Shown: positions 1 through 64,000 of the stretch, piece after piece | How the letters are laid out: every line of letters begins with the position of its first letter | How positions within the stretch are numbered: position 1 is the stretch's first letter | Assembly: GCA_015056255.1 (NCBI GenBank) | Contig: SVGP01000010.1 | Span: 1 to 64,000 of the forward strand | Direction: 5' to 3' | DNA: 64,000 nt | From: Clostridiales bacterium | GTDB taxonomy: Bacteria > Bacillota > Clostridia > Christensenellales > Aristaeellaceae | The notes under the pieces: model-generated | What the model saw: only the letters and a program-made list of their open reading frames with translations | The model's database searches: none | Told to the model about the DNA's origin: nothing | Made by a program: the position numbers and the translations under genes

Positions 1-817
1 CGCTGCCGCCGTCCGGCACGTCTTCCTGAATCGGCGGCGTAAGTGGATCCTTAAGATCAATAAGCGCCTTGTGCGTGGGCGCATCGTACACGCCGCTCGC
101 TGCAAGACCAAGCGTATTTTGAAGCATCATAACCGCCGCCTGCGTCTTCTCGCCATATTCGCCGTCAATGCCGTCCTTGTTTTCGCCAAAGCTGCCCAGG
201 TCGTAGCCCAGCGACTTAAGGTGTTCCTGAAGTTCAACTACATCTTGTCCTTCGTCGCCGATCTTAAGTTCTCTTTCGCCGAGCTTCCATTCCTTGACCG
301 GCTCGCTGACATATGCGATCATTGTATCCGGCAGCCGTCCCCACTTTTCCCACGTGCCGTCTTTTAAATCCTTCATCACGCAGTCGTTGATATACGACTG
401 CATTTCGATGGTCTTTCCATCGCCCACATATACGCCGATATGGCCATTTTTCCAAACCACAAGGCCGTAAATATCAGGCATGGAAGCGATATCGCCGGTC
501 TCAGTGCACATCGAGAAAAGGCCGTTTGCGCTCCTGTCCGGGCAGTTGTTCGATGCATAGGTGTTCTTGCCTTCGAAAACGCCGCCCGTCCAGAAAAACG
601 ACTTAATCACGCCAACACAGTCGGAGCACATTTTCCCGTCATTGATGTCCTTTTTGTAGCCGCTTTCCCGCGCAGCGGTGTAATGGGAGGGATACTGCGC
701 GGTTTTGCGCTTTAAAAGACTGTCTGTGCATTCGTATCCGCACGTACCGTACCAGTACACCCATTTGGCGGCAAAAACCTTTTCCATGTACTCGACCAGT
801 TGAAGATTCGTAAGCAT
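1..817 (-). CDS. Prophage endolysin: NlpC/P60-like amidase with peptidoglycan-binding domain (3' end outside window)
   Basis: Reading the minus strand from an ATG at 817 (preceded by GGAGGAAC) gives at least 272 codons without a stop, running off the left edge. The N-terminal ~170 residues look like a phage NlpC/P60 or CHAP cysteine peptidase: CSDCVG holds the likely catalytic Cys, and GHIGVYVGDGK is the usual His-containing strand. The following part (KIGDEGQDVVELQEHLKSLG, then DGEYGEKTQAAVMMLQ) is a PG_binding_1 domain. It should cleave host peptidoglycan at lysis. It lies directly after a truncated portal gene and a terminator, where capsid and tail genes would be expected. Family call is from motifs; substrate bond unknown. 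Confidence 0.85.
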   Translation of the reverse strand, partial: MLTNLQLVEYMEKVFAAKWVYWYGTCGYECTDSLLKRKTAQYPSHYTAARESGYKKDINDGKMCSDCVGVIKSFFWTGGVFEGKNTYASNNCPDRSANGLFSMCTETGDIASMPDIYGLVVWKNGHIGVYVGDGKTIEMQSYINDCVMKDLKDGTWEKWGRLPDTMIAYVSEPVKEWKLGERELKIGDEGQDVVELQEHLKSLGYDLGSFGENKDGIDGEYGEKTQAAVMMLQNTLGLAASGVYDAPTHKALIDLKDPLTPPIQEDVPDGGS

Positions 818-844
818 TCGGTTCCTCCTTTCGAATTCGCTGAT

Positions 845-880
845 AAAAAAATCAGCCGTGCGCCCAGGCGCTGGCTGATT
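845..880 (-). terminator. Rho-independent terminator after the portal remnant
   Basis: On the minus strand AATCAGCC pairs with GGCTGATT around a GC-rich loop and is followed by a run of T. It ends the packaging/portal transcript just ahead of the endolysin gene, so the endolysin probably needs its own promoter or readthrough. Confidence 0.8.
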
Positions 881-906
881 AAGATCCACGTAGGTTTTTA
901 TGCCGT

Positions 907-1473
907 TTACGGAATGAGCAGATTCTCCTTCATTCCAAACAGCACAAACACATCGCCGCTTACCAGCATGCTCCTGAAAGCAAGCTCCTGGCAGGTGTAG
1001 AAGTCCTTGCTCCGCTCCGCGTCGCACATGGTCGATTCTGCCCACAGGTTAAACTCCCGCAGCGTGATGCGCTCCCATTCGTCGCAGGCTTCGTCCGTCA
1101 TGCCCAGCGCTTCACCGTCGATCTTGGGCTTGGGCTGAATGCCCCAGCCTACTACGTTCGTGGTCAGCGTCGCGCAGCCGCTTCGTCCCAGCCCGCCACC
1201 TGAATACAGGTCGCGGCTCCTCTTTCGTAATGTCGCGCCGTGCAGATCAATGTCATCCTCCGCACTACCGCCTCCGGCCAGCCAGCCGATCATGCTGTTA
1301 AGCGTCGTGCTTGCGCCGTGGTTTCCATAGCCGGTCGCTGCCATCTGAGGGCTGTTTTTCGTCTGCGCCTCGCGTTCCTCGCGCACACGGCGAAGAAATG
1401 CTTCATTGCCCTTCTTGGGGCTAAACAAAAAAAGCGCTCTCTCGCGCAGATTGGGTTCTATTTTCCGTGCCAT
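907..1473 (-). pseudogene. Phage portal protein, lambda type, truncated (188 aa)
   Basis: The 188 residues match the N-terminal part of lambda-family portal proteins: ...DLYSGGGLGRSGCATLTT..., then ...CQELAFRSMLVSGDVFV. Family members are about 480-550 residues, so some two thirds are missing. The reading frame stops after GMKENLLIP and is followed at once by a terminator and the endolysin. The portal normally forms the dodecameric DNA gate of the head; this fragment cannot. It follows the gpW-like gene by 12 nt in the packaging operon. I infer a deletion with one edge near 900; a separate rearrangement in the assembly is the alternative. Confidence 0.8.
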
Positions 1474-1485
1474 ATTTGCACCGCC

Positions 1486-1719
1486 TTATAGGTCTCTGGG
1501 AACAACGCGCACAACGCGGGTCGCTCTCTTTGCACCGGATAACTGCGCTACCTGGTTGGCATAGTAGTTAATCCGGCTGATGATGTAGGGGAGGTCTACC
1601 GCCTCAAATTCTCGCGTGCCTACCCGGTATCGCTTCGCCTGTCCGCTTGCAAGCTGCCTCTCGCATTCCTTCCAGAGCGAGAGCATTTCCTGCGCTTCAG
1701 CCAGCGTATGAGCTGCCAT
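1486..1719 (-). CDS. gpW-like head-tail joining protein
   Basis: A 77-residue protein with a perfect SD (AAGGAGGCGATCAC then ATG). It has an N-terminal helix (TLAEAQEMLSLWKECERQLA), a short strand with RYRVGTREFEAVDLP and a C-terminal helix with SRINYYANQVAQL, the layout of small gpW-type connectors that sit between terminase and portal genes in lambda-like phages. Such proteins bridge the portal and the tail. The position between large terminase and portal supports the call; the sequence alone is short. Confidence 0.65.
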   Translation of the reverse strand: MAAHTLAEAQEMLSLWKECERQLASGQAKRYRVGTREFEAVDLPYIISRINYYANQVAQLSGAKRATRVVRVVPRDL

Positions 1720-1731
1720 GTGATCGCCTCC

Positions 1732-3573
1732 TTAAAGCTGTATTCCTTTGCTGACAACAACCTTGCGTTTCTTTTTCTCGGCCTGCTGTCGGGTGATCGG
1801 CTCTATTTCCTGGTCGCCGCCATACAGCATTTTCTCGTATTTGTCGAAGCTCCAATTGAAATACTTGAACGCGGCGCGTGCATAGTTCCGGCAGTCAAGC
1901 GGTTCGTTTCGCTCAAATACCTTCTCCCATGCAATCGTATTCCGTCCGCCGCGTCTGTGGATCACCTGGCGTTCGCTGATAAGCCCGCGAAAGTAGTCCA
2001 TGTCATACCCCAGCCGGTAATCGGTGGGGAAGTGCATATATCTCGGCCCCGGCGTCGTGATCTCCGTAGCGGCGTATATAATGGCCTCTTTGCCATCATC
2101 AACACCAATCATGAATCGCACATCCTTAGTGCTTTTCTTCATCGGGCGCACATATTGTTTTCCTTCGCCGCCCTCGCCTTTGACAGCCCACATTCGCCGG
2201 TTCTGCCGTTTTGCGCACTCGCGGTAAATGTCCTGCGTGAAGTGACCGCCGGAGTCCATAAAGGTTGCCAGCACGCGCATTTTCATGCCGTTTACTGTTT
2301 TCCATTCGCGGTCAAGCAGGCCGTCGATTTCCTCCCATACACCCGGCGCGTCTGCGCGCCCGGGAATAATTCCGCGCGATATGCCCCAGCTTTCTTCGTC
2401 GCGTCCCCAGCCAACCACCTCGTACTCAAGGCGGTTGTCCTGCGTGTCAATGCCCATGGTCAGCACAAGCACGCCTTTCGGGACTTCAGCGGCGTAGTGT
2501 TCGCGGCGCGCATGGAGCTTTTCAGGCGCACCCGTGCGGTCGCGCACTTCCCATGCTTCACCGAGAATCGTATTGTGGAAAACCTTGAGCAATTCCGCGT
2601 CATCCTTGGCCTTGAGGAACATACGAACAATATCCTTCCAATCGCTCCATGGAGACATGAACGCATTCAGGCGGAATGATCGGATTCCTTCTTCCTCTGC
2701 GCCCGGATTCATCTTTACCCATTTGGCAGGCGCGCGCTTTGCCTCATGCTCCAAGGTTTCCTCGCGGCACAACGGGCAGCGCCAGCTTACGCGCTTTACG
2801 CGGTACTGCCTGTCTCCGTTCTCGTCCTTGTATTCATCCTTTTCAAAGCGAATATCGTCAAACTTAATGTAGCTAAAGGTGTTGCAATGGGGACATTGGG
2901 TATGCCATTCTTCCTGCGTGCCGGTTTTGTAGCTTCGCTCGATCTTGCTCGCCCCCTTGATCGTCGGCGTAGAGGTATGGACGATTTTGCGGTTATGTCG
3001 AAAGGTTTCCGTTCTTCTCTCGGCCAGCTCCAGCGGATCGCCTTCCGTGCCTGCTGATGCTGGAAAACGGTCGATCTCATCCATAAAAACATATCTGATC
3101 GGGCGTCCGGCAAGCTCGGTAGGGGAGTTTGCGCCTGTAAAAGTCACGCTGCCGCCGGGAAAGGTCTTCATGCCGATGGTGTTTCCGGCATCTCTGCTCT
3201 TGGCCTCATATACCTTTCGCGAAAGCACATGGCACGCCTTGATCATCGGTGCAACACGCCTTTTCGAAAAGTCTTCAGCAAAACCATCCGTTGGCTGAAC
3301 GAACAGCATCGGCCCCGGATCAACGTCAATGGCTCTGCCCATCATGTTCAATTCCAATTCCGTTTTACCCGCCTGAGCGCTGGCCATGATCACAATTTTC
3401 CAGATTCCCGGCTCAGTAAACGCATCCATAATCGCCCTTTGATAGGGCGCGCGATCTGTTCGCCATGGTCCCGGTTCGCTGCTGCTTTCAGATACGAGCA
3501 CTCTGTTCTCATCCGCCCATTCAGAAACCGTTTGCATCTTTGGCGGGGCAAACATTCGGTAAGTGTCCCGCAT
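1732..3573 (-). CDS. Phage terminase large subunit, GpA family
   Basis: A 613-residue packaging motor and nuclease, near full length for the lambda gpA family. The N-terminal ATPase has a Walker A-like MASAQAGKTE (about residues 63-72) and a Walker B-like FMDEIDRFP. A cysteine-rich stretch (CPHCNT, then CPLC) forms the family's zinc site, and the C-terminal nuclease half has GIDTQDNRLEYEVVGWG. It translocates DNA into proheads and cuts concatemers. It follows the small subunit and precedes the gpW-like and portal genes. The start is uncertain: AGGAGG lies about 27 nt upstream of this ATG, so an alternative start is possible. Confidence 0.93.
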   Translation of the reverse strand: MRDTYRMFAPPKMQTVSEWADENRVLVSESSSEPGPWRTDRAPYQRAIMDAFTEPGIWKIVIMASAQAGKTELELNMMGRAIDVDPGPMLFVQPTDGFAEDFSKRRVAPMIKACHVLSRKVYEAKSRDAGNTIGMKTFPGGSVTFTGANSPTELAGRPIRYVFMDEIDRFPASAGTEGDPLELAERRTETFRHNRKIVHTSTPTIKGASKIERSYKTGTQEEWHTQCPHCNTFSYIKFDDIRFEKDEYKDENGDRQYRVKRVSWRCPLCREETLEHEAKRAPAKWVKMNPGAEEEGIRSFRLNAFMSPWSDWKDIVRMFLKAKDDAELLKVFHNTILGEAWEVRDRTGAPEKLHARREHYAAEVPKGVLVLTMGIDTQDNRLEYEVVGWGRDEESWGISRGIIPGRADAPGVWEEIDGLLDREWKTVNGMKMRVLATFMDSGGHFTQDIYRECAKRQNRRMWAVKGEGGEGKQYVRPMKKSTKDVRFMIGVDDGKEAIIYAATEITTPGPRYMHFPTDYRLGYDMDYFRGLISERQVIHRRGGRNTIAWEKVFERNEPLDCRNYARAAFKYFNWSFDKYEKMLYGGDQEIEPITRQQAEKKKRKVVVSKGIQL

Positions 3574-3605
3574 AAGATCATTAAGCGTTATCGAACCCGC
3601 CTCCT

Positions 3606-4121
3606 TTATGTCTCTTCCGATGCCTCGTTCGTCTCTTCATGCGCCTCATCCGCATCGGGCAAAGGTGTTTCAGAAATAGAAATCAGCACGTCCCTGATTT
3701 CGTTGTCAATGATCGCCTGTATCGTTTGAACGCTCTCCATATTCGCAACTTTCACGGCGATTTTGTTGGGCAAGCGCATCATGTTCTGCATGACAGTCGA
3801 TGCTATGCCGCCCCAAAGCTGTTTGACTTCATTCACGTCCACAAGCTGGCCTTCGAGCTTTGCAACTTCCAGTTCTGTTTTGCGTGTTTTGATGATCTCG
3901 TGAGCCGTCTTCGCGTCATCTAGACTTTTCGCTTCGCCTTTTTCGTTCGCTACGTTGTAATCAACCCATCTTTGCACAAAAATAGCGAGGTCGTATTTAC
4001 CGCCCTCGCTTTCCACAAACAGCTTCTGATCTTCCGGCAGATCCCTGTCAATATCATAAAGCCGCCTGTATGTGTAGCCTGCAATGTTTGCAAGCTCTTT
4101 TTTTGTCAATGCTGCGCTCAT
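3606..4121 (-). CDS. Phage terminase small subunit (Nu1-like DNA packaging protein)
   Basis: A 171-residue protein. The N terminus (TKKELANIAGYTYRRLYDIDR) is a winged-helix DNA-binding motif as in lambda Nu1, followed by a helical region (DDAKTAHEIIKTRKTELEVAKLEGQLVDVNEVKQ is characteristic in composition) and an acidic, Glu-rich tail. It recognises the packaging site and recruits the large subunit encoded 32 nt downstream. The call rests on the HTH, the helix with KTRKTELEVAKLEGQLV and the position. Confidence 0.82.
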   Translation of the reverse strand: MSAALTKKELANIAGYTYRRLYDIDRDLPEDQKLFVESEGGKYDLAIFVQRWVDYNVANEKGEAKSLDDAKTAHEIIKTRKTELEVAKLEGQLVDVNEVKQLWGGIASTVMQNMMRLPNKIAVKVANMESVQTIQAIIDNEIRDVLISISETPLPDADEAHEETNEASEET

Positions 4122-4123
4122 GT

Positions 4124-4762
4124 TTATCTCGCAATCTTGTTAATGCGCACATAGTGCTCATGTTCAACGCGTTCATATAGCTTATCTGCGATAGATTTCC
4201 TAATCTCGTCCTCCGACCGGTTTAGCGGCATCTGTGGAATCGCGATACCTACAATCTTGCTGATCGGCGCGTCCCTGTCGTTCCCTTCGCGTGTAAAAGC
4301 CACTTTATTAAGCTTCGCTGCCGATAGGTTTCGAAATGGCGCTTCTCCTGCATAGTTATCCATAGAACTTGGCAGCTTGCTTCTTTTCGCCTTGACGATT
4401 TTTGCAGTGACAGTGTATCGTTTTCCGGGCACAATGCCTTTCCAGCCGGGTTTGCCGCCCGTAGCTTTATATGTGCCGCCAATCGATCCGCGCCTTCCGC
4501 TAAGGGGGATGCAGCAAGAAACCGTATTTCCGGCTGTGTTCAAGGTGGGGGAGCCAACGCTCTTTTTTACATCCTTCGCCGATACATGATATTCTTTCGG
4601 TATGATCTTTCCAAGCTGGGTGCGCGTGTGGCTTGCTGTTCGGCTTACTGCTGCTCGGAGCAGCCGTTTAAATTCGCTTTCACTGTACAGTCCGCGAATA
4701 TCATTAATCAGCGTCACTGCTTCTGATGCGTCAACTTCAAGGTAGACATTTCTCTTCGCCAC
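4124..4762 (-). CDS. Prophage minor tail protein Z-like
   Basis: About 212 residues from a GTG at 4762 with GGAAGGGGG just upstream; this start lies after a terminator hairpin, so the longer in-frame ATG at 4846 is unlikely. The sequence (LRAAVSRTASHTRTQLGKII, later GTYKATGGKPGWKGIVPGKRY) resembles lambda gpZ-type tail-completion proteins. The position ahead of the terminase genes is unusual, since gpZ-like genes normally follow the portal and capsid. It may be displaced by rearrangement, or the family may have a different role here. Confidence 0.65.
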   Translation of the reverse strand: MAKRNVYLEVDASEAVTLINDIRGLYSESEFKRLLRAAVSRTASHTRTQLGKIIPKEYHVSAKDVKKSVGSPTLNTAGNTVSCCIPLSGRRGSIGGTYKATGGKPGWKGIVPGKRYTVTAKIVKAKRSKLPSSMDNYAGEAPFRNLSAAKLNKVAFTREGNDRDAPISKIVGIAIPQMPLNRSEDEIRKSIADKLYERVEHEHYVRINKIAR

Positions 4763-4783
4763 ATGCGCCCCCTTCCCAGGCAT

Positions 4784-4821
4784 AAAAAACGGAAACCGAC
4801 GCTCTTGTGCCGATTTCCGTT
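4784..4821 (-). terminator. Rho-independent terminator between early and late phage genes
   Basis: The minus strand reads ACGGAAATCG, a GC-rich loop, CGGTTTCCGT and a T run. It separates the ArpU-like regulator from the packaging operon, which fits an early/late boundary where late transcription needs a regulator or antitermination. Confidence 0.8.
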
Positions 4822-4888
4822 TACCTACTTCTTGTGATGATAGCATTATAGCATGTCAAGCCCTTTGAATCAAGTGTTTTGGATAAAT

Positions 4889-5374
4889 TTATTCTGTGCC
4901 ATTTTTCAGCATATATCGGTCGTGCCAAACGGCTTTTTGCATGTTTTCCGCATCCTCAATGGCCTTTCGCGCCTGTTGAAAGCTGTATTGCGTCATGTTC
5001 AGTCGTTTTCTTACTTCCTCGCCGTTCATCATAAATACATACATCAACACAACAAATGTGCGCATGTTCTTGTTCTCAATCGAGTTGATGATATCTTCTG
5101 CTTCCTTAAGCTCATTTTTGTATTTTTCGGCGCTTTTAAAGTACTCATCCTTCTTCTCCATCCCGTCCAATACGCCGTCATCGTGCCCCTTGCGCGCGCC
5201 GCCACCGGCAGCAGGGGACAAATGCGCAGTGATATGAAACAGCCTGTCTTCTTCCCACTGGTATTTCTGCTCCAGCGCGCACACATCCTGCATTGCAAAA
5301 AAGACTCTCTGAAGCACAATGATATCCCGGTTGTTTACCACGATCTCTTTCCCGTTCTCTATCCGCTTTAGCAC
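4889..5374 (-). CDS. ArpU/DUF1492-like phage late transcription regulator
   Basis: Chosen start is GTG at 5374 with AGGAG eight bases upstream, giving 161 residues. The protein is helical and charged; the C-terminal part (VRKRLNMTQYSFQQARKAIEDAE) is a sigma-region-4-like helix-turn-helix, as in ArpU/DUF1492 proteins at the end of Firmicutes phage early operons. These proteins activate late (packaging, structure, lysis) genes. Here it is the last gene before a terminator and the packaging genes, the expected place. Family assignment is from pattern, not alignment. Confidence 0.6.
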   Translation of the reverse strand: MLKRIENGKEIVVNNRDIIVLQRVFFAMQDVCALEQKYQWEEDRLFHITAHLSPAAGGGARKGHDDGVLDGMEKKDEYFKSAEKYKNELKEAEDIINSIENKNMRTFVVLMYVFMMNGEEVRKRLNMTQYSFQQARKAIEDAENMQKAVWHDRYMLKNGTE

Positions 5375-5417
5375 TTCGTCATCTCCTGAAAACCGCAAAC
5401 GTTCGCGGTTTTGTTTT

Positions 5418-5834
5418 CTATCCTCGCATCTGTTCACTCAATGAATGTGCAAAACTGCTTATATTATTTAAACTTGTTCGGCCATCATTCCATTTCTCAA
5501 TAAAAGCTTTGCGCTTTTCAGGATCGTCAATCGCTTCCAGCGCAGCAGTATATCGCGTCCTATCGCGAAAACCGCCCAACATAAAAGAATCAAGGGCTTG
5601 TGCAACATCGGCTTTCCTTTCGATCAGTCCATCTTTCGGCGCACGGCCAAATTCATCTTGATACCATTCTTCAAATCCGCCAAAGATAAAAATGGGGATT
5701 CGCATTTCTTCATTATGATCTTCCGTTTCGCCACCGTAAGCAGGATTGATGATCGCTACAACGAGAGCAGCTATCTCTTTGTCCGCTGCGATAAAGGTGT
5801 ACGGATCACTGGGGTTTATGAGAGAGTATTCCAT
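5418..5834 (-). CDS. Hypothetical phage protein
   Basis: 139 residues from an ATG with GGAGGAAATCT upstream. No domain recognised. The sequence is acidic, with a segment rich in aromatics (IFIFGGFEEWYQDEFG) and a helical C-terminal part that includes DDPEKRKAFIEKWNDGRTS. It sits in the phage early operon between an HTH protein and the ArpU-like regulator. Confidence 0.6.
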   Translation of the reverse strand: MEYSLINPSDPYTFIAADKEIAALVVAIINPAYGGETEDHNEEMRIPIFIFGGFEEWYQDEFGRAPKDGLIERKADVAQALDSFMLGGFRDRTRYTAALEAIDDPEKRKAFIEKWNDGRTSLNNISSFAHSLSEQMRG

Positions 5835-5894
5835 AGATTTCCTCCATTTTGAGTGGTAGTTCGCGTTCCTTCCCATTCAGTATCGCTCTTGGAA

Positions 5895-6218
5895 TTATGG
5901 ATCGGAGGCTTCCTTCTGGTACTTGCGATAGGGATTCTCATATTTTCCGATAAATGCAACGCTCAGGTTGCTTTCGGTCGGCGGCTTCTTGGCTTTGGGC
6001 AGCTTGTTCGTCCTGTGCTTTGCGCTCACAAGCCGGTTATATTCATCCACACTTAATCCATATGCCTTGGCAATCCTGGCCGCTATGTGCGGATGCGTAA
6101 TGTGTCGGTCGCTTTCTTCAAGCATTTCGAGAAGCGTCCGCGAGCAGAGGCATTTTCCTGCCATTTCGCAAACCGTAAGTCCAAGCGCTTCGCGTTTTTC
6201 GATCATAAAATCTTTCAT
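5895..6218 (-). CDS. Small phage HTH protein
   Basis: 107 residues. The first ~65 have an XRE-like helix-turn-helix pattern (KREALGLTVCEMAGKCLCSR followed by AARIAKAYGLSVDEYNRLV), then a Lys/Pro-rich linker and tail. Probably a DNA-binding regulator or accessory replication protein. It starts 4 nt after the stop of the zinc-binding protein upstream, so the two are likely co-translated. Confidence 0.6.
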   Translation of the reverse strand: MKDFMIEKREALGLTVCEMAGKCLCSRTLLEMLEESDRHITHPHIAARIAKAYGLSVDEYNRLVSAKHRTNKLPKAKKPPTESNLSVAFIGKYENPYRKYQKEASDP

Positions 6219-6222
6219 GCCC

Positions 6223-6609
6223 TTAACCTCGTTTTGCGTTATCGATCGATTGGATCACAGCTGAAAGTACGGTGGGGTGCAGCGCCCTTTTAGCAGCTTC
6301 CGGGCAGGAAACAGGATCAATTTTGCATCCATCGTCATACTCGCCGCGTCGGATGCATCCGCTGCAGGCCTTCTTCATGTACTGTTCCTTGATTTCTTCC
6401 GTATCAAAGTAGCCGTCATAAGCGGAATCGGTTATGTAATCGTTTATGATCGCATCGCAGTGGATATGGTAGAGGTCGCGAGAGAAGCCTTCCGAGGTCT
6501 TGGTCGTGATTTTTATGTACTCATTTCCTGGTATAATCGCTTCTCCGCAGAAATCGCAAACATAATTTTTTCGCGCTCTACGCTGAAATGAACAGTTAAA
6601 TTCCATCAT
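6223..6609 (-). CDS. Phage zinc-ribbon protein of unknown function
   Basis: Start set at ATG 6609, seven bases after AAGGAGG. 128 residues with two putative metal sites: CDFCGEAI plus HIHC near the N terminus, and CSGCIRRGEYDDGC further on. The first resembles small phage zinc-finger proteins of the PARP-type or nuclease-associated kind; no catalytic motif is visible. Located directly after ssb in the replication module. Confidence 0.6.
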   Translation of the reverse strand: MMEFNCSFQRRARKNYVCDFCGEAIIPGNEYIKITTKTSEGFSRDLYHIHCDAIINDYITDSAYDGYFDTEEIKEQYMKKACSGCIRRGEYDDGCKIDPVSCPEAAKRALHPTVLSAVIQSIDNAKRG

Positions 6610-6626
6610 GGTTTTCCACCTCCTTG

Positions 6627-7031
6627 TCAGAATGGAACTTCGCAATTGTTCATTTCGGAGTAACCATACGGCATATCGTTTTCTGTTGGCGGCGGCACGG
6701 CTTCGCTGCTTTTTTTCGCTCCGAGGAAAAACACCTTGTTTGCCAGGATCTCTGTAATATATCTTTTACTTCCATCCTGCGCATTGTAGCTGCGATACTG
6801 TATGCTGCCCTTAACGGCGCATTGTCGGCCTTTATTCAGAAACCTGGTGCACAGTGATGCCAGCTGTCCCCAAACAACGATATTGTGAAAGTCCGCTTCC
6901 CGTTTGCCAGTGTGCGAATCGATATACTCTCGTTCTGTTGCCAGTCGAAAGGTGCACTTGCCCCTTCCGCTTTGTATTGAGATAAGCTCTGGATCTGTTG
7001 CCAGATGCCCGATCAGGGTTACATCATTCAT
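6627..7031 (-). CDS. ssb: Phage single-stranded DNA-binding protein
   Basis: 134 residues with an OB fold: VTLIGHLATDPEL at the start, then FRLATEREY, DFHNIVVWGQLASLCTRFL and KGSIQYRSY. The C terminus ends ...NNCEVPF, a weak version of the acidic IPF tail that docks partner proteins. It coats single-stranded DNA during phage replication. Its start overlaps the stop of the upstream loader-like gene by 4 nt. Confidence 0.93.
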   Translation of the reverse strand: MNDVTLIGHLATDPELISIQSGRGKCTFRLATEREYIDSHTGKREADFHNIVVWGQLASLCTRFLNKGRQCAVKGSIQYRSYNAQDGSKRYITEILANKVFFLGAKKSSEAVPPPTENDMPYGYSEMNNCEVPF

Positions 7032-7519
7032 CCTCTGTCCTCCCGTTCTGCTTGATAGGCATATTCGGCTTCACTGAGCATGGAAAAAGTCCCTTCCCTG
7101 GAATTGTTCCCTGCGATTACAGGCCGCTCAATCAATCGCATAAGAGGGATTTCCGCTCCATCAAATTTGCGCAAATGTTCTGTCGCGCCGATCAGCTTTC
7201 GAAGATCCTCTCTTTGTTTCAGATTTTTTTGCGAGTTCGGATCCCAGCTTGAAATGAATTTGAGCTGCTCAAGCTCAAACACAGCGTCGTAGTAAATATT
7301 GCTGCATGCCTCACGAATCTCTGCAACCGTCGGCATCCATTTCGATTTTGAAATCAGTTTCATCACGGCAATCATCACAATGTTTGCATCGATGTCCTCG
7401 AGGGTAAGCGTCCAGGTGTTCAAAAGCAAATACTTCTCCTCCTGACTCATGCCCTTAAATGCATACGCATAATTCGCTTTCATCAGCAAAAGCAGCTGAT
7501 TCACTTCCTGCTGTGTCAT
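7028..7519 (-). CDS. Phage replicative helicase loader/inhibitor-like protein (G39P type)
   Basis: 163 residues, helical. The N-terminal pattern (LLLLMKANYAYAFKGMSQEE then LNTWTLTLEDIDANIVMIAVMKLI and KWMPTVAEIREA) is that of SPP1 G39P-like loaders, which deliver the host DnaB-type helicase to the phage initiator. It overlaps the initiator-like gene upstream and ssb downstream by 4 nt each, a compact replication module. Confidence 0.7.
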   Translation of the reverse strand: MTQQEVNQLLLLMKANYAYAFKGMSQEEKYLLLNTWTLTLEDIDANIVMIAVMKLISKSKWMPTVAEIREACSNIYYDAVFELEQLKFISSWDPNSQKNLKQREDLRKLIGATEHLRKFDGAEIPLMRLIERPVIAGNNSREGTFSMLSEAEYAYQAEREDRG

Positions 7520-8214
7520 GTCCCGACCCCCCTTCGGGGAAGGGTCACAAAGCCGCTCACGCCGTCATTGGCGAATGCCCCATCTGGAATGATGCTCAAA
7601 AGTCCATTTTCCTCTTGCCGAAAATAAGTCCCGGTGTTCTGTACAGAAATAGGCTGACTTTCGTTTGACCTTTCTTTACCTTCCCCCTGATTCTCTTTTA
7701 TATTATTTAATCTAGAATATGGGGTTATTGTTGGGGGCAAAATTGTACCCAAAAAAGATGTGTTGGGGACATTGCTGGGAGCATGATTGGGTATGTCGTT
7801 GGGCACGTCGTTGGGTGCATGATTGGGTATACAGTTGGGTACGTCGTTGGGTGCATGATTGGGCGCTTTTTTGCTCCTAACTTCTTCAGCTGATAGATAA
7901 TTAAGCCGATATGCCGGGTTTCTGTTGTTTCTGTGTCCCGGCTTAAAGTCGATCAATCCGCGCTGCTTGAGCGCATTTCGCGTGGTTTCAATTGCTCGCT
8001 TGTCAAGGCAGCAGTACAAATTCATTTCCCCATTCGATACCTGAATGTAGTCATCCGGCCACTCGTATTCCTGGCTCTGCTCGTTATAGGTCGCCCGGTC
8101 ATTGGCGACATAAAACAAAGCGATCCAGAGCATACGCTCGCGCAGGGATAGACTATTATTGCGGGCAAATCGCATAAAGGAATTGAATTCGCTGATAAAA
8201 TTCACCTTGCACAT
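7516..8214 (-). CDS. Phage replication initiator-like protein with a Pro-Asn repeat linker
   Basis: 232 residues, SD GGGAAGGGAAG. Residues ~1-110 form a winged-helix domain like phage replisome organisers (SLSLRERMLWIALFYVAND, NGEMNLYCCLDKRAIETTRN). Residues ~118-151 are an imperfect 12-residue repeat of the type PNHAPNDVPN(C/D)I, after which a low-complexity tail follows without a clear second domain. It likely binds the phage origin. The origin itself was not identified; the gene's own repeat-rich DNA is one candidate, as in other phages whose initiator gene carries the origin. Confidence 0.7.
   Translation of the reverse strand: MCKVNFISEFNSFMRFARNNSLSLRERMLWIALFYVANDRATYNEQSQEYEWPDDYIQVSNGEMNLYCCLDKRAIETTRNALKQRGLIDFKPGHRNNRNPAYRLNYLSAEEVRSKKAPNHAPNDVPNCIPNHAPNDVPNDIPNHAPSNVPNTSFLGTILPPTITPYSRLNNIKENQGEGKERSNESQPISVQNTGTYFRQEENGLLSIIPDGAFANDGVSGFVTLPRRGVGT
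7762..7863 (-). repeat. 36-nt tandem repeat inside the replication initiator gene
   Basis: Nearly three copies of a 36-nt unit encoding PNHAPNDVPN(C/D)I. The unit is dominated by GGGT/GGGC and TGCATGATTGGG-like words on the plus strand. It could be a flexible protein linker or an iteron-like initiator binding site. Confidence 0.8.
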
Positions 8215-8235
8215 TTTCTTCCCTTCCCATCGATA

Positions 8236-8841
8236 TCAAGTGATTTTATTGCGTCTGATGAATAGATGCTCGCTTTCCTGTTCGCTTTTCGCGTATTCCG
8301 GGCGGTTCATGCTTTTTTCAGCGTCAAATCCGTCCGGGTAACGTTCTTTCAGCTTATCGATATTCACTTTTCCCGCATATTCGATTGTGGTTCCGATCAA
8401 CTCGCAAAGCAGCTTAAGCGAGCAATATGTATCGTATAAGCTAGCTTGAAGGATCATCGCGTTCTCTTCAAAATTGATCGAAATAAAGCATTTGCCGGCA
8501 AAATGCGCCGTCAGTGCGGCCGCTGTTTCAACGCTTTTACCCATACCATACACGAAAGGATCAAATAGACTGTATATGGGCTTTTTTTCTACCAGACCGC
8601 TCAGTTCTTTTCGAAGCCCAGTCGCTAATTCAGCAAGATACCACATTACATCGCCGATTTCCTCAATCAGCCTTTCTTTGGGTAGCGGTGTTCCTTTTGT
8701 ACTCTGAAACTTATATTTCTTGATCAGATCCACAATTTCTCCGCTTTCACCAATCAAACCCAATAGTCCATTCAAGATTCGATCATGTCCATCCGGGCTC
8801 GTTCGCTGCGCGTATTTTTGATAGATGTTTAAAAACGCCAC
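8236..8841 (-). CDS. MazG-like nucleotide pyrophosphohydrolase
   Basis: The best start is GTG at 8841, with AGGAGG seven bases upstream (201 residues); an in-frame ATG at 8931 would add 30 residues and cannot be excluded. Motifs are GLLGLIGESGEIVDLIKK and EEIGDVMWYLAEL, the paired E..E and ExxD metal ligands of all-alpha NTP pyrophosphatases. Phage MazG-type enzymes adjust nucleotide or alarmone pools. The C-terminal ~90 residues do not match a domain I know. Confidence 0.75.
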   Translation of the reverse strand: MAFLNIYQKYAQRTSPDGHDRILNGLLGLIGESGEIVDLIKKYKFQSTKGTPLPKERLIEEIGDVMWYLAELATGLRKELSGLVEKKPIYSLFDPFVYGMGKSVETAAALTAHFAGKCFISINFEENAMILQASLYDTYCSLKLLCELIGTTIEYAGKVNIDKLKERYPDGFDAEKSMNRPEYAKSEQESEHLFIRRNKIT

Positions 8842-8914
8842 ATTCAATCCTCCTGTAAATTTCCATTGATCCCATTCATCATAGATTGTTGCTCTCACCT
8901 TTGTTACAGAGCCG

Positions 8915-9637
8915 TCATATAATTTCTTCATAATCCCATATGCTGATCTGTCCATCAATTTGGTTTGTCGAATTGTTGCGCTCGTCCTCTTCAATCCGCT
9001 TTGCCGCGCTCAAATAATACTGAATGTCGATTTCGAATCCGGTAGCTTCATAACCCATTCGACTACAGGCGATCAGGCTTGAGCCGCTGCCAACATGCGT
9101 ATCAATAATCCGCCATCCGGGCTCTGCAAATTTGGTGAGTAGCCATTCATAAAGAGCGACAGGTTTCTGTGTTGGATGAATTCGGATTTCATTCAGCTTT
9201 TTGTTTCCTTGGGCAACGCGGCCTTCTTCTATACTTTTACCTTGCATCATTCCGTTCCACATAAACGGAAACAATCGAACGGTTCTGCTAAGATCCGTTG
9301 CTGCGATCTCCGCATCGCTGAAGGTCGATTTGCCGTTGCATTTATCCCATATGATTCGGCCGCATTGAAACGGATAGTCGAAGTAGTTACATCCCCATAT
9401 GATATAGTGCTTGCTCACGCGTATCAGCTCGTTAAAGTAAGTTTTATCAGGTACAGTCCATTGCCGCGTAGAGGGATTGTAAGATCTGAATACACCCGTT
9501 TTGCTGACTTTTTGGCCATAGTAATTTCTTCGCTCCGGGCCGCTATAGTAGGGTGGATCAACGATAGCCAAATCAAAATATTTGTCGGGATAGCGCGCCA
9601 TGCCGATCATGCAATCTTCGTTACGAAAGTCGATCAT
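8915..9637 (-). CDS. Phage site-specific DNA methyltransferase (N6-adenine/N4-cytosine class)
   Basis: ATG at 9637 is preferred, with GGAG upstream; an ATG at 9664 is also open. About 240 residues. Motif IV DPPY (IVDPPYYSG) comes early, and the AdoMet motif I equivalent (DTHVGSGSSLIACSRMGYEATGFEID) is at the C-terminal end, so the order is beta class. HPTQKPVALYEWLL is the usual motif between them. There is no cognate nuclease nearby, so it probably protects phage DNA against host restriction or acts as a regulator. Confidence 0.9.
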   Translation of the reverse strand: MIDFRNEDCMIGMARYPDKYFDLAIVDPPYYSGPERRNYYGQKVSKTGVFRSYNPSTRQWTVPDKTYFNELIRVSKHYIIWGCNYFDYPFQCGRIIWDKCNGKSTFSDAEIAATDLSRTVRLFPFMWNGMMQGKSIEEGRVAQGNKKLNEIRIHPTQKPVALYEWLLTKFAEPGWRIIDTHVGSGSSLIACSRMGYEATGFEIDIQYYLSAAKRIEEDERNNSTNQIDGQISIWDYEEII

Positions 9638-9703
9638 ATGCGCCGCATCTCCAGATACACGCATAATCTGCTGACCGCGTTGATTTTCTTAATAGGCGCC
9701 CGT

Positions 9704-10249
9704 TTATGAACCATCGTAACTCGCAGTTGGTTTAGTTTGATCCATATTGTTTTTTTGAGTCTCTTCACGCCCACGCGCCTCCTTTACTGCATCCCTGATG
9801 CACATCAAGTCGTTCCATATGCTGATTTGAGACATAGCTACCTGATATTCATGTTTTGGAATTTCACGCATCGAGGAAATACCGTATCTGGCGAACACGC
9901 TTTTTCGAATTGCGCCGCTCAGCTTCCGTATGGCTTTGTCATCCTCAATTCGGCGTTTACTAAGCAGCTCGCGCGACTTTGTGCGGATAGCATCCGCAAG
10001 ATACTTCTCCTGCTGTTTTGTAATCGGCGTATTCAGCCGGATCTGTTTTTCGAGCGCTTCCATTCGATCCGTCTGGATCTTCTGCGCAGCCGCCAGCCGA
10101 TCCAATGCCTCGGTGTTATTCCGCATAAAGTGGGTCATTGCTTCAAGCACAGGGGAGAGGATCTCGCGTATCATCTGCCCAATGGCGGCGTTTCCGTCGC
10201 CATTATCGGGAATTAAGTTGGTTTCTTTCTCCATCAGCTCATTCGGCAT
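9704..10249 (-). CDS. ORF6C-like phage protein
   Basis: 181 residues. A helical N-terminal half with a coiled coil (ALDRLAAAQKIQTDRMEALEK) is followed by a ~90-residue part (KYLADAIRTKSRELL, AIRKSVFARYGISSMREIPK, DLMCIRDAVKEAR) typical of the ORF6C domain found at the C terminus of phage antirepressors. No N-terminal Bro/AntA domain is present. It overlaps the DUF3102 gene by 11 nt. It may act in regulation; function unproven. Confidence 0.6.
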   Translation of the reverse strand: MPNELMEKETNLIPDNGDGNAAIGQMIREILSPVLEAMTHFMRNNTEALDRLAAAQKIQTDRMEALEKQIRLNTPITKQQEKYLADAIRTKSRELLSKRRIEDDKAIRKLSGAIRKSVFARYGISSMREIPKHEYQVAMSQISIWNDLMCIRDAVKEARGREETQKNNMDQTKPTASYDGS

Positions 10250-11177
10250 TGATGATCATTCCTTCCATGCGCACTTCAACTGTGTTGATCGCCTTTCTTG
10301 CTCCGGCAGCCCATTTTTCTATTACTTTAAGGGAAGCGTCAAAGTCTTCGCGCTCAGAAAATGCCATTGTAGTAAACTTCCTTCCCATATGCGGTATGCG
10401 AGATACAATCCCGATAAATTGTCCGACAGCCCTTGCAAAGTCCGCTGCTGTCAATTCGTCTGTTACCGTTCGCTCTGCATCGCCCTTCGCAGCCATGCTC
10501 TGTGCGTTCAACAGCTCTGTCTGCACCCGGTCATATTCCTGCTGCTGCTCCTCAATTAGACTTTCAGATTCCCTCAGATCCCGATACAGCCGTTCTCGCT
10601 CACTTAGCAGTTCTTTTGCCTCTTCGGCAATACGGGCGCATTCTTGTCTGTATTTCTCTATTTCCTGATCTTTGACGCGTATACTATCAAGGACATTGTC
10701 GGGGATCTCGGGCGGCTTTGAGGCAAGCTCTTCAGCTTTCGCCTCTGCTTTCATGCGCATTTGCTGCTCGCTCTTGATCTTAGCTTCATATTCTTCTTTT
10801 ACTTTCCTTACCGCATTTTCAACCTCGCGAGCCGTCATGTTCGTTATGTCGTTTTCTTCGATAAAGGTCTGTTCGGTTCCCGAAGGAAGGGAAAGCATCT
10901 TAAAGATCTTGCTCTTTTCAAGTGCAGCCACTTCTGGTGTCTGGCCGAATCTTTCAAAGCTGCGCATCATGTATTGGGCCGTCGTTTCGCTCATGTGCGC
11001 ATTCAGTCTTACCCATTCGGACCATTCTCCGTGTTTCACAAGCTTTTTGGCGTCGATCAATACGCGCCCGAGCTGAAGCATGTTGGTCGCGATGGCTTCT
11101 GAATATAACCTTGCTTCCAAAGCCAATCCTTCAAGCACGCTGATTCGACCGTCATCCCTCATTGCAATTTCGTTCAT
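10239..11177 (-). CDS. DUF3102 phage protein with long coiled coil
   Basis: 312 residues. The first ~110 match the DUF3102 pattern (GRVLIDAKKLVKHGEWSEWV, SETTAQYMMRSFERFG), a helical domain common in Firmicutes phages and plasmids. Residues ~125-230 are an almost unbroken charged coiled coil rich in Glu, Lys and Arg. The C terminus is helical. The role is not known; DUF3102 proteins resemble ParB-related or chromosome-handling factors. First gene after the sRNA-containing gap. Confidence 0.75.
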   Translation of the reverse strand: MNEIAMRDDGRISVLEGLALEARLYSEAIATNMLQLGRVLIDAKKLVKHGEWSEWVRLNAHMSETTAQYMMRSFERFGQTPEVAALEKSKIFKMLSLPSGTEQTFIEENDITNMTAREVENAVRKVKEEYEAKIKSEQQMRMKAEAKAEELASKPPEIPDNVLDSIRVKDQEIEKYRQECARIAEEAKELLSERERLYRDLRESESLIEEQQQEYDRVQTELLNAQSMAAKGDAERTVTDELTAADFARAVGQFIGIVSRIPHMGRKFTTMAFSEREDFDASLKVIEKWAAGARKAINTVEVRMEGMIINAE

Positions 11178-11232
11178 AAAAAACCTCCCGTTTCTTTGAT
11201 TATCCGAAAATCAGAATGAGCTGGCCTTATGC

Positions 11233-11261
11233 TTGCAATATCTCCCGCGTTGTGCTATAAT
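11233..11261 (+). promoter_or_regulatory. Sigma-70-type promoter facing plus strand inside the phage early operon
   Basis: TTGCAA at 11233-11238 and TATAAT at 11256-11261 with a 17-nt spacer. It points against the surrounding minus-strand genes and toward a terminator 45 nt beyond the predicted start, defining a short RNA. Confidence 0.7.
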
Positions 11262-11267
11262 GCAAAT

Positions 11268-11343
11268 GGAAGGTATTGCCCGCAATTGCAAAAACTTCTC
11301 GTTTCGAACCGCTGCCAGCTCCAATGGCCGCGGTTCTTTTTTC
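11268..11343 (+). ncRNA. Candidate small RNA (~75 nt) with own promoter and terminator
   Basis: Predicted to begin about 7 nt after the TATAAT at 11256-11261 and to end at a plus-strand terminator: GAACCGC-T-GCCA (11306-11316) pairs with TGGC-C-GCGGTTC (11325-11336), followed by six T. The hairpin has a T run only in the plus direction. The 5' part includes GGAAGG and the palindrome GCAATTGC region. It lies between the 5' end of the DUF3102 gene and the 3' end of a DUF551-like gene, both on the opposite strand. No coding potential. Confidence 0.6.
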
Positions 11344-11349
11344 AACCGT

Positions 11350-11574
11350 CTAAGTGTTCGTTTTTATGTTCCATGCATCACGGATCCGCTTATAGTCCTT
11401 CGGCGGCTCGGGCGGCGTCATCCAGTGTGTGTAAAAACTATTCTTTCCGATGAGTGTGTGCTGCACGATCATAACACCTTGCCACACATGCCATGCTAGA
11501 ACGCATCCATGAAAATCAGCGTCTTCCATAGTTGGCTTACGCGTCTCCACTTCAATCCAGCTGCTATTGGGCAT
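11350..11574 (-). CDS. DUF551-like small phage protein
   Basis: 74 residues. The pattern SWIEVETRKPTMEDADFHG, VLAWHVWQGVMI and FYTHWMTPPEPP matches DUF551, short proteins frequent in phage early regions, with no known function. It overlaps the preceding small gene by 11 nt. Confidence 0.75.
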   Translation of the reverse strand: MPNSSWIEVETRKPTMEDADFHGCVLAWHVWQGVMIVQHTLIGKNSFYTHWMTPPEPPKDYKRIRDAWNIKTNT

Positions 11575-11806
11575 CTTCGCCTGTCAGCACATAATGGATC
11601 ATGCGCCGTGTTTCCTCTCCGCAATGCTTCATTGCGTCTTCTGCAGTCGGTAATCGGCCGTGTTCCCTTCGAAACCGCATCATGTAGTAAAGACTGAATC
11701 GGTTATGCGGAAACTCTGCCGGATGCTTAGAAGCGCAGATTTTGCATGTGCCGTCTATAGGTGGCGTGATCCTAACGGTTGAAAAAGGAAAGTCTTTATC
11801 AGGCAT
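11564..11806 (-). CDS. Hypothetical small phage protein
   Basis: 80 residues from an ATG with GGAGGTG upstream. Contains a CKIC pair and a later HCGEE, possibly a small metal site, and an Arg-rich helix (YMMRFRREHGRLPTAEDAM). No family recognised. First protein gene downstream of the structured RNA block. Confidence 0.55.
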   Translation of the reverse strand: MPDKDFPFSTVRITPPIDGTCKICASKHPAEFPHNRFSLYYMMRFRREHGRLPTAEDAMKHCGEETRRMIHYVLTGEDAQ

Positions 11807-11814
11807 TTTTACAC

Positions 11815-12126
11815 CTCCGTTTTCCGAAAACGAAGCTGATAGAATGCCTGTTTATGTTTATCGGCAGGATGAAAATAAACACCCTCTTTCAATAAAAGCG
11901 TCCCCGTCTGTCCGGGGTGTCATGCGTTGCTCGCTTCCGCATTGCCACCGTGCGGCCTTAACCGATGCCCACGGGATCGTAAGGCTTACTGTCCCGCCTT
12001 GCATCGGCAAGTCGTTTGTCGAAGCCTCAAAGACCGTTGTTTACAGACGGTTTTTCGTTGCCTGTCATTCCAGGCATAACGGCCCCCACGCAAACAGGGA
12101 ACATGCTTAAACCGTAAAAGCCGTTG
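11815..12126 (-). ncRNA. Hairpin-rich non-coding stretch, possible large structured phage RNA
   Basis: No credible minus-strand reading frame. Reading the minus strand one finds successive hairpins: GCCTG/CAGGC near 12065, AACCGTC... with ACGGT near 12030, GATGC/GCATC enclosing a GGGAC/ATCCC stem near 11950-12010, and CCCCG/CGGGG at 11902-11917. Together with the tRNA-like elements beyond 12127 it forms a ~950-nt protein-free block. Large ornate phage RNAs such as GOLLD and ROOL, which sit in phage genomes near tRNAs, are the first families to compare. The exact ends are not known. Confidence 0.4.
11902..11917 (-). repeat. Short conserved hairpin, copy C
   Basis: CCCCG TCTGTC CGGGG, related to copies A and B further right. 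Relative to them the outer pair is changed from G-C to C-G, a compensatory change, and the flanking TG.CA is kept. Confidence 0.6.
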
Positions 12127-12185
12127 CGCAGGCGGCTGGATTCGAACCAGCGTCCCAAGGCTCTTGCCATCTGAGCTACACCTGC
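12127..12185 (-). ncRNA. tRNA-like element 1: canonical acceptor, D and T arms, no anticodon arm
   Basis: On the minus strand GCAGGTG pairs with CGCCTGC (7 bp with one G-U). Then TA, a canonical D arm (GCTC, loop AGATGGCAA, GAGC) and a T arm (GCTGG TTCGAAT CCAGC). Only 8 nt, CTTGGGAC, lie between the D and T arms where ~23 nt with the anticodon arm are expected. Total 59 nt; no CCA is encoded. It cannot decode in the usual way. Hairpin copy A lies 6 nt upstream of its 5' end. Confidence 0.7.
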
Positions 12186-12191
12186 ATAAAT

Positions 12192-12207
12192 GCCCGTATT
12201 TCCGGGC
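12192..12207 (-). repeat. Short conserved hairpin, copy A
   Basis: GCCCG TATTTC CGGGC with conserved flanks (AAT before, TGCCA after, plus-strand sense). Nearly identical to copy B at 12515-12530. On the transcribed minus strand it ends 6 nt before tRNA-like element 1, suggesting a processing or spacing signal. Confidence 0.7.
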
Positions 12208-12318
12208 TGCCAGACAGAGAGAGCGGCCTCTTGATTGGCTGTCGCAACCGCAATTGCACAGAGCCGTTTGAGGGGTATCGTTCAGGACTTCCTAACCCAT
12301 CCGACTATTCCTTTCATA

Positions 12319-12393
12319 GGCAATGATATTGAACCATCGGTCATTGGAATCGAACCTTTGTCCTTGCAGAATCGAACTGCGCTTCACATTGCC
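12319..12393 (-). ncRNA. tRNA-like element 2: weak, with T-loop-like hairpins
   Basis: A 75-nt segment closed on the minus strand by GGCAATG/CATTGCC (7 bp). It contains GCAG TTCGATT CTGC, a T-arm-like hairpin, and further TTCGATT and TTCAATA words. The internal folding is not a convincing cloverleaf, so this is the least certain element of the array. Confidence 0.35.
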
Positions 12394-12427
12394 ATAGCTC
12401 CAGCTATAGGTGTCCACGGAGAATTGG

Positions 12428-12507
12428 AGAGACAGGAGGGATTTGAACCCTCTCGCATATTCTGCGTATATACACAGACCATCTTTGCGCCATCCTTTGG
12501 CTGTCTC
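12428..12507 (-). ncRNA. tRNA-like element 3
   Basis: Minus strand: acceptor GAGACAG/CTGTCTC (7 bp), T arm GAGGG TTCAAAT CCCTC, and a central hairpin TCTGTG TATATA CGCAGA with a 6-nt loop in place of the 7-nt anticodon loop. The D region (CCA AAGGA TGG) is not canonical. Length 80 nt, no encoded CCA. It may be a diverged or non-decoding tRNA. Hairpin copy B ends 7 nt upstream of its 5' end. Confidence 0.6.
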
Positions 12508-12514
12508 ATGGAAT

Positions 12515-12530
12515 GCCCGTCTTTCCGGGC
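12515..12530 (-). repeat. Short conserved hairpin, copy B
   Basis: GCCCG TCTTTC CGGGC, with the same AAT and TGCCA flanks as copy A (one base differs over about 24). On the minus strand it directly precedes tRNA-like element 3. Confidence 0.7.
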
Positions 12531-12562
12531 TGCCATCATCTTTTCTTGGAGTGTGGAAGAGG

Positions 12563-12645
12563 GGCGGTATACCGGAGTCGAACCGGTGTATCTCGGAGAA
12601 GGAGATGAAGAAATCCAAGCATGCTTCCAACTGCATCAATACCGC
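12563..12645 (-). ncRNA. tRNA-like element 4 with an 18-nt pyrimidine-rich anticodon loop
   Basis: Minus strand: acceptor GCGGTAT/ATACCGC (7 bp), TG, D arm ATGC AGTTGGAA GCAT with the conserved GG, anticodon stem CTTGG/CCGAG, and T arm ACCGG TTCGACT CCGGT. The anticodon loop, 12597-12614, is 18 nt (ATTTCTTCATCTCCTTCT on the RNA strand) instead of 7. It has a central CAU and resembles the anti-Shine-Dalgarno tail of 16S rRNA (CCUCCUUUCU). No CCA encoded. Paralogous to element 5 with compensatory changes in four stems, so the fold is probably under selection. Confidence 0.75.
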
Positions 12646-12679
12646 GCATTGCGCCTATTGATATTGAATTCTAAACATA

Positions 12680-12763
12680 TCGGTACGCCGGATTCGAACC
12701 GGCATTTCCCTAAAGAAAAGGATGAAAAAGAATCGGGCGTGCTGCCGTTTGCACCAGTACCGC
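12680..12763 (-). ncRNA. tRNA-like element 5 with a 20-nt pyrimidine-rich anticodon loop
   Basis: Minus strand: acceptor CGGTAC/GTACCG (first G opposite A), TG, D arm GTGC AAACGGCA GCAC, anticodon stem CCCGA/TAGGG with one G-A mismatch, T arm GCCGG TTCGAAT CCGGC. The loop at 12713-12732 is 20 nt and, like element 4, reads UUC-rich, CAUC, then CCUUUUCUU. Lies directly downstream of the gene at 12792-13079 and was probably transcribed with it. Not a standard tRNA. Confidence 0.75.
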
Positions 12764-12791
12764 ACGCATCAAGTTTTCTTACTCCCGCTTT

Positions 12792-13079
12792 TTATTCGCA
12801 AGTGCAATCATGCTCTAAGCACCATTTAAGCGCAGGCGCATACTTAACAAGCGCAATCACATTGCGTTCGCCGCTCAAGCCACAGCGAAAGACGCAGGCC
12901 TTCCGCTGCCTGTTTTCAGTGGAAAACGAAATGCCAATCTTGCCGTCCCAGGCCGTTTTCTCGCTTTTTCGTTTCGCTGCGCTCCAAACCCGGGCAACAT
13001 TCAAAACGCTGCCCTCCTTCGCAAACGCTTCAATTTCCTTAAGCTGCTCAGGATCCGAGAAGTAAAATATCTTCGCCAT
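12792..13079 (-). CDS. Hypothetical phage early protein
   Basis: 95 residues, SD GGAAAGAC then ATG. No family recognised. It starts KIFYFSDPEQLKEIEAFAKE and ends with a Cys-containing tail (WCLEHDCTCE); basic in the middle. It lies upstream of, and probably in the same transcript as, the tRNA-like array. Confidence 0.55.
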   Translation of the reverse strand: MAKIFYFSDPEQLKEIEAFAKEGSVLNVARVWSAAKRKSEKTAWDGKIGISFSTENRQRKACVFRCGLSGERNVIALVKYAPALKWCLEHDCTCE

Positions 13080-13090
13080 GTCTTTCCTCC

Positions 13091-13303
13091 CTAAATCCTC
13101 ACGCCTGCTTTCTCGCAGCTCTCCTTATACTTGCGCATCTTTGCAGCCAGAAGCTTGCCGATATCCGTCGCAAGCTTCTTTTCTTCCTCTTCATTTACGT
13201 CTTCAGCGCGTACAAAAAGAGGAATAGCAGGCAAAAAGTCCCCGGTCGCCGGATCGCGCAGCGCAGTTACGCCAACCTGGATATATCTTTCCTGTTTCGC
13301 CAT
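13091..13303 (-). CDS. Hypothetical small phage protein
   Basis: About 70 residues from ATG 13303, with AAGGCGGTG upstream. Two strands (YIQVGVTALRDPATGDF, IPLFVRAEDV) and a charged C-terminal helix; typical of small conserved phage early proteins with no known function. Overlaps the stop of the Cro-like gene. Confidence 0.6.
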   Translation of the reverse strand: MAKQERYIQVGVTALRDPATGDFLPAIPLFVRAEDVNEEEEKKLATDIGKLLAAKMRKYKESCEKAGVRI

Positions 13304-13305
13304 AA

Positions 13306-13512
13306 TCACACCGCCTTTGTACTTTCAATGCTTCGATATAATTCGTCGATACTGCAGCCATAAAGGACGGATAACGGAGCCAGTTTCCCTACTTTAGGAG
13401 AAGCAATGCCCGTTTCCCACTTTGCTACAGTAGATCGGTCAATCGACAATTCGCTTGCGACTTTCTCTTGGGTGAGATTCGCTCTGATGCGAAGATCGGC
13501 AAGTTGACTCAT
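13306..13512 (-). CDS. Cro-like XRE regulator
   Basis: 68 residues, essentially one HTH_3 domain (LRIRANLTQEKVASELSIDR, STVAKWETG). First gene of the minus-strand early operon, divergent from the CI-like repressor. Expected to bind the GTGAA-N5-TTCAC operators in the 300-nt gap and shut off the repressor promoter in the lytic phase. Confidence 0.85.
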   Translation of the reverse strand: MSQLADLRIRANLTQEKVASELSIDRSTVAKWETGIASPKVGKLAPLSVLYGCSIDELYRSIESTKAV

Positions 13513-13536
13513 GTTTTCACTCCTTAATGATCCGTA

Positions 13537-13566
13537 TTGCTTTTGTGAATCCTTTTCACGTATAAT
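13537..13566 (+). promoter_or_regulatory. Plus-strand promoter with operator OA, ahead of a 31-codon frame
   Basis: TTGCTT, 18-nt spacer, TATAAT. The spacer is filled by the operator GTGAA TCCTT TTCAC (13545-13559), the same geometry as the repressor promoter at 13780-13808. Confidence 0.65.
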
Positions 13567-13592
13567 AAATGGGTTGAAAAGGAGTTGAGATA

Positions 13593-13688
13593 ATGATGTT
13601 TATCACGTTGAGAACTTCTTCTCGTCCCTCCCGTCCGGGTGATAAAGAAGGTTTATCCATAATCGTATTGCCTTTATTATTTAGGTGA
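13593..13688 (+). CDS. Candidate 31-residue phage peptide
   Basis: An ATG (with a second ATG next to it) lies 10 nt after AAAGGAG and about 20 nt after the predicted start of a repressor-controlled promoter. The frame encodes MMFITLRTSSRPSRPGDKEG followed by a hydrophobic end with SIIVLPLLFR, then TGA. The profile is a basic N-terminal part plus a short hydrophobic tail. No homologue is known to me. It could instead be part of a small regulatory RNA. Confidence 0.4.
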   Translation: MMFITLRTSSRPSRPGDKEGLSIIVLPLLFR

Positions 13689-13697
13689 TATCGAAAT

Positions 13698-13712
13698 CTG
13701 AAATACATTCAC
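13698..13712. promoter_or_regulatory. Operator OB
   Basis: CTGAA ATACA TTCAC, one of four 15-bp sites of form STGAA-N5-TTCAC. It abuts the -10 box of the minus-strand early promoter, so binding would block transcription start. Confidence 0.75.
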
Positions 13713-13741
13713 ATTATACTGAATACTAATCAGAATGTCAA
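13713..13741 (-). promoter_or_regulatory. Phage early lytic promoter (PR equivalent)
   Basis: Minus strand TTGACA (13736-13741), 17-nt spacer, TATAAT (13713-13718): a consensus sigma-70 promoter driving the Cro-like gene and the early operon. Flanked by operators OB and OC. Confidence 0.85.
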
Positions 13742-13749
13742 GGCACTTT

Positions 13750-13764
13750 CTGAAATTTATTCAC
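13750..13764. promoter_or_regulatory. Operator OC
   Basis: CTGAA ATTTA TTCAC, between the two divergent promoters, upstream of the -35 of both. Confidence 0.75.
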
Positions 13765-13779
13765 ATCTGATAAATTCTA

Positions 13780-13808
13780 TTGTAAATGTGAATAGATTTC
13801 ACTATAAT
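13780..13808 (+). promoter_or_regulatory. Repressor promoter (PRM equivalent) with operator OD
   Basis: TTGTAA, 17-nt spacer, TATAAT. The spacer contains the perfect dyad GTGAA TAGAT TTCAC (13788-13802), so the repressor likely controls its own synthesis. Confidence 0.8.
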
Positions 13809-13827
13809 GTGAATGAGGTGAAGATAA

Positions 13828-14175
13828 ATGTTCGCTGAGAGACTCAAACAATTACGCAAAGAGAAAGGAATAACGCAAGTAGAACTCGCGCAGATAATTC
13901 GAGTAGAGCGTTCTTCCGTCGGCAAATATGAGGGAAAAAGTAGGATTATACCGTCAGATGATGTCAAACAGAGAATAGCAGAATATTTCAATGTTAGTAT
14001 TGATTATCTTCTGGGAAGAACAGAGGTCAGAATGTCTGAACAAACACAAAAGCCCACCGTCAAAGACGATGGGCTGGATAATGAGTTGGTCAATCTTCTT
14101 GTAGATCTGTCTCCCTCGGAGGTTCAGCGGGTGCGAGATTTCGTCGCAGGCCTAAAAGCATCTCGTAAAGAGTGA
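13828..14175 (+). CDS. CI-like XRE prophage repressor
   Basis: 115 residues; SD GAGGTGAAG. N-terminal HTH_3 (LRKEKGITQVELAQIIRVER, SSVGKYEGKSRII) and the segment FNVSIDYLLGRTE common to Firmicutes phage repressors; the C-terminal ~40 residues (ELVNLLVDLSPSEVQRVRDF) form a helical oligomerisation part. There is no LexA-type peptidase domain, so induction would not be by self-cleavage. It faces the Cro-like gene across four operators. Its last 86 bases overlap a minus-strand frame. Confidence 0.9.
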   Translation: MFAERLKQLRKEKGITQVELAQIIRVERSSVGKYEGKSRIIPSDDVKQRIAEYFNVSIDYLLGRTEVRMSEQTQKPTVKDDGLDNELVNLLVDLSPSEVQRVRDFVAGLKASRKE

Positions 14176-14254
14176 ACTTTTCATTGTCGGTCAATCCAAG
14201 AATAAGGGCATAGGCCTCCTCTTGTGTGAGCCTTCTATCAGAACAACTGTTCAT
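14090..14254 (-). CDS. Candidate 54-residue phage protein, antisense to the repressor 3' end
   Basis: ATG at 14254 is preceded by AAAAGAGG with a 5-nt gap. The frame encodes a compact helical protein: RRLTQEEAYALILGLTDNEK then LYEMLLGLRRN and an acidic, Pro-containing tail. This looks like the small helical proteins common in Firmicutes phages rather than random sequence. Upstream on the minus strand are TTGCTA, 17 nt, TACTAT and a dyad. It overlaps the repressor gene by 86 nt in convergent orientation, which is unusual. Confidence 0.5.
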   Translation of the reverse strand: MNSCSDRRLTQEEAYALILGLTDNEKFTLYEMLLGLRRNLAPAEPPRETDLQED

Positions 14255-14282
14255 ATTAACCTCTTTTCCACAGATCGACCTG

Positions 14283-14305
14283 CTATATTATGCGCAACAA
14301 TATAG
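14283..14305. promoter_or_regulatory. 23-bp inverted repeat upstream of the antisense small gene
   Basis: CTATATT and AATATAG separated by 9 nt, overlapping the region just after the putative -10 of the minus-strand promoter. Looks like an operator for another regulator; distinct from the GTGAA-N5-TTCAC sites. Confidence 0.45.
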
Positions 14306-14362
14306 TAACAAAAATGTAAAGAATTAGCAAGATAATATTTCATCTCGGAGAGTGAAATTATA

Positions 14363-14992
14363 ATGTTTTGGATCTTCTTGCCAGCAGCTGTCTTCTTCAT
14401 GCTTCCGCTTTTATACGAGATTATCCTTTCAGCAAATAAGGCCAAAGAAGAGAAACAAAAGTTGATAGCGAAAGAGCAGTTACGACTTCAACGCGAAGAG
14501 GAAAAGGCCATAAAAAGAGAACGTGAGAGGCAGGAACGTCTTCTTCGTGAAGAACAAAAAGCGATTATACGGCAAAAAGAGAAAGAAGCGCGAGAACTCG
14601 AAAAACGAGCAGCTGCGTCGAATAATACAATCAATTTTTTATTCGAAAAAATATCTGCTCCTTCTTCTATTTCATCATTGAATGCTAGTTTATCAAAGGC
14701 GAGAACAGATTTTATTACTATCGAATTCGAATTGCTAGATACTTCAAATATTAAGCGCTATACGTTTGTGAAAGATACGCTTTTGCAAACGAATTCCGCG
14801 ATTTTAAATCGGTATATACAAACTCGATTTGATTCCATATGCTATGAGGCGCTTTCTCCCATGCCGCTGAATATATTCTATGATCGCCTCCGCTCAATGT
14901 TTTCTGAAGTGAATCGTTCATCCAATACGATCCCTGATGCAACACTCGACTTTGTGCAAAGGCTTCAAAGAAAGGTGGGGTTATATGAATGA
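14363..14992 (+). CDS. Membrane-anchored coiled-coil protein, partner of the DUF4041-GIY-YIG gene
   Basis: 209 residues; GGAGAG precedes the ATG. One N-terminal membrane segment (IFLPAAVFFMLPLLYEIILS), then about 60 residues of highly charged coiled coil rich in Lys, Glu and Arg, then a ~120-residue C-terminal domain with no recognised family. Its stop overlaps the next start by 8 nt, so the two are translated together. The layout, membrane anchor plus coiled coil in a two-gene cassette beside the integrase, is that of prophage cargo. Function unknown; superinfection defence is an inference. Confidence 0.7.
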   Translation: MFWIFLPAAVFFMLPLLYEIILSANKAKEEKQKLIAKEQLRLQREEEKAIKRERERQERLLREEQKAIIRQKEKEARELEKRAAASNNTINFLFEKISAPSSISSLNASLSKARTDFITIEFELLDTSNIKRYTFVKDTLLQTNSAILNRYIQTRFDSICYEALSPMPLNIFYDRLRSMFSEVNRSSNTIPDATLDFVQRLQRKVGLYE

Positions 14993-16484
14993 ATTGTGCA
15001 TTGTTCTTGTCCTGATAGCGCTTGTTGGATGGGCGCTCTTTCTTGTTTGGCATAAAAAATATGCTTTTATGAAAGAAATGAGGGAAACAGAAAGAAGCAA
15101 ATGGAATTATGAATCCGAGCAGCTAAGTAAAAAATTGGATGCTATTCAGAAAAAATATGATGATTGTCAAGCCGCGGTTGCGTTTTCTGAGCAATGGAAA
15201 GCCGCACCTGAAATGTTGGAAGAAATGAAAGAGCTTCGGCAGCTTCTTCTGGTGTCTTCTGGAAAATATCTGTCAGAATCAGCCGAAAAGGAAATCAGCA
15301 AAGTCGGATGGGGCGTCTATCATTCTGAGAATGCAGATTACGCAACGCTTATTTCCGAAGCGGAGAATCGAATTCGTGCACTGGTTTCCGAGAATAAAGC
15401 AGTTATTTTTGAGCAAAATCACCCCTTTGTACCCGAAGTCGCCGCATTACTTCTGGATGCATTTGACGGATATGCATGGCGGTATACACATTTTTCTACA
15501 AAAGCGGAAGCACAGCGTCTTCAGTATCTGAAACTTGCCTTTTATTTGATCAACATACGCGGAGCTTCCGTTTTCCACGCTTCACTTTCACATGATTATC
15601 TCGAAGCACATCTGAATCTTTTCCGTATTAAGCTGCAGCTTGAAGAATATAAACGCCTTCGCCGCGAGGACGAGAAGGCAATCCGGCAACTTGAAACTCA
15701 ACAATCCGTAGAAGAGATTCGCATTCTGCGCGAACTCAATCTCCAGAAAAAGAAATTAGAGGCAGCCCACGCAAGCGAAAAAGCGGCATTGGAACACCGA
15801 ATTGCAGACCTTGAAGCGCAGCTCGAAGCAAGTAGGCGCACTATTTCGAATGCACAGTTGACAAAGCAGGGTACCGTTTACGTCATATCTAATATAGGCT
15901 CATTCGGCGAAAACGTTTACAAGATTGGCATGACACGGCGCGCGGATCCACAGGAGCGAATCGAAGAACTCAGCAGTGCTTCCGTCCCGTTTCCGTTTGA
16001 CGTACATGCGTTTATCAATACTACAGATGCACCCAAATTGGAATATGAATTGCACGAGTATTTCAAGTCTAATAAAATCAACACCGCTGCATTGCAGGGC
16101 AGAGAGTTTTATCGTGTCTCATTAAGGGATATCCAATCAAAGATAAGCGAAATGGGATTATCTGTCAGATGGGAGGAAACGGCGGAAGCTGCTCAATATC
16201 GGGCATCTATGTCCGCGCATCCTCTCATTAAACAGGAGTGGTCAAGCGTTTCTTCCGATCACGAAGCACAAAAGATGCCTTCAACAACCGAATCGCTAAT
16301 TGCTTTTCTCGACAAAACAGGAATATGTTGGGTAGATAAGCGAAATATGGGCGGGTGTCTCTGGATTGAAAGTACGCCAAACAATGACCCGATATTAAGA
16401 GAGCTTGTAGTTGACGGAAAACCCATTATGTATGCCAAAAAGACAAAAAACTTTAATGGATCTTCAGGATGGTTTATCGCTTAA
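14985..16484 (+). CDS. Membrane-anchored DUF4041 and GIY-YIG (T5orf172-type) nuclease-like protein
   Basis: 499 residues from ATG 14985 (SD AAAGGTGGGG). Order: a membrane segment (residues ~4-22), a coiled coil, a DUF4041 region (~120-260, including LSHDYLEAHLNLFRIKLQLE), another charged coil, then a GIY-YIG domain of the T5orf172/MUG113 type (~295-390): GTVYVISN, YKIGMTRR, Arg in ERIEEL, and LEYELHEYF with the Glu. The last ~90 residues are distinct. Genes of this type occur as accessory cargo in prophages. A role in degrading incoming DNA is inferred. Confidence 0.8.
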   Translation: MNELCIVLVLIALVGWALFLVWHKKYAFMKEMRETERSKWNYESEQLSKKLDAIQKKYDDCQAAVAFSEQWKAAPEMLEEMKELRQLLLVSSGKYLSESAEKEISKVGWGVYHSENADYATLISEAENRIRALVSENKAVIFEQNHPFVPEVAALLLDAFDGYAWRYTHFSTKAEAQRLQYLKLAFYLINIRGASVFHASLSHDYLEAHLNLFRIKLQLEEYKRLRREDEKAIRQLETQQSVEEIRILRELNLQKKKLEAAHASEKAALEHRIADLEAQLEASRRTISNAQLTKQGTVYVISNIGSFGENVYKIGMTRRADPQERIEELSSASVPFPFDVHAFINTTDAPKLEYELHEYFKSNKINTAALQGREFYRVSLRDIQSKISEMGLSVRWEETAEAAQYRASMSAHPLIKQEWSSVSSDHEAQKMPSTTESLIAFLDKTGICWVDKRNMGGCLWIESTPNNDPILRELVVDGKPIMYAKKTKNFNGSSGWFIA

Positions 16485-16609
16485 AACAAAACCGCCCTGG
16501 CATACGCCAAGGCGATTCGCAAAATCGGCCAACACCACTCGTCCTCTTTTGCATATATATTGTTATATAAGAGGGCACATAAATAAAGCATATTTGCAGG
16601 AAGTAATTT

Positions 16610-18121
16610 ATGAACGCCGTGATTTATGCCCGCTACTCATCCCACAACCAGACGGAGCAGTCTATTGAAGGCCAGCTCCATGATTGCTATGAATATGCAA
16701 AGCGGTACGACATCAACATCGTCGGCGAATACATAGATCGTGCTTTGTCCGGCACGACTGATGATCGTCCTGATTTTCAGCGTATGATTACTGATGCGTC
16801 CAAAAAACAATTCGATCGCATTATCGTCTGGAAGCTGGATCGTTTTGCCAGAAACCGCTATGACTCAGCGTTTTATAAGCACAAACTGAAACAGCATGGT
16901 ATTCGTGTTATTTCCGCAATGGAGAACGTCGGAGAGGGCGACGAATCCATTCTCCTTGAAGCTCTCCTGGAGGCTTCCGCTGAATATTATTCGCTCGACC
17001 TTAGAAAAAAGATCAAACGCGGCCAGAGGGAAACGATCGCAAAAGGGCGTTGGTGCGGCGGTAATATCCCATATGGTTATAAAGTAAACGAAGGCAAACT
17101 CGTCGCAAGCGAAAAGACTGCACCTGTGATCCAATATGTATTTAAGCAATATGCATCTGGTGTGTCAATGAAAGTGATCATAGATGATCTTAAAGAGCGC
17201 GGTGTGCGTACCACGCGAGGCGGCGAGCTGACCTACAATACATTTACGCGTGCACTTTCAAATGAAACGTATCTCGGAAAACTATTATACGGAGATATGA
17301 TTGTGGAAGGCGTAGCTGAACCTTTAATTGATAAAGATACGTTTGATCAAGTCCAGATTCGTCTGAAAGCAAATGCGCGTACTCCGGCAGCTAATAAAGC
17401 AAAAGTCGAATATCTTCTTCAAGGTAAAGCCTTCTGCGGTCATTGCGGATCCCATATGGTAGGTGAGAGCGGAACCGGCAGACATGGAGACAAGCACTAT
17501 TATTATGCCTGCGCTACCAAGAAAAAGACTCATGCATGCAACAAAAGAAACGAGAAAAAGGAAGCACTCGAGCAATACGTTATTGAGCACACAATAAAAT
17601 ATGTTCTGGAGCCAGCCAGAACGCGCGAGATTGCCAAAGCCGTTGTCGCGGAGTACGAAAAAGAGTTCTCAGGGAAGAAAATTACGGAGTGCGAAAAGCA
17701 AATCAAGCAGTTGGATTACGAGCTAAATAAGCTGGTCGACGCTTTGATAGAAGCTCCGAAAAGTGCGCATAAGCGAATCTATGAAAAAATGGAAATCCTC
17801 GAACAGCAAAAGGCCTCCTTGGAAAACGACCTGACCAAATTCAGAATTGCAAATGACATCCGCTTTACCGAAGACGAAGTATGCGCATGGCTCCGCTCAT
17901 TCTGCGCAGGAGATCTCACTAACCCAGAATTCCAAAGAAACATCATCGACACCTTCATAAACAGCATATACCTATACGACGATAGGGTCATCATATTCTA
18001 CAACATAAAGAACAACAAACCAGTAACCTTCGAATCCCTAAACGAAGCCCTTAACCCCAATCCAGAAGAAAAGGGTTCGAATTTGAATGCGTATGCCTCA
18101 GCGAAAAAAGGCAGATTCTGA
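16610..18121 (+). CDS. Large serine recombinase (prophage integrase)
   Basis: 503 residues, full length for the family. Resolvase domain first: YARYSSHNQTEQSIEGQ carries the catalytic Ser, and WKLDRFARNRYD follows. The Recombinase domain (~150-250) leads to a zinc ribbon (CGHCGSHM ... YYACATKKKTHACN), then a coiled coil and C-terminal helices. It integrates and, with a directionality factor, excises the prophage. The att sites could not be identified because the other prophage end is outside the window. Codons in the last ~100 residues are A-rich compared with the neighbours. Confidence 0.95.
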   Translation: MNAVIYARYSSHNQTEQSIEGQLHDCYEYAKRYDINIVGEYIDRALSGTTDDRPDFQRMITDASKKQFDRIIVWKLDRFARNRYDSAFYKHKLKQHGIRVISAMENVGEGDESILLEALLEASAEYYSLDLRKKIKRGQRETIAKGRWCGGNIPYGYKVNEGKLVASEKTAPVIQYVFKQYASGVSMKVIIDDLKERGVRTTRGGELTYNTFTRALSNETYLGKLLYGDMIVEGVAEPLIDKDTFDQVQIRLKANARTPAANKAKVEYLLQGKAFCGHCGSHMVGESGTGRHGDKHYYYACATKKKTHACNKRNEKKEALEQYVIEHTIKYVLEPARTREIAKAVVAEYEKEFSGKKITECEKQIKQLDYELNKLVDALIEAPKSAHKRIYEKMEILEQQKASLENDLTKFRIANDIRFTEDEVCAWLRSFCAGDLTNPEFQRNIIDTFINSIYLYDDRVIIFYNIKNNKPVTFESLNEALNPNPEEKGSNLNAYASAKKGRF

Positions 18122-18143
18122 TTTTTCAGGATCTGCCTTTTTT
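18106..18143 (+). terminator. Terminator overlapping the integrase stop
   Basis: AAAAAAGGCAGATTC pairs with GATCTGCCTTTTTT; the TGA stop lies in the loop side of the hairpin. Symmetrical T and A runs allow use in both directions. Confidence 0.85.
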
Positions 18144-18243
18144 CTATGAATAAAGCGCCTGAAGCATGAGGATCGTGGACGCTTCACTTTATTGCGGTAA
18201 TCCTTCTTAAACCCATGGTATAAGCGCGTAGAAAGATGCGTCA

Positions 18244-18272
18244 TTGATATTTGGATCTTTCGCCTCTATAAT
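18244..18272 (+). promoter_or_regulatory. Sigma-70-type promoter for the XRE-TPR gene
   Basis: TTGATA, 17-nt spacer, TATAAT, 29 nt before the ATG. Confidence 0.8.
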
Positions 18273-18300
18273 TGATGTATCAACTGATTCGGAGGGAATT

Positions 18301-19353
18301 ATGGATATTGGAAACAAAATCAGGCAATTGAGATACAGATCGTCTCTTACGCAGGAACAGTTGGCGGAAAAACTGAGCGTGAGCGCTCAGGCGGTTTCGA
18401 AATGGGAAAACGGAGTTACCATGCCGGATATTGCGTTGCTTCCACATCTGGCCGAGGTATTTGGCATTTCCATTGACGAACTATTTGATCTTACTGTGGA
18501 GCAGAAGCTGAGAAGAATCGAAAACCGCATGCAAGTTGAAGAAGAATTTGAAAACGATGTATTCAGGGAGTACAGGGAGTACCTTCTTGATCAACTGGAA
18601 AAATACCCTGAAAAACATAAAATTTTAAGTTTGCTTGCGCGTTTATACCATCATCGGATGGAAGCAGATTCGAAGAGAGCCGCAAAATATGCGCGCGAAG
18701 CGATTCTGTTGGCGCCGGATAAAAAGGAATGCCAGTGGATTCTTCAAAAGGCGCAGGGCAGTCAGCCCTGGGACTGGAATGTATCCAATCACGCGGGAAT
18801 CATTGATTTTTATAAAAGCGTGATTGAAAAGGATACAGGCGAAAACAAAACATCGCTTCCGTATTATTATCTGATTGATAACCTCATTGCGGATTCGAGA
18901 ACGAAAGAGGCCAAAGAATACTTGGATGTTTTCCGCAAAATGAAGTGTATCAATCCCTGTATGACGGATGTATACGATGCAATGATTGCGCTTGCGGAGC
19001 ATGATGAGAAAAAAGCCGACGCCATTATGGAAAATGCGCTTTTAAAATTCAAGGGAGAGGGCGACATCCTTTTTGAAGCCGCACAGTATTATGCGAAAAA
19101 AGCGGAGTATGATAAAGCGATTAAGTATTACGAAGCATATTACGCTTATGAAGAAAACAGTAAACCGCGCTTTACAGACCCGCTTGAAGCAATTGCGATG
19201 ATTTACGAAATCCGGGCGGAATATCAGAAAGCGGCGGAAACCTACAGGAGAATACTCGATAACCTGAAAAACGAATGGGGCATGAAGGAAGAAAGCGTTG
19301 TATTTGAAATGCAAAGGAAAATCGATGAAATGAGCGGAAAAGCGATAGTGTAG
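18301..19353 (+). CDS. XRE regulator with C-terminal TPR repeats
   Basis: 350 residues from ATG 18301 with GGAGGG upstream; the longer frame from 18244 starts inside the promoter. N-terminal HTH_3 (LRYRSSLTQEQLAEKLSVSA, QAVSKWENG, FGISIDELFDL), then roughly 280 residues of TPR-like helical pairs (KYAREAILLAPDKKE, ADAIMENALLKFKGEGD, KAIKYYEAYYAYEENSK). Such proteins are local or global transcription regulators that can respond to peptides. Target genes are unknown; it is monocistronic and ends in a terminator. Confidence 0.88.
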   Translation: MDIGNKIRQLRYRSSLTQEQLAEKLSVSAQAVSKWENGVTMPDIALLPHLAEVFGISIDELFDLTVEQKLRRIENRMQVEEEFENDVFREYREYLLDQLEKYPEKHKILSLLARLYHHRMEADSKRAAKYAREAILLAPDKKECQWILQKAQGSQPWDWNVSNHAGIIDFYKSVIEKDTGENKTSLPYYYLIDNLIADSRTKEAKEYLDVFRKMKCINPCMTDVYDAMIALAEHDEKKADAIMENALLKFKGEGDILFEAAQYYAKKAEYDKAIKYYEAYYAYEENSKPRFTDPLEAIAMIYEIRAEYQKAAETYRRILDNLKNEWGMKEESVVFEMQRKIDEMSGKAIV

Positions 19354-19357
19354 GTAA

Positions 19358-19395
19358 AAAGCCTCTGCGGATTGATAAAATCTGCAGAGGCTTTT
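19358..19395. terminator. Bidirectional terminator
   Basis: AAAAGCCTCTGC pairs with GCAGAGGCTTTT; it serves the XRE-TPR gene and the convergent SNF2 gene. Confidence 0.85.
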
Positions 19396-19413
19396 ATGAA
19401 AAAGTTTCTTGAC

Positions 19414-21138
19414 TTACGCCTGTGTTCCGGTCTCGCTTTTTATCCGCTCAACCATTTTCTTAATTCGCTCTCTTGCCTCCGACTGCATCAAAAACTCCTG
19501 TTCTCTGTCGGGAACTCTGTCGCCCATCAATTGCACGAACTGGCTGACCTTGAGGCCCAGCGCGTCCTGCATGTCGCTGTCGGAGCCGCGCGGGGAGACA
19601 AGGTAATAGCACAGGAGCGAATCCGTCTGACCGATTCTGTGAGCGCGGTCTTCGGCCTGGGAATGAACCGCAGGCGACCAGTCGAGCTCGCCAAAGACCA
19701 CGCAGGTAGCCCTTTGGAGGTTCAAGCCGCTTGCGCTTCTTAATGAAATTACGCAAAGGTCGGTGTCCTCGTTCATAAAGGCACGCACTGCTGCGTCTTT
19801 TTTGGTGTCTGTTTCGCGGCCTGTGATGAAGACGGGCTTTAAAGGTTTTAATTCCTTTTTATAGATATCCATAACGGCGTGGTGGTGCGCCATGAGGAGA
19901 ACCTTTTCGCCGTTTTCAACGAGCATTTTCACAAACGCCGCCACATACGGCGCTTTGGCTACGCCCGTTGCCTGCCTTTGAGTCTGGGAAATCTGATCTT
20001 CGATCAGCGCGCGCGCAGAGGCGGAGTCCGCGTTTTCAAGGGCGATTAGCTGACTTGCCACCGGGCGCATGAGCTCTTTATACACCTTGTCGTCCCAGTC
20101 GATTTCCTGTACCAATCGCCGTTTGGGCGGAAGCTCCTTTAAAACCTCGCTTTTTAAGCGCCTTAAAAGCATGCCCTCGCGCTTTAAGTGTTCGCCTAAA
20201 AGCTCCGGCTTTTGCACAATCTGATTTCCGTAGCCGTAGCACCATTCGCGTGAGAACGATTCATAATCGCCCAGAAAATGAAAGTCGAGGATGTTGATCA
20301 CGTTCCAGATTTCGCCGCCGTTGTTGTAAATGGGCGTGCCGGATAAGCCTATGACGTTGTCGGATGAATCGGACAAAAGGGAAGCGGCGGAGTACTTTTC
20401 CGTGCCGGAATGACGAAGCTCCTGAATTTCGTCAAAGATAATGGAGCTAAAATGATATTCAGGAAGCTCTTCCTTCCAACCGCGAAGGAGGAGATAATGA
20501 ACGATATAGATATCCGCTTCCGGCAGGGGATAGGGCTTAAGGCCTCTTAACACGTGGATTCGGAGGGATCCATCCGGCTTTAAAAACCGCTCGCACTCGC
20601 GAACCCAGTTTCTCGCCAGATGCGGCGGGCATACGATGAGGGCGGGATATTCGTTTGTTGCGGCGATAAATGAAAGCGCCTGCACGGTCTTTCCTAGGCC
20701 CATTTCATCAGCAAGCAGGCATCTTCTGTTATTGAGCAAAAATCCAAGCCCCAGAGACTGAAAGGGCATGAGCTGCCCTGCAAACTCACTGGCAGGGGGA
20801 TTGGCGCTTAAGGGGGAGACGAGTGCGCGCTGCTTTCTGACGGCGTACTGACGCGCTTTTTCAAGCGCTTCGTCCCATTTTCTCTGATCGCTTTCCTTGA
20901 TTTTTAAAGGGTATCTCAACATTAACCAGTTGAGATCGCCCACAATTCTTGCGTGCGCCGTGAACCTCGCTACGCCCCGTCCGCGTCCGTCGCAGCCTGG
21001 GAAGAGGCGCTTGGCCAGCTCCGTAACGCACGGCTCGCCCTTGATTGTCCAGCATTTGCTTTTACGGTTGTAGGAAAGCGTTCCGTAGGTGTGCGCGTCC
21101 TCAGGCGGGGACTCCAAGTATTTTGGATACTCATTCAC
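19414..21138 (-). CDS. SNF2-family DEAD/DEAH-box helicase
   Basis: 574 residues. Motif I LLADEMGLGKT, motif II DEIQ, motif III GLSGTPIYN, and the C-terminal helicase half with SLRSASGLNLQ and the SNF2 motif VI QAEDRAHRIGQ. An N-terminal ~110-residue region precedes the motor. It is an ATP-driven double-strand DNA translocase. Its start overlaps the stop of the small nuclease by 4 nt, so the two probably work together in DNA repair or in processing foreign DNA. It resembles phage and repair SNF2 proteins and lies 1.3 kb from the prophage end, but the gene itself looks host-like in composition. Confidence 0.9.
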   Translation of the reverse strand: MNEYPKYLESPPEDAHTYGTLSYNRKSKCWTIKGEPCVTELAKRLFPGCDGRGRGVARFTAHARIVGDLNWLMLRYPLKIKESDQRKWDEALEKARQYAVRKQRALVSPLSANPPASEFAGQLMPFQSLGLGFLLNNRRCLLADEMGLGKTVQALSFIAATNEYPALIVCPPHLARNWVRECERFLKPDGSLRIHVLRGLKPYPLPEADIYIVHYLLLRGWKEELPEYHFSSIIFDEIQELRHSGTEKYSAASLLSDSSDNVIGLSGTPIYNNGGEIWNVINILDFHFLGDYESFSREWCYGYGNQIVQKPELLGEHLKREGMLLRRLKSEVLKELPPKRRLVQEIDWDDKVYKELMRPVASQLIALENADSASARALIEDQISQTQRQATGVAKAPYVAAFVKMLVENGEKVLLMAHHHAVMDIYKKELKPLKPVFITGRETDTKKDAAVRAFMNEDTDLCVISLRSASGLNLQRATCVVFGELDWSPAVHSQAEDRAHRIGQTDSLLCYYLVSPRGSDSDMQDALGLKVSQFVQLMGDRVPDREQEFLMQSEARERIKKMVERIKSETGTQA

Positions 21139-21524
21139 GGAAGCGACACCCCCCAGAGCTTGTCAAGCGATAATACCCGAACGGGTTTATTCATGATGGT
21201 GTTCGGCAAGGATACATTTTTCTGCGAGACAACCAAAAGACCGTGAACGTCGCTGGATGAAAGATATCTTGTCACCTGTTTGAGAAGCGTGTTCCGATCC
21301 GGCTTTGATTTTTTGACTTCAACGCAAATATTTCCTACCATAAAATCCGCGCGGCACCTTTGGGCAATTTTCGCCTCGTGGACATAGGAAAGATTTGCCT
21401 TTTCAAGCGCGCAGGAAATAAGCGCGTGCAGATCGTACTCGCCGGGTGTGGCGGGCACGAAAAGCACGCGCAGTGCATTTTCAATCAAAGTGATTTGTTT
21501 AGTTGTATCACCCGATGAAAGCAA
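21135..21524 (-). CDS. Small PD-(D/E)XK nuclease-like protein
   Basis: The start is set at TTG 21524 with AAGGAG eight bases upstream; the longer frame from 21578 would overlap the upstream gene by 41 nt. About 129 residues. RADFMVGNICVEVKKSK gives the D...ExK catalytic signature, and LLVVSQKN follows as a core strand. Probably a DNA endonuclease or a nicking/holding partner of the SNF2 translocase encoded next to it. Exact family uncertain. Confidence 0.65.
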   Translation of the reverse strand: MLSSGDTTKQITLIENALRVLFVPATPGEYDLHALISCALEKANLSYVHEAKIAQRCRADFMVGNICVEVKKSKPDRNTLLKQVTRYLSSSDVHGLLVVSQKNVSLPNTIMNKPVRVLSLDKLWGVSLP

Positions 21525-21537
21525 ACTGGGTTTCTCC

Positions 21538-22167
21538 TTAGATCTTGATGTTTTCGCCCACAAGGCCGACGAACGCACCGGTTTCGCCCAGACCGCTTTC
21601 GGGATGCGCGATCAGCCACTTGTTGACGTTGGTAAGAAGCGCATCTTCCTTGGTTTTGGCCTTGCCTCTTGCGGGAAGGTCTTCGTTGGTTCCCTTGGGA
21701 AGAACGACCACGCAGCGGAAGGTTTCGTTTTCGCCGGCGGAGATGGGGGCGTAGTGCAGGGTGGTTGCGTACATTTCAACGAGAGTGCCCTTCTTTACGT
21801 AGAAGGCCTGCATCTTGCTCGTGTCGTACTTGAAATCCTTGGTGATGTCCTGCTGCTTTCCGACCAGAAGAATCATATCGGTGCAGGCATAGTTGAGCTC
21901 GGAATCCCTGTGATATTCAACGGCGTTTAAGGTGTGGTTAAAGCCGTTGCAGTAGCCGATCTGAATGGGCATTCCGCCGTAGGCTTCCTCGGAGAACTGC
22001 TTGAAGATGGGAAGCTTTTCAAGGCTTTCAACGGAAGGCACATAGGTAACTGCGTCGGCGGGGCACTCGGTTTCCTGCATTTTGTCCATGAGGGACTTAA
22101 GATAATAGCCCTTGATCACACGGCCAAAGGGCTTGAAGGAGCGGCTGGTTACAGGCTTGATGGTCAT
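21538..22167 (-). CDS. DUF4867 family protein
   Basis: 209 residues; GGAGGTAATCACTC precedes the ATG. The sequence (FKPFGRVIKGY, NALEYHRDSE-like stretch NAVEYHRDSELNYACTD, and VEMYATTLHYAPISA) matches DUF4867, a cupin-like family related in shape to ureidoglycolate lyase and often found near sugar metabolism genes. Its stop codon is followed directly by the SD of the nuclease gene, so they form an operon; the biological link to the SNF2 pair is unclear. Confidence 0.75.
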   Translation of the reverse strand: MTIKPVTSRSFKPFGRVIKGYYLKSLMDKMQETECPADAVTYVPSVESLEKLPIFKQFSEEAYGGMPIQIGYCNGFNHTLNAVEYHRDSELNYACTDMILLVGKQQDITKDFKYDTSKMQAFYVKKGTLVEMYATTLHYAPISAGENETFRCVVVLPKGTNEDLPARGKAKTKEDALLTNVNKWLIAHPESGLGETGAFVGLVGENIKI

Positions 22168-22283
22168 GAGTGATTACCTCCATAGAATGATTTGGATTTG
22201 ATTGTATCATACCACGAATCAGCGTCAAATGCAATCATGTTTACAAGAACTTGCTTGTTTTCGGCCCGAAAAGTTATATAATT

Positions 22284-22520
22284 GACTTGTGCAAAGATGA
22301 AAGAACCGATAAGGTGTCTTCTTTCAAAGAGAGCGCGTTCCCGGCTGAAAAACGCGCAGGAGGGCCTTGTTTTCCCGCTTTCGGAGCCAGCGCCGACGAG
22401 GCGCCGCGTGGTTTGCGATAAAGAACCCGAATTGAGTCGGGCGCGTATATGCGCCAAGCAAGGTGGTACCGCGGATGTTCACTCCGTCCCTGCAAAAACA
22501 TGGGGCGGAGTTTTTTATTT
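22284..22520 (+). promoter_or_regulatory. T-box leader of proS, proline-specific
   Basis: The T-box core AAGGTGGTACCGCGG lies at 22460-22474 and the terminator ACTCCGTCCC...GGGGCGGAGT with a T run at 22481-22516. In Stem I the specifier position, six nt before GGAGC, is CCC at 22374-22376, a Pro codon. Uncharged tRNA-Pro should stabilise the antiterminator and switch on proS. Confidence 0.92.
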
Positions 22521-22550
22521 CGCCGACATTTCTGAAAGGAAGATTGATTT

Positions 22551-24281
22551 ATGAAGTTTACCCAGATGCTCACCAAGAGATTCAAGGATACGCCCGCCGA
22601 TTGCCAGATCGCAAGCCACATTTTCATGATCCGCGGCGGATACATGAAAAACGTCGGAAACGGCATCTATTCTCTTTTCCCGATCACCAAGCGCATAACG
22701 AGCAAGATCGAAAACATCATCCGTGAAGAAATGAACCGTATCGATGGTCAGGAAGTTCTGTTTCCTGTCGTTATGCCCGGAAGCCTCTGGAAGGAGTCCG
22801 GACGCTATGACGCCATCGGAAGCGAGCTCTTACGATTCCGCGACAGAAGCGGAAACGACATGGTTCTCGGCATGACCCACGAGGAAGCCGCCGTGCATCT
22901 TGCGCGCGAGACCGCTGAAAGCTATCAACAGTATCCCTTCATGATCTATCAAATCCAGACCAAATTCCGCGATGAGCCCCGTGCGAGAGGCGGCCTCATC
23001 CGCGTTCGCGAATTCACCATGAAGGATGCTTATTCCTTCCACACCACAAAGGAAGACCTCGAGCAGTATTACATGCGCTGCCACAAGGCCTATGAGCGCA
23101 TCTTCGCCCGCTGCGGCGTTCCGGAGGTCATTTCCGTAAAATCCGACAGCGGCATGATGGGCGGAAAGGTTGCCCACGAATTCATGCTCTGCACGCCCAT
23201 CGGCGAGGACAGCCTGGTCGTCTGCTCCAATTGCGACTATCGCGCCAACATGGAAAACGCCGACTGCAAGTATGATGTGATTTCCTCCGATGTTGAGGAA
23301 CTCACCAAGGTAGCTACCCCTGAGATGAAGACCATCGAAGAAGTGGCCTCCTTCCTCGGAAAAGACATGAACGCCCTGATGAAGGCCGTTGCCTATCAGA
23401 AGGAAACTGACGACAAGATCGTGATCGTGTTTGTAAGAGGCGATCTTGAGGTGAACGAGGTCAAACTGCGCAACTACTTAAAGAGCGAAGTGCATCCCGC
23501 GCTCGACCTTGAAAATACGGACGTATGCGCCGGCTTCATCGGCCCCAAGGGCTTAACCGACAAGGTTCAGGTGCTGTTTGACATGTCCCTGACTACTCGC
23601 GAAAACTTCGTCTGTGGCGCAAACGAAGAGGGCTTCCACATGACCGGCCTTAACATCAAGCGCGATCTGGGCGACGTTGAGTTTATCGATCTTGCCAAGA
23701 CTACCGAAGGCGCCATCTGCCCCGTATGCGGACAGCACGCCATCACGCTCACCCGCGGCATTGAAGTCGGCAACATTTTCCAGCTGGGCGACAAGTACAC
23801 CGGCTCCATGGGCATGAAGTACATCGACCAGAACGGCCAGATGCAGACCCCCATCATGGGCTGCTACGGCATTGGCGTAGGCCGCCTCGCTGCCTCCGTC
23901 TGCGAAGCTCACCATGACGACTACGGCCCCATCTGGCCCATGTCCATCGCGCCCTGGCAGGTACAAATGTGCGCCCTTCGCGCCGATGACGCTGAGGTTC
24001 GCGCGTTTGCCAATGAAATGTATGAAAAGCTTCAGAATGCCGGCATTGAAGTCATCTTCGACGATCGTCCCGTATCCGCTGGCGTTATGTTCTCCGACGC
24101 CGACCTTACCGGCGTTCCGCTGCGCGTAGTCGTAAGCCCCAAGGGTCTTAAAAACGGCACCGTCGAAGTTGCCAAGCGCGACAAGAGCATGATGGAAAAG
24201 ATCGATAAGGATCAGGCTTTCGACTTTATCGTTGAAACTGTAAAAGCCATGAAGGCTGAATGCGAAAACATCAATATCTGA
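22551..24281 (+). CDS. proS: Prolyl-tRNA synthetase, bacterial type
   Basis: 576 residues. Class II signatures: motif 2 with FRDEPRARGGLIRVREFTMK and motif 3 with GCYGIGVGRL. The region between motifs 2 and 3 is long (about residues 225-400) and includes an editing-type insertion, as in bacterial ProRS. It charges tRNA-Pro in the cytoplasm. Expressed alone behind a Pro T-box. Confidence 0.97.
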   Translation: MKFTQMLTKRFKDTPADCQIASHIFMIRGGYMKNVGNGIYSLFPITKRITSKIENIIREEMNRIDGQEVLFPVVMPGSLWKESGRYDAIGSELLRFRDRSGNDMVLGMTHEEAAVHLARETAESYQQYPFMIYQIQTKFRDEPRARGGLIRVREFTMKDAYSFHTTKEDLEQYYMRCHKAYERIFARCGVPEVISVKSDSGMMGGKVAHEFMLCTPIGEDSLVVCSNCDYRANMENADCKYDVISSDVEELTKVATPEMKTIEEVASFLGKDMNALMKAVAYQKETDDKIVIVFVRGDLEVNEVKLRNYLKSEVHPALDLENTDVCAGFIGPKGLTDKVQVLFDMSLTTRENFVCGANEEGFHMTGLNIKRDLGDVEFIDLAKTTEGAICPVCGQHAITLTRGIEVGNIFQLGDKYTGSMGMKYIDQNGQMQTPIMGCYGIGVGRLAASVCEAHHDDYGPIWPMSIAPWQVQMCALRADDAEVRAFANEMYEKLQNAGIEVIFDDRPVSAGVMFSDADLTGVPLRVVVSPKGLKNGTVEVAKRDKSMMEKIDKDQAFDFIVETVKAMKAECENINI

Positions 24282-24292
24282 TGAATGAAAAG

Positions 24293-24324
24293 ATCGGAGC
24301 TGCCCGATGAGGGCGGCTCCGATT
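24293..24324 (+). terminator. Strong hairpin after proS, weak T run
   Basis: ATCGGAGCTGCCC pairs with GGGCGGCTCCGAT. The T run after it is short, so termination is probable rather than certain. Confidence 0.55.
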
Positions 24325-24349
24325 ATCAATAACGATATACAAAGATTTC

Positions 24350-24419
24350 GGCGGGAGCAAGCCCCCGCCCTACCGGTAAAAGATGCTGAATCTGCGTAGG
24401 GCAGGGGCTTGCTCCTGCC
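24350..24419. repeat. Intergenic inverted repeat, REP-like
   Basis: A 24-bp arm (GGCGGGAGCAAGCCCCCGCC plus CTAC, 24350-24373) is repeated in reverse at 24396-24419 with two or three mismatches, around a 22-nt centre. It sits between convergent genes. The GGGGCTTGCTCCTGCC word suggests a genome-wide dispersed repeat; only one copy is in this window. Confidence 0.75.
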
Positions 24420-24428
24420 GCGCTTTCT

Positions 24429-25298
24429 TTATTGATTCTCCATAACCTCTTTTGAAAGGGAAACAAGGCCGTTTAAGCGATCATCGGTGGTATACGTGTG
24501 CCACGCGCAGGCGAACCTTTTTTCCGGGGAATACATAAGGAACTGTCCGAGCATGCCGCCTTTTCCAAGGATCCCGTCTACGCCGGTTTTCTGAAACGCA
24601 AAGCCGTTTTCCTGATCGATTCTGATCCAGTCTTCGCTCAAAAGCTTCTTTCCATAAATCTCGCCGCCGTTTGCATACAGCCAGCCCAGCTTTACCATAT
24701 CGCGTGAACGGATATACAGTCCCGTCGCGCCCATCGGATGATTTTTCGGGCATCTTGAAAACGCGGCTTCCTGAACGCGCATGGGGTAGAGGAGCTTGTG
24801 CATCAGGTATTCGTCCATCTTTTCGCCTGCGCGCCTTCCGACGAGGCGTGAAACGATGTAAAAGGCGGCGTCGGAGTACTGGTAATGCGTGCCGGGTTCG
24901 TGCGGCAGTTCCTCTGAAAATGCATACGTCAGAAAATCGTCTGTGCCGTAGGCGAAAATATCTTCAACGTCGATATCCAGATATCCCTTGCCGATGCCCA
25001 TGGTGTGCGAAAGAGCATGGCGCACAAGCACCTTTTCCCACTTGGGATCTTTAAATCCATCATATTCACCCTTTAGAACCTCCGTCACGGGCTCGTCAAG
25101 GCCGATTTTGTTTTCGTCCCATAATAGGCCAATGGCGGTTGCAGCGAAGGATTTTGTGCAGGAATAGCTGTTATTACACGGATTTCCTCGCCCCGGAACG
25201 ACTTCGAAAATGCCGTCTTCAGTCATCGCGGCGTAGGAAAATAAGTTTACGTCCTTTTCGGTCATAAAGGCTTCGATTTTCTTCATGTCAGGCTTCAT
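24429..25298 (-). CDS. Class C beta-lactamase-related serine hydrolase
   Basis: 289 residues. The SxxK nucleophile motif is in YSCTKSFAATAIG, the YxN equivalent is YSD in HYQYSDAAFYIVS, and GKGGMLGQF stands where the KTG/HxG motif is expected. No signal peptide, so cytoplasmic. Family members are esterases or D-amino-acid peptidases; substrate not predictable. Monocistronic, SD GGAGG. Confidence 0.85.
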   Translation of the reverse strand: MKPDMKKIEAFMTEKDVNLFSYAAMTEDGIFEVVPGRGNPCNNSYSCTKSFAATAIGLLWDENKIGLDEPVTEVLKGEYDGFKDPKWEKVLVRHALSHTMGIGKGYLDIDVEDIFAYGTDDFLTYAFSEELPHEPGTHYQYSDAAFYIVSRLVGRRAGEKMDEYLMHKLLYPMRVQEAAFSRCPKNHPMGATGLYIRSRDMVKLGWLYANGGEIYGKKLLSEDWIRIDQENGFAFQKTGVDGILGKGGMLGQFLMYSPEKRFACAWHTYTTDDRLNGLVSLSKEVMENQ

Positions 25299-25372
25299 GA
25301 TTATGCCTCCAATCGCTTGATACTACAATTATACCCCCGGCATAACATGAAAACAAGGGATGAAATTCATAA

Positions 25373-25413
25373 AAAATGCATGGAACGCTCGTTTTGTTCC
25401 ATGCATTTTGCAT
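25373..25413 (-). terminator. Terminator of the DUF3737 gene
   Basis: AAAATGCATGGAAC pairs with GTTCCATGCATTTT, with T runs in both directions. Confidence 0.85.
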
Positions 25414-26247
25414 TTATTTGGTTTCAATGGCGCAAAGACCCTTGAATTCGTCTTCAATGATGATTTCATCAATGGAACCGGCTTTGATAAAGCCGTTTAT
25501 GGGGTTTTTGACACTGATGATGTTTCCATTCACTGTCGCTTCAACCTCGCTTCTTTCGAAGGAAAGGTCGGTGTTTTCCATTTTGCAGTTTTCAAGCACC
25601 AGACCCCTGCAGTAGCAAAGCGGCTGCGTTCCGCGGATGGTGCAGTTTACAAGGCGAAGATTTTCGGAGTACCACGCAAGGTATTCTCCCTCGATCACGC
25701 AGTCAATGCACGTTACATTTTTGGCGTGCCAGAAAGCGTCCTTGGTTTTTAAAACGGAATTTCTGATGACCACGTTTTCAACATACTGGAAGGAGTATTT
25801 GCCCGTCATCGAAAGCTTTTCAATGTCCATATCGCGGCACTCGAAGAACGGATACTGGCTTTTGAGCTCGCAGTCGGTGATTTTAAAGTTTCTGACCTTC
25901 CACGCAAATTCCTCGGATTCGATTTTGCAGCCGGAAAGCACGATGTCGTCGCATTCGCGAAGCGCCTTGATGCCGCCCAGAACGGAAGATTTGATTTCGA
26001 CATTTTTGTCATACCACAAGGCGGCTCTGCAGGTTTCGGTCATCTCGCAATCAGAAATTTTTGCATTCGTCACATGCCAGAAGGGATAGCGAAGCGCAAA
26101 AAAACATTTGTCTACTTCAATATCATTGCATTCCTTAAACGCGGATTCGCCGTCTGCGGGACCTTCAAATCGGCAGGATAAAACTTTTGCATTTTTAAGG
26201 CCGTAAAGCGCGCGCTCCTCGTCGTAGGTTTTGCTTTCAAAAATCAT
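25414..26247 (-). CDS. DUF3737 right-handed beta-helix-like protein
   Basis: 277 residues of regular short repeats (KNAKVLSCRF, NDIEVDKCFF, NAKISDCEM, NVEIKSSVL, DDIVLSGCKI and so on), each a beta-helix rung. This is the DUF3737 pattern. No catalytic or surface signals, so it is probably cytoplasmic; function unknown. Monocistronic. Confidence 0.88.
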   Translation of the reverse strand: MIFESKTYDEERALYGLKNAKVLSCRFEGPADGESAFKECNDIEVDKCFFALRYPFWHVTNAKISDCEMTETCRAALWYDKNVEIKSSVLGGIKALRECDDIVLSGCKIESEEFAWKVRNFKITDCELKSQYPFFECRDMDIEKLSMTGKYSFQYVENVVIRNSVLKTKDAFWHAKNVTCIDCVIEGEYLAWYSENLRLVNCTIRGTQPLCYCRGLVLENCKMENTDLSFERSEVEATVNGNIISVKNPINGFIKAGSIDEIIIEDEFKGLCAIETK

Positions 26248-26323
26248 ATATGTACCCCCGGAATTTCATCTTGCTTCTATTATAGCGTATGCGGGTTTCG
26301 AATCGGTGTCGCGCATGTTATCT

Positions 26324-27244
26324 TTATTTAAGATGCGCGCTGAAAAATTCCTGACACACGCGCTGATAGCGGCCAAAGTCCTTTATAAAACTGAGCGCAT
26401 GCCCGGCGTCCGGAAAGGTTTCAAGGCGAACTTCGCTTTTGCAGGCGTTTTTGATCTCGTGGCTCATAGCGCATGGCACAAAGGAATCGGCTTCGCCGTG
26501 AATGAGGAGGATGGGGTGGCGTGTCTTTTTGACGGCTTCGATGCAGGACGCTGCGCCAAGGCGGAAATGGCCGAACAGAAACGCACCCAAGCGCACAAGC
26601 GGCATTGCGATAAAGGATGGAAAGCCCATGGATTTGGCAACGCTTTTGATGATGTCGTGCGGCGCGGAATAGGGGCAGTCGGCGACAATGCACTTTACGT
26701 TTTTGTGGTTATATTCGCTCGCCATCAGAACCGTGGCCGCGCCCATGGAAACGCCGGAAAGGATAATCTGAATATCGTCGCCAAAGCGTTTAACGGCGTA
26801 CTCGATCCACGAAAGCACGTCCTTTCGTTCGTTTACGCCAAAGGAAATCACGTTTCCCTCGCTGTCCAGATGCGCGCGCTGCTCAATAACCAGCGAATTG
26901 TGGCCGTTTTCACGCGCAAGCTTGTTGCCGCCGCAGAAATCGCGCACGGGGTTTCCGCGGTATCCGTGGCACTGAATCTGTAATGGCGCGCCGTCCTTTA
27001 CATGAATATAGCGGGCAGTCAGCGTAAGGCCGTCAAAAGATTTTGTATACACGCGCTCAAAGGGAACTTTGTTCATTTCCAGAATCAGATCGCGCATGGC
27101 TTTCTCATCCTTCGTGTATTCCTCGCGGTCTGGAAGAATAAACGGGTCGCGCGCGCGGTCCTTCCTTGCGCGGAAGGTGAAGACGTAGGTAAAGTAAGAT
27201 GCAATCAGAATGATGGCGACAAGGGCAAGCAAGATATACAGCAT
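26324..27244 (-). CDS. Membrane-anchored alpha/beta hydrolase
   Basis: 306 residues. An N-terminal membrane segment (LLALVAIILIASYFTYVFTF) is followed by an alpha/beta hydrolase fold: oxyanion region QCHGYRGNP, nucleophile elbow SGVSMGAATV, acid in HGEADSFVP, His in DAGHALSF. Similar proteins are serine aminopeptidase- or BD-FAE-like esterases of Firmicutes. Substrate unknown. Confidence 0.88.
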   Translation of the reverse strand: MLYILLALVAIILIASYFTYVFTFRARKDRARDPFILPDREEYTKDEKAMRDLILEMNKVPFERVYTKSFDGLTLTARYIHVKDGAPLQIQCHGYRGNPVRDFCGGNKLARENGHNSLVIEQRAHLDSEGNVISFGVNERKDVLSWIEYAVKRFGDDIQIILSGVSMGAATVLMASEYNHKNVKCIVADCPYSAPHDIIKSVAKSMGFPSFIAMPLVRLGAFLFGHFRLGAASCIEAVKKTRHPILLIHGEADSFVPCAMSHEIKNACKSEVRLETFPDAGHALSFIKDFGRYQRVCQEFFSAHLK

Positions 27245-27325
27245 ACATTTCTCCTGGGATTTGATACATAGATTATAGCACGATAATACGATAAATGGAT
27301 GAAAAAATTATGCGTTGGAATTGAA

Positions 27326-27355
27326 AAAAGCGCGGCGAATTATTGCCGCGCTTCA
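27326..27355 (-). terminator. Terminator of the M42 peptidase gene
   Basis: Minus strand AAGCGCGGCAATAATTCGCCGCGCTTTTTT.. forms a GCGCGGC/GCCGCGC hairpin followed by T; shown here by its arms at the given positions. Confidence 0.75.
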
Positions 27356-27373
27356 TGGAAAATTCAAATTTGA

Positions 27374-28414
27374 TCAGATATCCAGATATCCGCAAAGCAC
27401 CTTAAGCGTGTTCATCACGCCGTCCATGTGACTTCTTTCATAGCCGTGGCTGGCGTAAACGCCCGCGCCGATCAGGCCGTGGCGGATGTCATGCCCTGCG
27501 CGCAGAGTGGCTTCAACATCGCTGCCGTAGTGGGGATATACGTCTACAGCATAATCTGCGCCGGTTTTCTTGGCCGCGTCGATGAGTTTTCCGGTCACTT
27601 CATAGCTGTAGGGACCGCCGGAATCCTTTGCGCAGATGGAAACCTGCTTTTCCGTGCACTGAAGGCCGATTCCGACGCAGCCCATGTCTACGGAAATTGC
27701 TTCGGTTACGCCTGCGGGTACGGATGCGCTTCCGCCGTGTCCGACTTCCTCATAAACGGTCACATGCGCATAGGTGCGGCGGGGAAGGGAAATGGCGTTG
27801 TCCTTTATGTATTTTGCAAAGCCGAACAAAATGCCGACGGAGAGCTTGTCGTCTAAAAATCTGCTCTTTAAATAGCCGGAGGCGGTGCGCTTTGTTCTCG
27901 GGTCAAAGGAAACGATATCGCCTACTTCTATGCCCAGCGCGCGGGTGTCCTGCGCGCTTTTTACATCTTCGTCCAATACGACCTCAGTCGAATCAAACGT
28001 GCGCTTGGTCGTTGAATAATCGCCGTTTACATGCGTAGAAGCGTTGATCAGCTGAAGCGTTCCCTCAACAACCTTTCCGTCTCTGGTGTACACGCGAACG
28101 TTTTCGGCTTCGGCGTTATTGGCGTTCATGCCGCCGATATTCACGATGCGAAGTCTGCCGCTGCCCTTGATTTCTGCGACCATGCCACCCAGCGTGTCGC
28201 AGTGCGCTTCCAGAAACAATCCGTCGTTTTCATTCATGCCGCCAAAGTCGATGAGAACGCCGCCCTTGACGGTGATTTCCGCAGCAAAGCCAAGCGCGGA
28301 AAACTCGTTTTTCACCCACTCAGCCGCCTTTTTCGTGTAGCCGGACGGAGAGTCGATGGCAAGCAGCTGTTCGGTTTTCTGCCACGCGTATTCGGCGTAA
28401 TTAAAATCAATCAT
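27374..28414 (-). CDS. M42 family metallo-aminopeptidase
   Basis: 346 residues from ATG 28414 with GGAGGACAACAAC upstream. Zinc ligands and catalytic residues of the M42/TET family are visible: EAHCDTLG, KSRFLDDKLSVG, VYEEVGHGG, SVDMGCVG, and HGYERSHMDG near the C terminus. It is a cytosolic co-catalytic zinc enzyme that trims oligopeptides (or, in some relatives, acts as a glucanase-annotated peptidase). Monocistronic. Confidence 0.93.
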   Translation of the reverse strand: MIDFNYAEYAWQKTEQLLAIDSPSGYTKKAAEWVKNEFSALGFAAEITVKGGVLIDFGGMNENDGLFLEAHCDTLGGMVAEIKGSGRLRIVNIGGMNANNAEAENVRVYTRDGKVVEGTLQLINASTHVNGDYSTTKRTFDSTEVVLDEDVKSAQDTRALGIEVGDIVSFDPRTKRTASGYLKSRFLDDKLSVGILFGFAKYIKDNAISLPRRTYAHVTVYEEVGHGGSASVPAGVTEAISVDMGCVGIGLQCTEKQVSICAKDSGGPYSYEVTGKLIDAAKKTGADYAVDVYPHYGSDVEATLRAGHDIRHGLIGAGVYASHGYERSHMDGVMNTLKVLCGYLDI

Positions 28415-28560
28415 GTTGTTGTCCTCCATGTGTTTTTTAAGAGTATATCACAGAAAACGGAAGGCTGCAACTTCCTTGCGCCAATCTGTTTTTCAATTTG
28501 CAGAAAGCGTGAAAACGCAGTATAATATACTTGAAGATGTGTTTCAGATTGGAGGTATGT

Positions 28561-28920
28561 ATGAAAATCGGAGAAGTGTGTTTACTGACCAATGATGTAA
28601 GAAGGCTTGCAAACTTTTATAAGAAACTTTTAAATACGGATAATAACAGCGATGATGAAACGCATCAGTTCATCCTTACCGAGGAAACTGCTTTGACGAT
28701 TTATAATGATGGATCGGAGAAGAACAATCAAAATCAAAACATATGCCTTGCGTTTACCGTGGAGGACATCGAAAGGGAATACAAAAAAGTGATTGGGTTG
28801 GGCGCAAAAATCATTGAAGCGCCTGCCCAAAGACCCTGGGGCGCGATCAATATGAGCTTTTATGATCCTGATAACAATATGATTTTCTTAAGGTCATTTC
28901 CGGATCAGGGGAAAAGATGA
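28561..28920 (+). CDS. VOC (glyoxalase-like) protein
   Basis: 119 residues from ATG 28561 with GGAGGTATGT upstream. Two beta-alpha-beta-beta-beta units: VCLLTNDVRRLANFYKKLLN in the first and LAFTVEDIEREYKKVIGLGA plus FYDPDNNMIFLRSF in the second. Typical single VOC domain; metal ligands are not clear. Substrate unknown. Confidence 0.85.
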   Translation: MKIGEVCLLTNDVRRLANFYKKLLNTDNNSDDETHQFILTEETALTIYNDGSEKNNQNQNICLAFTVEDIEREYKKVIGLGAKIIEAPAQRPWGAINMSFYDPDNNMIFLRSFPDQGKR

Positions 28921-28927
28921 ATCAAAT

Positions 28928-28961
28928 GAGTCTGACGAAAACGACTGAAAGCGTCAGACTC
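28928..28961. terminator. Terminator between the VOC gene and the ECF operon
   Basis: GAGTCTGACG pairs with CGTCAGACTC, followed by TTT; it lies between convergent genes and can serve both. Confidence 0.7.
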
Positions 28962-28968
28962 TTTGCAT

Positions 28969-29655
28969 TTATACACCGTATTTTACTTTTATCCGCTCAA
29001 GCTTCTCCCCGAACGGACGCGCTAAAAACCACAAAAACACAAGATTTGATACGGTATAAAGCGCGGTGTGGGGGAGGGCAGTCAGAAGGCCTGCCTTATA
29101 GAGGGTGAGATTCAACTCACCTGCGTACCACATGACTGACCAAAGATCCATGATGAAGGAAAAGAGAACGCCGGAAACGACTCCGTAGATTAACAGGAGC
29201 GCGCGGCTTTTTTTGAGCGGGGCTGACAAATAACCCGCCACGAGGCCGATCATACCCCAGGCCAGCATCTGAAAGGCCGTCCACGGGCCCTGACCGAAGT
29301 AGAAATTTGAAAGGAGCGCGGACAGCGCGCCCACCAGAAAACCCGCTTCGCCGCCCAGATAGATAGCGGTGATGATGGTTAAAGCGGTGATGGGTTTAAA
29401 AAATGGAATGAAGCGACCCACAATGCAAAGGGCAGTCATGGCGGAAACGATGACGAGCCGGCGCGAGCCGGTTTTTTTCTTTTCAAAGCCGGATGCGAAC
29501 AGGAGAAGGGAGAAAACCGCAATCAGCGCAGAAAGCAAAAGATAGCTTTTTTCTTTAAAAACCGTTGCAGACAGAAGCACGATAAGCGGAATGACGACAA
29601 AGGGAATGGTGATTTTTAAAATCCCTCGCGCGCGGCATGATTTTATGACGAACAT
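28969..29655 (-). CDS. ECF transporter S component, probably for cobalamin or a corrinoid
   Basis: 228 residues from ATG 29655 (SD AAAGGACG), overlapping the ATPase gene by 13 nt. Six or so membrane segments, with ...MTALCIVGRFIPFFKPITALTI... and GGEAGFLVGALSALLSNFYFGQGPW, the usual S-component pattern of conserved helices. S components bind the vitamin and sit on the T/A motor. The substrate is inferred from the cobalamin riboswitch at the operon head; the sequence alone does not fix it. Confidence 0.82.
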   Translation of the reverse strand: MFVIKSCRARGILKITIPFVVIPLIVLLSATVFKEKSYLLLSALIAVFSLLLFASGFEKKKTGSRRLVIVSAMTALCIVGRFIPFFKPITALTIITAIYLGGEAGFLVGALSALLSNFYFGQGPWTAFQMLAWGMIGLVAGYLSAPLKKSRALLLIYGVVSGVLFSFIMDLWSVMWYAGELNLTLYKAGLLTALPHTALYTVSNLVFLWFLARPFGEKLERIKVKYGV

Positions 29656-31289
29656 CTTTTTTCGTCCTTTCTGCCGTTTTGAAGGCACAGATCACACGCG
29701 TCTTTAATGGTCACGGCATTTTCGAAGATACCGCGCGTCATGCGGGAGACAGGGGTAGTATAGAAGCTGTTTTGGCGGAAAAACGCTCTGGGATGGGCAA
29801 CTGACACGATCTGGCCTCTGAAGAACATGGCGCATTTGTCTGCGGTTTCGGCGGCAAAATCGGTGTCGTGGGTGACGAGGACGATGGTCATGCCGGTTTC
29901 CTTCAGTGACTTTAATATGCTGGTTAACTGCTGCTTGGTTTTTGCGTCCACGCCCTTTGTGGGTTCGTCAAGGAGCAGAAGCTTCGGCTTTGTGGAAAGC
30001 ACTTTTGCAAGCGCGAGCAACTGCTGTTCGCCGCCAGATAAGTCGTAAGGGTGCATGTCAAAATACCGCGTAAAGTCGATGGGCAAAAGGTTCATACCGT
30101 ATTCGGCGCCCTTTAATTCCTCGCGCACGGTGTTGTGAAGAAACACGGTCTGAACGTCCTGGGGTAGCATGGTCAGGCAATTTCTGAAAAGAGACTGGTT
30201 TTTGTAGTCCTTAAGCTTTTTTCCGAACACACGGATTTCCCCTGCATAGGGCTTCAAAAGGGACGAAGCTGCGGAAAGCGACGTCGTTTTACCGGAGCCG
30301 TTGCCCCCTAAGATTGCATAGATTTCTCCCGTCATTACGCTGAAGGACACGCCGCTTAATACGTCGCGGCCATGGCGGTCGTAGCGGAAATATACATTTT
30401 TGAATTCGAGCGCGGTTTCAGTATCTGTGGAAGAAGCAGGCGATGGCAGAACGCGGATGTTTTGATTGTATCTCTCCTCGATCATGCGTCGTCCGTCCTT
30501 GATTTCAATAGGACAAACGCCTTTTTCCGAAAGCGCATGATAAAGGCGGGCGGCGGCTGGCATGGCCAGAAGAAGCGGAGAATCGGCGGAGAGCTTTGTA
30601 ATCGTTTCTTCCGGCGCGCCGGAGTAGAGCGCTTTGCCTTCATGAAGCACGATCATTTTGTCGGAAACGGGCACGACTTCTTCCAGTCTATGCTCCGTGA
30701 TCAGAACGGTAAGCGCGAAATCGCGGTTGAGCTTTTTTACGGTCTGAATAAACTCCGAGGCTGCGATGGGATCGAGCTGCGAGGTTGGCTCGTCCAGAAT
30801 CAAAATCTCCGGCTGCATGACCATGACGGCGGCCAGATTCAGAAGCTGCTTTTGTCCGCCGGACAAGTCGTTTACGCTTTTTTCATACCATTCTTCAATG
30901 CCGAAATACGCGGCCATTTCGCTGACTCTGCGGGCGATGGCTGCGCGGGAAAGATTCATGTTTTCAAGCCCGAAGGCCAGCTCGTGCCACACCTTGTCGG
31001 TCACCAGCTGCATCTCAGGCCTTTGCATCACATAGCCGATTTTGTAGGCCGCGTCCTCATCGGAAAGCGACGCCTGATCTGCGCCGGAAAGCCTGATTTG
31101 ACCGGATTTTTCTCCAAGGGGCGCGAGCTCGCGCTTTAAAAGGCGCAAAAGCGTGGATTTTCCGCTGCCGGTTGCGCCGCAAATCAGGGCAAACTCGCCC
31201 TTTTCGATTTCAAAGGAAACGTTTTTAACGGCGGGCTCTTTTTTGCCGGGATAGGCGAAGGTCAGATTTTCGACTGTAAGAAACGCCAT
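29643..31289 (-). CDS. ECF transporter ATPase, A1 and A2 fused
   Basis: 548 residues containing two ABC modules. First: Walker A GATGSGKST (~40), signature LSGGQKQ, Walker B LILDEPTSQLD. Second: GGNGSGKTT (~325), signature LSGGEQQ, Walker B LLLDEPTKGVD. In most genomes EcfA1 and EcfA2 are separate genes; fusions occur in substrate-dedicated systems. It powers uptake together with the T gene upstream and S gene downstream. SD AAAGGAGGCGG. Confidence 0.93.
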   Translation of the reverse strand: MAFLTVENLTFAYPGKKEPAVKNVSFEIEKGEFALICGATGSGKSTLLRLLKRELAPLGEKSGQIRLSGADQASLSDEDAAYKIGYVMQRPEMQLVTDKVWHELAFGLENMNLSRAAIARRVSEMAAYFGIEEWYEKSVNDLSGGQKQLLNLAAVMVMQPEILILDEPTSQLDPIAASEFIQTVKKLNRDFALTVLITEHRLEEVVPVSDKMIVLHEGKALYSGAPEETITKLSADSPLLLAMPAAARLYHALSEKGVCPIEIKDGRRMIEERYNQNIRVLPSPASSTDTETALEFKNVYFRYDRHGRDVLSGVSFSVMTGEIYAILGGNGSGKTTSLSAASSLLKPYAGEIRVFGKKLKDYKNQSLFRNCLTMLPQDVQTVFLHNTVREELKGAEYGMNLLPIDFTRYFDMHPYDLSGGEQQLLALAKVLSTKPKLLLLDEPTKGVDAKTKQQLTSILKSLKETGMTIVLVTHDTDFAAETADKCAMFFRGQIVSVAHPRAFFRQNSFYTTPVSRMTRGIFENAVTIKDACDLCLQNGRKDEKRCSS

Positions 31290-32134
31290 TTTGCCGCCTC
31301 CTTTGCATGAATGATGGTGGGAAGAAGAGATAAAAGGAAATAAAGAATATAACCCGATATAGATTTTGCGTTCAATATCGGAAGAGCGAAATACGGATAA
31401 AAGGAAAAGACATTGTTTCTTAAAAGAAATACCGATGCGATTGATAAAAGGCCTGAAAGCGCCAGGAGCGAAACGTCCCAGGCTTTCCAGGAAAAAATCG
31501 AAAAACGGCTTCGTCTTCCGATGCCATAGCCGCGCGCGGTCATGCTGTCTGCGGTGATGATACCGTTTTCAAGCACCCATGTGACCATGACGGAGAAAAT
31601 ACGCATTCCGCCTTTGACGCGGTCTATAATATTGTCCTCTTTATAAAGCCCAAGGGCGGTCTGCGCGGCCTTGACCTTTCTGACCTGCTGCGCAAAATAG
31701 GGCGCATAGCGAAGCGACAGTGAAAGCAGAAGCGCGATCTTTGGACTCAATGCGCCGAAAACGTAGATGAGCTTGTCGCTGGTCATGATCTCGGAAAACA
31801 GGCGGAACCAATACAAAACGCCCGTTAACATAAAGGCCATTGCAAGGCCGTAAATCGCCGATTCAAGCGTTATGGGATTGTTATTAAGAACAAATAATAC
31901 CGTTGCGCCGTTATGCGAAACAAAGGGATTGATCAGCGCGGTGACAGCGAAAAGCAAAAGCGGAAACAGATGGGATTTGGGATTTTTCAGGCCGTTTTTT
32001 GAAAAGAAATAGGTGAGCGCGCCGAAAAACGAAATGAGAATCAAAAATACATCCATTGTGAACATGGAGATGACGGTGATCAGAAGAAAATAGACGGAAA
32101 CGGCAATCGGGTTCAGATCCTCAAATGAACGCAT
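31262..32134 (-). CDS. ECF transporter T component (CbiQ family)
   Basis: 290 residues, mostly membrane helices. The cytoplasmic coupling region carries the family's Ala-Arg-Gly words: VKAAQTALGLY and SMTARGYGIG. It links the fused ATPase to the S subunit. Overlaps the ATPase gene by 28 nt. A dedicated T gene in the same operon as A and S marks a group I ECF system rather than one that shares the housekeeping motor. Confidence 0.92.
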   Translation of the reverse strand: MRSFEDLNPIAVSVYFLLITVISMFTMDVFLILISFFGALTYFFSKNGLKNPKSHLFPLLLFAVTALINPFVSHNGATVLFVLNNNPITLESAIYGLAMAFMLTGVLYWFRLFSEIMTSDKLIYVFGALSPKIALLLSLSLRYAPYFAQQVRKVKAAQTALGLYKEDNIIDRVKGGMRIFSVMVTWVLENGIITADSMTARGYGIGRRSRFSIFSWKAWDVSLLALSGLLSIASVFLLRNNVFSFYPYFALPILNAKSISGYILYFLLSLLPTIIHAKEAAKWRFLQSKI

Positions 32135-32151
32135 TTCACGCGCTTCCTTTC

Positions 32152-33702
32152 TTAGGAAATATCGTTTCCAAGCTCAAGGGAATAAAGCCACTTTATGCTG
32201 TCGCCGTCCTTGAGTGCATATTGGTCGCAGCCGATGGAGGGGGACTGACCGTTTACGTAATACTTCCAGCCGGACAGATCGCCGAAATCGAATTCGTAGA
32301 TATAACCGATGCCGACAATATAGATCATGCCTTCCGCGCCGGATTTTTCCATGTGGATTTTGTTGGTCTTGCAGGCTTCAATCAATACGTCATACACGGT
32401 GTCGCCTTCTGAAATGGAAAACTCCGTGGCAGGAAGAACCGTTCCGTCCTTCGGAATATGCATTTGATCGGTTGCGCCCGAAACGGTGTCGCATCGGATT
32501 TCAAGGGATACGCTTCCGATTCTATTTTCCCTTTGAACGGGCGCGGTGTAATAATTTTCCGCCGATTCAAAGTCGGAGAGGAAAATAAACGCGCAGAACG
32601 CGGCTAAAATAATGAAAATGAACAGGTAGTTTTTATAGCTGCGCTTTTTAAGAAGGAAAAAGACAAATGCAGAGGCAGCCGATATCAGAGCTGCGGCGCC
32701 TGCGGCAATCCACTTGTAGGCGGGAACAGATGAAGAAACCCTATGGGAAGCGGGCGCAATTTCCATTTTGTCAAAGGTGTAGAACGCGCTTTTTCCTTCA
32801 AGCATTCGCTCGTACGCCACAAGGCCGTACAGCGTCTGAACCGTCGCCATCGGGCTTTCAGCGCCGCCAAGCGTATGGGAAAACGCGAAGGAAGGAAGCT
32901 TAAAACGTTCAAGCGCGTCTAAAAGCGTATATCCGTTTTTGATAAACCGGCTGTCTGAAAAGGGATCAATACCCATAGCCGTTAATGCAACGACGACCTG
33001 CGACACGCTTTCGGGATTGGATACGCCGTAGCTTTTGTAGCCTGCGTCTTCATCCTGAAGCTTTGAAAGAAGGCTTAATCCGCGGTCGAGGGCGGCTTGT
33101 ACGTCCGCACGAGCGTTTCTGTAGGGGGCGAGCGCCTGCATGGTCATGGCGGTTACGTCCACATTTCCGATGCTTCCGGACAATGCCCAGCCGCCGTCCT
33201 CAAACTGGATTGACAGAAGGGAATCGATGATTTCATCCTCGGTATGCATTTCGGATACAAATCCGTTGTGAATAAGATGCAGGCCGTATACCCGGCTCAT
33301 GATGCCCTGCGCGCCGATGGTCTGGTCGGTTTCTAATTGAATGGATGAAATGTCCGCGCCGATTGCAATGAGCGCCAACGCAAATTTCTGCCGCGTGACG
33401 GCGGCCTTTGGGGAAGTATTTTCAAAAGAGGAAACTAGAAAATCCCTGATGGACGATAAATCATAAGCGCCCATCTGACGCAGGGTGATCGCATACCAGT
33501 CTGCCGCAGGCGCGCTTGACAGAGAAGAGGAGATCCAGCTTTGCATTTCCTGTTCACCAGTTAAAGACGCGCAAACGCCGCCGATCAGGTTTTTAACCCG
33601 ATCAGCGGTGCTTTCAAGATCAGTATTCATTTCCGCTTGTGCTGAAAAAACCGAAAACAGGCATGACAGGCACAGGAAAAACAATAATAATCTCTTTTTC
33701 AT
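32152..33702 (-). CDS. Membrane-anchored intrinsic factor/transcobalamin-like protein (alpha/alpha domain plus DUF4430)
   Basis: 516 residues. Signal peptide 1-23 (ending AQA). Residues ~30-305 are helical pairs of the terpenoid-cyclase/prenyltransferase type (LLSIQFEDGGWALSGSIGNV, TAMTMQALAPY, LDRGLSLLSKLQDEDAGYKS). Two membrane helices follow (~331-351, ~359-376) with the positive loop KKRSYKNY. Residues ~395-512 are a DUF4430 domain ending GWKYYVNGQSPSIGCDQYAL, KDGDSIKWLYS. Vertebrate intrinsic factor and transcobalamin are an alpha6/alpha6 barrel plus a DUF4430-related beta domain that clamp B12 between them. The hairpin anchor would put both halves outside the cell. Cobalamin capture is inferred from fold and riboswitch. 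Confidence 0.8.
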   Translation of the reverse strand: MKKRLLLFFLCLSCLFSVFSAQAEMNTDLESTADRVKNLIGGVCASLTGEQEMQSWISSSLSSAPAADWYAITLRQMGAYDLSSIRDFLVSSFENTSPKAAVTRQKFALALIAIGADISSIQLETDQTIGAQGIMSRVYGLHLIHNGFVSEMHTEDEIIDSLLSIQFEDGGWALSGSIGNVDVTAMTMQALAPYRNARADVQAALDRGLSLLSKLQDEDAGYKSYGVSNPESVSQVVVALTAMGIDPFSDSRFIKNGYTLLDALERFKLPSFAFSHTLGGAESPMATVQTLYGLVAYERMLEGKSAFYTFDKMEIAPASHRVSSSVPAYKWIAAGAAALISAASAFVFFLLKKRSYKNYLFIFIILAAFCAFIFLSDFESAENYYTAPVQRENRIGSVSLEIRCDTVSGATDQMHIPKDGTVLPATEFSISEGDTVYDVLIEACKTNKIHMEKSGAEGMIYIVGIGYIYEFDFGDLSGWKYYVNGQSPSIGCDQYALKDGDSIKWLYSLELGNDIS

Positions 33703-33706
33703 GGAT

Positions 33707-34399
33707 TTATTCCTGAACGACCGTAATTACGCAAACGGGAGAAACAAGGTTCATGTTTTCGCTGGCCGCGCTTACGACGTATACGCCCGCCTCCTCAAAG
33801 GTGAGCTCGAAAACGCCGCCTTCTGCGGTTGCGACGTTGGCTTCTGCACCGTTTACCGTTACGCGCGCGCCTTCAACGGGCAGAACCACTGGATTCCACA
33901 TTTCGTCATAGCCTGCGGCGGAAAGGGCGAGAGATACGGCTTCGCCGACCTTGACTTCCAGGGCGGCCTTGTCAAAGAAGGAGTAGGTATCCGTCCAGCC
34001 AACCAAATCGGTGAAAGCATAGGCTTTAACATGGTCGCCTTCCTTGATGGCGTCCTGAAGGCTTAAAGGGGATGCATCGTTTACCATATAGCCGTAGCTG
34101 CCACCGTTGTCAACGCCCCAGAGGAGGGTGAGAGAAAGACCGTACTCGGTGGGAACATAGGCGAAAGCTTCCGCGCCGTTTTCATGCTTTGCGGCGTGTG
34201 CGCAGGCGAGCGCGTCGGCGATCGTAATTGCGCCGTCGTTGTCCTGATCGGTTACGAAAATGGGTTCATAGGCGAGGACAAGCGCGTTTTCATCATTCGT
34301 GATGGACACAAACGCGTTTACGCCTGCGGGCGCTTCCTCTGCAAAAGCGAGGGAGAAAAGGAAAACGAGGGCGAGAACGAGAGATGCGATCTTCTTCAT
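33707..34399 (-). CDS. Secreted DUF4430-like protein
   Basis: 230 residues with a signal peptide (KKIASLVLALVFLFSLAFA). The middle region has DQDNDGAITIADALACAHAA, a dockerin/EF-hand-like calcium loop inside a DUF4430-like domain, then YGYMVNDASPLSLQDAIKEG. The C-terminal ~70 residues are an Ig-like beta domain (VEGARVTVNGAEANV ... GVFELTFEEAGVYVV). No wall anchor, so probably exported and soluble. It lies just before the intrinsic-factor-like gene and may hand over the ligand. Its N-terminal calls are tentative. Confidence 0.7.
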   Translation of the reverse strand: MKKIASLVLALVFLFSLAFAEEAPAGVNAFVSITNDENALVLAYEPIFVTDQDNDGAITIADALACAHAAKHENGAEAFAYVPTEYGLSLTLLWGVDNGGSYGYMVNDASPLSLQDAIKEGDHVKAYAFTDLVGWTDTYSFFDKAALEVKVGEAVSLALSAAGYDEMWNPVVLPVEGARVTVNGAEANVATAEGGVFELTFEEAGVYVVSAASENMNLVSPVCVITVVQE

Positions 34400-34463
34400 G
34401 CTGGTGTACCTCTTTTTTTTAGATTTTATGGAAAGCGGTTTTGATCCGCCAGACCATCGGTGA

Positions 34464-34676
34464 TTATTTCCGCTTGCGCTTTGCTGATTTGTCGTCTTTT
34501 GTTTTTACTTCCTTAAGCCCCGCTTTTTCAAGCGCGCGGGGCCAGGGACCCAAGAACGCCTTGATTCGGGCGCGGTCGGCTTCTATAAAGTCGGTCTTTA
34601 AAGGAAGCCTTCCGATTTCAGCGGCTTTATCTATAAGCATTTGAATTGCCCATCCGATATTTTTATCATCCGGCAT
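34464..34676 (-). CDS. Small protein with one homing-endonuclease-associated repeat
   Basis: About 70 residues from ATG 34676 (GGGAG eight bases upstream); the longer frame would begin inside the riboswitch terminator. The pattern AAEIGRLPLKTDFIEADRAR, then IKAFLGPWPRALEKAGLKE matches the short DNA-binding repeat found next to HNH homing nucleases, here without any nuclease. A basic tail follows. It is the first gene after the cobalamin riboswitch, so it may be a B12-responsive DNA-binding protein or an insertion relic. Confidence 0.65.
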   Translation of the reverse strand: MPDDKNIGWAIQMLIDKAAEIGRLPLKTDFIEADRARIKAFLGPWPRALEKAGLKEVKTKDDKSAKRKRK

Positions 34677-34692
34677 AATCATTCTCCCAAAC

Positions 34693-34726
34693 AAAAATAC
34701 TCTTCCGAAAACAAATCGGAAGAGTA
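34693..34726 (-). terminator. Expression-platform terminator of the cobalamin riboswitch
   Basis: Minus strand TACTCTTCCGA pairs with TCGGAAGAGTA and is followed by a T run. It ends 17 nt before the first gene, so ligand binding should terminate the whole B12 operon. Confidence 0.85.
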
Positions 34727-34819
34727 CAACAGATTTAAAAAGCGGACGCATGAAAAATACAGCTCTAAATGCTTTTTTCAATCGGCTGCACTCTTCACGC
34801 TAAATTGTGATTACCGGCT

Positions 34820-35004
34820 AAATGACGCGGCAGGTATCCTGACTTATGACAACGAAGATTTTTCTTCGGAAAAGCGCCCTTCTCAGGGAAAATCCCCAAT
34901 GGATATGCGCTTTTATTCTCATCAAATACAGTAATAGCGGTTGTTCCGGACTCTGACCGGATTCCCTTTTGACTACTTGGCGATTGGCCGTTCGCACCGC
35001 GCTT
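34820..35004 (-). promoter_or_regulatory. Cobalamin riboswitch
   Basis: Minus strand shows the B12 aptamer marks in order: GCGCGGTGCGAAC, AAAAGGGAATCCGGT with its AGAGTCCGG partner, a CCATTGGGG/GAAGGGCGC region, and the B12 box AGTCAGGATACCTGCC followed by CGTCATTTAGCCGG. The boundaries are approximate. It controls the downstream DUF4430, intrinsic-factor-like and ECF genes by transcription termination. Confidence 0.93.
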
Positions 35005-35028
35005 TAGAAATATTTATTTGTCAAACGT

Positions 35029-35057
35029 ATTTTAACACCTTGAAAATGGAATGTCAA
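35029..35057 (-). promoter_or_regulatory. Promoter of the B12 operon
   Basis: Minus strand TTGACA (35052-35057), 17-nt spacer, TAAAAT (35029-35034). Confidence 0.85.
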
Positions 35058-35063
35058 TACAAA

Positions 35064-35552
35064 TTATAAAAGAAGACTGAACTTTTCAAAACGCTTCCAG
35101 ACGGTGGGCACGAATTCGCCGCTTTCATAAAGCGTTCGGAGCGTTTTCTCCTTCACCCATTTAGCGTCTGTGGTTTCCAAAGGGGAGAGTGTGAGATCCT
35201 CTATTTCAACGTCCTTTTCAAGATAAAAAATATCCTGAAAATAGTTTTTGCGTATATTGGTCGCGATGAAGCGAAACTCGCTCTCATCGGCGAGGATGCC
35301 TGTTTCTTCGAAAAGTTCGCGCCTGATGGACGAAAGTGTGTTTTCGCCCGATAACGTTCCGCCGCCGGTAAATTCCCAGAAGCCGCCGAATTTTTTGTCC
35401 GGATGGCGTTTGGTGATCAGAAATTCGCCTTTGGAATTTCGTACCCACACCTCGGAGCACACATAGTATTCGCCGTCTTTAAACGGCTCGCCGCGCGCGA
35501 TGGTGCGCCCGGTGATGTGTCTGTGTTCGTCGTAGATGTCCCAGATTTCCAT
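35064..35552 (-). CDS. Nudix hydrolase
   Basis: 162 residues from ATG 35552 with GGAGGAGAAGCAC upstream. The Nudix box is intact: GGTLSGENTLSSIRRELFEE, then TGI. The preceding WDIYDEHRHITGRTIARGE pattern occurs in Nudix proteins annotated as IDI-like or NUDIX hydrolases of Firmicutes. It hydrolyses a nucleoside diphosphate derivative; substrate unknown. Monocistronic. Confidence 0.92.
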   Translation of the reverse strand: MEIWDIYDEHRHITGRTIARGEPFKDGEYYVCSEVWVRNSKGEFLITKRHPDKKFGGFWEFTGGGTLSGENTLSSIRRELFEETGILADESEFRFIATNIRKNYFQDIFYLEKDVEIEDLTLSPLETTDAKWVKEKTLRTLYESGEFVPTVWKRFEKFSLLL

Positions 35553-35854
35553 GTGCTTCTCCTCCATCCGGCTGATGTTTAATGCTGAATTGATGTGGAT
35601 TTTAAGAAATCAAAAGTTCATCAAGCGCTTTTTCAAATTCGAAAAGCATTCTTTGCGCGCTTTCATGTACGCTACTTAAGATGCTTTGTTCCTGAAAAGA
35701 ATATCCTTACGTTTACTATTATTATACGATTCCCGTCAAGATCAGGGACAGGGGTTCCTTAAGCAATTTGTTTTGATATTCCGCCTGAATCGCTTTCAAT
35801 TGCACGCCTTCGGTGATATAATAGAGGTAAATATTGATTTCAAGGGGCGATTTT
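35553..35854. other. Intergenic region with a short degenerate coding remnant
   Basis: No full gene. On the minus strand about 35606-35705 encodes 33 codons (ending RMLFEFEKALDELLIS) with an in-frame stop just upstream and no start codon, which looks like the tail of a lost gene. The rest is AT-rich and probably holds the promoter of the glycosidase gene. Confidence 0.4.
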
Positions 35855-37801
35855 ATGCAAAAGAAAATCGTTAGCGCTTTTGACCCTGTCTTTTTGGTTC
35901 GGGCGGACGGCTTTTCGCCGGTCATGACGCCGAACGGCGACTTTTTCAGGCTCTATCTTGACTATTGCGCGCCCGGAAAAAACAGGGAGCTTGCCGTGTG
36001 CGCAAGCCGGCAGCCCGCGCCCGAAGTGATTTCTTCGAGCGACGGATATCAGATAATCTATCCATATTTACTGGCGGAGGACGGAACGAAGCACGATATC
36101 CGCCTTACATTGTCGTCAGAAACGGACGAGAAAGGCGCGGTTCATTTTGCGTTTGAAGTACAAAACAATTCTTCTGCGCGCGTCAACGAGGTTCAATATC
36201 CGCTTCTGGATTTTTCGAAGCTCGGAGACGACTTTCAAAACGATATTTTATACCTGCCCGACGGGCTTGGAAGAAAGATCGTCAATCCCCATCTGGATAC
36301 GCAGCTTTCGCACACCGAATATATGGCGGCGGATTACAAAAACATCGTAAAGATGTACAAATACCCCGGTCAATTGTCGATGCCCTGGGCGGCGCTTCAA
36401 TCTGGCGCGCACACTTTGTATCTTGGGTCTCACTCAAAAACCTGGCGGCAGATTTCAATCATCACGGAAACAGAACCCAGACAGGAAGAAGAAAACCGCT
36501 TTATGCTCGGCATTGCTTCTTATCCGGCAGTGATGTCCGGCGAAACGCTTGCCTACGACGGGTTTACGTTCGCTCTTTTTGAAGGAGACTGGCGCGAGGG
36601 CGCTGACCTTTACAGAAAATGGGCCGAAAGCGCTTGGCTTACGCCCATCCGCCATAAAAAGTCCATTGAAAACCTGAACGGCTGGCAGCGCATCATCATG
36701 AAGCACCAATTCGGCGAAATTTATTTAAAATACGAGGATCTTCCGCGCGTTTTCCGAGCCGGAAAAAAGTATGGCATCAATATGATCCTTCTTTTTGCAT
36801 GGTGGGAGGAGGGCATGGACAACGGGTATCCGAATTATCAGCCGAGCGAGGATCTGGGCGGCGCCGAGGCGCTGAGGCGCGCCATTCAAACCATAAACGA
36901 CGAGGGCGGACAGGTGATTTTGTACGCAAACGGACACATCATCGATATTTCAACCGAGTATTATAAAACCGAAGGATATAAATACACCACCAAAGACATC
37001 GATGGAAACGACTACCGCGAGCACTATATGTTTTCAAACTCAGGCACGATCCTTAAAATGGGCAACAAATCCTTCGCCGCAGGCTGCTACGGCACGAAAG
37101 AGTGGCCGGAAAAGATCATGGAGATCGAAAAAAGGCATCTGGCGCTCGGCTCAAACGGAACCTTCTTTGATCAATTGGGCTGCGGGTTTTATCTGTGCTT
37201 TGACAAAAACCATTCGCATGGAAACCGCATTGACATCGACCCGGAATTGAGACTTCCAACGGTAAAAAAGATACAGGAAGGCCTCAATGGCGATCAGTGG
37301 TTCGGCACCGAATGGGTGATCGACCGCATGAGTCCGCACGTGGATTTCACCCATGGCTGCGGCTGCGGCATGACCTATACGCCGGACGCATATCCGTATC
37401 TGTTCAGATATGCGTTTCCCGAAATCATCACGTCCAACCGCTTTTTGCACGATGAAAAAAGGGGCTGGAAGAAGCATCTGAATTACGCGTTTGTGTTCGG
37501 CCTCATTTACGACGTGTCCATCTACCGCTGCAGGGCGTCGCTTCTGGACGCGCCCGTTTTCGGTGAATACGTGAAAACGCTTGTGGACATGAGAAGAAAA
37601 TATTTAAACCATTTTATCTACGGAAAATTCAACACGCCGTCTTTTGTGCTTCCCGAAAAAATCTGGGGCGCGGAGTATACTTTTGAGGGAGACGCCGTCA
37701 TCGCCCTTTGGAACGACACGGAAAACGATTATGTGTTGCCGGTCGGAAGGGACAAAGGAAGCGTCTTGCGGGCAGGGGAAGTGAATATTTTCCGTGTGTG
37801 A
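35855..37801 (+). CDS. Putative glycoside hydrolase (DUF6259-like)
   Basis: 648 residues from ATG 35855 (SD AAGGGG). The N-terminal third is beta-rich, as in a super-sandwich domain; the middle is a TIM-barrel pattern (KYGINMILLFAWWEEGMDNG, GQVILYANGHIID, NGTFFDQLGCGF, WFGTEWVIDRMSP), and a beta domain closes it. Candidate acids are the Asp in FFDQ and the Glu/Asp in TEWVID. No signal peptide, so it acts on imported sugars. First gene of a catabolic operon with mutarotase, dehydratase and SDR genes. Confidence 0.72.
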   Translation: MQKKIVSAFDPVFLVRADGFSPVMTPNGDFFRLYLDYCAPGKNRELAVCASRQPAPEVISSSDGYQIIYPYLLAEDGTKHDIRLTLSSETDEKGAVHFAFEVQNNSSARVNEVQYPLLDFSKLGDDFQNDILYLPDGLGRKIVNPHLDTQLSHTEYMAADYKNIVKMYKYPGQLSMPWAALQSGAHTLYLGSHSKTWRQISIITETEPRQEEENRFMLGIASYPAVMSGETLAYDGFTFALFEGDWREGADLYRKWAESAWLTPIRHKKSIENLNGWQRIIMKHQFGEIYLKYEDLPRVFRAGKKYGINMILLFAWWEEGMDNGYPNYQPSEDLGGAEALRRAIQTINDEGGQVILYANGHIIDISTEYYKTEGYKYTTKDIDGNDYREHYMFSNSGTILKMGNKSFAAGCYGTKEWPEKIMEIEKRHLALGSNGTFFDQLGCGFYLCFDKNHSHGNRIDIDPELRLPTVKKIQEGLNGDQWFGTEWVIDRMSPHVDFTHGCGCGMTYTPDAYPYLFRYAFPEIITSNRFLHDEKRGWKKHLNYAFVFGLIYDVSIYRCRASLLDAPVFGEYVKTLVDMRRKYLNHFIYGKFNTPSFVLPEKIWGAEYTFEGDAVIALWNDTENDYVLPVGRDKGSVLRAGEVNIFRV

Positions 37802-38657
37802 TTATTGGAATGATTCCGTACGCCTCCGCTATGAAAAATGGGACGCCGAGATCTGGCCCTTTTTCGGCATGAATACAGTCAGCCTTCGGTTTGACGGGCG
37901 GGAACTTCTGAGAAAGCCTGAAAATGCGGGTGCGCTTTCGGACAGCCCATATCTTTACGGCATCCCGCTTCTGTTTCCAGCCAACCGCGTGGCTGGAGGA
38001 ACGTTTGCGTTTATGGGGAAAACTCATCGGCTTCCAATCAACGAACCGGCTCGGAACAACCATATTCACGGGCTGATGTATAACGCGCCGTTTCGAATTG
38101 TTAATAAAACGCAAAAAAGCGTGGAGGCTGAATACATAAACAAAGGCGAGCGGTATCCGTTTCCTTTTAAAATGACGATTGTGGATGCGCTTTCGGAGAA
38201 GGGATACGAAAGGAAAATAAGCATTTTAAACACCTCAGACAATCCCTTTCCGTATACGCTTGCCTTTCATACGTCTTTTCTGGAGCCCGAAACGCTCAGC
38301 GTTTTCGTGAAAGACCGGTTTTTGTGCGATGAAAATTACATCCCGACGGGCAAGATAGCCGAGCTTAACAATACAGAGAAACAGTATATAAAGGGCGTGA
38401 AGCTTAAAAATCTTGCGCTTTCGGGGTTTTACAGGATGGGCGAAAATGCTGCGCGACTTGACGATATTCTGTTTTCCGTATCGGAAAACTTTGACGAATG
38501 GATTTTGTTTAATGCCGGCGGCGACAAGGGCTTTGTGTGCGTGGAGCCACAGGCAGGCGAAGTGAATGGATTAAACACAAAAAGCGGATGCAGAATTTTA
38601 AGGGAAGGGGAAACGCATACATATACCCTTTCCATCAGTCAGGAGGAAAAGAATTGA
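37794..38657 (+). CDS. Aldose 1-epimerase family protein
   Basis: 287 residues from a GTG at 37794, overlapping the glycosidase stop by 8 nt; the SD is not obvious, so the start is uncertain. Galactose-mutarotase fold: GIPLLFPANRVAGGTF, NNHIHGLMYNAPF with the catalytic His, and a later VEPQAGEVNGLN with the catalytic Glu region. It interconverts anomers of the sugar released by the neighbouring glycosidase. Confidence 0.88.
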   Translation: MCDYWNDSVRLRYEKWDAEIWPFFGMNTVSLRFDGRELLRKPENAGALSDSPYLYGIPLLFPANRVAGGTFAFMGKTHRLPINEPARNNHIHGLMYNAPFRIVNKTQKSVEAEYINKGERYPFPFKMTIVDALSEKGYERKISILNTSDNPFPYTLAFHTSFLEPETLSVFVKDRFLCDENYIPTGKIAELNNTEKQYIKGVKLKNLALSGFYRMGENAARLDDILFSVSENFDEWILFNAGGDKGFVCVEPQAGEVNGLNTKSGCRILREGETHTYTLSISQEEKN

Positions 38658-39814
38658 AGATCACGGACATCAAAACCTTTTTGGTGGATTGCTTTCGCAC
38701 CAACTGGGCGTTTGTGAAGGTATATACCGACGAAGGCATTACGGGCATCGGCGAGGCTACGCTTGAATACAAGGAAAAATCCTTAGTCGGCGCGGTTGAG
38801 CACATCAAGGAAGCGCTCATCGGAAAAGACCCCACCAATATCGAAAGAATCGCCCACGACATTTACAGGGATTCCTACTGGCGAAACGGCCCTGTGCTCA
38901 TGAGCGCATTGTCAGCAGTTGAGATGGCGCTTTGGGATATTCTCGGAAAAAGCCTGAACGCTCCGGTTTACAAGCTTCTCGGCGGGAAAACCATGGACAA
39001 GGTGCGCATTTACGTAAACGGCTGGTTTGCAGGCGCAAAAACGCCGGAGGAATTCGGGCAGAAGGCCGCCATAGCCGTCAAGCGCGGCATCACCGCCATG
39101 AAGTGGGATCCGTTTGGAAAAAGCTATCTTGAGATTTCGAATAAAGACCTTGACACCGCGCTTAAGTGCATCCAAGCCGTGCGCGAGGCGGCGGGCGACG
39201 GCGTGGATCTTTTGATTGAAGGCCATGGAAGGTTCAATGTGCCGACCGGCATCAAAATTGCAAAGGAGCTTGAACAATTTAAGCCCATGTGGTTTGAAGA
39301 GCCCACGCCGCCGGACAATCTTGAAGCGCTCAAAGCCGTGCGCGATAAGTCGCCCGTAGCGATTTCTGCAGGCGAAAGGCTTTATAACCTTAAGCAGTTC
39401 AAGGACCTTTTTGAAATGCGCGCCGCCGATTACATTCAGCCCGACGTCAGCCACGCAGGCGGCATTATGGAGCTTAAGAAAATCGCTGCCATGGCCGACG
39501 CCTATTACATTCCCTTTGCGCCCCACAATCCGTCCGGCCCCGTGGCATGCGCGGCGAGTTTGCAGCTTGCAGCTTCAACAACCAATTTCTCGATTCTTGA
39601 AATCATGTATTCGGACGTTCCGTGGCGAAAGGACGTGACGAACGAAGCCCTTCATTACGAGGACGGATATATCGATATTCCCGACAAGCCCGGACTCGGC
39701 GTCGAAATCAACGAAGAGGAATGCTTGAAGCACCCCTATAAGCCCCATACGCTCAGACACTACACCGGCGCGCTCACGGATATCCGTCCGCCTGAAAGCG
39801 AATTTTACTTCTGA
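38654..39814 (+). CDS. Enolase-superfamily sugar acid dehydratase (galactonate dehydratase-like)
   Basis: 386 residues from TTG 38654 (AGGAGG upstream), overlapping the mutarotase stop as TTGA. Mandelate racemase subgroup: capping domain, then LIEGHGRF, WFEEPTPPDN, ISAGERLY, QPDVSHAGG and APHNPSGP. The metal ligands and the His in APHNP match galactonate dehydratase-like enzymes. It removes water from an aldonic acid to give a 2-keto-3-deoxy acid. Exact sugar unknown. Confidence 0.88.
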   Translation: MKITDIKTFLVDCFRTNWAFVKVYTDEGITGIGEATLEYKEKSLVGAVEHIKEALIGKDPTNIERIAHDIYRDSYWRNGPVLMSALSAVEMALWDILGKSLNAPVYKLLGGKTMDKVRIYVNGWFAGAKTPEEFGQKAAIAVKRGITAMKWDPFGKSYLEISNKDLDTALKCIQAVREAAGDGVDLLIEGHGRFNVPTGIKIAKELEQFKPMWFEEPTPPDNLEALKAVRDKSPVAISAGERLYNLKQFKDLFEMRAADYIQPDVSHAGGIMELKKIAAMADAYYIPFAPHNPSGPVACAASLQLAASTTNFSILEIMYSDVPWRKDVTNEALHYEDGYIDIPDKPGLGVEINEEECLKHPYKPHTLRHYTGALTDIRPPESEFYF

Positions 39815-39825
39815 GGTGAAAAATT

Positions 39826-40632
39826 ATGAAAAAAGCGGTATTTGTAACCGGCGCAGCCACGGGAACAGGTCTTGCCTGCGCCGAAAGATTTGCTTTGGAA
39901 GGGTATGATGTATTCATCACCAGCCGTGAAGAAGGCAAAGCACAGGCGGCAGCCGAAGAAATCTCAAAAAAACACGGCGTTTTCGCAATGGGCTTCGGCC
40001 TTGAAGTGGGGAACGAGGATGCGGTCAAGGAAGTCTTTCAAAAAATCGACGAAACCGGAAGAATTGTCGAAACCGTCATCCTAAACGCCGCAAATCTCGG
40101 TTTCGGCACCGACCCTGCCAAAGGCATGAACTTTTTTGAAACCGACATTGAAGACATCCGAAACGTATTTGAAACCAACCTCATCTGGAATTACATGATC
40201 ATCCGCCAGGCGGCCATCAGAATGCGCGAAAACGGTAAGGGCGCAGTCGTCTTCATTTCTTCCAACACCGCTTACCGCGCCATTCCCAACCGCGCGGCCT
40301 ACGGCGCGTCCAAGGGCGGCATCAACGCCATGGCGCGTGCGCTGGCGGTAGACCTCGGCTTATACGGAATTCGTGTAAATGTGGTTCTTCCCGGCACCAT
40401 CAAGACCGAGCGTTGGAAAAAGATGGGCAGTAAGCAGATTGTAAACGGAAAGCTTACGCCTATTGGCGATATCTCTGATTTTGAGGATGTTGCAAACGCT
40501 GCATGGTATCTGGGCAGCGATCAGAGCAAAAACGTGACCGGCACGGAAATCACTGTGGACGGAGGAATGACGTGTCAGCTGTATCCGAGGTACTTAAATG
40601 TTTTGGCTCAGCGGTATCTGGAGGAGGAATAA
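39826..40632 (+). CDS. Short-chain dehydrogenase/reductase
   Basis: 268 residues. Cofactor loop TGAATGTG, structural NAAN, catalytic Ser in VVFISSNTAYR, and YGASKGG with the Tyr and Lys. Classical NAD(P)-dependent SDR; GTEITVDGGMT at the C terminus is usual. It lies 11 nt after the dehydratase and probably oxidises the sugar to the lactone/acid, or reduces a keto intermediate, in the same pathway. Confidence 0.9.
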   Translation: MKKAVFVTGAATGTGLACAERFALEGYDVFITSREEGKAQAAAEEISKKHGVFAMGFGLEVGNEDAVKEVFQKIDETGRIVETVILNAANLGFGTDPAKGMNFFETDIEDIRNVFETNLIWNYMIIRQAAIRMRENGKGAVVFISSNTAYRAIPNRAAYGASKGGINAMARALAVDLGLYGIRVNVVLPGTIKTERWKKMGSKQIVNGKLTPIGDISDFEDVANAAWYLGSDQSKNVTGTEITVDGGMTCQLYPRYLNVLAQRYLEEE

Positions 40633-40704
40633 ATGCGGCTTGATCAGCGGCGTTTCGCTGCATAAAGTGATGTTTGCCTTGGGAAAGAGATCATGCGCCT
40701 CCAT

Positions 40705-40740
40705 AAGAAAAGAACGGCATTTTTTGCCGTTCTTTTCTTA
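40705..40740. terminator. Terminator between SDR operon and ssrA
   Basis: AAGAAAAGAACGGC pairs with GCCGTTCTTTTCTT, with T-rich ends. It can stop both the plus-strand operon and the minus-strand tmRNA. Confidence 0.85.
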
Positions 40741-41088
40741 TGGAGGCGAGGGGGGTCGAACCCCTGTCCGAAAACCCGACGATAAGAGCATCTCCGAGCG
40801 CAGTCTGTGTTTTGGGATTCCCCTCATGGGACTTCCGCAGACAGAATTCCCATTACGGTAGCTTCATAAATGCCGGTTTGGCTCAAAGCTTTGCCAAACC
40901 CGTTCCCTGCCTTTATGACGCCGGTGGCCTACGCCGCAGGAGGCTTAGGGTCGACGTTTGCTGCATTAAGCAGCAAAAGCGTAATTTTCGTTATTCGCAG
41001 TTATTTTTCTTCCCGCTTTTAAGGCAGTTCGGGGCTGCCGCTCGCTTCTCTTAACCCCTGAATCCCCGTCGAAACCAAATACGCCCCC
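40741..41088 (-). ncRNA. ssrA: tmRNA
   Basis: Minus strand: 5' GGGGGCGTATTTGGTTTCGA start and GTTCGACCCCCCTCGCCTCC at the 3' end pair as the tRNA-like acceptor and T arm. The resume codon is GCG at 40996-40998 and the tag frame to TAA at 40966-40968 encodes ANNENYAFAA. No CCA is encoded. It rescues stalled ribosomes with SmpB, whose gene lies just upstream on the same strand. Confidence 0.96.
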
Positions 41089-41113
41089 ACATGTGGAATA
41101 ACGAATTTGCTTT

Positions 41114-41578
41114 TTACTGGAATTTTCCGCGCATGCTGCGCTCGATTTCGCGCTCGGCGTCGCGCTTTGCGATGTCGTCACGCTTGTCGTAGTTTTTCTT
41201 GCCCTTGCAAAGGCCGAGTTCAAGCTTCATGCGTCCTTGCTTCAGATATACGCTTAAGGGAACAAGCGTTAAACCCTTCTGCATGATGGCCTGTTCAAGC
41301 TTTCTGATTTCGACCTTGTGCATCAATAGCTTCTTAGGCCGCATGGGATCGGTATTGAATATGTTGCCCTTTTCGTAGGGGCTGATATGCATGCCGTGCA
41401 CCCACATTTCGCCTTTTTCAACCGACGCATACGAATCTTTCAGATTGCACTTTCCAAGGCGGATGGATTTGACCTCGGTTCCTCTGAGTTCTAAACCGCA
41501 TTCATAGGATTCCTCGACAAAATAATCATGCCTTGCCTTTCGGTTCTGGGCCACGGTTTTAACTTCCTCTTTGGGCAC
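41114..41578 (-). CDS. smpB: SsrA-binding protein SmpB
   Basis: 154 residues from GTG 41578 with AAGGAGG upstream. Family marks: [52 protein letters not shown], and the basic tail with [17 protein letters not shown]. It binds tmRNA and delivers it to stalled ribosomes. Next gene downstream is ssrA. Confidence 0.97.
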
Positions 41579-41654
41579 GATTTTGTCGCCTCCTTTTGAT
41601 AGCAGGGTTTATTATACCACGGTTTTCCCCATTTGTAAACGGGGCGGCGATGAA

Positions 41655-41690
41655 AAAGAAAGCCGGGCGGATTGGCCCGGCTAAAATTAT
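41655..41690 (-). terminator. Terminator of the sulfatase gene
   Basis: AGCCGGGC pairs with GCCCGGCT, followed on the minus strand by a T-rich run. Confidence 0.8.
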
Positions 41691-43087
41691 GCGTTTGGAA
41701 TCATCGGATAGACCTTGTCAACCGGCGTTAAGCGTCCGTCTTTTACAAAGCCTTCCGGGCGATCCTTTAACGAATCTATGAGGAACGCGCGAAGCTTGTT
41801 TACGCGTTCCAGACAGCAAGCGTCGTTGATTGCGTTGTGCGTTTCGTTTCCATCTTTTTCAAGGTCGAAATACTGCTCGCGTCCGGTCTTTGAAAACCAC
41901 ACGTATTTGTCGGTTTTGGTGACGATCCAGTGGTTTGAAAGGTCGCCGTAGGTGTGTTCGCCGTGAAGGTATTCGCGGCCCTCTCCGGGAGACAGAAGGC
42001 TTTCGCCGTCCGTGAAATCGCGCTTTTCGCCGCCTGCAATGTCAATAAGGGTTGGAAGAACGTCTCGAAGTTCGCATACCTTGTCCTGCTTTCCGCGAAG
42101 AGACGTGCCTGAAAGAATCATCGGAATGGATGCGCTGCCTCTGTAGGGGAGCGATTTTCTAAAGAACATGTGGTCCATCAGCATTTCGCCGTGATCAGAA
42201 GTGAACATGATGACGGTGTTTTTCGGGAGCGCTTCCAGGAGGCGGCCGATTTGATGATCGAGATGGGTGATGCAGGCGTAATAGCCGATCAGGGCCTCGT
42301 TGGTCTGCGTTTCATCGAGCGTTCCGGTTAAGGAGTCGAATTCCCAGCCGCGCTGATTCAGCGCATTTTCATCGTTCCAGTCGCCGCGGACGGGCTTTCT
42401 TAAATTCATGGAGCGGTACATATCGAAATAGCACTTGGGCGCGTCCAGCGGGGGATGGGGGCGAACGTAGGACACGTTTAAGAAGAAGGGCTTTTCGTGA
42501 TCGCGACGCCTTAAAAAGTCCAGCGCGCGCTCGGTAACCCAGTTGGTCGGATGATATTTTTCCTCGTACGGCCAGGGACGCGCAAGCCAGGAATTGCATT
42601 GAAGACCGGCGTCGTCAATGTCGCGCGAGATGCCCTTTTGATCCTTCAGCCAATAAAGGTAATCGTCGTAGAACGTCTGATGTTCGTACGCGGGCGTTTC
42701 GTCTCGCCTGTAATAATGAAGGTATCCGTCGTGGATTTCGATGTTGTGAAAGCCCATCAGTTTGCGCGGGGGATGAACATGCATTTTGCCGACGCACTGG
42801 GTGTAATATCCTTCCTTGGAAAGCTCGCCTGCAAGCGTGTGCTCGTATTCCCAGGGGAGGCCGTCCTGATAGCCCACGCGCCCGTTTTTCTCCTGCGAAA
42901 GGCCGGTCAGAAGCGCAGCGCGTGCCGGAATGCACGAAGGGCAGGCGGTGTACATGTTCGTAAAATACGCGCCTCTTGCAGCCAGCGTGTCGAGATACGG
43001 CGTTTTTACGTCCGGGTGTCCTAATATACCAAGGCAGTCTCCGCGAAACTGATCGGCAACGATTAAAACGATGTTCGGTTTTGACAT
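41687..43087 (-). CDS. Cys-type sulfatase
   Basis: 466 residues. Metal site near the start (IVLIVADQFRGDCLG), then the formylglycine motif CIPARAALLTG (C-x-P-x-R with Cys as precursor), and MFTSDHGEML. Cys-type sulfatases need maturation by a radical SAM anSME or FGE enzyme; none is encoded nearby. No signal peptide, so cytoplasmic. It removes sulfate from a sugar or phenol sulfate. Monocistronic. Confidence 0.92.
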   Translation of the reverse strand: MSKPNIVLIVADQFRGDCLGILGHPDVKTPYLDTLAARGAYFTNMYTACPSCIPARAALLTGLSQEKNGRVGYQDGLPWEYEHTLAGELSKEGYYTQCVGKMHVHPPRKLMGFHNIEIHDGYLHYYRRDETPAYEHQTFYDDYLYWLKDQKGISRDIDDAGLQCNSWLARPWPYEEKYHPTNWVTERALDFLRRRDHEKPFFLNVSYVRPHPPLDAPKCYFDMYRSMNLRKPVRGDWNDENALNQRGWEFDSLTGTLDETQTNEALIGYYACITHLDHQIGRLLEALPKNTVIMFTSDHGEMLMDHMFFRKSLPYRGSASIPMILSGTSLRGKQDKVCELRDVLPTLIDIAGGEKRDFTDGESLLSPGEGREYLHGEHTYGDLSNHWIVTKTDKYVWFSKTGREQYFDLEKDGNETHNAINDACCLERVNKLRAFLIDSLKDRPEGFVKDGRLTPVDKVYPMIPNA

Positions 43088-43240
43088 GATTTTGTTCCTC
43101 CGTCAGCGTTTATACCTGATTTTAACATGAATTGGATATGCGCGTCAACTCCATCCAAAATACAAATGATGTTTACATGATTTTGCTTGTTTTGGATGCA
43201 TTCATTCTATAAAATGAATGTCGGAAAAACAAGGATTGGC

Positions 43241-43388
43241 CTTATCAAGAGTGGTTGAGGGACGGGCCCGATGAAACCCGGCAACCGGCTTTGCCCGGTG
43301 CCAATTCCCGCGCCGAAAGGCGGAAGATGAGGCGGGTTTTCACAGATAAAGTATGTGGACTCGCTTGACGACGGCGGGTCCTGTTTTT
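43241..43388 (+). promoter_or_regulatory. SAM-I riboswitch of metK
   Basis: S-box aptamer 43241-43351: P1 CTTATC/GATAAAG, then AAGAGTGGTTGAGGGACGGG, CCCGATGAAACCCGGCAACC and the GCCCGGTGCCAATTCC segment. The terminator GGACTCGC/GCGGGTCC with a T run is at 43357-43388. SAM binding turns off metK. Confidence 0.96.
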
Positions 43389-43419
43389 TACGCATATATG
43401 AAAGGAAGACACATTTACC

Positions 43420-44589
43420 ATGCGCAAACTTTTTTCCTCCGAATCCGTAACTGAGGGACATCCCGATAAAATCTGCGACCAGATTTCCGATTCCATTCTG
43501 GACGCAATTCTTGAAAAGGATCCCAATGCCCACGTTGCCTGCGAATGCATTACCACCACCGGCTTAATCCTCGTCATGGGCGAAATCACCGCCGACTGCT
43601 ATGTGGACATCGCCAAAATTGCCCGAGACAAGGCCGTTGAAATCGGCTATGACCGCGCCAAGTACGGCTTTGACGGACACAGCTGCTCTGTTCTTGTATC
43701 GGTTGACGAGCAGTCGCCCGACATCGCCATGGGCGTCAACAACGCTCTTGAAGGCAGAAATGAAAATCTGTTTGACACCGGCGCGGGCGATCAGGGCATG
43801 ATGTTCGGCTATGCAACCAACGAAACCGAGGAATTCATGCCCATGCCCATCGCGCTTGCCCACAGAATTACCCGCCGCATGGCGTTTGTGCGCAAAAACG
43901 GCCTTGTAAGCTATATGCGTCCCGACGGAAAAGCGCAGGTCACCGTGGAATACGAAGACGATGTGCCCGTTCGCGTGGACACCGTGGTTCTCTCCACCCA
44001 GCACGCGCCCGAGGTTGATCATGAGACGATTGAAAAGGACATGATCGAGCTCGTTATTAAGGAAGTCATTCCTGCAAACCTAATCGACGAGAACACCCGC
44101 TTCCTGATTAACCCCACCGGCAGATTCGTCGTCGGCGGCCCGCAGGGCGACAGCGGCCTTACCGGCAGAAAAATCATCGTCGACACCTATGGCGGAATGG
44201 GCCGTCACGGCGGCGGCGCCTTCTCCGGCAAAGACCCGACGAAGGTGGACAGAAGCGCAGCCTACGCCGCCCGTCACGCCGCCAAGAACGTGGTAGCCGC
44301 AGGCCTTGCAAGGAAGTGCGAAATTCAGCTGGCCTACGCCATCGGCGTTGCCAAGCCCGTATCCATCACCGTTGACACCTTCGGAACCGGCATTATGGAC
44401 GATGAAAAGCTGGCCAAAATTGTAGAGAAGGTATTTGATCTTCGCCCCGCCGCGATTATCGATCGCCTCGATCTTAAAAAACCTGTCTATGCGCAGGTTG
44501 CCAGCTACGGTCATTTCGGACGCAACGATCTTGACCTCACCTGGGAAAAACTGGATTATGTAGAAGCGCTTAAGGAAGCGGTTCGTTAA
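43420..44589 (+). CDS. metK: S-adenosylmethionine synthetase
   Basis: 389 residues. Signatures: [30 protein letters not shown], and [19 protein letters not shown]. It makes S-adenosylmethionine from methionine and ATP in the cytosol. Feedback control by the SAM riboswitch just upstream. Followed by a terminator (GGGATTTATG/CATAAATCCC at about 44597-44625). Confidence 0.98.
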
Positions 44590-44647
44590 AGTTTGTGGGA
44601 TTTATGTTTATTCGCATAAATCCCGCCTTTATTTTACATCCAAAGGG

Positions 44648-46153
<1,506 letters not shown>

Positions 46154-46219
46154 TTTTATTAGCGCGGGTGCAATGCCCGCGCTGTTTTCATTTAAACGCG
46201 GTTAAATATTGAATTTCGA

Positions 46220-46249
46220 TTGACAAGTCAGAAACGATTGTGGTATAGT
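46220..46249 (+). promoter_or_regulatory. Promoter of the Tyr T-box operon
   Basis: TTGACA, 18-nt spacer, TATAGT. Confidence 0.8.
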
Positions 46250-46257
46250 GTCCTTAA

Positions 46258-46504
46258 TTGCTGAGACGGGAAGAAGTAGCGTTTTTTTGGATCCTTAAGA
46301 GATACGCCGGTTGGTGCGAGGCGGAAGGATTTTTAAACGCGAATACATCCCTGAGCCGGTGGGGCGAAGCCTTTTTGTGAAATGGTGCGTAGTTTCATCC
46401 GGGTGCGCCCGTGAACGCGCGTGTGAGGTCGATAGTTTTATCGATGAACGGAAGTGGTACAGCGTTTTTATGCGCCTTCCCCGGAAAATGGGGAAGGCGT
46501 TTTT
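46258..46504 (+). promoter_or_regulatory. T-box leader, tyrosine-specific
   Basis: Stem I has the distal GGTTGGTGCGAGG loop. The specifier TAC (46344-46346) stands in GAATACATCC, six nt before the TGAGC, and is a Tyr codon. The T-box core GAAGTGGTACAGCG is at 46451-46464 and the terminator CGCCTTCCCC/GGGGAAGGCG with T run at 46473-46504. Uncharged tRNA-Tyr should induce the aminotransferase and tyrS. Confidence 0.92.
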
Positions 46505-46523
46505 GTTTAAGGAGAGTGTTTTG

Positions 46524-47711
46524 ATGCAGTTTAGTGAATCCTTGTTTGCAAAGCACATGGCGCCGATTTCGGGAAGCGCCATCAGAGATATTTTTAAGCT
46601 TCTGGGAAAGCCCGGAATGATTTCCTTTGCCGGCGGCAATCCGAGCAATCAGGCTTTAGAGCCCGAAGTGATTGCGCCCATTGCCAAGGAAGTGATTGAA
46701 TCCGTCGGCGCGCCGATTCTTCAGTACGGTGCGACGGAAGGCTTTATTCCGCTTAAGGGCAGCATTCATGCCTTTTTAAAGGAAGAGGGCATTGACTGTA
46801 AGGAGGAAGAAATTCTTCCGACCGGCGGTTCTACGCAGGGCATGGATCTCCTTTTAAAGGCTTTGATCGATCCCGGCGACGTGGTGCTGGTTGAGGATCC
46901 TACGTTCTTAGGTGCGCTTCAGGCGATCAATACGTATCATGCGAAAATTGTGCCGGTAGCGAGTGACGAAAGGGGTGTGATTCCGGAAGCTTTGGAAGAA
47001 GCGATGAAAAAGTATCGTCCAAAGCTTGCTTATATCATCCCCACGTTCCAGAACCCGACCGGAACGACCTTATCGATTGAAAGGCGCAAGCGCATTGCCG
47101 AGCTTGCAGGAGAGTACGGCGTGATCGTGGCAGAAGACGATCCTTACCGCGATTTACGATATTCTGGCGAGGCGCTTCCGACCATCAAGAGCTTCGACAA
47201 AGAGGGATGGGTTGTATATCTTTCGAGCTTTTCCAAGCTCATTTCGCCCGGCATGCGCGTAGGCGCGATGGTGATTTCCTTCCCGCAGCTGATGCGCAAA
47301 TGCGTCATCGGTAAGCAGTCCAGCGACCTTCATTGCCCGCTGATTACACAGGCGATCGTCGATTCTTATCTGAGAAAAGGACTTCTGCGCCCCCATATCG
47401 AGCGCATCACCAAAGGCTATAGTGATCAGCTGAACGCGATGCTCGAAGGCTTTAAGGCGTTCCCCGAGGGAACGAAGCTGAACGCACCCGAGGGCGGCCT
47501 GTTCGTCTGGGCGGAGCTTCCCGAGCATGTGAATACGCTTGAGCTTTTGACAAAGGCAGTAGACGCAGGCGTGGCTTACGTGCCCGGCACGCATTTCTAC
47601 GCCCAGGGCGGACACTTGAATACGATTCGCCTCAATTTCTCCAATTCGCCCGTAGACAAGATCCATGAGGGCATGGAGAAGCTTTCCAAAGTAATCAATG
47701 AGAACATTTAA
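46524..47711 (+). CDS. PLP-dependent aminotransferase, probably aromatic amino acid
   Basis: 395 residues from ATG 46524 with AAGGAGAG upstream; the frame is open further upstream only through the T-box. Fold type I, class I/II (2-aminoadipate/LysN and MocR-related): MISFAGGNPSNQALEP, IIPTFQNPTGTT, AEDDPYRDLRY, and the Schiff-base Lys in YLSSFSKLISPGMRVG. Control by a Tyr T-box and the following tyrS gene point to tyrosine formation or turnover. Confidence 0.88.
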   Translation: MQFSESLFAKHMAPISGSAIRDIFKLLGKPGMISFAGGNPSNQALEPEVIAPIAKEVIESVGAPILQYGATEGFIPLKGSIHAFLKEEGIDCKEEEILPTGGSTQGMDLLLKALIDPGDVVLVEDPTFLGALQAINTYHAKIVPVASDERGVIPEALEEAMKKYRPKLAYIIPTFQNPTGTTLSIERRKRIAELAGEYGVIVAEDDPYRDLRYSGEALPTIKSFDKEGWVVYLSSFSKLISPGMRVGAMVISFPQLMRKCVIGKQSSDLHCPLITQAIVDSYLRKGLLRPHIERITKGYSDQLNAMLEGFKAFPEGTKLNAPEGGLFVWAELPEHVNTLELLTKAVDAGVAYVPGTHFYAQGGHLNTIRLNFSNSPVDKIHEGMEKLSKVINENI

Positions 47712-47729
47712 TATAGGAGAGAATACAAA

Positions 47730-48968
47730 ATGAAAAACGCACTTGATATTTTAAGAGAGCGCGGATTTGTCGCGCAGGTTACCTTTGAAGACGAGCTCAA
47801 CAAGGCCTTTGAAGAAGGCCCCGTGACGTTCTACACCGGCTTTGATCCGACTGCGGACAGCCTTCACATCGGCCACTACATTCCGATCATGGCCATGGCG
47901 CATCTGCAGAGAGCCGGCCATCGCCCCATCGCCCTCATGGGCGGCGGCACCGCGATGATCGGCGACCCCTCCGGCAAGACCGATATGCGCAAAATGATGA
48001 CCGTTGAAACCATCGACAACAACGTCGAACAGATTAAAAAGCAGATGTCCCGCTTCCTGGACTTTGATCCCAGCAAGGAAAACGCGGCGATCATCGTAAA
48101 CAACGCCGATTGGCTGAGAAACCTTAACTACATGGAATTCTTAAGAGACGTCGGTGCGCTGTTCTCTGTAAACCGCATGCTGACCGCCGAGTGCTACAAA
48201 CAGCGCCTTGAAAAGGGTCTTACGTTCCTTGAGTTCAACTACATGCTCATGCAGTCCTACGACTTTTTGAAGCTCTTTGAAAAGTACGGCTGCTGCATGC
48301 AGGCCGGCGGCGACGATCAGTGGAGCAATATGCTCTCCGGCGCTGACCTCATCAGACGCAAGCTCGAAAAGCCCGCCTTTGCCTTAACCTTCAAGCTCCT
48401 TCTGACCTCCGAGGGCAAGAAGATGGGCAAGACTGAGAAGGGCGCTTTGTGGCTGGATGCCAAGAAGACTTCTCCCTACGACTTCTACCAGTACTGGAGA
48501 AACGTGGACGACGCGGACGTTGAAAAGTGCTTAGCGCTGCTTACCTTCCTGCCCATGGACGAAGTACGCCGCCTCGGTGCGCTTAAAGACAGCCAGATCA
48601 ACGAAGCCAAGCGCGTGCTTGCATACGAAGTTACCAAGCTCATCCATGGCGAAGAAGAAGCAATCAAGGCCAAGGAAGCAGCCGAAGCCCTCTTTGGCGG
48701 CGCAGGCGCAGCGGGCAGCGCGCCCACGACTTACATTACCGAAGAAGAGCTTGCTGAAGAAAACCGTCTCCTTGCCTGGGCTGCCAAGGCCGGACTTTTT
48801 AAGTCGAACGGTGAAGCCAGAAAAGCCATGCAGCAGGGCGGCTTCTATGTGGGCGACGATAAGGTCACCGATCCCGAAACCAGAATCACCGCTGAAATGA
48901 TCGACGGCGAAGGCCTTTTAATCAGACGCGGCAAGAAAGCCTACCACGTTCTGATGCTCAAAAAGTAA
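47730..48968 (+). CDS. tyrS: Tyrosyl-tRNA synthetase
   Basis: 412 residues. Class I: HIGH motif in [14 protein letters not shown] variant in [13 protein letters not shown], and the Tyr-pocket segment [13 protein letters not shown]-terminal S4 RNA-binding domain ([18 protein letters not shown]). SD AGGAGAG; 18 nt after the aminotransferase, so it shares the Tyr T-box. Confidence 0.97.
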
Positions 48969-48969
48969 T

Positions 48970-49605
48970 ATGGCGCTGAAACCTTATAAAACATTTATGC
49001 TTAGGTCCCAGGACGAGTTTATCGTAAACAAGTCCCGCTTTATCGGATATGGATGCCCCGTGGAAACCGAAGAGGAAGCGCTTAAGTTTCTAAACGAAAT
49101 CCGAACAAAGCACAAGGACGCGACGCACAACTGCTATGCCTATATCATCGGATCCAATATGGGCATCATGCGCTATTCAGACGATGGGGAGCCCGGCGGA
49201 ACGGCGGGGCTTCCCATTATTGAAGTGCTGAAGGCGCGGGGTGTGACCAACTGCGTAGTCGTGGTCACGCGCTATTTCGGCGGGATTTTACTGGGCGCGG
49301 GCGGGCTTGTACGCGCGTATTCGCAGGGCGCTGCTGCGGCAGTCAACGCGTGCGGCGTCGGCGTTATTCACCCGACGGCCAGATATATCATGGAGATTCC
49401 GTATCCGTCGCTTGGGCGAGTGGAATATTTTTTAAAGTCCCAGCCGGTCATCGTTGAAGACAAGGCGTTTTCGGACGCGATTGTGATGACATTGATTGTG
49501 AAAAACGAAGACGAAGAAAAATTTGTTGAAGACATCATTTCTGCAACCGACGGCAAAATTGAACCAATACGAATGGAAGAGATGTATCTGGCATGGAAAG
49601 AATAG
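48970..49605 (+). CDS. yigZ: YigZ/IMPACT family protein
   Basis: 211 residues. The conserved UPF0029 block is clear: ATHNCYAYIIGSN, RYSDDGEPGGTAGLPI, VVVVTRYFGGILLGAGGLVR. The C-terminal ~70 residues form the DUF1949 ferredoxin-like domain. Related to eukaryotic IMPACT, a regulator of translation; the bacterial role is not settled. One base after tyrS, so co-translated. Confidence 0.92.
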   Translation: MALKPYKTFMLRSQDEFIVNKSRFIGYGCPVETEEEALKFLNEIRTKHKDATHNCYAYIIGSNMGIMRYSDDGEPGGTAGLPIIEVLKARGVTNCVVVVTRYFGGILLGAGGLVRAYSQGAAAAVNACGVGVIHPTARYIMEIPYPSLGRVEYFLKSQPVIVEDKAFSDAIVMTLIVKNEDEEKFVEDIISATDGKIEPIRMEEMYLAWKE

Positions 49606-50771
49606 GAAAGACTCAAAAGTTTTTGTATACCGCGTGCGTGTTTTTAAGCATGTGGGTTTTGTCGGCGACGCATGCCGCGATGGGGTATCTCAATACCTCT
49701 GTGATCGACTTTTATTCGCTTGAGGGCGCGTTAAAAGGCCTTCCGGGTTCGATCAATACGGTGCTCAGCATGACGGCGTTTATGCTGGTCATCTTCATGA
49801 TCGGAAGAATCCGAAAGCCTGTAATTATTCTGTCGGGCGCGCTGGGTTCGGCGGGCGCGCTGATTCTGCTTACGGGAACCTATTCCTTTCCTGTATTCAT
49901 CTTCTTAATCGGGCTGTCCGGGTTTGCCTGCGGCTGCATTGATTCCGTAGCCAGCGCGTCTATGTCCGATTTGTACACCGGAAAAAAAGGCGCGCAGATG
50001 ATGTGCGCGATGCATGCGGTTTACGGCCTTGCAGGCTTTTTTATGCCCTTTGCGTATGGCTGGGTGGTTCAGAATGCAAACCGCTTTCAGATGGCGTATC
50101 TGCCGCTGGGCATGGTTGCGATTTTACTGTCCGTCTTTATGCTCCTTGTGACAAAAGGAAAATTCCGCGATTTCGAAGCGGAGGATGCGGACAGCATGCG
50201 TTTTTCAGCGCCTGCGCTCAAACGCCTTTTCGGAAACAGGGCGATTGTTCCCATGATCGTAATCCTGTTTGCACTGGGCATGTATTTTAACGGCGTGCTC
50301 GACTGGGGTAGACGCTTTATGGACATGAAGCACGGACAGTATGAAGCGGTGGTTATTTCCTGCCTCTATTTCTCTATTGCCATTTCCCGGCTTGTAATGA
50401 GCTTTGTAAAGGTCAATACGCTTGTTTTCACGCGCGCAGCGCTTTTTGTATCCTTTGTCTTTTTGGCGCTCGCTTCCTTTATGGGAAATGCGACGGCAGC
50501 GCTTGTGTGCATGATTATCAGCATGCTGGCGTGCGGGCCTATCATCCCGATTGTTTTGAGCATGGCGTGCGAAGTGGCTCCGCAGGATCGCTTTTTGGCC
50601 TCCGGCGTTTTGCTTATGTTCCATTTTCTTGGAAAGACGGTCTACGCGCCTTTCTTCGGCCAGGTGGAATCTACGCTTGGCATTTCCTGGGGCATGCTGT
50701 TTACATCCCTTTCGGCTCTGATTGGATGCGCATCCGCCATGCTGATTCCTAAAAAGGATGTGGCGGAATGA
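49593..50771 (+). CDS. MFS transporter
   Basis: 392 residues with about 12 membrane helices. MFS pattern with a Gly-rich helix (GLSGFACGCIDSVASASMSD) and a central cytoplasmic loop (RDFEAEDADSMRFSAP). Resembles FucP/Bsc-like or sugar/efflux permeases; substrate unknown. Overlaps the yigZ stop by 13 nt and the next start by 4 nt. Confidence 0.85.
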   Translation: MERIGKTQKFLYTACVFLSMWVLSATHAAMGYLNTSVIDFYSLEGALKGLPGSINTVLSMTAFMLVIFMIGRIRKPVIILSGALGSAGALILLTGTYSFPVFIFLIGLSGFACGCIDSVASASMSDLYTGKKGAQMMCAMHAVYGLAGFFMPFAYGWVVQNANRFQMAYLPLGMVAILLSVFMLLVTKGKFRDFEAEDADSMRFSAPALKRLFGNRAIVPMIVILFALGMYFNGVLDWGRRFMDMKHGQYEAVVISCLYFSIAISRLVMSFVKVNTLVFTRAALFVSFVFLALASFMGNATAALVCMIISMLACGPIIPIVLSMACEVAPQDRFLASGVLLMFHFLGKTVYAPFFGQVESTLGISWGMLFTSLSALIGCASAMLIPKKDVAE

Positions 50772-51646
50772 TTCGCTCGATTGTTCCCGAAAACGGCGGG
50801 GGAATGACCGTATCAAAATATATCGCACGCGCGTTTCCGCTGCTTCCGGGCTTTGCCATTCGAAACGCCCTTAAGAAAAAGGATGTTCGCATCAACGGCG
50901 CGCGCGTTTCAACGGATGAAACTGTGTGGGCGGGTGATGAAATCATCGTTTACACGGAGAAAAAGTATGAGCCTAATGCGTTGGAAGTCATATTTGAAGA
51001 TGATGAACTGATTGCATTTATAAAGCCCGCGTTTTTGCCGGTGGACGTAGATCAGGACGGAATCGGCGAGGATACGGCGCTTTCGCGGCTGAAGGGCATG
51101 TATGAAAACGCGTATCTTGTTCACAGGCTCGACGCCGGAACCGAGGGCGTTATGCTGGCTGCAAAAACGAAGAGCATGGAAGAAAAGCTTTTAAACGCGT
51201 TTAAAAACCACAAGGTAACCAAAATTTACCGCGCACTGGCTGTTGGGCAGATGCCGAAAAAGACGCAGAGCCTAAAGGCGTATCTTACCAAAAAATCCAC
51301 CGCATCCCGCGTATTTGTGGAGGACGAAAATGCGCCGGGCAGCAAGGTGATTGAAACGGCGTACACGGTGATCAGGGAAAAATGCGTTTCCGGCGTCTGG
51401 CTTTCGGATCTGGAGGTTCGCATTTTTACGGGCCGCACGCATCAGATCAGGGCGCACCTTGCGCACATCGCGCGGCCATTGCTTGGCGACGACAAATACG
51501 GAAACCGCACGGTCAATAAAAAGCTTTCGGAAACGAATGTGTGCCTTAAGTGCCTGAAAATGATGATTTCGGGCGCGGAGGGCCTTGAGAAGTACGAGGG
51601 CATGTGGTTTGAAGGAAAAGATGAAGAATGGAAAATATTGAGATAA
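50768..51646 (+). CDS. RluA-family pseudouridine synthase
   Basis: 292 residues. N-terminal S4-like domain (IRNALKKKDVRINGARVS), then the catalytic YLVHRLDAGTEGVML with the conserved Asp, and FTGRTHQIRAHLAHIARPLLGD. It isomerises uridine in rRNA or tRNA. The exact target is not predictable. Confidence 0.92.
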   Translation: MIRSIVPENGGGMTVSKYIARAFPLLPGFAIRNALKKKDVRINGARVSTDETVWAGDEIIVYTEKKYEPNALEVIFEDDELIAFIKPAFLPVDVDQDGIGEDTALSRLKGMYENAYLVHRLDAGTEGVMLAAKTKSMEEKLLNAFKNHKVTKIYRALAVGQMPKKTQSLKAYLTKKSTASRVFVEDENAPGSKVIETAYTVIREKCVSGVWLSDLEVRIFTGRTHQIRAHLAHIARPLLGDDKYGNRTVNKKLSETNVCLKCLKMMISGAEGLEKYEGMWFEGKDEEWKILR

Positions 51647-52095
51647 AATCGCTGCGGGATAATCCGGATATGTGGGAAGCGTTTTCTGGCTACATTGCCT
51701 CCAGATGGACGTATGCGGACGGAAAAAGGCTGTATGACGACTGTATTTTTCATGCGGCAAACGCGTCCTTCTGCCTGCCTGAATGGTGGGTAGCTTATGA
51801 AGGCGGTTCGCCCGTCGGATGCGTTGGGCTGATTACAAACGACTTTATCAGCCGCATGGATTTGATGCCGTGGCTTTGCGCGCTGTATGTGGAAGAAGAA
51901 AAAAGAAACAGAGGCATTGCTGGGCGGCTGATCGCATGCGTGAAGGAATATGCCTTCAAAAACGGCTTTTCCAAACTTTATCTGGCCACTGATCATACGT
52001 CGTTTTATGAAAAATACGGCGGCGAATACATAGGCGAGGGTGTTCATCCGTGGGGTGAAACGTCCCGGATTTATAAAATGGAGACGGACAAATGA
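51628..52095 (+). CDS. GNAT N-acetyltransferase
   Basis: 155 residues. GNAT fold with the acetyl-CoA loop RNRGIAGRLIACV and WLCALYVEEEKR before it. Overlaps the RluA-type gene by 19 nt and the next HAD gene by 4 nt. Substrate unknown. Confidence 0.88.
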   Translation: MENIEIKSLRDNPDMWEAFSGYIASRWTYADGKRLYDDCIFHAANASFCLPEWWVAYEGGSPVGCVGLITNDFISRMDLMPWLCALYVEEEKRNRGIAGRLIACVKEYAFKNGFSKLYLATDHTSFYEKYGGEYIGEGVHPWGETSRIYKMETDK

Positions 52096-52928
52096 AGGTA
52101 AGGCTCATTTGTATGGATCTGGACGGAACGCTGTTTTCCCATCACAGCGAGGTTCCTGAAATCAATATTCAGGCGCTGAAGGAATGCGAAAGGCGCGGAA
52201 TCAAGCTCGCCCTTGTCAGCGGGCGCGGCTGTCCGTTTATCAGGCGCATCGCTTTAAAAATCGGTGTTGACTGCGCAATCGTCTCCGCCAATGGCGCGAG
52301 AATCGAAGCGGGCGTGGACGGCCCTACGGTGTTTGAGGGAACGTTTACGGAGGATGAGGGCAGATTTGTGATGAATGCGATGTTCTCAGCCAATGTGAAT
52401 TTTGAAGCGTATACAAGAGATGTAAATTACGTAGCTCGACCCGAGCTTGCGCCTGAAAAGCACGTGAAATCGCTTGAAATGTACGTGAAAGCGGGCGATG
52501 TTCGTGCGGAATATGATCTTGACAAGATGATTTTGGAAGCGCCCGCAAATTCCTACAAATTCGTCGTTTTCACAAAGGACGATCAGGCGTTTGAGCGGGC
52601 CAGAAGGGCTCTTGACGAAAACGGCATCCGGCATTGTTCTTCCGCAGGCATTAACCTTGAAGTCATGCCAAAGGGCGTGGATAAGGGAAGCGCGGTCAGG
52701 CGGCTTTGTGAGTATTTCGGAATCGACGAAAATGAAACCATGGCGTTTGGCGATTATACAAACGACCTTGATATGCTGAAGGCCGTCAGATATCCGGTTG
52801 CAATGGAAAATGCAGTTGACGAAGTAAAGGCGATTGCAAAATACATTGCGCCTCTGAATACCGAGGGCGGCGTGGGCCGGTTTATTATGGAAAACGTACT
52901 GAAGGAGTCAATATGGCAGTCAGATTGA
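52092..52928 (+). CDS. Cof-type HAD hydrolase, copy 1
   Basis: 278 residues. HAD motif I MDLDGTLF, motif II VSGRG, motif IV GDYTNDLDML, with a C2B cap between (about 85-190). Cof/YbjI-type phosphatases act on sugar phosphates or pyridoxal/flavin phosphates. Paralogue of the next gene, 16-nt overlap. Confidence 0.92.
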   Translation: MKVRLICMDLDGTLFSHHSEVPEINIQALKECERRGIKLALVSGRGCPFIRRIALKIGVDCAIVSANGARIEAGVDGPTVFEGTFTEDEGRFVMNAMFSANVNFEAYTRDVNYVARPELAPEKHVKSLEMYVKAGDVRAEYDLDKMILEAPANSYKFVVFTKDDQAFERARRALDENGIRHCSSAGINLEVMPKGVDKGSAVRRLCEYFGIDENETMAFGDYTNDLDMLKAVRYPVAMENAVDEVKAIAKYIAPLNTEGGVGRFIMENVLKESIWQSD

Positions 52929-53743
52929 TTGTTTCCGATATCGACGGAACACTGGTGGGCAAAAGCGGAAAAGTGTCTGAAAGGACGAAAAACGCGTTCC
53001 GCGAATGCGAAAAGAAAAATATCCCCGTCGTTGTGGCGAGCGGCAGAACCTTTTTCGGCGCGCGCAATCTGGCTTTGGAAGCGGGCCTCAATGCGCCGAT
53101 CATTTCCGCAAACGGCGGAAGATGCGACATGGATGTGACGGGCGAGAATGCGCCGGTTTATGAGGATACGCTTGACAAGGATACCTCCATGGCTGTATAC
53201 AATCGCCTTAAAAAGGCCGGATGCTTCATGACGAGCTATGTCGGAAAAAAGATTTATGTGCTTAATGAGACAAACGGCTTTGGGTCAACCTGCGCATGGA
53301 AAAGCGAAGCGGTCAAGGGGCTTGACTATGTGTTTATGGACGATGAGGAATTGTTCTTAAAGGAAGGAACGATTGCGCCCTATAAATATGAAGCTTACTC
53401 GGACGACAAGAATCTTATGGACGAACTCAGAAATGATTTTCTGAAAATGGGCCTGTCCGTCTCCAGTGCATTTCCCTTTAACCTTGAAATCATGCCCGCA
53501 GGCGGCGGAAAGGCAAAGGCAATCAGGGCGCTTTCTGAGAAAATGGGCATTACGATGGATGAAGTCATGACCATTGGAGACGGATCAAACGACCTTGGAA
53601 TGATCGAGGTTTCCGGTGTGTCGGTCGCGATGGGGAACGCCGTTGAGGCGTTGAAAAAGGCGGCGAAGATCATTGCGCCCTCCGTTGAGGACGATGGAGC
53701 TGCGATCATGATTGAAAAATATGCGCTTTTGGAGGAAAATTAG
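52913..53743 (+). CDS. Cof-type HAD hydrolase, copy 2
   Basis: 276 residues. SDIDGTLVG, VASGRTF, GDGSNDLGMIEVSG; C2B cap. Same architecture as copy 1 but clearly diverged, an old tandem duplication. Stop and next start (trmL) are adjacent. Confidence 0.92.
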   Translation: MAVRLIVSDIDGTLVGKSGKVSERTKNAFRECEKKNIPVVVASGRTFFGARNLALEAGLNAPIISANGGRCDMDVTGENAPVYEDTLDKDTSMAVYNRLKKAGCFMTSYVGKKIYVLNETNGFGSTCAWKSEAVKGLDYVFMDDEELFLKEGTIAPYKYEAYSDDKNLMDELRNDFLKMGLSVSSAFPFNLEIMPAGGGKAKAIRALSEKMGITMDEVMTIGDGSNDLGMIEVSGVSVAMGNAVEALKKAAKIIAPSVEDDGAAIMIEKYALLEEN

Positions 53744-54262
53744 ATGCATATTGTACTGGTAGAACCTGAAATACCGCAGAATACCGGCAACATTGCGCGT
53801 ACCTGCGCCGCGACCGGAGCGGAGCTTCACTTAATCAAGCCGCTCGGTTTTTCGCTGGAGGACAAATATTTAAAACGCGCCGGGCTTGATTACTGGTTTT
53901 TGATGAAATATACGGTGTATGAATCGTGGAGCGATTTTCTGGAGAAAAATAAGGATGCGAATCTTTACTATGCAACCACGAAAGCGCCGAGAGACTATGC
54001 GTCGGTCGAATACAGGGAAAACGACTATCTGGTTTTCGGAAAGGAAACCAAGGGGCTTGACGAGCAGCTTTTAAAGGATAATTATAACAAGTGCATCCGG
54101 ATTCCCATGAGGAAGGAAACGCGCTCTTTGAACCTTTCCAACTCCGTAGCCGTCGTATTGTATGAGGCGCTCAGACAGCAGGAATTCAAGGGTCTTGAGG
54201 ACGCGGGCAGGCTTCATCATCTTGAAACGCCCGATGTTTCCGAATGGAAGGATTACGTTTGA
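53744..54262 (+). CDS. trmL: tRNA (cytidine(34)-2'-O)-methyltransferase
   Basis: 172 residues, full length for a minimal SPOUT enzyme. VLVEPEIPQNTGNIARTCAA, LIKPLGFSLEDKYLKRAGLD, and the knot with LVFGKETKGLDE, RIPMRKETRSLNLSNSVAV. It methylates the wobble base of tRNA-Leu. SAM donor; cytosolic dimer. Confidence 0.96.
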   Translation: MHIVLVEPEIPQNTGNIARTCAATGAELHLIKPLGFSLEDKYLKRAGLDYWFLMKYTVYESWSDFLEKNKDANLYYATTKAPRDYASVEYRENDYLVFGKETKGLDEQLLKDNYNKCIRIPMRKETRSLNLSNSVAVVLYEALRQQEFKGLEDAGRLHHLETPDVSEWKDYV

Positions 54263-54318
54263 TTGAAATTTTGATTCGTTTGTGATAAAATCGAAATACA
54301 CAGAAGGAGGCGATACAT

Positions 54319-54537
54319 GTGCCCAGAGTGATCACCAAACGCGAATATAAAAAGCGCCGCATCCGCTATCAGGTAGCGGCGGGGTTGTTTGATTTCGCTA
54401 TGACGGTCGTTTCGTTTTTTGTCATCGTTTTGTGCGTATATCTGATTGCCTCTTTGTACAACTGGCTGAAGGCGGATGTGCCTGTGACCTTCGGCGTCTT
54501 TTTTGACATTTTCAAAAAGGCGTTTACGATGCACTGA
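54319..54537 (+). CDS. Small single-pass membrane protein
   Basis: 72 residues from GTG 54319, eight bases after AAGGAGG; the ATG two bases earlier hits a stop at once. Basic N terminus (RVITKREYKKRRIRYQ), then one membrane segment (~24-48). Family unknown; positively charged side predicted in the cytoplasm. Precedes the uracil-DNA glycosylase genes. Confidence 0.7.
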   Translation: MPRVITKREYKKRRIRYQVAAGLFDFAMTVVSFFVIVLCVYLIASLYNWLKADVPVTFGVFFDIFKKAFTMH

Positions 54538-54555
54538 TGAAAGGAGGGGACGGGC

Positions 54556-55128
54556 ATGCATGAAGCATGGGGCGATCTGATAAACGAAATCAGCGGATGT
54601 ACAAAATGCCGCCTGTGTGAAAACAGGACCAATGTCGTGCCCGGCGAAGGCAATCCGAGGGCCAAAATCATGTTTATCGGAGAAGGCCCCGGCAGGGATG
54701 AGGATATGCAGGGCAGGCCCTTTGTCGGCGCAAGCGGACAATTGCTCGACCGCATGATTCACGCAATCGGCATGGAGCGAACGGAAGTGTACATTGCCAA
54801 TATCGTTAAATGCCGCCCGCCCATGAACCGAAATCCCGAGCCTGACGAGGCCGCGGCGTGCATGCCGTATCTGAGAAATCAGTTCAAGCTTATTTCGCCT
54901 CAAATTATTGTTCTTCTGGGCAAGGTCGCCTGCAGGTATGTGCTTCAGGATGAATCGCCCATTTCGCGGCTTCGCGGTAACTGGATTTTGAGAAAGGGCG
55001 TGTGGTTCATGCCCACCTATCATCCAAGCGCCCTTCTGCGTGCGCCCGAGAAAAAGCGGGAGGCGTGGGAGGACTTTAAGATGATCAAGGCAAAGCTTAT
55101 GGAGGTTTCTCATCGTGGAGAAGTTTAA
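54556..55128 (+). CDS. Uracil-DNA glycosylase, family 4 [4Fe-4S]
   Basis: 190 residues. Cluster cysteines in CTKCRLCENR, KCRPP and AACMPYL; catalytic motif A GEGPGRDED and motif B with YHPSALLR. It removes uracil from DNA. Its C-terminal codons overlap the next UDG-like gene by 14 nt. Confidence 0.94.
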   Translation: MHEAWGDLINEISGCTKCRLCENRTNVVPGEGNPRAKIMFIGEGPGRDEDMQGRPFVGASGQLLDRMIHAIGMERTEVYIANIVKCRPPMNRNPEPDEAAACMPYLRNQFKLISPQIIVLLGKVACRYVLQDESPISRLRGNWILRKGVWFMPTYHPSALLRAPEKKREAWEDFKMIKAKLMEVSHRGEV

Positions 55129-55684
55129 AACGGAACTGGCCGGTCATTTCTTAAGCCTCTACGAAGGAGAGATGCGTTCGCTTGTCTATGGCGACGGAAA
55201 TGCAAACGCAAGGCTTGTAATGGTCGGCGAAGCGCCGGGCGAGCAGGAAACCATACAGGGAAAGCCGTTTGTCGGAAAAGCGGGGAAGAATCTGACGGAG
55301 TTTCTGACTCTTTCTGGGCTTGACAGAAGGGATCTGTACATCACAAACACCGTGAAAATCAGACCGACCAAGATTTCAAACGCGGGAAGAATCGTAAACA
55401 GACCGCCTACGAAGGAAGAAATTGCTCTGTTTCTTCCGTGGCTGAAAAAAGAAATCGCGCTTGTGAAGCCCGAATGTGTGTGCACGCTTGGAAACGTGCC
55501 TTTAAAGGCGCTTTTGGGAAACGAATACACGATTGGGGACGTGCACGGGCAGTTTATTGAAAAGGATGGTCTGATCATTTATCCCATGTATCATCCGGCC
55601 AGCATGATCTATAACCCGTCCCTTAAAAGCGTGTATGCCGAGGACGTCATCCGCCTCGGAGAATGGATCAGAAATCATGCTTGA
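55115..55684 (+). CDS. Second uracil-DNA glycosylase-like protein, lacking the Fe-S cysteines
   Basis: 189 residues from GTG 55115 (GGAGG eight bases upstream). Same fold: GEAPGEQETIQGKPFVGKAG, YITNTVKIRPT, YPMYHPASMIY. The four cluster cysteines of the neighbour are missing; only ECVC, inside the core, remains. It may have another base specificity or a structural site instead of the cluster. Overlaps the next gene start by 8 nt. Confidence 0.85.
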   Translation: MEKFKTELAGHFLSLYEGEMRSLVYGDGNANARLVMVGEAPGEQETIQGKPFVGKAGKNLTEFLTLSGLDRRDLYITNTVKIRPTKISNAGRIVNRPPTKEEIALFLPWLKKEIALVKPECVCTLGNVPLKALLGNEYTIGDVHGQFIEKDGLIIYPMYHPASMIYNPSLKSVYAEDVIRLGEWIRNHA

Positions 55685-56678
55685 GATTATCGAATGCAAA
55701 ACGCGCGCGGATATGCGCGCGTTTTTTCGGGCGGCGAAAGAAGCGGGGTACACGAGGGAAGAAGAAAAGTACCTGAAAGAATATGCTGTTCCGCCTTTGA
55801 GCCTTTTAAGCAAAAACGGCCCGCAGGCGTATTTTGTTGCAAAGCGCGAAGGGAAGCCTGTGTTCAGAGCGCTTACGGGCGTAGATCTTGTATTCAACCG
55901 GGAAAAGGGCGAAAAGACGGACTACTTTTCCCTTTTCGACGGGGAGAGTGACGAAGAAGCTGCGCAGGCGATCCTGGACGCTGTTTTGAATAAGCAAAGC
56001 GCGTGGGGGATGGAAAACGTGATCGGCCCGATTTCGCCCGACGCGAGCGGTTTTTTTATGGGCGCGGGCGAAGGCGATTTTGAAAAGAGCCGAGGGATTT
56101 TTACAGGCCCTGAAGGTTCGTTTGCGTGCAGGCTTCTGAGAAAAAACGGGTTTTGTCCGATTCAGATGGAGAATGCCTATCTCATTTATACGACAAATAA
56201 GAATCCGCTTTCCGACGTTACGCGGAAAGCGGAAAAGCGGTTTGATGTTTCTGTGGTTCCGTTAAAGCCGTCTCTTTTTTCGGATCGGTGGATGAAATGC
56301 ATTCTTGAAGTCACAAAGGGTGCGCCTGAAAAGGAAATGCGCGTCCTGCTTGAAAGACTCCGGCCCTTTATCGACAAAAGATTTTCCTATGCCGCGCTTA
56401 TGAATGGCGTTTGCGCAGGCTATCTTGTAACGATTAAAGGGAGCAAAGGCATTCTTCGGGCGACTACGCTTTTTACAAGTGCCGACCATTTTTCATCCCC
56501 TGCAGCGCTCAGCCTGATCGATGCGTTTTTGACGGACACGCAAAGAAAAGGAATTGCTGAAGCGGAGGTCTCCGTCATTAATCCTGAAAATATGCGCTCC
56601 GAAAGGCTGGTTTTGCGCTTCGGCGGCCGAAGAATCCGCTCGTACACACTTTTTACTAAAAAAGTAGCACAAAATTAA
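55677..56678 (+). CDS. YghO-like GNAT-fold protein
   Basis: 333 residues from ATG 55677. An N-terminal part (ENVIGPISPDASGFFMGAGE, the YghO-like GPxxPSxxD pattern) and a C-terminal GNAT-like half (YAALMNGVCAGYLVTIKG, RKGIAEAEVSVINPENMRSE). Such proteins are annotated as N-acetyltransferases of unknown substrate. Last gene of the long plus-strand run; SD weak. Confidence 0.72.
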   Translation: MLEIIECKTRADMRAFFRAAKEAGYTREEEKYLKEYAVPPLSLLSKNGPQAYFVAKREGKPVFRALTGVDLVFNREKGEKTDYFSLFDGESDEEAAQAILDAVLNKQSAWGMENVIGPISPDASGFFMGAGEGDFEKSRGIFTGPEGSFACRLLRKNGFCPIQMENAYLIYTTNKNPLSDVTRKAEKRFDVSVVPLKPSLFSDRWMKCILEVTKGAPEKEMRVLLERLRPFIDKRFSYAALMNGVCAGYLVTIKGSKGILRATTLFTSADHFSSPAALSLIDAFLTDTQRKGIAEAEVSVINPENMRSERLVLRFGGRRIRSYTLFTKKVAQN

Positions 56679-56755
56679 CTAAAAAATGGGTTCGTTGGGG
56701 TTTTCAATACACATATTTTGTGTATGATATAACTTGCGTTTGCTCATATGTGTTT

Positions 56756-57226
56756 TTACCTTGCGAACACCTGAGAAACGTACACAAAGCCCTGCGGCGT
56801 GACGGCGATTCCGATGCCGACCTTCGTCCAAGCTGAAGACAGAAGCGTTTGTCTGTGGCCGGTGGAGGAGGAAAGGAAGGCCGCCTCTGCGTGATAGATC
56901 GAGCGGGAACGGGCGATGTTTTCACTCGCCGCGCGATAGGAAACGCCGAAGGATGAAAGCATCTGGCGGATGTTTCCGTAGGTGGGGGACGTGTGAGCGA
57001 AATAGCCGTTTGAGAGCATGTCGTTGGCCTTGATGCGGGCGATTTCGGAAAGCTCCGGATCGAGCGTGAGCATGCTCTTTCCATACCTGGCCCGATCCTC
57101 GTTTACGAGGGCGAACATCATCCGCTCAAGGCTTGTGTTTTCAGCCGATGCGGGCTGAATGAACAGATGCGGGACGAGGAGACAGACAAAGAGGAAGACC
57201 GATACGATTCGTTTTGAGGTTTTCAT
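56756..57226 (-). CDS. Secreted CAP (SCP-like) domain protein
   Basis: 156 residues from ATG 57226 with AAAGGAG upstream. Signal peptide (KRIVSVFLFVCLLVPHLFIQPASA), then one CAP domain: ALVNEDRARYGKSMLTLDPE, ANDMLSNGYFAHTSP, RAASENIARS, GHRQTLLSSAWTKVGIG. Bacterial CAP proteins are extracellular; activity not established. Monocistronic. Confidence 0.9.
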   Translation of the reverse strand: MKTSKRIVSVFLFVCLLVPHLFIQPASAENTSLERMMFALVNEDRARYGKSMLTLDPELSEIARIKANDMLSNGYFAHTSPTYGNIRQMLSSFGVSYRAASENIARSRSIYHAEAAFLSSSTGHRQTLLSSAWTKVGIGIAVTPQGFVYVSQVFAR

Positions 57227-57360
57227 ACGTTTATTTTCTCCTTTCGTATACCGTATGCGCAATCATCATACGCTTTTGAGGGCCTTAAAATCAACAGAAT
57301 TGTCAACAATTAGCCAAGGGAAAGATTGCCTGATGGCTTTTGAATATGGGAGGATTCTTC

Positions 57361-57759
57361 ATGAAACTGATCAAATGTCCCCGTTGTGAGCTGAATTACA
57401 TTTACGAAAACGAGAAGATTTGCTCGGTATGCAAGCGCGACGTTCGCGGCGAAGCCGAAGTGGATGAGATCCTTGAGCTTTGCTCCGAATGCGGAGAGCA
57501 TCCCGTAATGCCCGGTCAGGAGCTTTGCATGTACTGCCTGAAGGAAATGCAGAGAAGAAGCGCGGTGCCCACGGGTGAAGAAGGCGCGATCATCAACCCT
57601 GAGGATCCCAACCTCAACATCGATCCCAGCGCCATGGACGAGATCAACATCGACATGCCCGGCGGCGACGACGAAGACTTTGACGGCGAAGAGCCCGACT
57701 TCGGCGATGATGAGCTGGATGATGACGATCTGGACGACGACGAGGAAGACGAGGAGTAA
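57361..57759 (+). CDS. Zinc-ribbon protein with acidic tail
   Basis: 132 residues from ATG 57361 with GGGAGG upstream. CPRCELNYIYENEKICSVC is one zinc ribbon, LCSECGEHPVMPGQELCMYC a second. The last ~40 residues are almost all Asp and Glu. Such acidic tails suggest interaction with a basic protein or with the transcription machinery. Starts the small operon with the phosphoesterase (2-nt gap). Confidence 0.75.
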   Translation: MKLIKCPRCELNYIYENEKICSVCKRDVRGEAEVDEILELCSECGEHPVMPGQELCMYCLKEMQRRSAVPTGEEGAIINPEDPNLNIDPSAMDEINIDMPGGDDEDFDGEEPDFGDDELDDDDLDDDEEDEE

Positions 57760-57761
57760 GC

Positions 57762-58454
57762 GTGGCAATATACGCGATTTCCGATTTGCATCTGCCTGCC
57801 GGAAACGACAAGCCCATGGACATTTTCGGCGAGCATTGGGAAAATCATTTTGAACGCATCAAAGCGGACTGGATTAGTCGCGTCAAGGAGGACGACATCG
57901 TTCTTCTTCCCGGCGATCTCAGCTGGGCGATGCGGCTTGAGGACGCCATTCAAGATCTGAATGCCATCGGCAGTCTGCCGGGCAAAAAGATCATCACGAG
58001 GGGAAATCACGACTACTGGTGGAGCTCCATCGGGCGTGTTCGCGATAAGCTAAGCGGAAACACGTTCGCCCTTCAGAATGACGCAATCGTTATGGACGGA
58101 TATGTTTTTTCCGGAACGCGCGGCTGGATTTTGCCGACGGACGAGGTTGAGGAAGATGACAAACGCATCTTCAGGCGCGAAGTCAAAAGGCTCACCATGT
58201 CCCTCGACTGTGCAAGACGCTTATCGCCCGAGGGAACGCTGATCTGCATGCTCCACTATCCGCCACTTTACGACAATATGCGCTCAACCGAGGTCACCGA
58301 GGTTTTGAGGGTGTACAGGTGCAGTCATGTGGTGTACGGACATCTGCATGGGTCGGCCCTTTGCGGCGCGTTCAGAGGCGTTCACGAGGGGATTTGCTAT
58401 CATCAGGTTTCCTGTGACGGACTTAATTTCAAAATTCATACCGTAATTGAATAG
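57762..58454 (+). CDS. Metallophosphoesterase
   Basis: 230 residues from GTG 57762. Calcineurin-like metal motifs in order: SDLHLP, GDLSWAM, GNHDYWW, LHYPPLY and GHLHG. Function on nucleotides, cell wall or phospholipid substrates unknown. Followed by a terminator (AGAATGC/GCATTCT with T run at 58471-58499). Confidence 0.92.
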   Translation: MAIYAISDLHLPAGNDKPMDIFGEHWENHFERIKADWISRVKEDDIVLLPGDLSWAMRLEDAIQDLNAIGSLPGKKIITRGNHDYWWSSIGRVRDKLSGNTFALQNDAIVMDGYVFSGTRGWILPTDEVEEDDKRIFRREVKRLTMSLDCARRLSPEGTLICMLHYPPLYDNMRSTEVTEVLRVYRCSHVVYGHLHGSALCGAFRGVHEGICYHQVSCDGLNFKIHTVIE

Positions 58455-58584
58455 AAACGGTCTTAAAAGAATGCTTTCGTTCGAAGGCATTCTTTTTTTG
58501 TGCAAAAAAAGGCACAAAATAAAAAATAACATAAAATTAACGTGCGAAATATAGGGTTTGATTGTGTGCGAAAGACAATAGATG

Positions 58585-58614
58585 TGGACAAGGAAGCAAT
58601 GATCGTGGTATAAT
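58585..58614 (+). promoter_or_regulatory. Promoter of the dcw cluster
   Basis: TGGACA (58585-58590), 18-nt spacer, TATAAT (58609-58614), about 45 nt before mraZ. The stretch after it contains GTGG words but no clear set of MraZ boxes. Confidence 0.65.
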
Positions 58615-58659
58615 AATGGAGCAAAGTGGTGGAAATACGATGAAACGGAGGGATTTTGC

Positions 58660-59127
58660 ATGATTGCGAACTGGTTTACCGGTTCCTGGAAGCATACGCT
58701 TGATCCCAAAGGTCGTATATTCATTCCGGCCAACTACAGAGAAGCGCTGGGGGAGAACTTCACCATAGGCTTAAACAACGACTTGAGAACCATCGCTTTT
58801 TATCCGAAGGAAAGATGGGATGAGAAGTGCAGGCAATTGTCGCTGATCCCGGAGACTGATATTGTCGGGCGCAACTACATCCGCTTTATACTTTCCCACG
58901 CCTACGCCAATTCCAATCTTGACAACCAGGGCCGCGTGCTCATTCCGACGGATCTGAGGGATGATTATCTTTCCGGTGCGAAGGAGGCCAGGTTCATGGG
59001 CGTCGGCGATAATCTCGAGCTCTGGCATCCCGACAAATGCACAGGCCTTCAGATCGAGGCGGATCCAGTGGTTGAAAACACCTTAAAATACATCAACGAC
59101 ACATATTTTTCCAAGCTTCAGGCATAG
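58660..59127 (+). CDS. mraZ: Transcriptional regulator MraZ
   Basis: 155 residues, SD GGAGGG. Two AbrB-like repeats, each with a DxKGRxxxP motif: TLDPKGRIFIPANYREAL and NLDNQGRVLIPTDLRD. It represses the dcw operon from its own promoter. First gene of the cluster; in most Firmicutes rsmH follows but here an ftsL-like gene does. Confidence 0.95.
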   Translation: MIANWFTGSWKHTLDPKGRIFIPANYREALGENFTIGLNNDLRTIAFYPKERWDEKCRQLSLIPETDIVGRNYIRFILSHAYANSNLDNQGRVLIPTDLRDDYLSGAKEARFMGVGDNLELWHPDKCTGLQIEADPVVENTLKYINDTYFSKLQA

Positions 59128-59169
59128 ATACGCATTGGACTCTATACATAATAAAGGAGGCGCACAGAA

Positions 59170-59646
59170 ATGGAACGCACGCAAAAGCAAATCACCGGTA
59201 GATCTCCCGCGCCTTACAGCTGGGACGACGGCAGAAGAAGTGCTGCGCGTGCCCCGAGAAGCGATAAAAACGCCTTCAGAATTGAAAATGTGAATGCGTC
59301 AAAAAACAAGAAGCAGGCGGAGAAGATCAAACTCATCATACTGGAGCTTGCGACAATCGCGATTCTTGTCATGATGCTTTCCATGGTCATTGGAAAGCTC
59401 AACCACATTTCCCGCATCAAGAAGGAACATATCCAGATGAAGGAGACGCTTGAGATTCTGGATGCGGACGTGAGCGTAAAAAGAACGCGCCTTCAAAACC
59501 TGATCAGCGACGAATCCATAGGGTTTCTCGCCGAAACACAGCTTAACATGATCGACCCGGACGATGAATACGTTCGAGTTCTGGCCGGCGTCAAGCGAAA
59601 TACTTCCGATGCAACCCATACGGCGGAGGCAGGTTATCGGCCGTAA
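59170..59646 (+). CDS. FtsL-like cell division protein
   Basis: 158 residues: a basic cytoplasmic N terminus of ~50 residues, one membrane helix (~53-74), then a leucine-zipper-like coiled coil (SRIKKEHIQMKETLEILDAD) and a short C-terminal part with AETQLNMIDPDDEYVRVL. Matches FtsL/DivIC by architecture and position between mraZ and the PBP gene; sequence similarity alone is weak. Confidence 0.75.
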   Translation: MERTQKQITGRSPAPYSWDDGRRSAARAPRSDKNAFRIENVNASKNKKQAEKIKLIILELATIAILVMMLSMVIGKLNHISRIKKEHIQMKETLEILDADVSVKRTRLQNLISDESIGFLAETQLNMIDPDDEYVRVLAGVKRNTSDATHTAEAGYRP

Positions 59647-59668
59647 ATAATTGATCGGGAGGCGGAAA

Positions 59669-61789
59669 ATGGTTCCGACGGGCCCAGTGATCCGGCGAAG
59701 AATCGTTTTCACAATGGGTGTCTTCTTCGTTTTGTTTCTGGTGATGGCGGTAAGGCTGTTTTATCTGACGGTGATCGACAGCCAAAATCTTCAGCAGAAG
59801 GCGAAAAGTCAGTGGACGATGGAAGCGATCATACAACCCAAACGCGGAAGCATACTGGACAGAAACGGGAGCGTGCTTGCACAAAGCGCGACGGCTTATA
59901 CGCTGAGCGCAAGCCCAAGGAGAATCGAAAACAAAATATCGCTTGCGAGCGTACTTTCGCCGCTTCTGGAGATGGACGTTAATGCCGTTTACGCGCGCAT
60001 ATCGGACACGACCAAGGGCGGCGTTACCGTTAAAAGGCAGCTTGACTATGAAACCGTGCAAAGACTTAAGCTGATGATGGCCGAGAGCAGCAAAAACGGC
60101 GAAAACCTTTACGACGGGCTGTACCTTGACAACGACAGCAAAAGGTATTACCCAAACGGCGCGTTTGCCACTCAGCTTTTGGGCCTTACGACCATTGACG
60201 GCGTGGGACAGGCGGGGCTTGAAAGCGCTCTTAACAATTATCTGATGGGAAAAACCGGCCGCGTGGTTCAGGAAATCGATGGAAAAGGAAAATCACTCGG
60301 AATTTCATCCGGCGAATATGTGTCCGCCGTTAACGGCTCCGACGTCTATCTCACCATTGATAAATCCATTCAGGGCTACGCCGAAAAGGCAGCCCGGGAA
60401 GCGATGGAGGTAAACGGAGCGCAGGCGGTAAGGGTGCTGGTGATGAATCCGGACACGGGCGAGATTTTAGCGTCCGTATCCAAGCCCGATTACGACCCCA
60501 ATGATCCGCCCAGAGACGATGTTAAAACGCTTACGTCGCTTATGCGAAACACCGTTATTTCCGATGCATATGAGCCCGGCTCCACGTTTAAAATGATAAC
60601 CATGTCGGCCTGCCTTGAGGAAAAGCTTACGAATTTGGGCGAGCACTTCTTCTGTTCGGGCAGTGTGTATGTGGAGGGCGGAAGAGTTCGCTGCTGGGGC
60701 AATCCTCACGGAAGCGAATCGCTGACGGAGGCGCTTGAAAATTCCTGCAACCCCGTTTTTGTAGAATTGGGACTCAGGCTTGGCACTGAGACTTTTTACG
60801 ATTATCTGGAGGCATTCGGCTTTGGCGAAAAGACGGGCGTCGACATACCCGGTGAGGGCGCTGGCATCGTGATTGCGCGAAACAGAGTCAAACGCGTGGA
60901 CATTGCAAGAATTGGCTTTGGTCAGTCGATTGCGGTAACGCCGCTTCAGCTTCTGTCCGCCGCATGTGCGGTTGTCAACGGCGGAAAGCTCATGCAGCCG
61001 TATGTGATCAAGGAAATCAGAAGCGAGGACGGAACGCTCATTGAAAAAACGGAGCCCACTGTCCGCGCTACGCCCATTAGCGAAGAAACCAGCAGTACCA
61101 TGCGCAAAATGCTTGAAAGCGTCGTAACCAATGGCGGCGGAAAAAACGCGTATATCGCCGGTTATCACGTTGGCGGCAAAACAGGCACGGCGCAGGTATA
61201 TGTGGATGGCAAGGTTTCAAGCGACATGCACATCGGATCATTTCTGGGCTTTGCGCCAATGGATCATCCGAAGGTCGCGGTTCTATTTATCGTAGATCGG
61301 GCGGATTTAAGGCCTGACTACGGAAGCGTGACTGCAGCGCCCTTTGCAAGGGACATTCTTTATCAGTCGCTTGTGCACATGGGCGTTTCAAAGGACGAGG
61401 AAATCCAATTGGAAGCCGTGCCCGTTCCTTCTGTTGAAGGGGAAAGCCTTTCGGGCGCGATCAGGAGCCTTAAAAACGCAGGCTTTCGCTATATTATTTC
61501 GGGCGACGGCTCTTTAATCGCGTCTCAGCTGCCTGCGCCCGGCGCGAGTATGCAGGAAGGCTCGATTGTAGTTTTATATACAAACGAAAAGCAAAATCCG
61601 GATCCCGATGCTTTTATCGAGGTTCCGGATGTTACGGGGCTTTCGATGCAGGAAGCCAATCAGGTTCTCTTGACGATGGGGCTTACAATGACGGTAGAGG
61701 GTTCAGGTCTTGCCTGTTCACAGCTGCCCGAAGCGGGGGAGAGGGTTTTTCCCACGCAGAATGTGGAGGTTCGATTTGAGCTTCCGTAG
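59669..61789 (+). CDS. Class B penicillin-binding protein (FtsI/SpoVD-type) with PASTA domains
   Basis: 706 residues from ATG 59669 (GGGAGG upstream). Signal anchor near the N terminus, PBP dimer domain (~50-230), transpeptidase with YEPGSTFKMI (active Ser), SCN and GGKTGTAQ, then two PASTA repeats (~580-635 and ~650-705). It cross-links septal or spore peptidoglycan. Two PASTA repeats are usual for SpoVD and PBP2B; which one this is cannot be told. Confidence 0.95.
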   Translation: MVPTGPVIRRRIVFTMGVFFVLFLVMAVRLFYLTVIDSQNLQQKAKSQWTMEAIIQPKRGSILDRNGSVLAQSATAYTLSASPRRIENKISLASVLSPLLEMDVNAVYARISDTTKGGVTVKRQLDYETVQRLKLMMAESSKNGENLYDGLYLDNDSKRYYPNGAFATQLLGLTTIDGVGQAGLESALNNYLMGKTGRVVQEIDGKGKSLGISSGEYVSAVNGSDVYLTIDKSIQGYAEKAAREAMEVNGAQAVRVLVMNPDTGEILASVSKPDYDPNDPPRDDVKTLTSLMRNTVISDAYEPGSTFKMITMSACLEEKLTNLGEHFFCSGSVYVEGGRVRCWGNPHGSESLTEALENSCNPVFVELGLRLGTETFYDYLEAFGFGEKTGVDIPGEGAGIVIARNRVKRVDIARIGFGQSIAVTPLQLLSAACAVVNGGKLMQPYVIKEIRSEDGTLIEKTEPTVRATPISEETSSTMRKMLESVVTNGGGKNAYIAGYHVGGKTGTAQVYVDGKVSSDMHIGSFLGFAPMDHPKVAVLFIVDRADLRPDYGSVTAAPFARDILYQSLVHMGVSKDEEIQLEAVPVPSVEGESLSGAIRSLKNAGFRYIISGDGSLIASQLPAPGASMQEGSIVVLYTNEKQNPDPDAFIEVPDVTGLSMQEANQVLLTMGLTMTVEGSGLACSQLPEAGERVFPTQNVEVRFELP

Positions 61790-61830
61790 ATACAAAGGAT
61801 TACGCTTGAATGGATTGTGGAGGAAAATGC

Positions 61831-63288
61831 ATGAAGCTTTTAAGTCTTGTTTCGGATATGCCGCTTGAATATCGTATGATTGGAAATGGTGATCAGGAAA
61901 TCACTTCGCTGTGCACGGATTCAAGAGGGGATATCTCTAAGGGCACGCTGTTTTTCTGCATTTCCGGCCTTCACATGGATGCTCATAATTTTGCGGGCGA
62001 TGTAGTGAAAAAGGGCGCGTCGGCGCTGGTTGTCGAGCGTGAACTGGACGTAGACTGTCCCCAGATCGTCGTAGGGAATGTGCGTCATGCAATGAGCTAT
62101 ATCGCCTCCGCTTTTAACGGAAATCCCGCGCGGAAATTAAAGATGATCGGTATTACCGGCACCAAGGGAAAAACAACCACCAGCTTTTTATTAAAGTCTA
62201 TCCTCGAAAAGGCAGGCTATAAGGTGGGCCTGATCGGCACGGTGTGCACCCTTATTGGAAACAGGCAGAAGGACGCCGGCAAAACCACGCCCGATCCTGT
62301 GGAATTTCAATCTCTTCTTCGCGAAATGGCTGAAGAGAATGTGGATTACGTCGTGATGGAGGTTTCCGCGCACGCGCTTCACATGCACAGAGTGGCCGGA
62401 ATTGAATTTGAAGCGGCGGCGTTTACAAATCTTTCCGTCGATCATCTGGATTATTTCAAGACGATGGACGCATACTTAAAGGCGAAAATGCTGATTGCGG
62501 ATCAGACCAAAGCGCTTTTTGTCAATGCCGATGACGAAAGAGTGTACAAGGGCTTTAAGGAGCAGAACATCGGTTTTGTACGCTTTGGTATCCGCGAGCA
62601 GGCGGACATCTACGCTCGAGAAATCGAATTCAATGAAAACGGCCTCAGCTTCAGCCTTTGCTACCACAAGCGAATGAAGACTGAAATCCGCCTGCACATG
62701 ACGGGTATTTTCAATGTTTACAACGCTTTGACGGCTGCCTCCTGCGCGGACGCTGTTGGCATCGGGATTGATAAAATCAAAGAGGGACTTGAAAACGTGA
62801 AAGCTGTGCCCGGAAGAATCGAGCTTCTGGATACCAAGACGCCCTATCGCGTGATCCTTGATTACGCGCATTCTCCGGATGCGCTTGAAAACATCTTAAA
62901 TGCCGTCCGTCCGACCACGAGGGGCCGACTCATCTGCCTGTTCGGCTGCGGCGGCGGCCGGGATCAGACCAAGCGTCCCATTATGGGTGAAATTTCGGGC
63001 AGACTTTCCGACCTTTCCATTATCACCAGCGACAATCCCAGAAATGAAGATCCCATGACGATTATTGAAAGCATCGTGGAAGGAATTTCACCTACGAACG
63101 GAGAATATGTAGTGATTGAAAACCGCCGCGAAGCCATCAGATACGCCTTGTCCATTGCCAGAGAATCCGACGCGATCGTTCTTGCCGGCAAGGGCCACGA
63201 AACCTATCAGGAGATCAAAGGCGAAAAGTTCCCGTTTGACGAGAAGGTCATCGTCATGGAGCTTTTGGATGAAGAAGCGGGCGTTTGA
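61831..63288 (+). CDS. murE: UDP-N-acetylmuramoyl-tripeptide synthetase MurE, meso-DAP type
   Basis: 485 residues from ATG 61831 (GGAGG upstream). ATP loop GITGTKGKTTTSF, VMEVSAHALHMHRVAGIEF, and the amino-acid selectivity motif SDNPRNEDP; DNPR is typical of enzymes that add meso-diaminopimelate. Adds the third residue of the stem peptide in the cytosol. Downstream is mraY without murF between. Confidence 0.96.
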   Translation: MKLLSLVSDMPLEYRMIGNGDQEITSLCTDSRGDISKGTLFFCISGLHMDAHNFAGDVVKKGASALVVERELDVDCPQIVVGNVRHAMSYIASAFNGNPARKLKMIGITGTKGKTTTSFLLKSILEKAGYKVGLIGTVCTLIGNRQKDAGKTTPDPVEFQSLLREMAEENVDYVVMEVSAHALHMHRVAGIEFEAAAFTNLSVDHLDYFKTMDAYLKAKMLIADQTKALFVNADDERVYKGFKEQNIGFVRFGIREQADIYAREIEFNENGLSFSLCYHKRMKTEIRLHMTGIFNVYNALTAASCADAVGIGIDKIKEGLENVKAVPGRIELLDTKTPYRVILDYAHSPDALENILNAVRPTTRGRLICLFGCGGGRDQTKRPIMGEISGRLSDLSIITSDNPRNEDPMTIIESIVEGISPTNGEYVVIENRREAIRYALSIARESDAIVLAGKGHETYQEIKGEKFPFDEKVIVMELLDEEAGV

Positions 63289-63306
63289 TAACGGAGGAAA
63301 ACCACT

Positions 63307-64000
63307 ATGCAAAAGTTGATTATTACCGTACTTATTTCCTTTGCGATTTCCATGGTTGCAGGACCGTTTATCATTCCGTGGCTCAAGAGGCTCAAGGTCG
63401 GCCAGACGATCAATCAGTTCGGCCCCAGATCCCATCAGGGCAAGCAGGGCACGGCTACCATGGGCGGCCTGGTGTTTATTTTTTCAGCCGTCATAACTTC
63501 CGTCATCATGGGCGTATGGAAGGGAACAAGCGGACATTTTTTGATCATCGAGCTTCTTTCCATGCTGGCTTTTGCATGTATCGGCTTTGCGGACGACTAT
63601 ATCAAGGTTGTAAAGCGCCGCTCTTTGGGTCTTACGCCCATTCAGAAGATGGTTCCGCAGGCGCTGATTGCGCTTCTGCTTTCCGTGTTTGCGTATATGA
63701 ATCCCTATATCGGTTCGGATCTTGTGATTCCCTTTACCGATTCGACCATTAATCTTGGCGTTTTCTATATTCCCGTAATGGTCTTTTTGATTGTGGGCGT
63801 TGTTAACAGCGCAAACCTTCTGGACGGCCTTGACGGCCTTTGCGCGGGCAACAGCATGCTGGGCTTTGGAACGCTTTCTCTGATTGCAATGTCGCTTGCC
63901 GCGATGAACGAGGGACTGGATCCTGATCTTTACAACACTGCGCTTTTTTCCGGCGCGATGTGCGGCGCGATCCTTGGTTTTTTGCGCTTCAACACGCATC
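63307..64000 (+). CDS. mraY: Phospho-N-acetylmuramoyl-pentapeptide transferase (C-terminal part outside window)
   Basis: 231 residues visible of a usual ~320. MraY marks: GPRSHQGKQGTATMGGL, ACIGFADDYIK (DDxxK), NSANLLDGLDGL. Multi-span membrane enzyme that makes lipid I. It begins 18 nt after murE; murF is not in view. Confidence 0.95.
   Translation, partial: MQKLIITVLISFAISMVAGPFIIPWLKRLKVGQTINQFGPRSHQGKQGTATMGGLVFIFSAVITSVIMGVWKGTSGHFLIIELLSMLAFACIGFADDYIKVVKRRSLGLTPIQKMVPQALIALLLSVFAYMNPYIGSDLVIPFTDSTINLGVFYIPVMVFLIVGVVNSANLLDGLDGLCAGNSMLGFGTLSLIAMSLAAMNEGLDPDLYNTALFSGAMCGAILGFLRFNTH

Follow-up and report, generated by a model that had tools for sequence, protein, structure and literature searches.

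Bacterial antisense small RNAs block ribosome binding sites, and tmRNA and other tRNA-like domains possess a tRNA elbow without a working anticodon. It is debated why phages encode tRNAs. One proposal is that phage tRNAs mutated in the anticodon loop escape anticodon nucleases and stand in for host tRNAs that have been cleaved (van den Berg et al., eLife 2023, PMC10264068). Another report describes gut phage tRNAs linked to theta ribozymes, with a structured RNA at the tRNA 3' end (Kienbeck et al., Nat Commun 2024, PMC10879173).

We analysed a stretch of 64,000 nt (the window) from a contig of a Clostridiales bacterium, in which the minus strand of a prophage carries an array of tRNA-like elements. 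Two of these, E4 and E5, resemble the tRNAs of PMC10264068 in being phage tRNAs altered in the anticodon loop; however, those tRNAs are proposed to replace host tRNAs, whereas E4 and E5 would have no decoding function, and the main text of PMC10264068 contains neither 'insertion' nor 'loop size' (0 occurrences). The array also resembles the theta ribozyme-linked tRNAs in combining a gut phage tRNA with a structured RNA on its 3' end. The theta ribozyme, however, is an HDV-like self-cleaving RNA that starts at the first nucleotide after the tRNA 3' end, whereas the conserved RNA of our array is predicted to pair with the CCA, and no HDV-type family was present among the Rfam matches of the window, of positions 11500-13500 or of six relatives' loci. 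E4 and E5 share with tmRNA and other tRNA-like domains an elbow that lacks a working anticodon, but tmRNA gave no above-cut-off match in the array (only partial T-arm matches of 13 bits and 7 bits); the host's own tmRNA lies at 40741-41088. The action that we propose is that of the bacterial antisense small RNAs, except that E4 and E5 would exert it on a tRNA scaffold and on candidate targets. The literature searched, subscription papers and preprints aside, gave no description of such elements. E4 and E5 provide some grounds for proposing a new class of regulators built on a tRNA scaffold. This class-level significance is larger than that seen by an earlier note, made from the letters of this DNA alone. 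An antisense loop on a tRNA shape, if true, would be a new use of that shape.

The prophage has terminase, portal, replication, SSB, MTase, MazG-like, repressor and integrase-type recombinase genes, and 21,523 of the 21,524 bases that it shares with the virus contig IMGVR_UViG_3300018878_005608 are identical; this was the one near-identical phage among the viral contigs reached via its DUF3102 protein. In the portal region (window 907-1473 and L105 3151-5765, both minus strand), the portal ORF is only 188 aa long and is followed by a lysin-like ORF, assigned by eye, and a holin; the prophage may have lost its structural genes. The predicted early transcript contains an HTH gene (13306-13512, HTH_3 in Pfam), two small ORFs without a family, E5, E4, E3, the conserved RNA and E1, in this order. 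The features of the array are as follows.

13713..13741, minus strand: sigma-70-type promoter match (12/12, TTGACA-17-TATAAT), from which the early transcript spanning the array is predicted to start; consensus match only
12680..12763, minus strand: E5, tRNA-like RNA with a 20-nt anticodon loop (letters, fold and cloverleaf scan; 35.1 bits with the Rfam tRNA model)
12713..12732, minus strand: E5 loop, UUCUUUUUCAUCCUUUUCUU, complementary to AUGAAAAAGAA in its 5' half and to AAGAAAAGG in its 3' half
12564..12645, minus strand: E4, tRNA-like RNA with an 18-nt anticodon loop (letters, fold and cloverleaf scan)
12597..12614, minus strand: E4 loop, AUUUCUUCAUCUCCUUCU, complementary to AUGAAGAAAU in its 5' half and to AGAAGGAG in its 3' half
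12512..12534, minus strand: spacer hairpin GGCAGCCCGGAAAGACGGGCATT
12425..12507, minus strand: E3, tRNA-like, with a 7-bp acceptor, T arm, encoded UCCA and remodelled middle (letters and fold)
12192..12427, minus strand: conserved structured RNA that begins at the E3 CCA, with an insert of T-arm-like hairpins (alignment of relatives)
12189..12211, minus strand: second copy of the spacer hairpin
12128..12185, minus strand: E1, 58-nt tRNA-like with acceptor, D and T arms only and no anticodon arm (Rfam tRNA 43.3 bits; scan 25.5)
11902..11917, minus strand: terminator-like hairpin 3' of the array; consensus match only

Our cloverleaf scan gave scores of 25.5, 23.5 and 25.5 for E4, E5 and E1, respectively, and these three matches fall inside 640 bp; in 30 dinucleotide shuffles of the 64-kb window, chance matches of at least 23.5 arose 0.067 times per shuffle and matches of at least 25 did not arise. 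Judged from its letters, the tRNA-like fold of E4 and E5 is beyond chance. Default ARAGORN reported nothing in the array and so missed both elements, whose loops are far from 7 nt, and E1 was the sole array match to Rfam at gathering thresholds. Neither E4 nor E5 was listed as a tRNA in the Rfam searches of the window, at gathering or relaxed settings; the relaxed search of 11500-13500 returned E4 only as a sub-threshold tRNA-Sec (17.6 bits, cut-off 47). The whole-genome search with the Rfam tRNA model listed E5 (35.1 bits, cut-off 29) and not E4, and the 42 Rfam tRNA matches of the host draft genome include E1 and E5.

Fold and probable ancestry of E4 and E5

The earlier note had described acceptor, D and T arms and an anticodon stem kept around loops of 18 and 20 nt, and this description is confirmed, on the minus strand. 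E5 reads GCGGTAC-TG-GTGC-AAACGGCA-GCAC-G-CCCGA-[20 nt]-TAGGG-AAAT-GCCGG-TTCGAAT-CCGGC-GTACCGA and E4 reads GCGGTAT-TG-ATGC-AGTTGGAA-GCAT-G-CTTGG-[18 nt]-CCGAG-ATAC-ACCGG-TTCGACT-CCGGT-ATACCGC. Measured against the tRNA family RF00005, both have the acceptor, D and T arms with the standard elbow nucleotides, and both lack the 7-nt anticodon loop with U33 and an anticodon. The residues U8, A14 (U8-A14), G18, G19, A21 and G26 and the T loop are tRNA-standard in the two elements, and the tertiary pair 15-48 is G15-C48 in E4 and A15-U48 in E5, in standard tRNA numbering.

Comparison of E4 with E5 over 21 stem pairs revealed five double-changed pairs (acceptor 7, D 1, anticodon 2 and 5, and T 1), one pair changed on a single side, two broken in E5 (anticodon 4 and acceptor 1, both G.A) and 13 unchanged. 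Five double changes were matched by 13 of 500 column shuffles, and sliding the partners by 1-3 columns left 0-1 double changes. The paired changes reported in the earlier note hold for these five pairs, but its anticodon pair 3 is altered on one side only (U-G to C-G), and the two breaks in E5 went unmentioned there.

If E4 and E5 were decaying phage tRNA genes, functionless pseudogenes, the absence of an encoded CCA from both (the neighbouring E3 has one), the two broken pairs in E5, the silence of default ARAGORN and the restriction of the loops to this phage would all be explained. However, the five double-changed pairs are still paired, the 15-48 pair is swapped with the elbow intact, and the same type of remodelling occurs with an encoded CCA in other phages. 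Because the pairs are compensated, decay is disfavoured and we regard it as quite unlikely; the compensated changes support a selected fold, as had been argued before.

A reading as tRNA genes with short anticodon-loop introns, spliced to ordinary tRNAs, draws on ARAGORN with introns allowed, which called E4 as tRNA-Arg(cct) with 9 nt inserted at position 33 and E5 as tRNA-Lys(ctt) with 13 nt at position 38; furthermore, in one related phage (L101) a tRNA-Met frame is interrupted by an 84-nt insert, and its CUCAUAA loop is intact. The two sister copies would nevertheless differ in isotype, intron position and intron length, and the nearest tRNA is tRNA-Gly(UCC), whose anticodon is not recovered. 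Since ARAGORN needs different isotypes and positions for E4 and E5, short introns are disfavoured, and we hold them to be very improbable. To our knowledge, inserts of 9-13 nt are too short for self-splicing. Removing one insert restored no consistent tRNA across both copies.

A covariance model of E4 and E5, applied to 54 loci, gave as its best non-self matches the phage tRNA-Gly(tcc) genes of L149 and L151 (55.6 and 55.4 bits; isotype by ARAGORN), which suggests that a tRNA was probably remodelled into E4 and E5. These phage tRNA-Gly(UCC) genes share with E4 and E5 an acceptor starting GCGGNA, the D-arm start TGATG, GCATG, the T arm and the elbow; they differ in having a 7-nt loop, CUUCCAA, and an encoded CCA, whereas E4 and E5 have 18- and 20-nt loops, no usable anticodon and no CCA. 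Of the candidates scored with the same model in 300 family genomes (the window's own included, at most 14 candidates per genome), 105 matched, and the best 11 of those matches outside the window's genome were ordinary tRNA-Ala or tRNA-Leu by ARAGORN. No homologue with the E4 or E5 loops was found beyond the near-identical virus contig, either in the viral contigs or in the 300 family genomes, where the best 11 non-self matches were typed. The earlier note had held that a lack of homologues with conserved loops would speak against its reading, and this is the outcome for the loop sequence. As the model searches returned ordinary tRNAs, the scaffold looks tRNA-derived, with loops found in one phage only.

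A pattern for the 5' half of E4 and E5 found six stretches in the viral contigs, all canonical tRNA-Gly by their letters (two also by ARAGORN). In a BLAST search of 50,697 phage records, the array gave a single 32-nt match, inside E1, and the 721-nt array query matched 19 of the 300 genomes, namely its own and 18 others, many of them via short T-arm or spacer matches only.

Remodelled tRNA-like elements in related phages

In the tRNA arrays of related phages, the anticodon domain of many members has been replaced, whereas the acceptor, D and T arms are kept and a CCA is encoded. The idea of a phage RNA built on a tRNA scaffold is therefore supported by similar elements elsewhere and does not describe an isolated oddity. 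Our scan of 27 loci kept 73 matches, 40 with a standard 7-nt loop and 33 non-canonical. An encoded NCCA was present in 29 of the 33, compared with 0 of 28 shuffle matches, a fraction that is biased because matches were kept if they had NCCA or scored at least 23.5. At least four of the 33 were set aside by eye: two ordinary tRNAs in which position 33 is not U (L053 9029- and L073 5098+), one ordinary tRNA in a longer parse (L039 6323-) and one match that overlaps another (L047 6727+). The matches are partly non-independent, L035 and L104 having elements in common, and one element (L036 5564, of the type T2 below) scored 21.5 and was missed. The middle that replaces the anticodon domain ranges from 8 nt (E1) and 12 nt (L099) up to 107 nt (L101).

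Four types recur. T1 was aligned in five copies (L035, L097, L103, L104 and L147); the four that the scan detected are 128-136 nt long. CCUCCUU is present in all five, in a hairpin context by reading of the letters; four copies were found without reference to this motif, L147 was found by a pattern requiring it, and L104 and L147 are close copies. The sequence CUUCUUCAU lies 5' of CCUCCUU in three copies (L103, L104 and L147), and L035 and L097 have near variants of it. The T1 pattern found six stretches in the viral contigs, four real (L085, L089, L091 and L147) and two chance-like by eye (L146 and L148), and its one match in 308 family genomes was the known G051 copy. T2 occurs in five phages (L036, L037, L097, L099 and L103) and carries, inside the anticodon stem, an unvarying hairpin of four pairs, ACGG-loop-CCGU. 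It has three double-changed pairs, each in one sequence only and two of them in the anticodon helix (L036); two of 500 shuffles reached three. T3 (L040 and L099) and T4 (L035 and L104) have two occurrences each. Two candidates were dropped: T1 as a gene on the opposite strand, where the frames opened by the antisense ATG are 34-85 aa long in G320 and G321, and a T2 pairing of the loop with the variable region (GCUCC/GGAGC), which GCGCC in L103 breaks.

These elements bear on two further readings. The first is that the array members are kept only as RNase P and 3'-end signals that cut an early polycistronic transcript, while the anticodon domain drifts freely. Selection is indeed clearest on the acceptor, T and D arms, the array lies inside a predicted early operon, the middle varies in length from 8 nt through 12 nt to 107 nt, and E1, which this account fits above all, is entirely without an anticodon arm. 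The anticodon stem of E4 and E5, however, has two double-changed pairs, parts of the T1 and T2 middles are among the conserved columns, and T2 has a compensated stem and an unvarying hairpin. Free drift is disfavoured because the T1 and T2 middles are conserved and the E4/E5 anticodon stem is compensated, and we consider the processing account rather unlikely.

The second reading is that these tRNA-shaped RNAs, with the cleavable anticodon removed, act as decoys or sponges that keep tRNA-targeting defence nucleases or tRNA-binding enzymes occupied, or withstand them. It agrees with the preserved elbow and acceptor of E4 and E5 and with the proposal, in PMC10264068, that phage tRNAs with anticodon-loop changes evade anticodon nucleases. 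The tRNAs of that proposal, however, are taken to stay usable and bear loop mutations only, whereas a loop such as that of E4 or E5 would not decode; moreover, a decoy leaves the conserved T1 and T2 heads and the order of the loop sequences described below unexplained. We judge it unlikely. If such elements are widespread in Clostridia phages, part of the apparent tRNA debris may be small regulators or decoys.

A 117-nt tRNA-like of L097 (5963-6079, plus strand) has in its anticodon loop UGGCAGC, perfectly complementary to GCUGCCA located 3' in the variable region; read by eye, this is a possible internal kissing pair. The L101 element (5686-5530, minus strand), as called by ARAGORN with introns allowed, carries its insertion in the tRNA-Met frame before the intact loop and has an intron-like look. 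L040 3496- and L099 4592+ are tRNA-likes that resemble each other, each carrying an inserted domain about 60 nt long with a GGAGG hairpin at its start.

Loop complementarity to translation starts

Both loops present an anti-start sequence followed by an anti-Shine-Dalgarno sequence: the complement of the E4 loop is AGAAGGAG then AUGAAGAAAU, and that of the E5 loop is AAGAAAAGG then AUGAAAAAGAA. This order recurs in T1, a different tRNA-like, where the spacer has a natural length, and the loop motif singled out in the earlier note (CAUC, then CCUU-rich sequence) is to this extent a real and recurring arrangement. Of 21 remodelled middles, 6 contained an anti-Shine-Dalgarno 5-mer, where 2.1 were expected (18 of 2000 shuffles), and 3 contained CAU with such a 5-mer after it, where 0.32 were expected (7 of 2000 shuffles); the middles were listed by hand, one per family, with the related E4 and E5 among them, and the motif was picked after the data had been seen.

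Our leading, though tentative, reading is that E4 and E5 are tRNA-shaped small RNAs from the early transcript whose loops would likely pair with a Shine-Dalgarno sequence and start codon and block translation. From the fold, the intact elbow, the loop order and the recurrence of the class, which are properties of the sequence, we infer expression, processing, pairing, targets and effect as follows. Early transcription would begin at the promoter match (13741). E4 and E5 would be released from this transcript by RNase P and 3' processing, as their acceptor-T-D elbow is intact, to yield a stable tRNA-shaped RNA that has lost the ability to decode. The 5' half of the loop (AUUUCUUCAU in E4) would pair with AUG and codons 2-3 and the 3' half (CUCCUUCU in E4) with the Shine-Dalgarno sequence, the mRNA spacer looping out, and this pairing would block translation of the mRNA. 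Candidate targets in the same phage are an SprT-like gene (GGAGGCGGTGAGCT-ATGAAGAAAT) for E4 and the holin gene (GGAAGGATACATT-ATGAAAAAGA) for E5; repression of a lysis gene early in induction would fit. If such elements are widespread in Clostridia phages, they would be directly testable, since each has a short defined loop and E4 and E5 have named candidate targets, the holin included.

The minus strand of the 25.8-kb phage contig contains ATGAAGAAAT three times, compared with 0.11 times in shuffles (0 of 100 reach three): at the start of the SprT-like gene (contig 2450), at the likely start of the MazG-like gene (window 8931) and in the interior of another gene. At the SprT-like start, GGAG is located 10 nt upstream of ATGAAGAAAT; the Pfam match to SprT-like is itself sub-threshold (22.7 bits, cut-off 25.6). 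The MTase and MazG-like ORFs overlap at window 8915-8994 (minus strand), and the MazG-like start is probably the ATG at 8931, in ATGAAGAAAT, an exact match to the anti-start half of E4 with no clear Shine-Dalgarno sequence. The pattern GGAG, 2-14 nt, ATGAAGAAAT, which was fixed before the SprT-like site was seen, matched the 2.88-Mb genome at E4's own complement, in a 425-aa frame and in a 16-aa frame. For E5, ATGAAAAAGA occurs once on the contig, at the holin start (contig 3585, minus strand), which is not significant (1 versus 0.14; 13 of 100 shuffles); the holin is assigned by Pfam PF16079 (5.2e-14). The E5 complement is common, as its pattern has five places in the genome, four of them inside frames of 132-503 aa. 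When 28 starts were ranked by duplex energy with E4, the SprT-like start came third; the three starts listed for E5 did not include that of the holin.

We also compared loop pairing at translation starts with that in gene interiors. The AUC was 0.86 for E4, 0.76 for E5 and 0.67-0.81 for T1, the top T1 value coming from a 7-gene contig in which T1's own opposite frame was counted; it was 0.18-0.31 for T2, T4, the long L097 element and a canonical control. Shuffled E4 and E5 loops had mean AUCs of 0.81 and 0.80, respectively, showing that the affinity of the loops for translation starts is mostly their pyrimidine composition. Shuffled loops were as good as E4 in 15 of 200 cases by AUC, 3 of 200 by mean energy and 16 of 200 by minimum energy, and as good as E5 in 186, 108 and 125 of 200 cases, respectively. 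Because shuffled loops bind starts about as well, E4 stands slightly above its own composition and E5 does not; the anti-Shine-Dalgarno or antisense loop that the earlier note had suggested has modest support from E4 (mean 3/200, AUC 15/200) and gains nothing from E5 (186/200). Antisense pairing is the most specific account of the E4, E5 and T1 loops, although as a mechanism it is not established.

No convincing complementary gene start was found for T1 in the four contigs tested, where the best match was 15 nt on one Shine-Dalgarno sequence in G321, and long complementary cis targets for T1 were not upheld in its own contigs. Anti-start pairing is not the function of the whole class, because 15 of the 21 remodelled middles are without an anti-Shine-Dalgarno 5-mer and T2 and T4 have AUCs of 0.18-0.30.

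Conserved RNA and spacer hairpins

The conserved RNA, with the core GGGUUUUAGGAAGUCCUGAACGAAGCCCC, lies directly 3' of the CCA of a tRNA or tRNA-like. It is found elsewhere at L035 6280-6525, L037 5031-5276, L049 4238-4407, L058 200-445 and other loci, and some phages that have it carry ordinary tRNAs (L050, L053, L055 and L056). An alignment of 21 sequences gave 16 predicted pairs, six of them double-changed, and UGG is the predicted partner of the CCA in 20-21 of the 21 (columns 1-3 with 141-139). Rfam (15) returned no family for it, in the window at gathering thresholds or in 11500-13500 and six relatives' loci at relaxed ones, but only tRNA, T-arm and chance-level matches. Exact patterns found 15 and then 41 viral stretches, together with eight genome contigs; by reading, 23 of the 41 are real, some being near-duplicates, and 18 are chance-like in coding DNA. 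The conserved RNA may be a tRNA 3'-end element.

A still wider proposal, possible but in our view doubtful, is that the arrays form a new class of phage regulator: early-made arrays of scaffolds processed as tRNAs, with interchangeable heads (antisense loops in E4, E5 and T1; nested hairpins and kissing loops elsewhere), coupled to the non-Rfam RNA that would pair with the CCA.

A pseudoknot within the conserved RNA was read by eye as GACAG/CUGUC in the window and ACGG/CCGU in L037; an unrestricted search for crossing stems, run with no control, was uninformative, giving some in 19 of the 21 sequences at differing places. T-arm-like hairpins (GCAG-TTCGATT-CTGC and GGG-TTCGATT-CCC) lie inside the conserved RNA in the insert of the window copy (12192-12427, minus strand) and in L037, L040, L058 and L059. 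The spacer hairpin GGCAGCCCGGAAAGACGGGCA is repeated between the array elements and is also present in L032, L033, L035, L038, L042, L044 and L046; in some other loci it appears, by eye, to lie upstream of a ribosome binding site.
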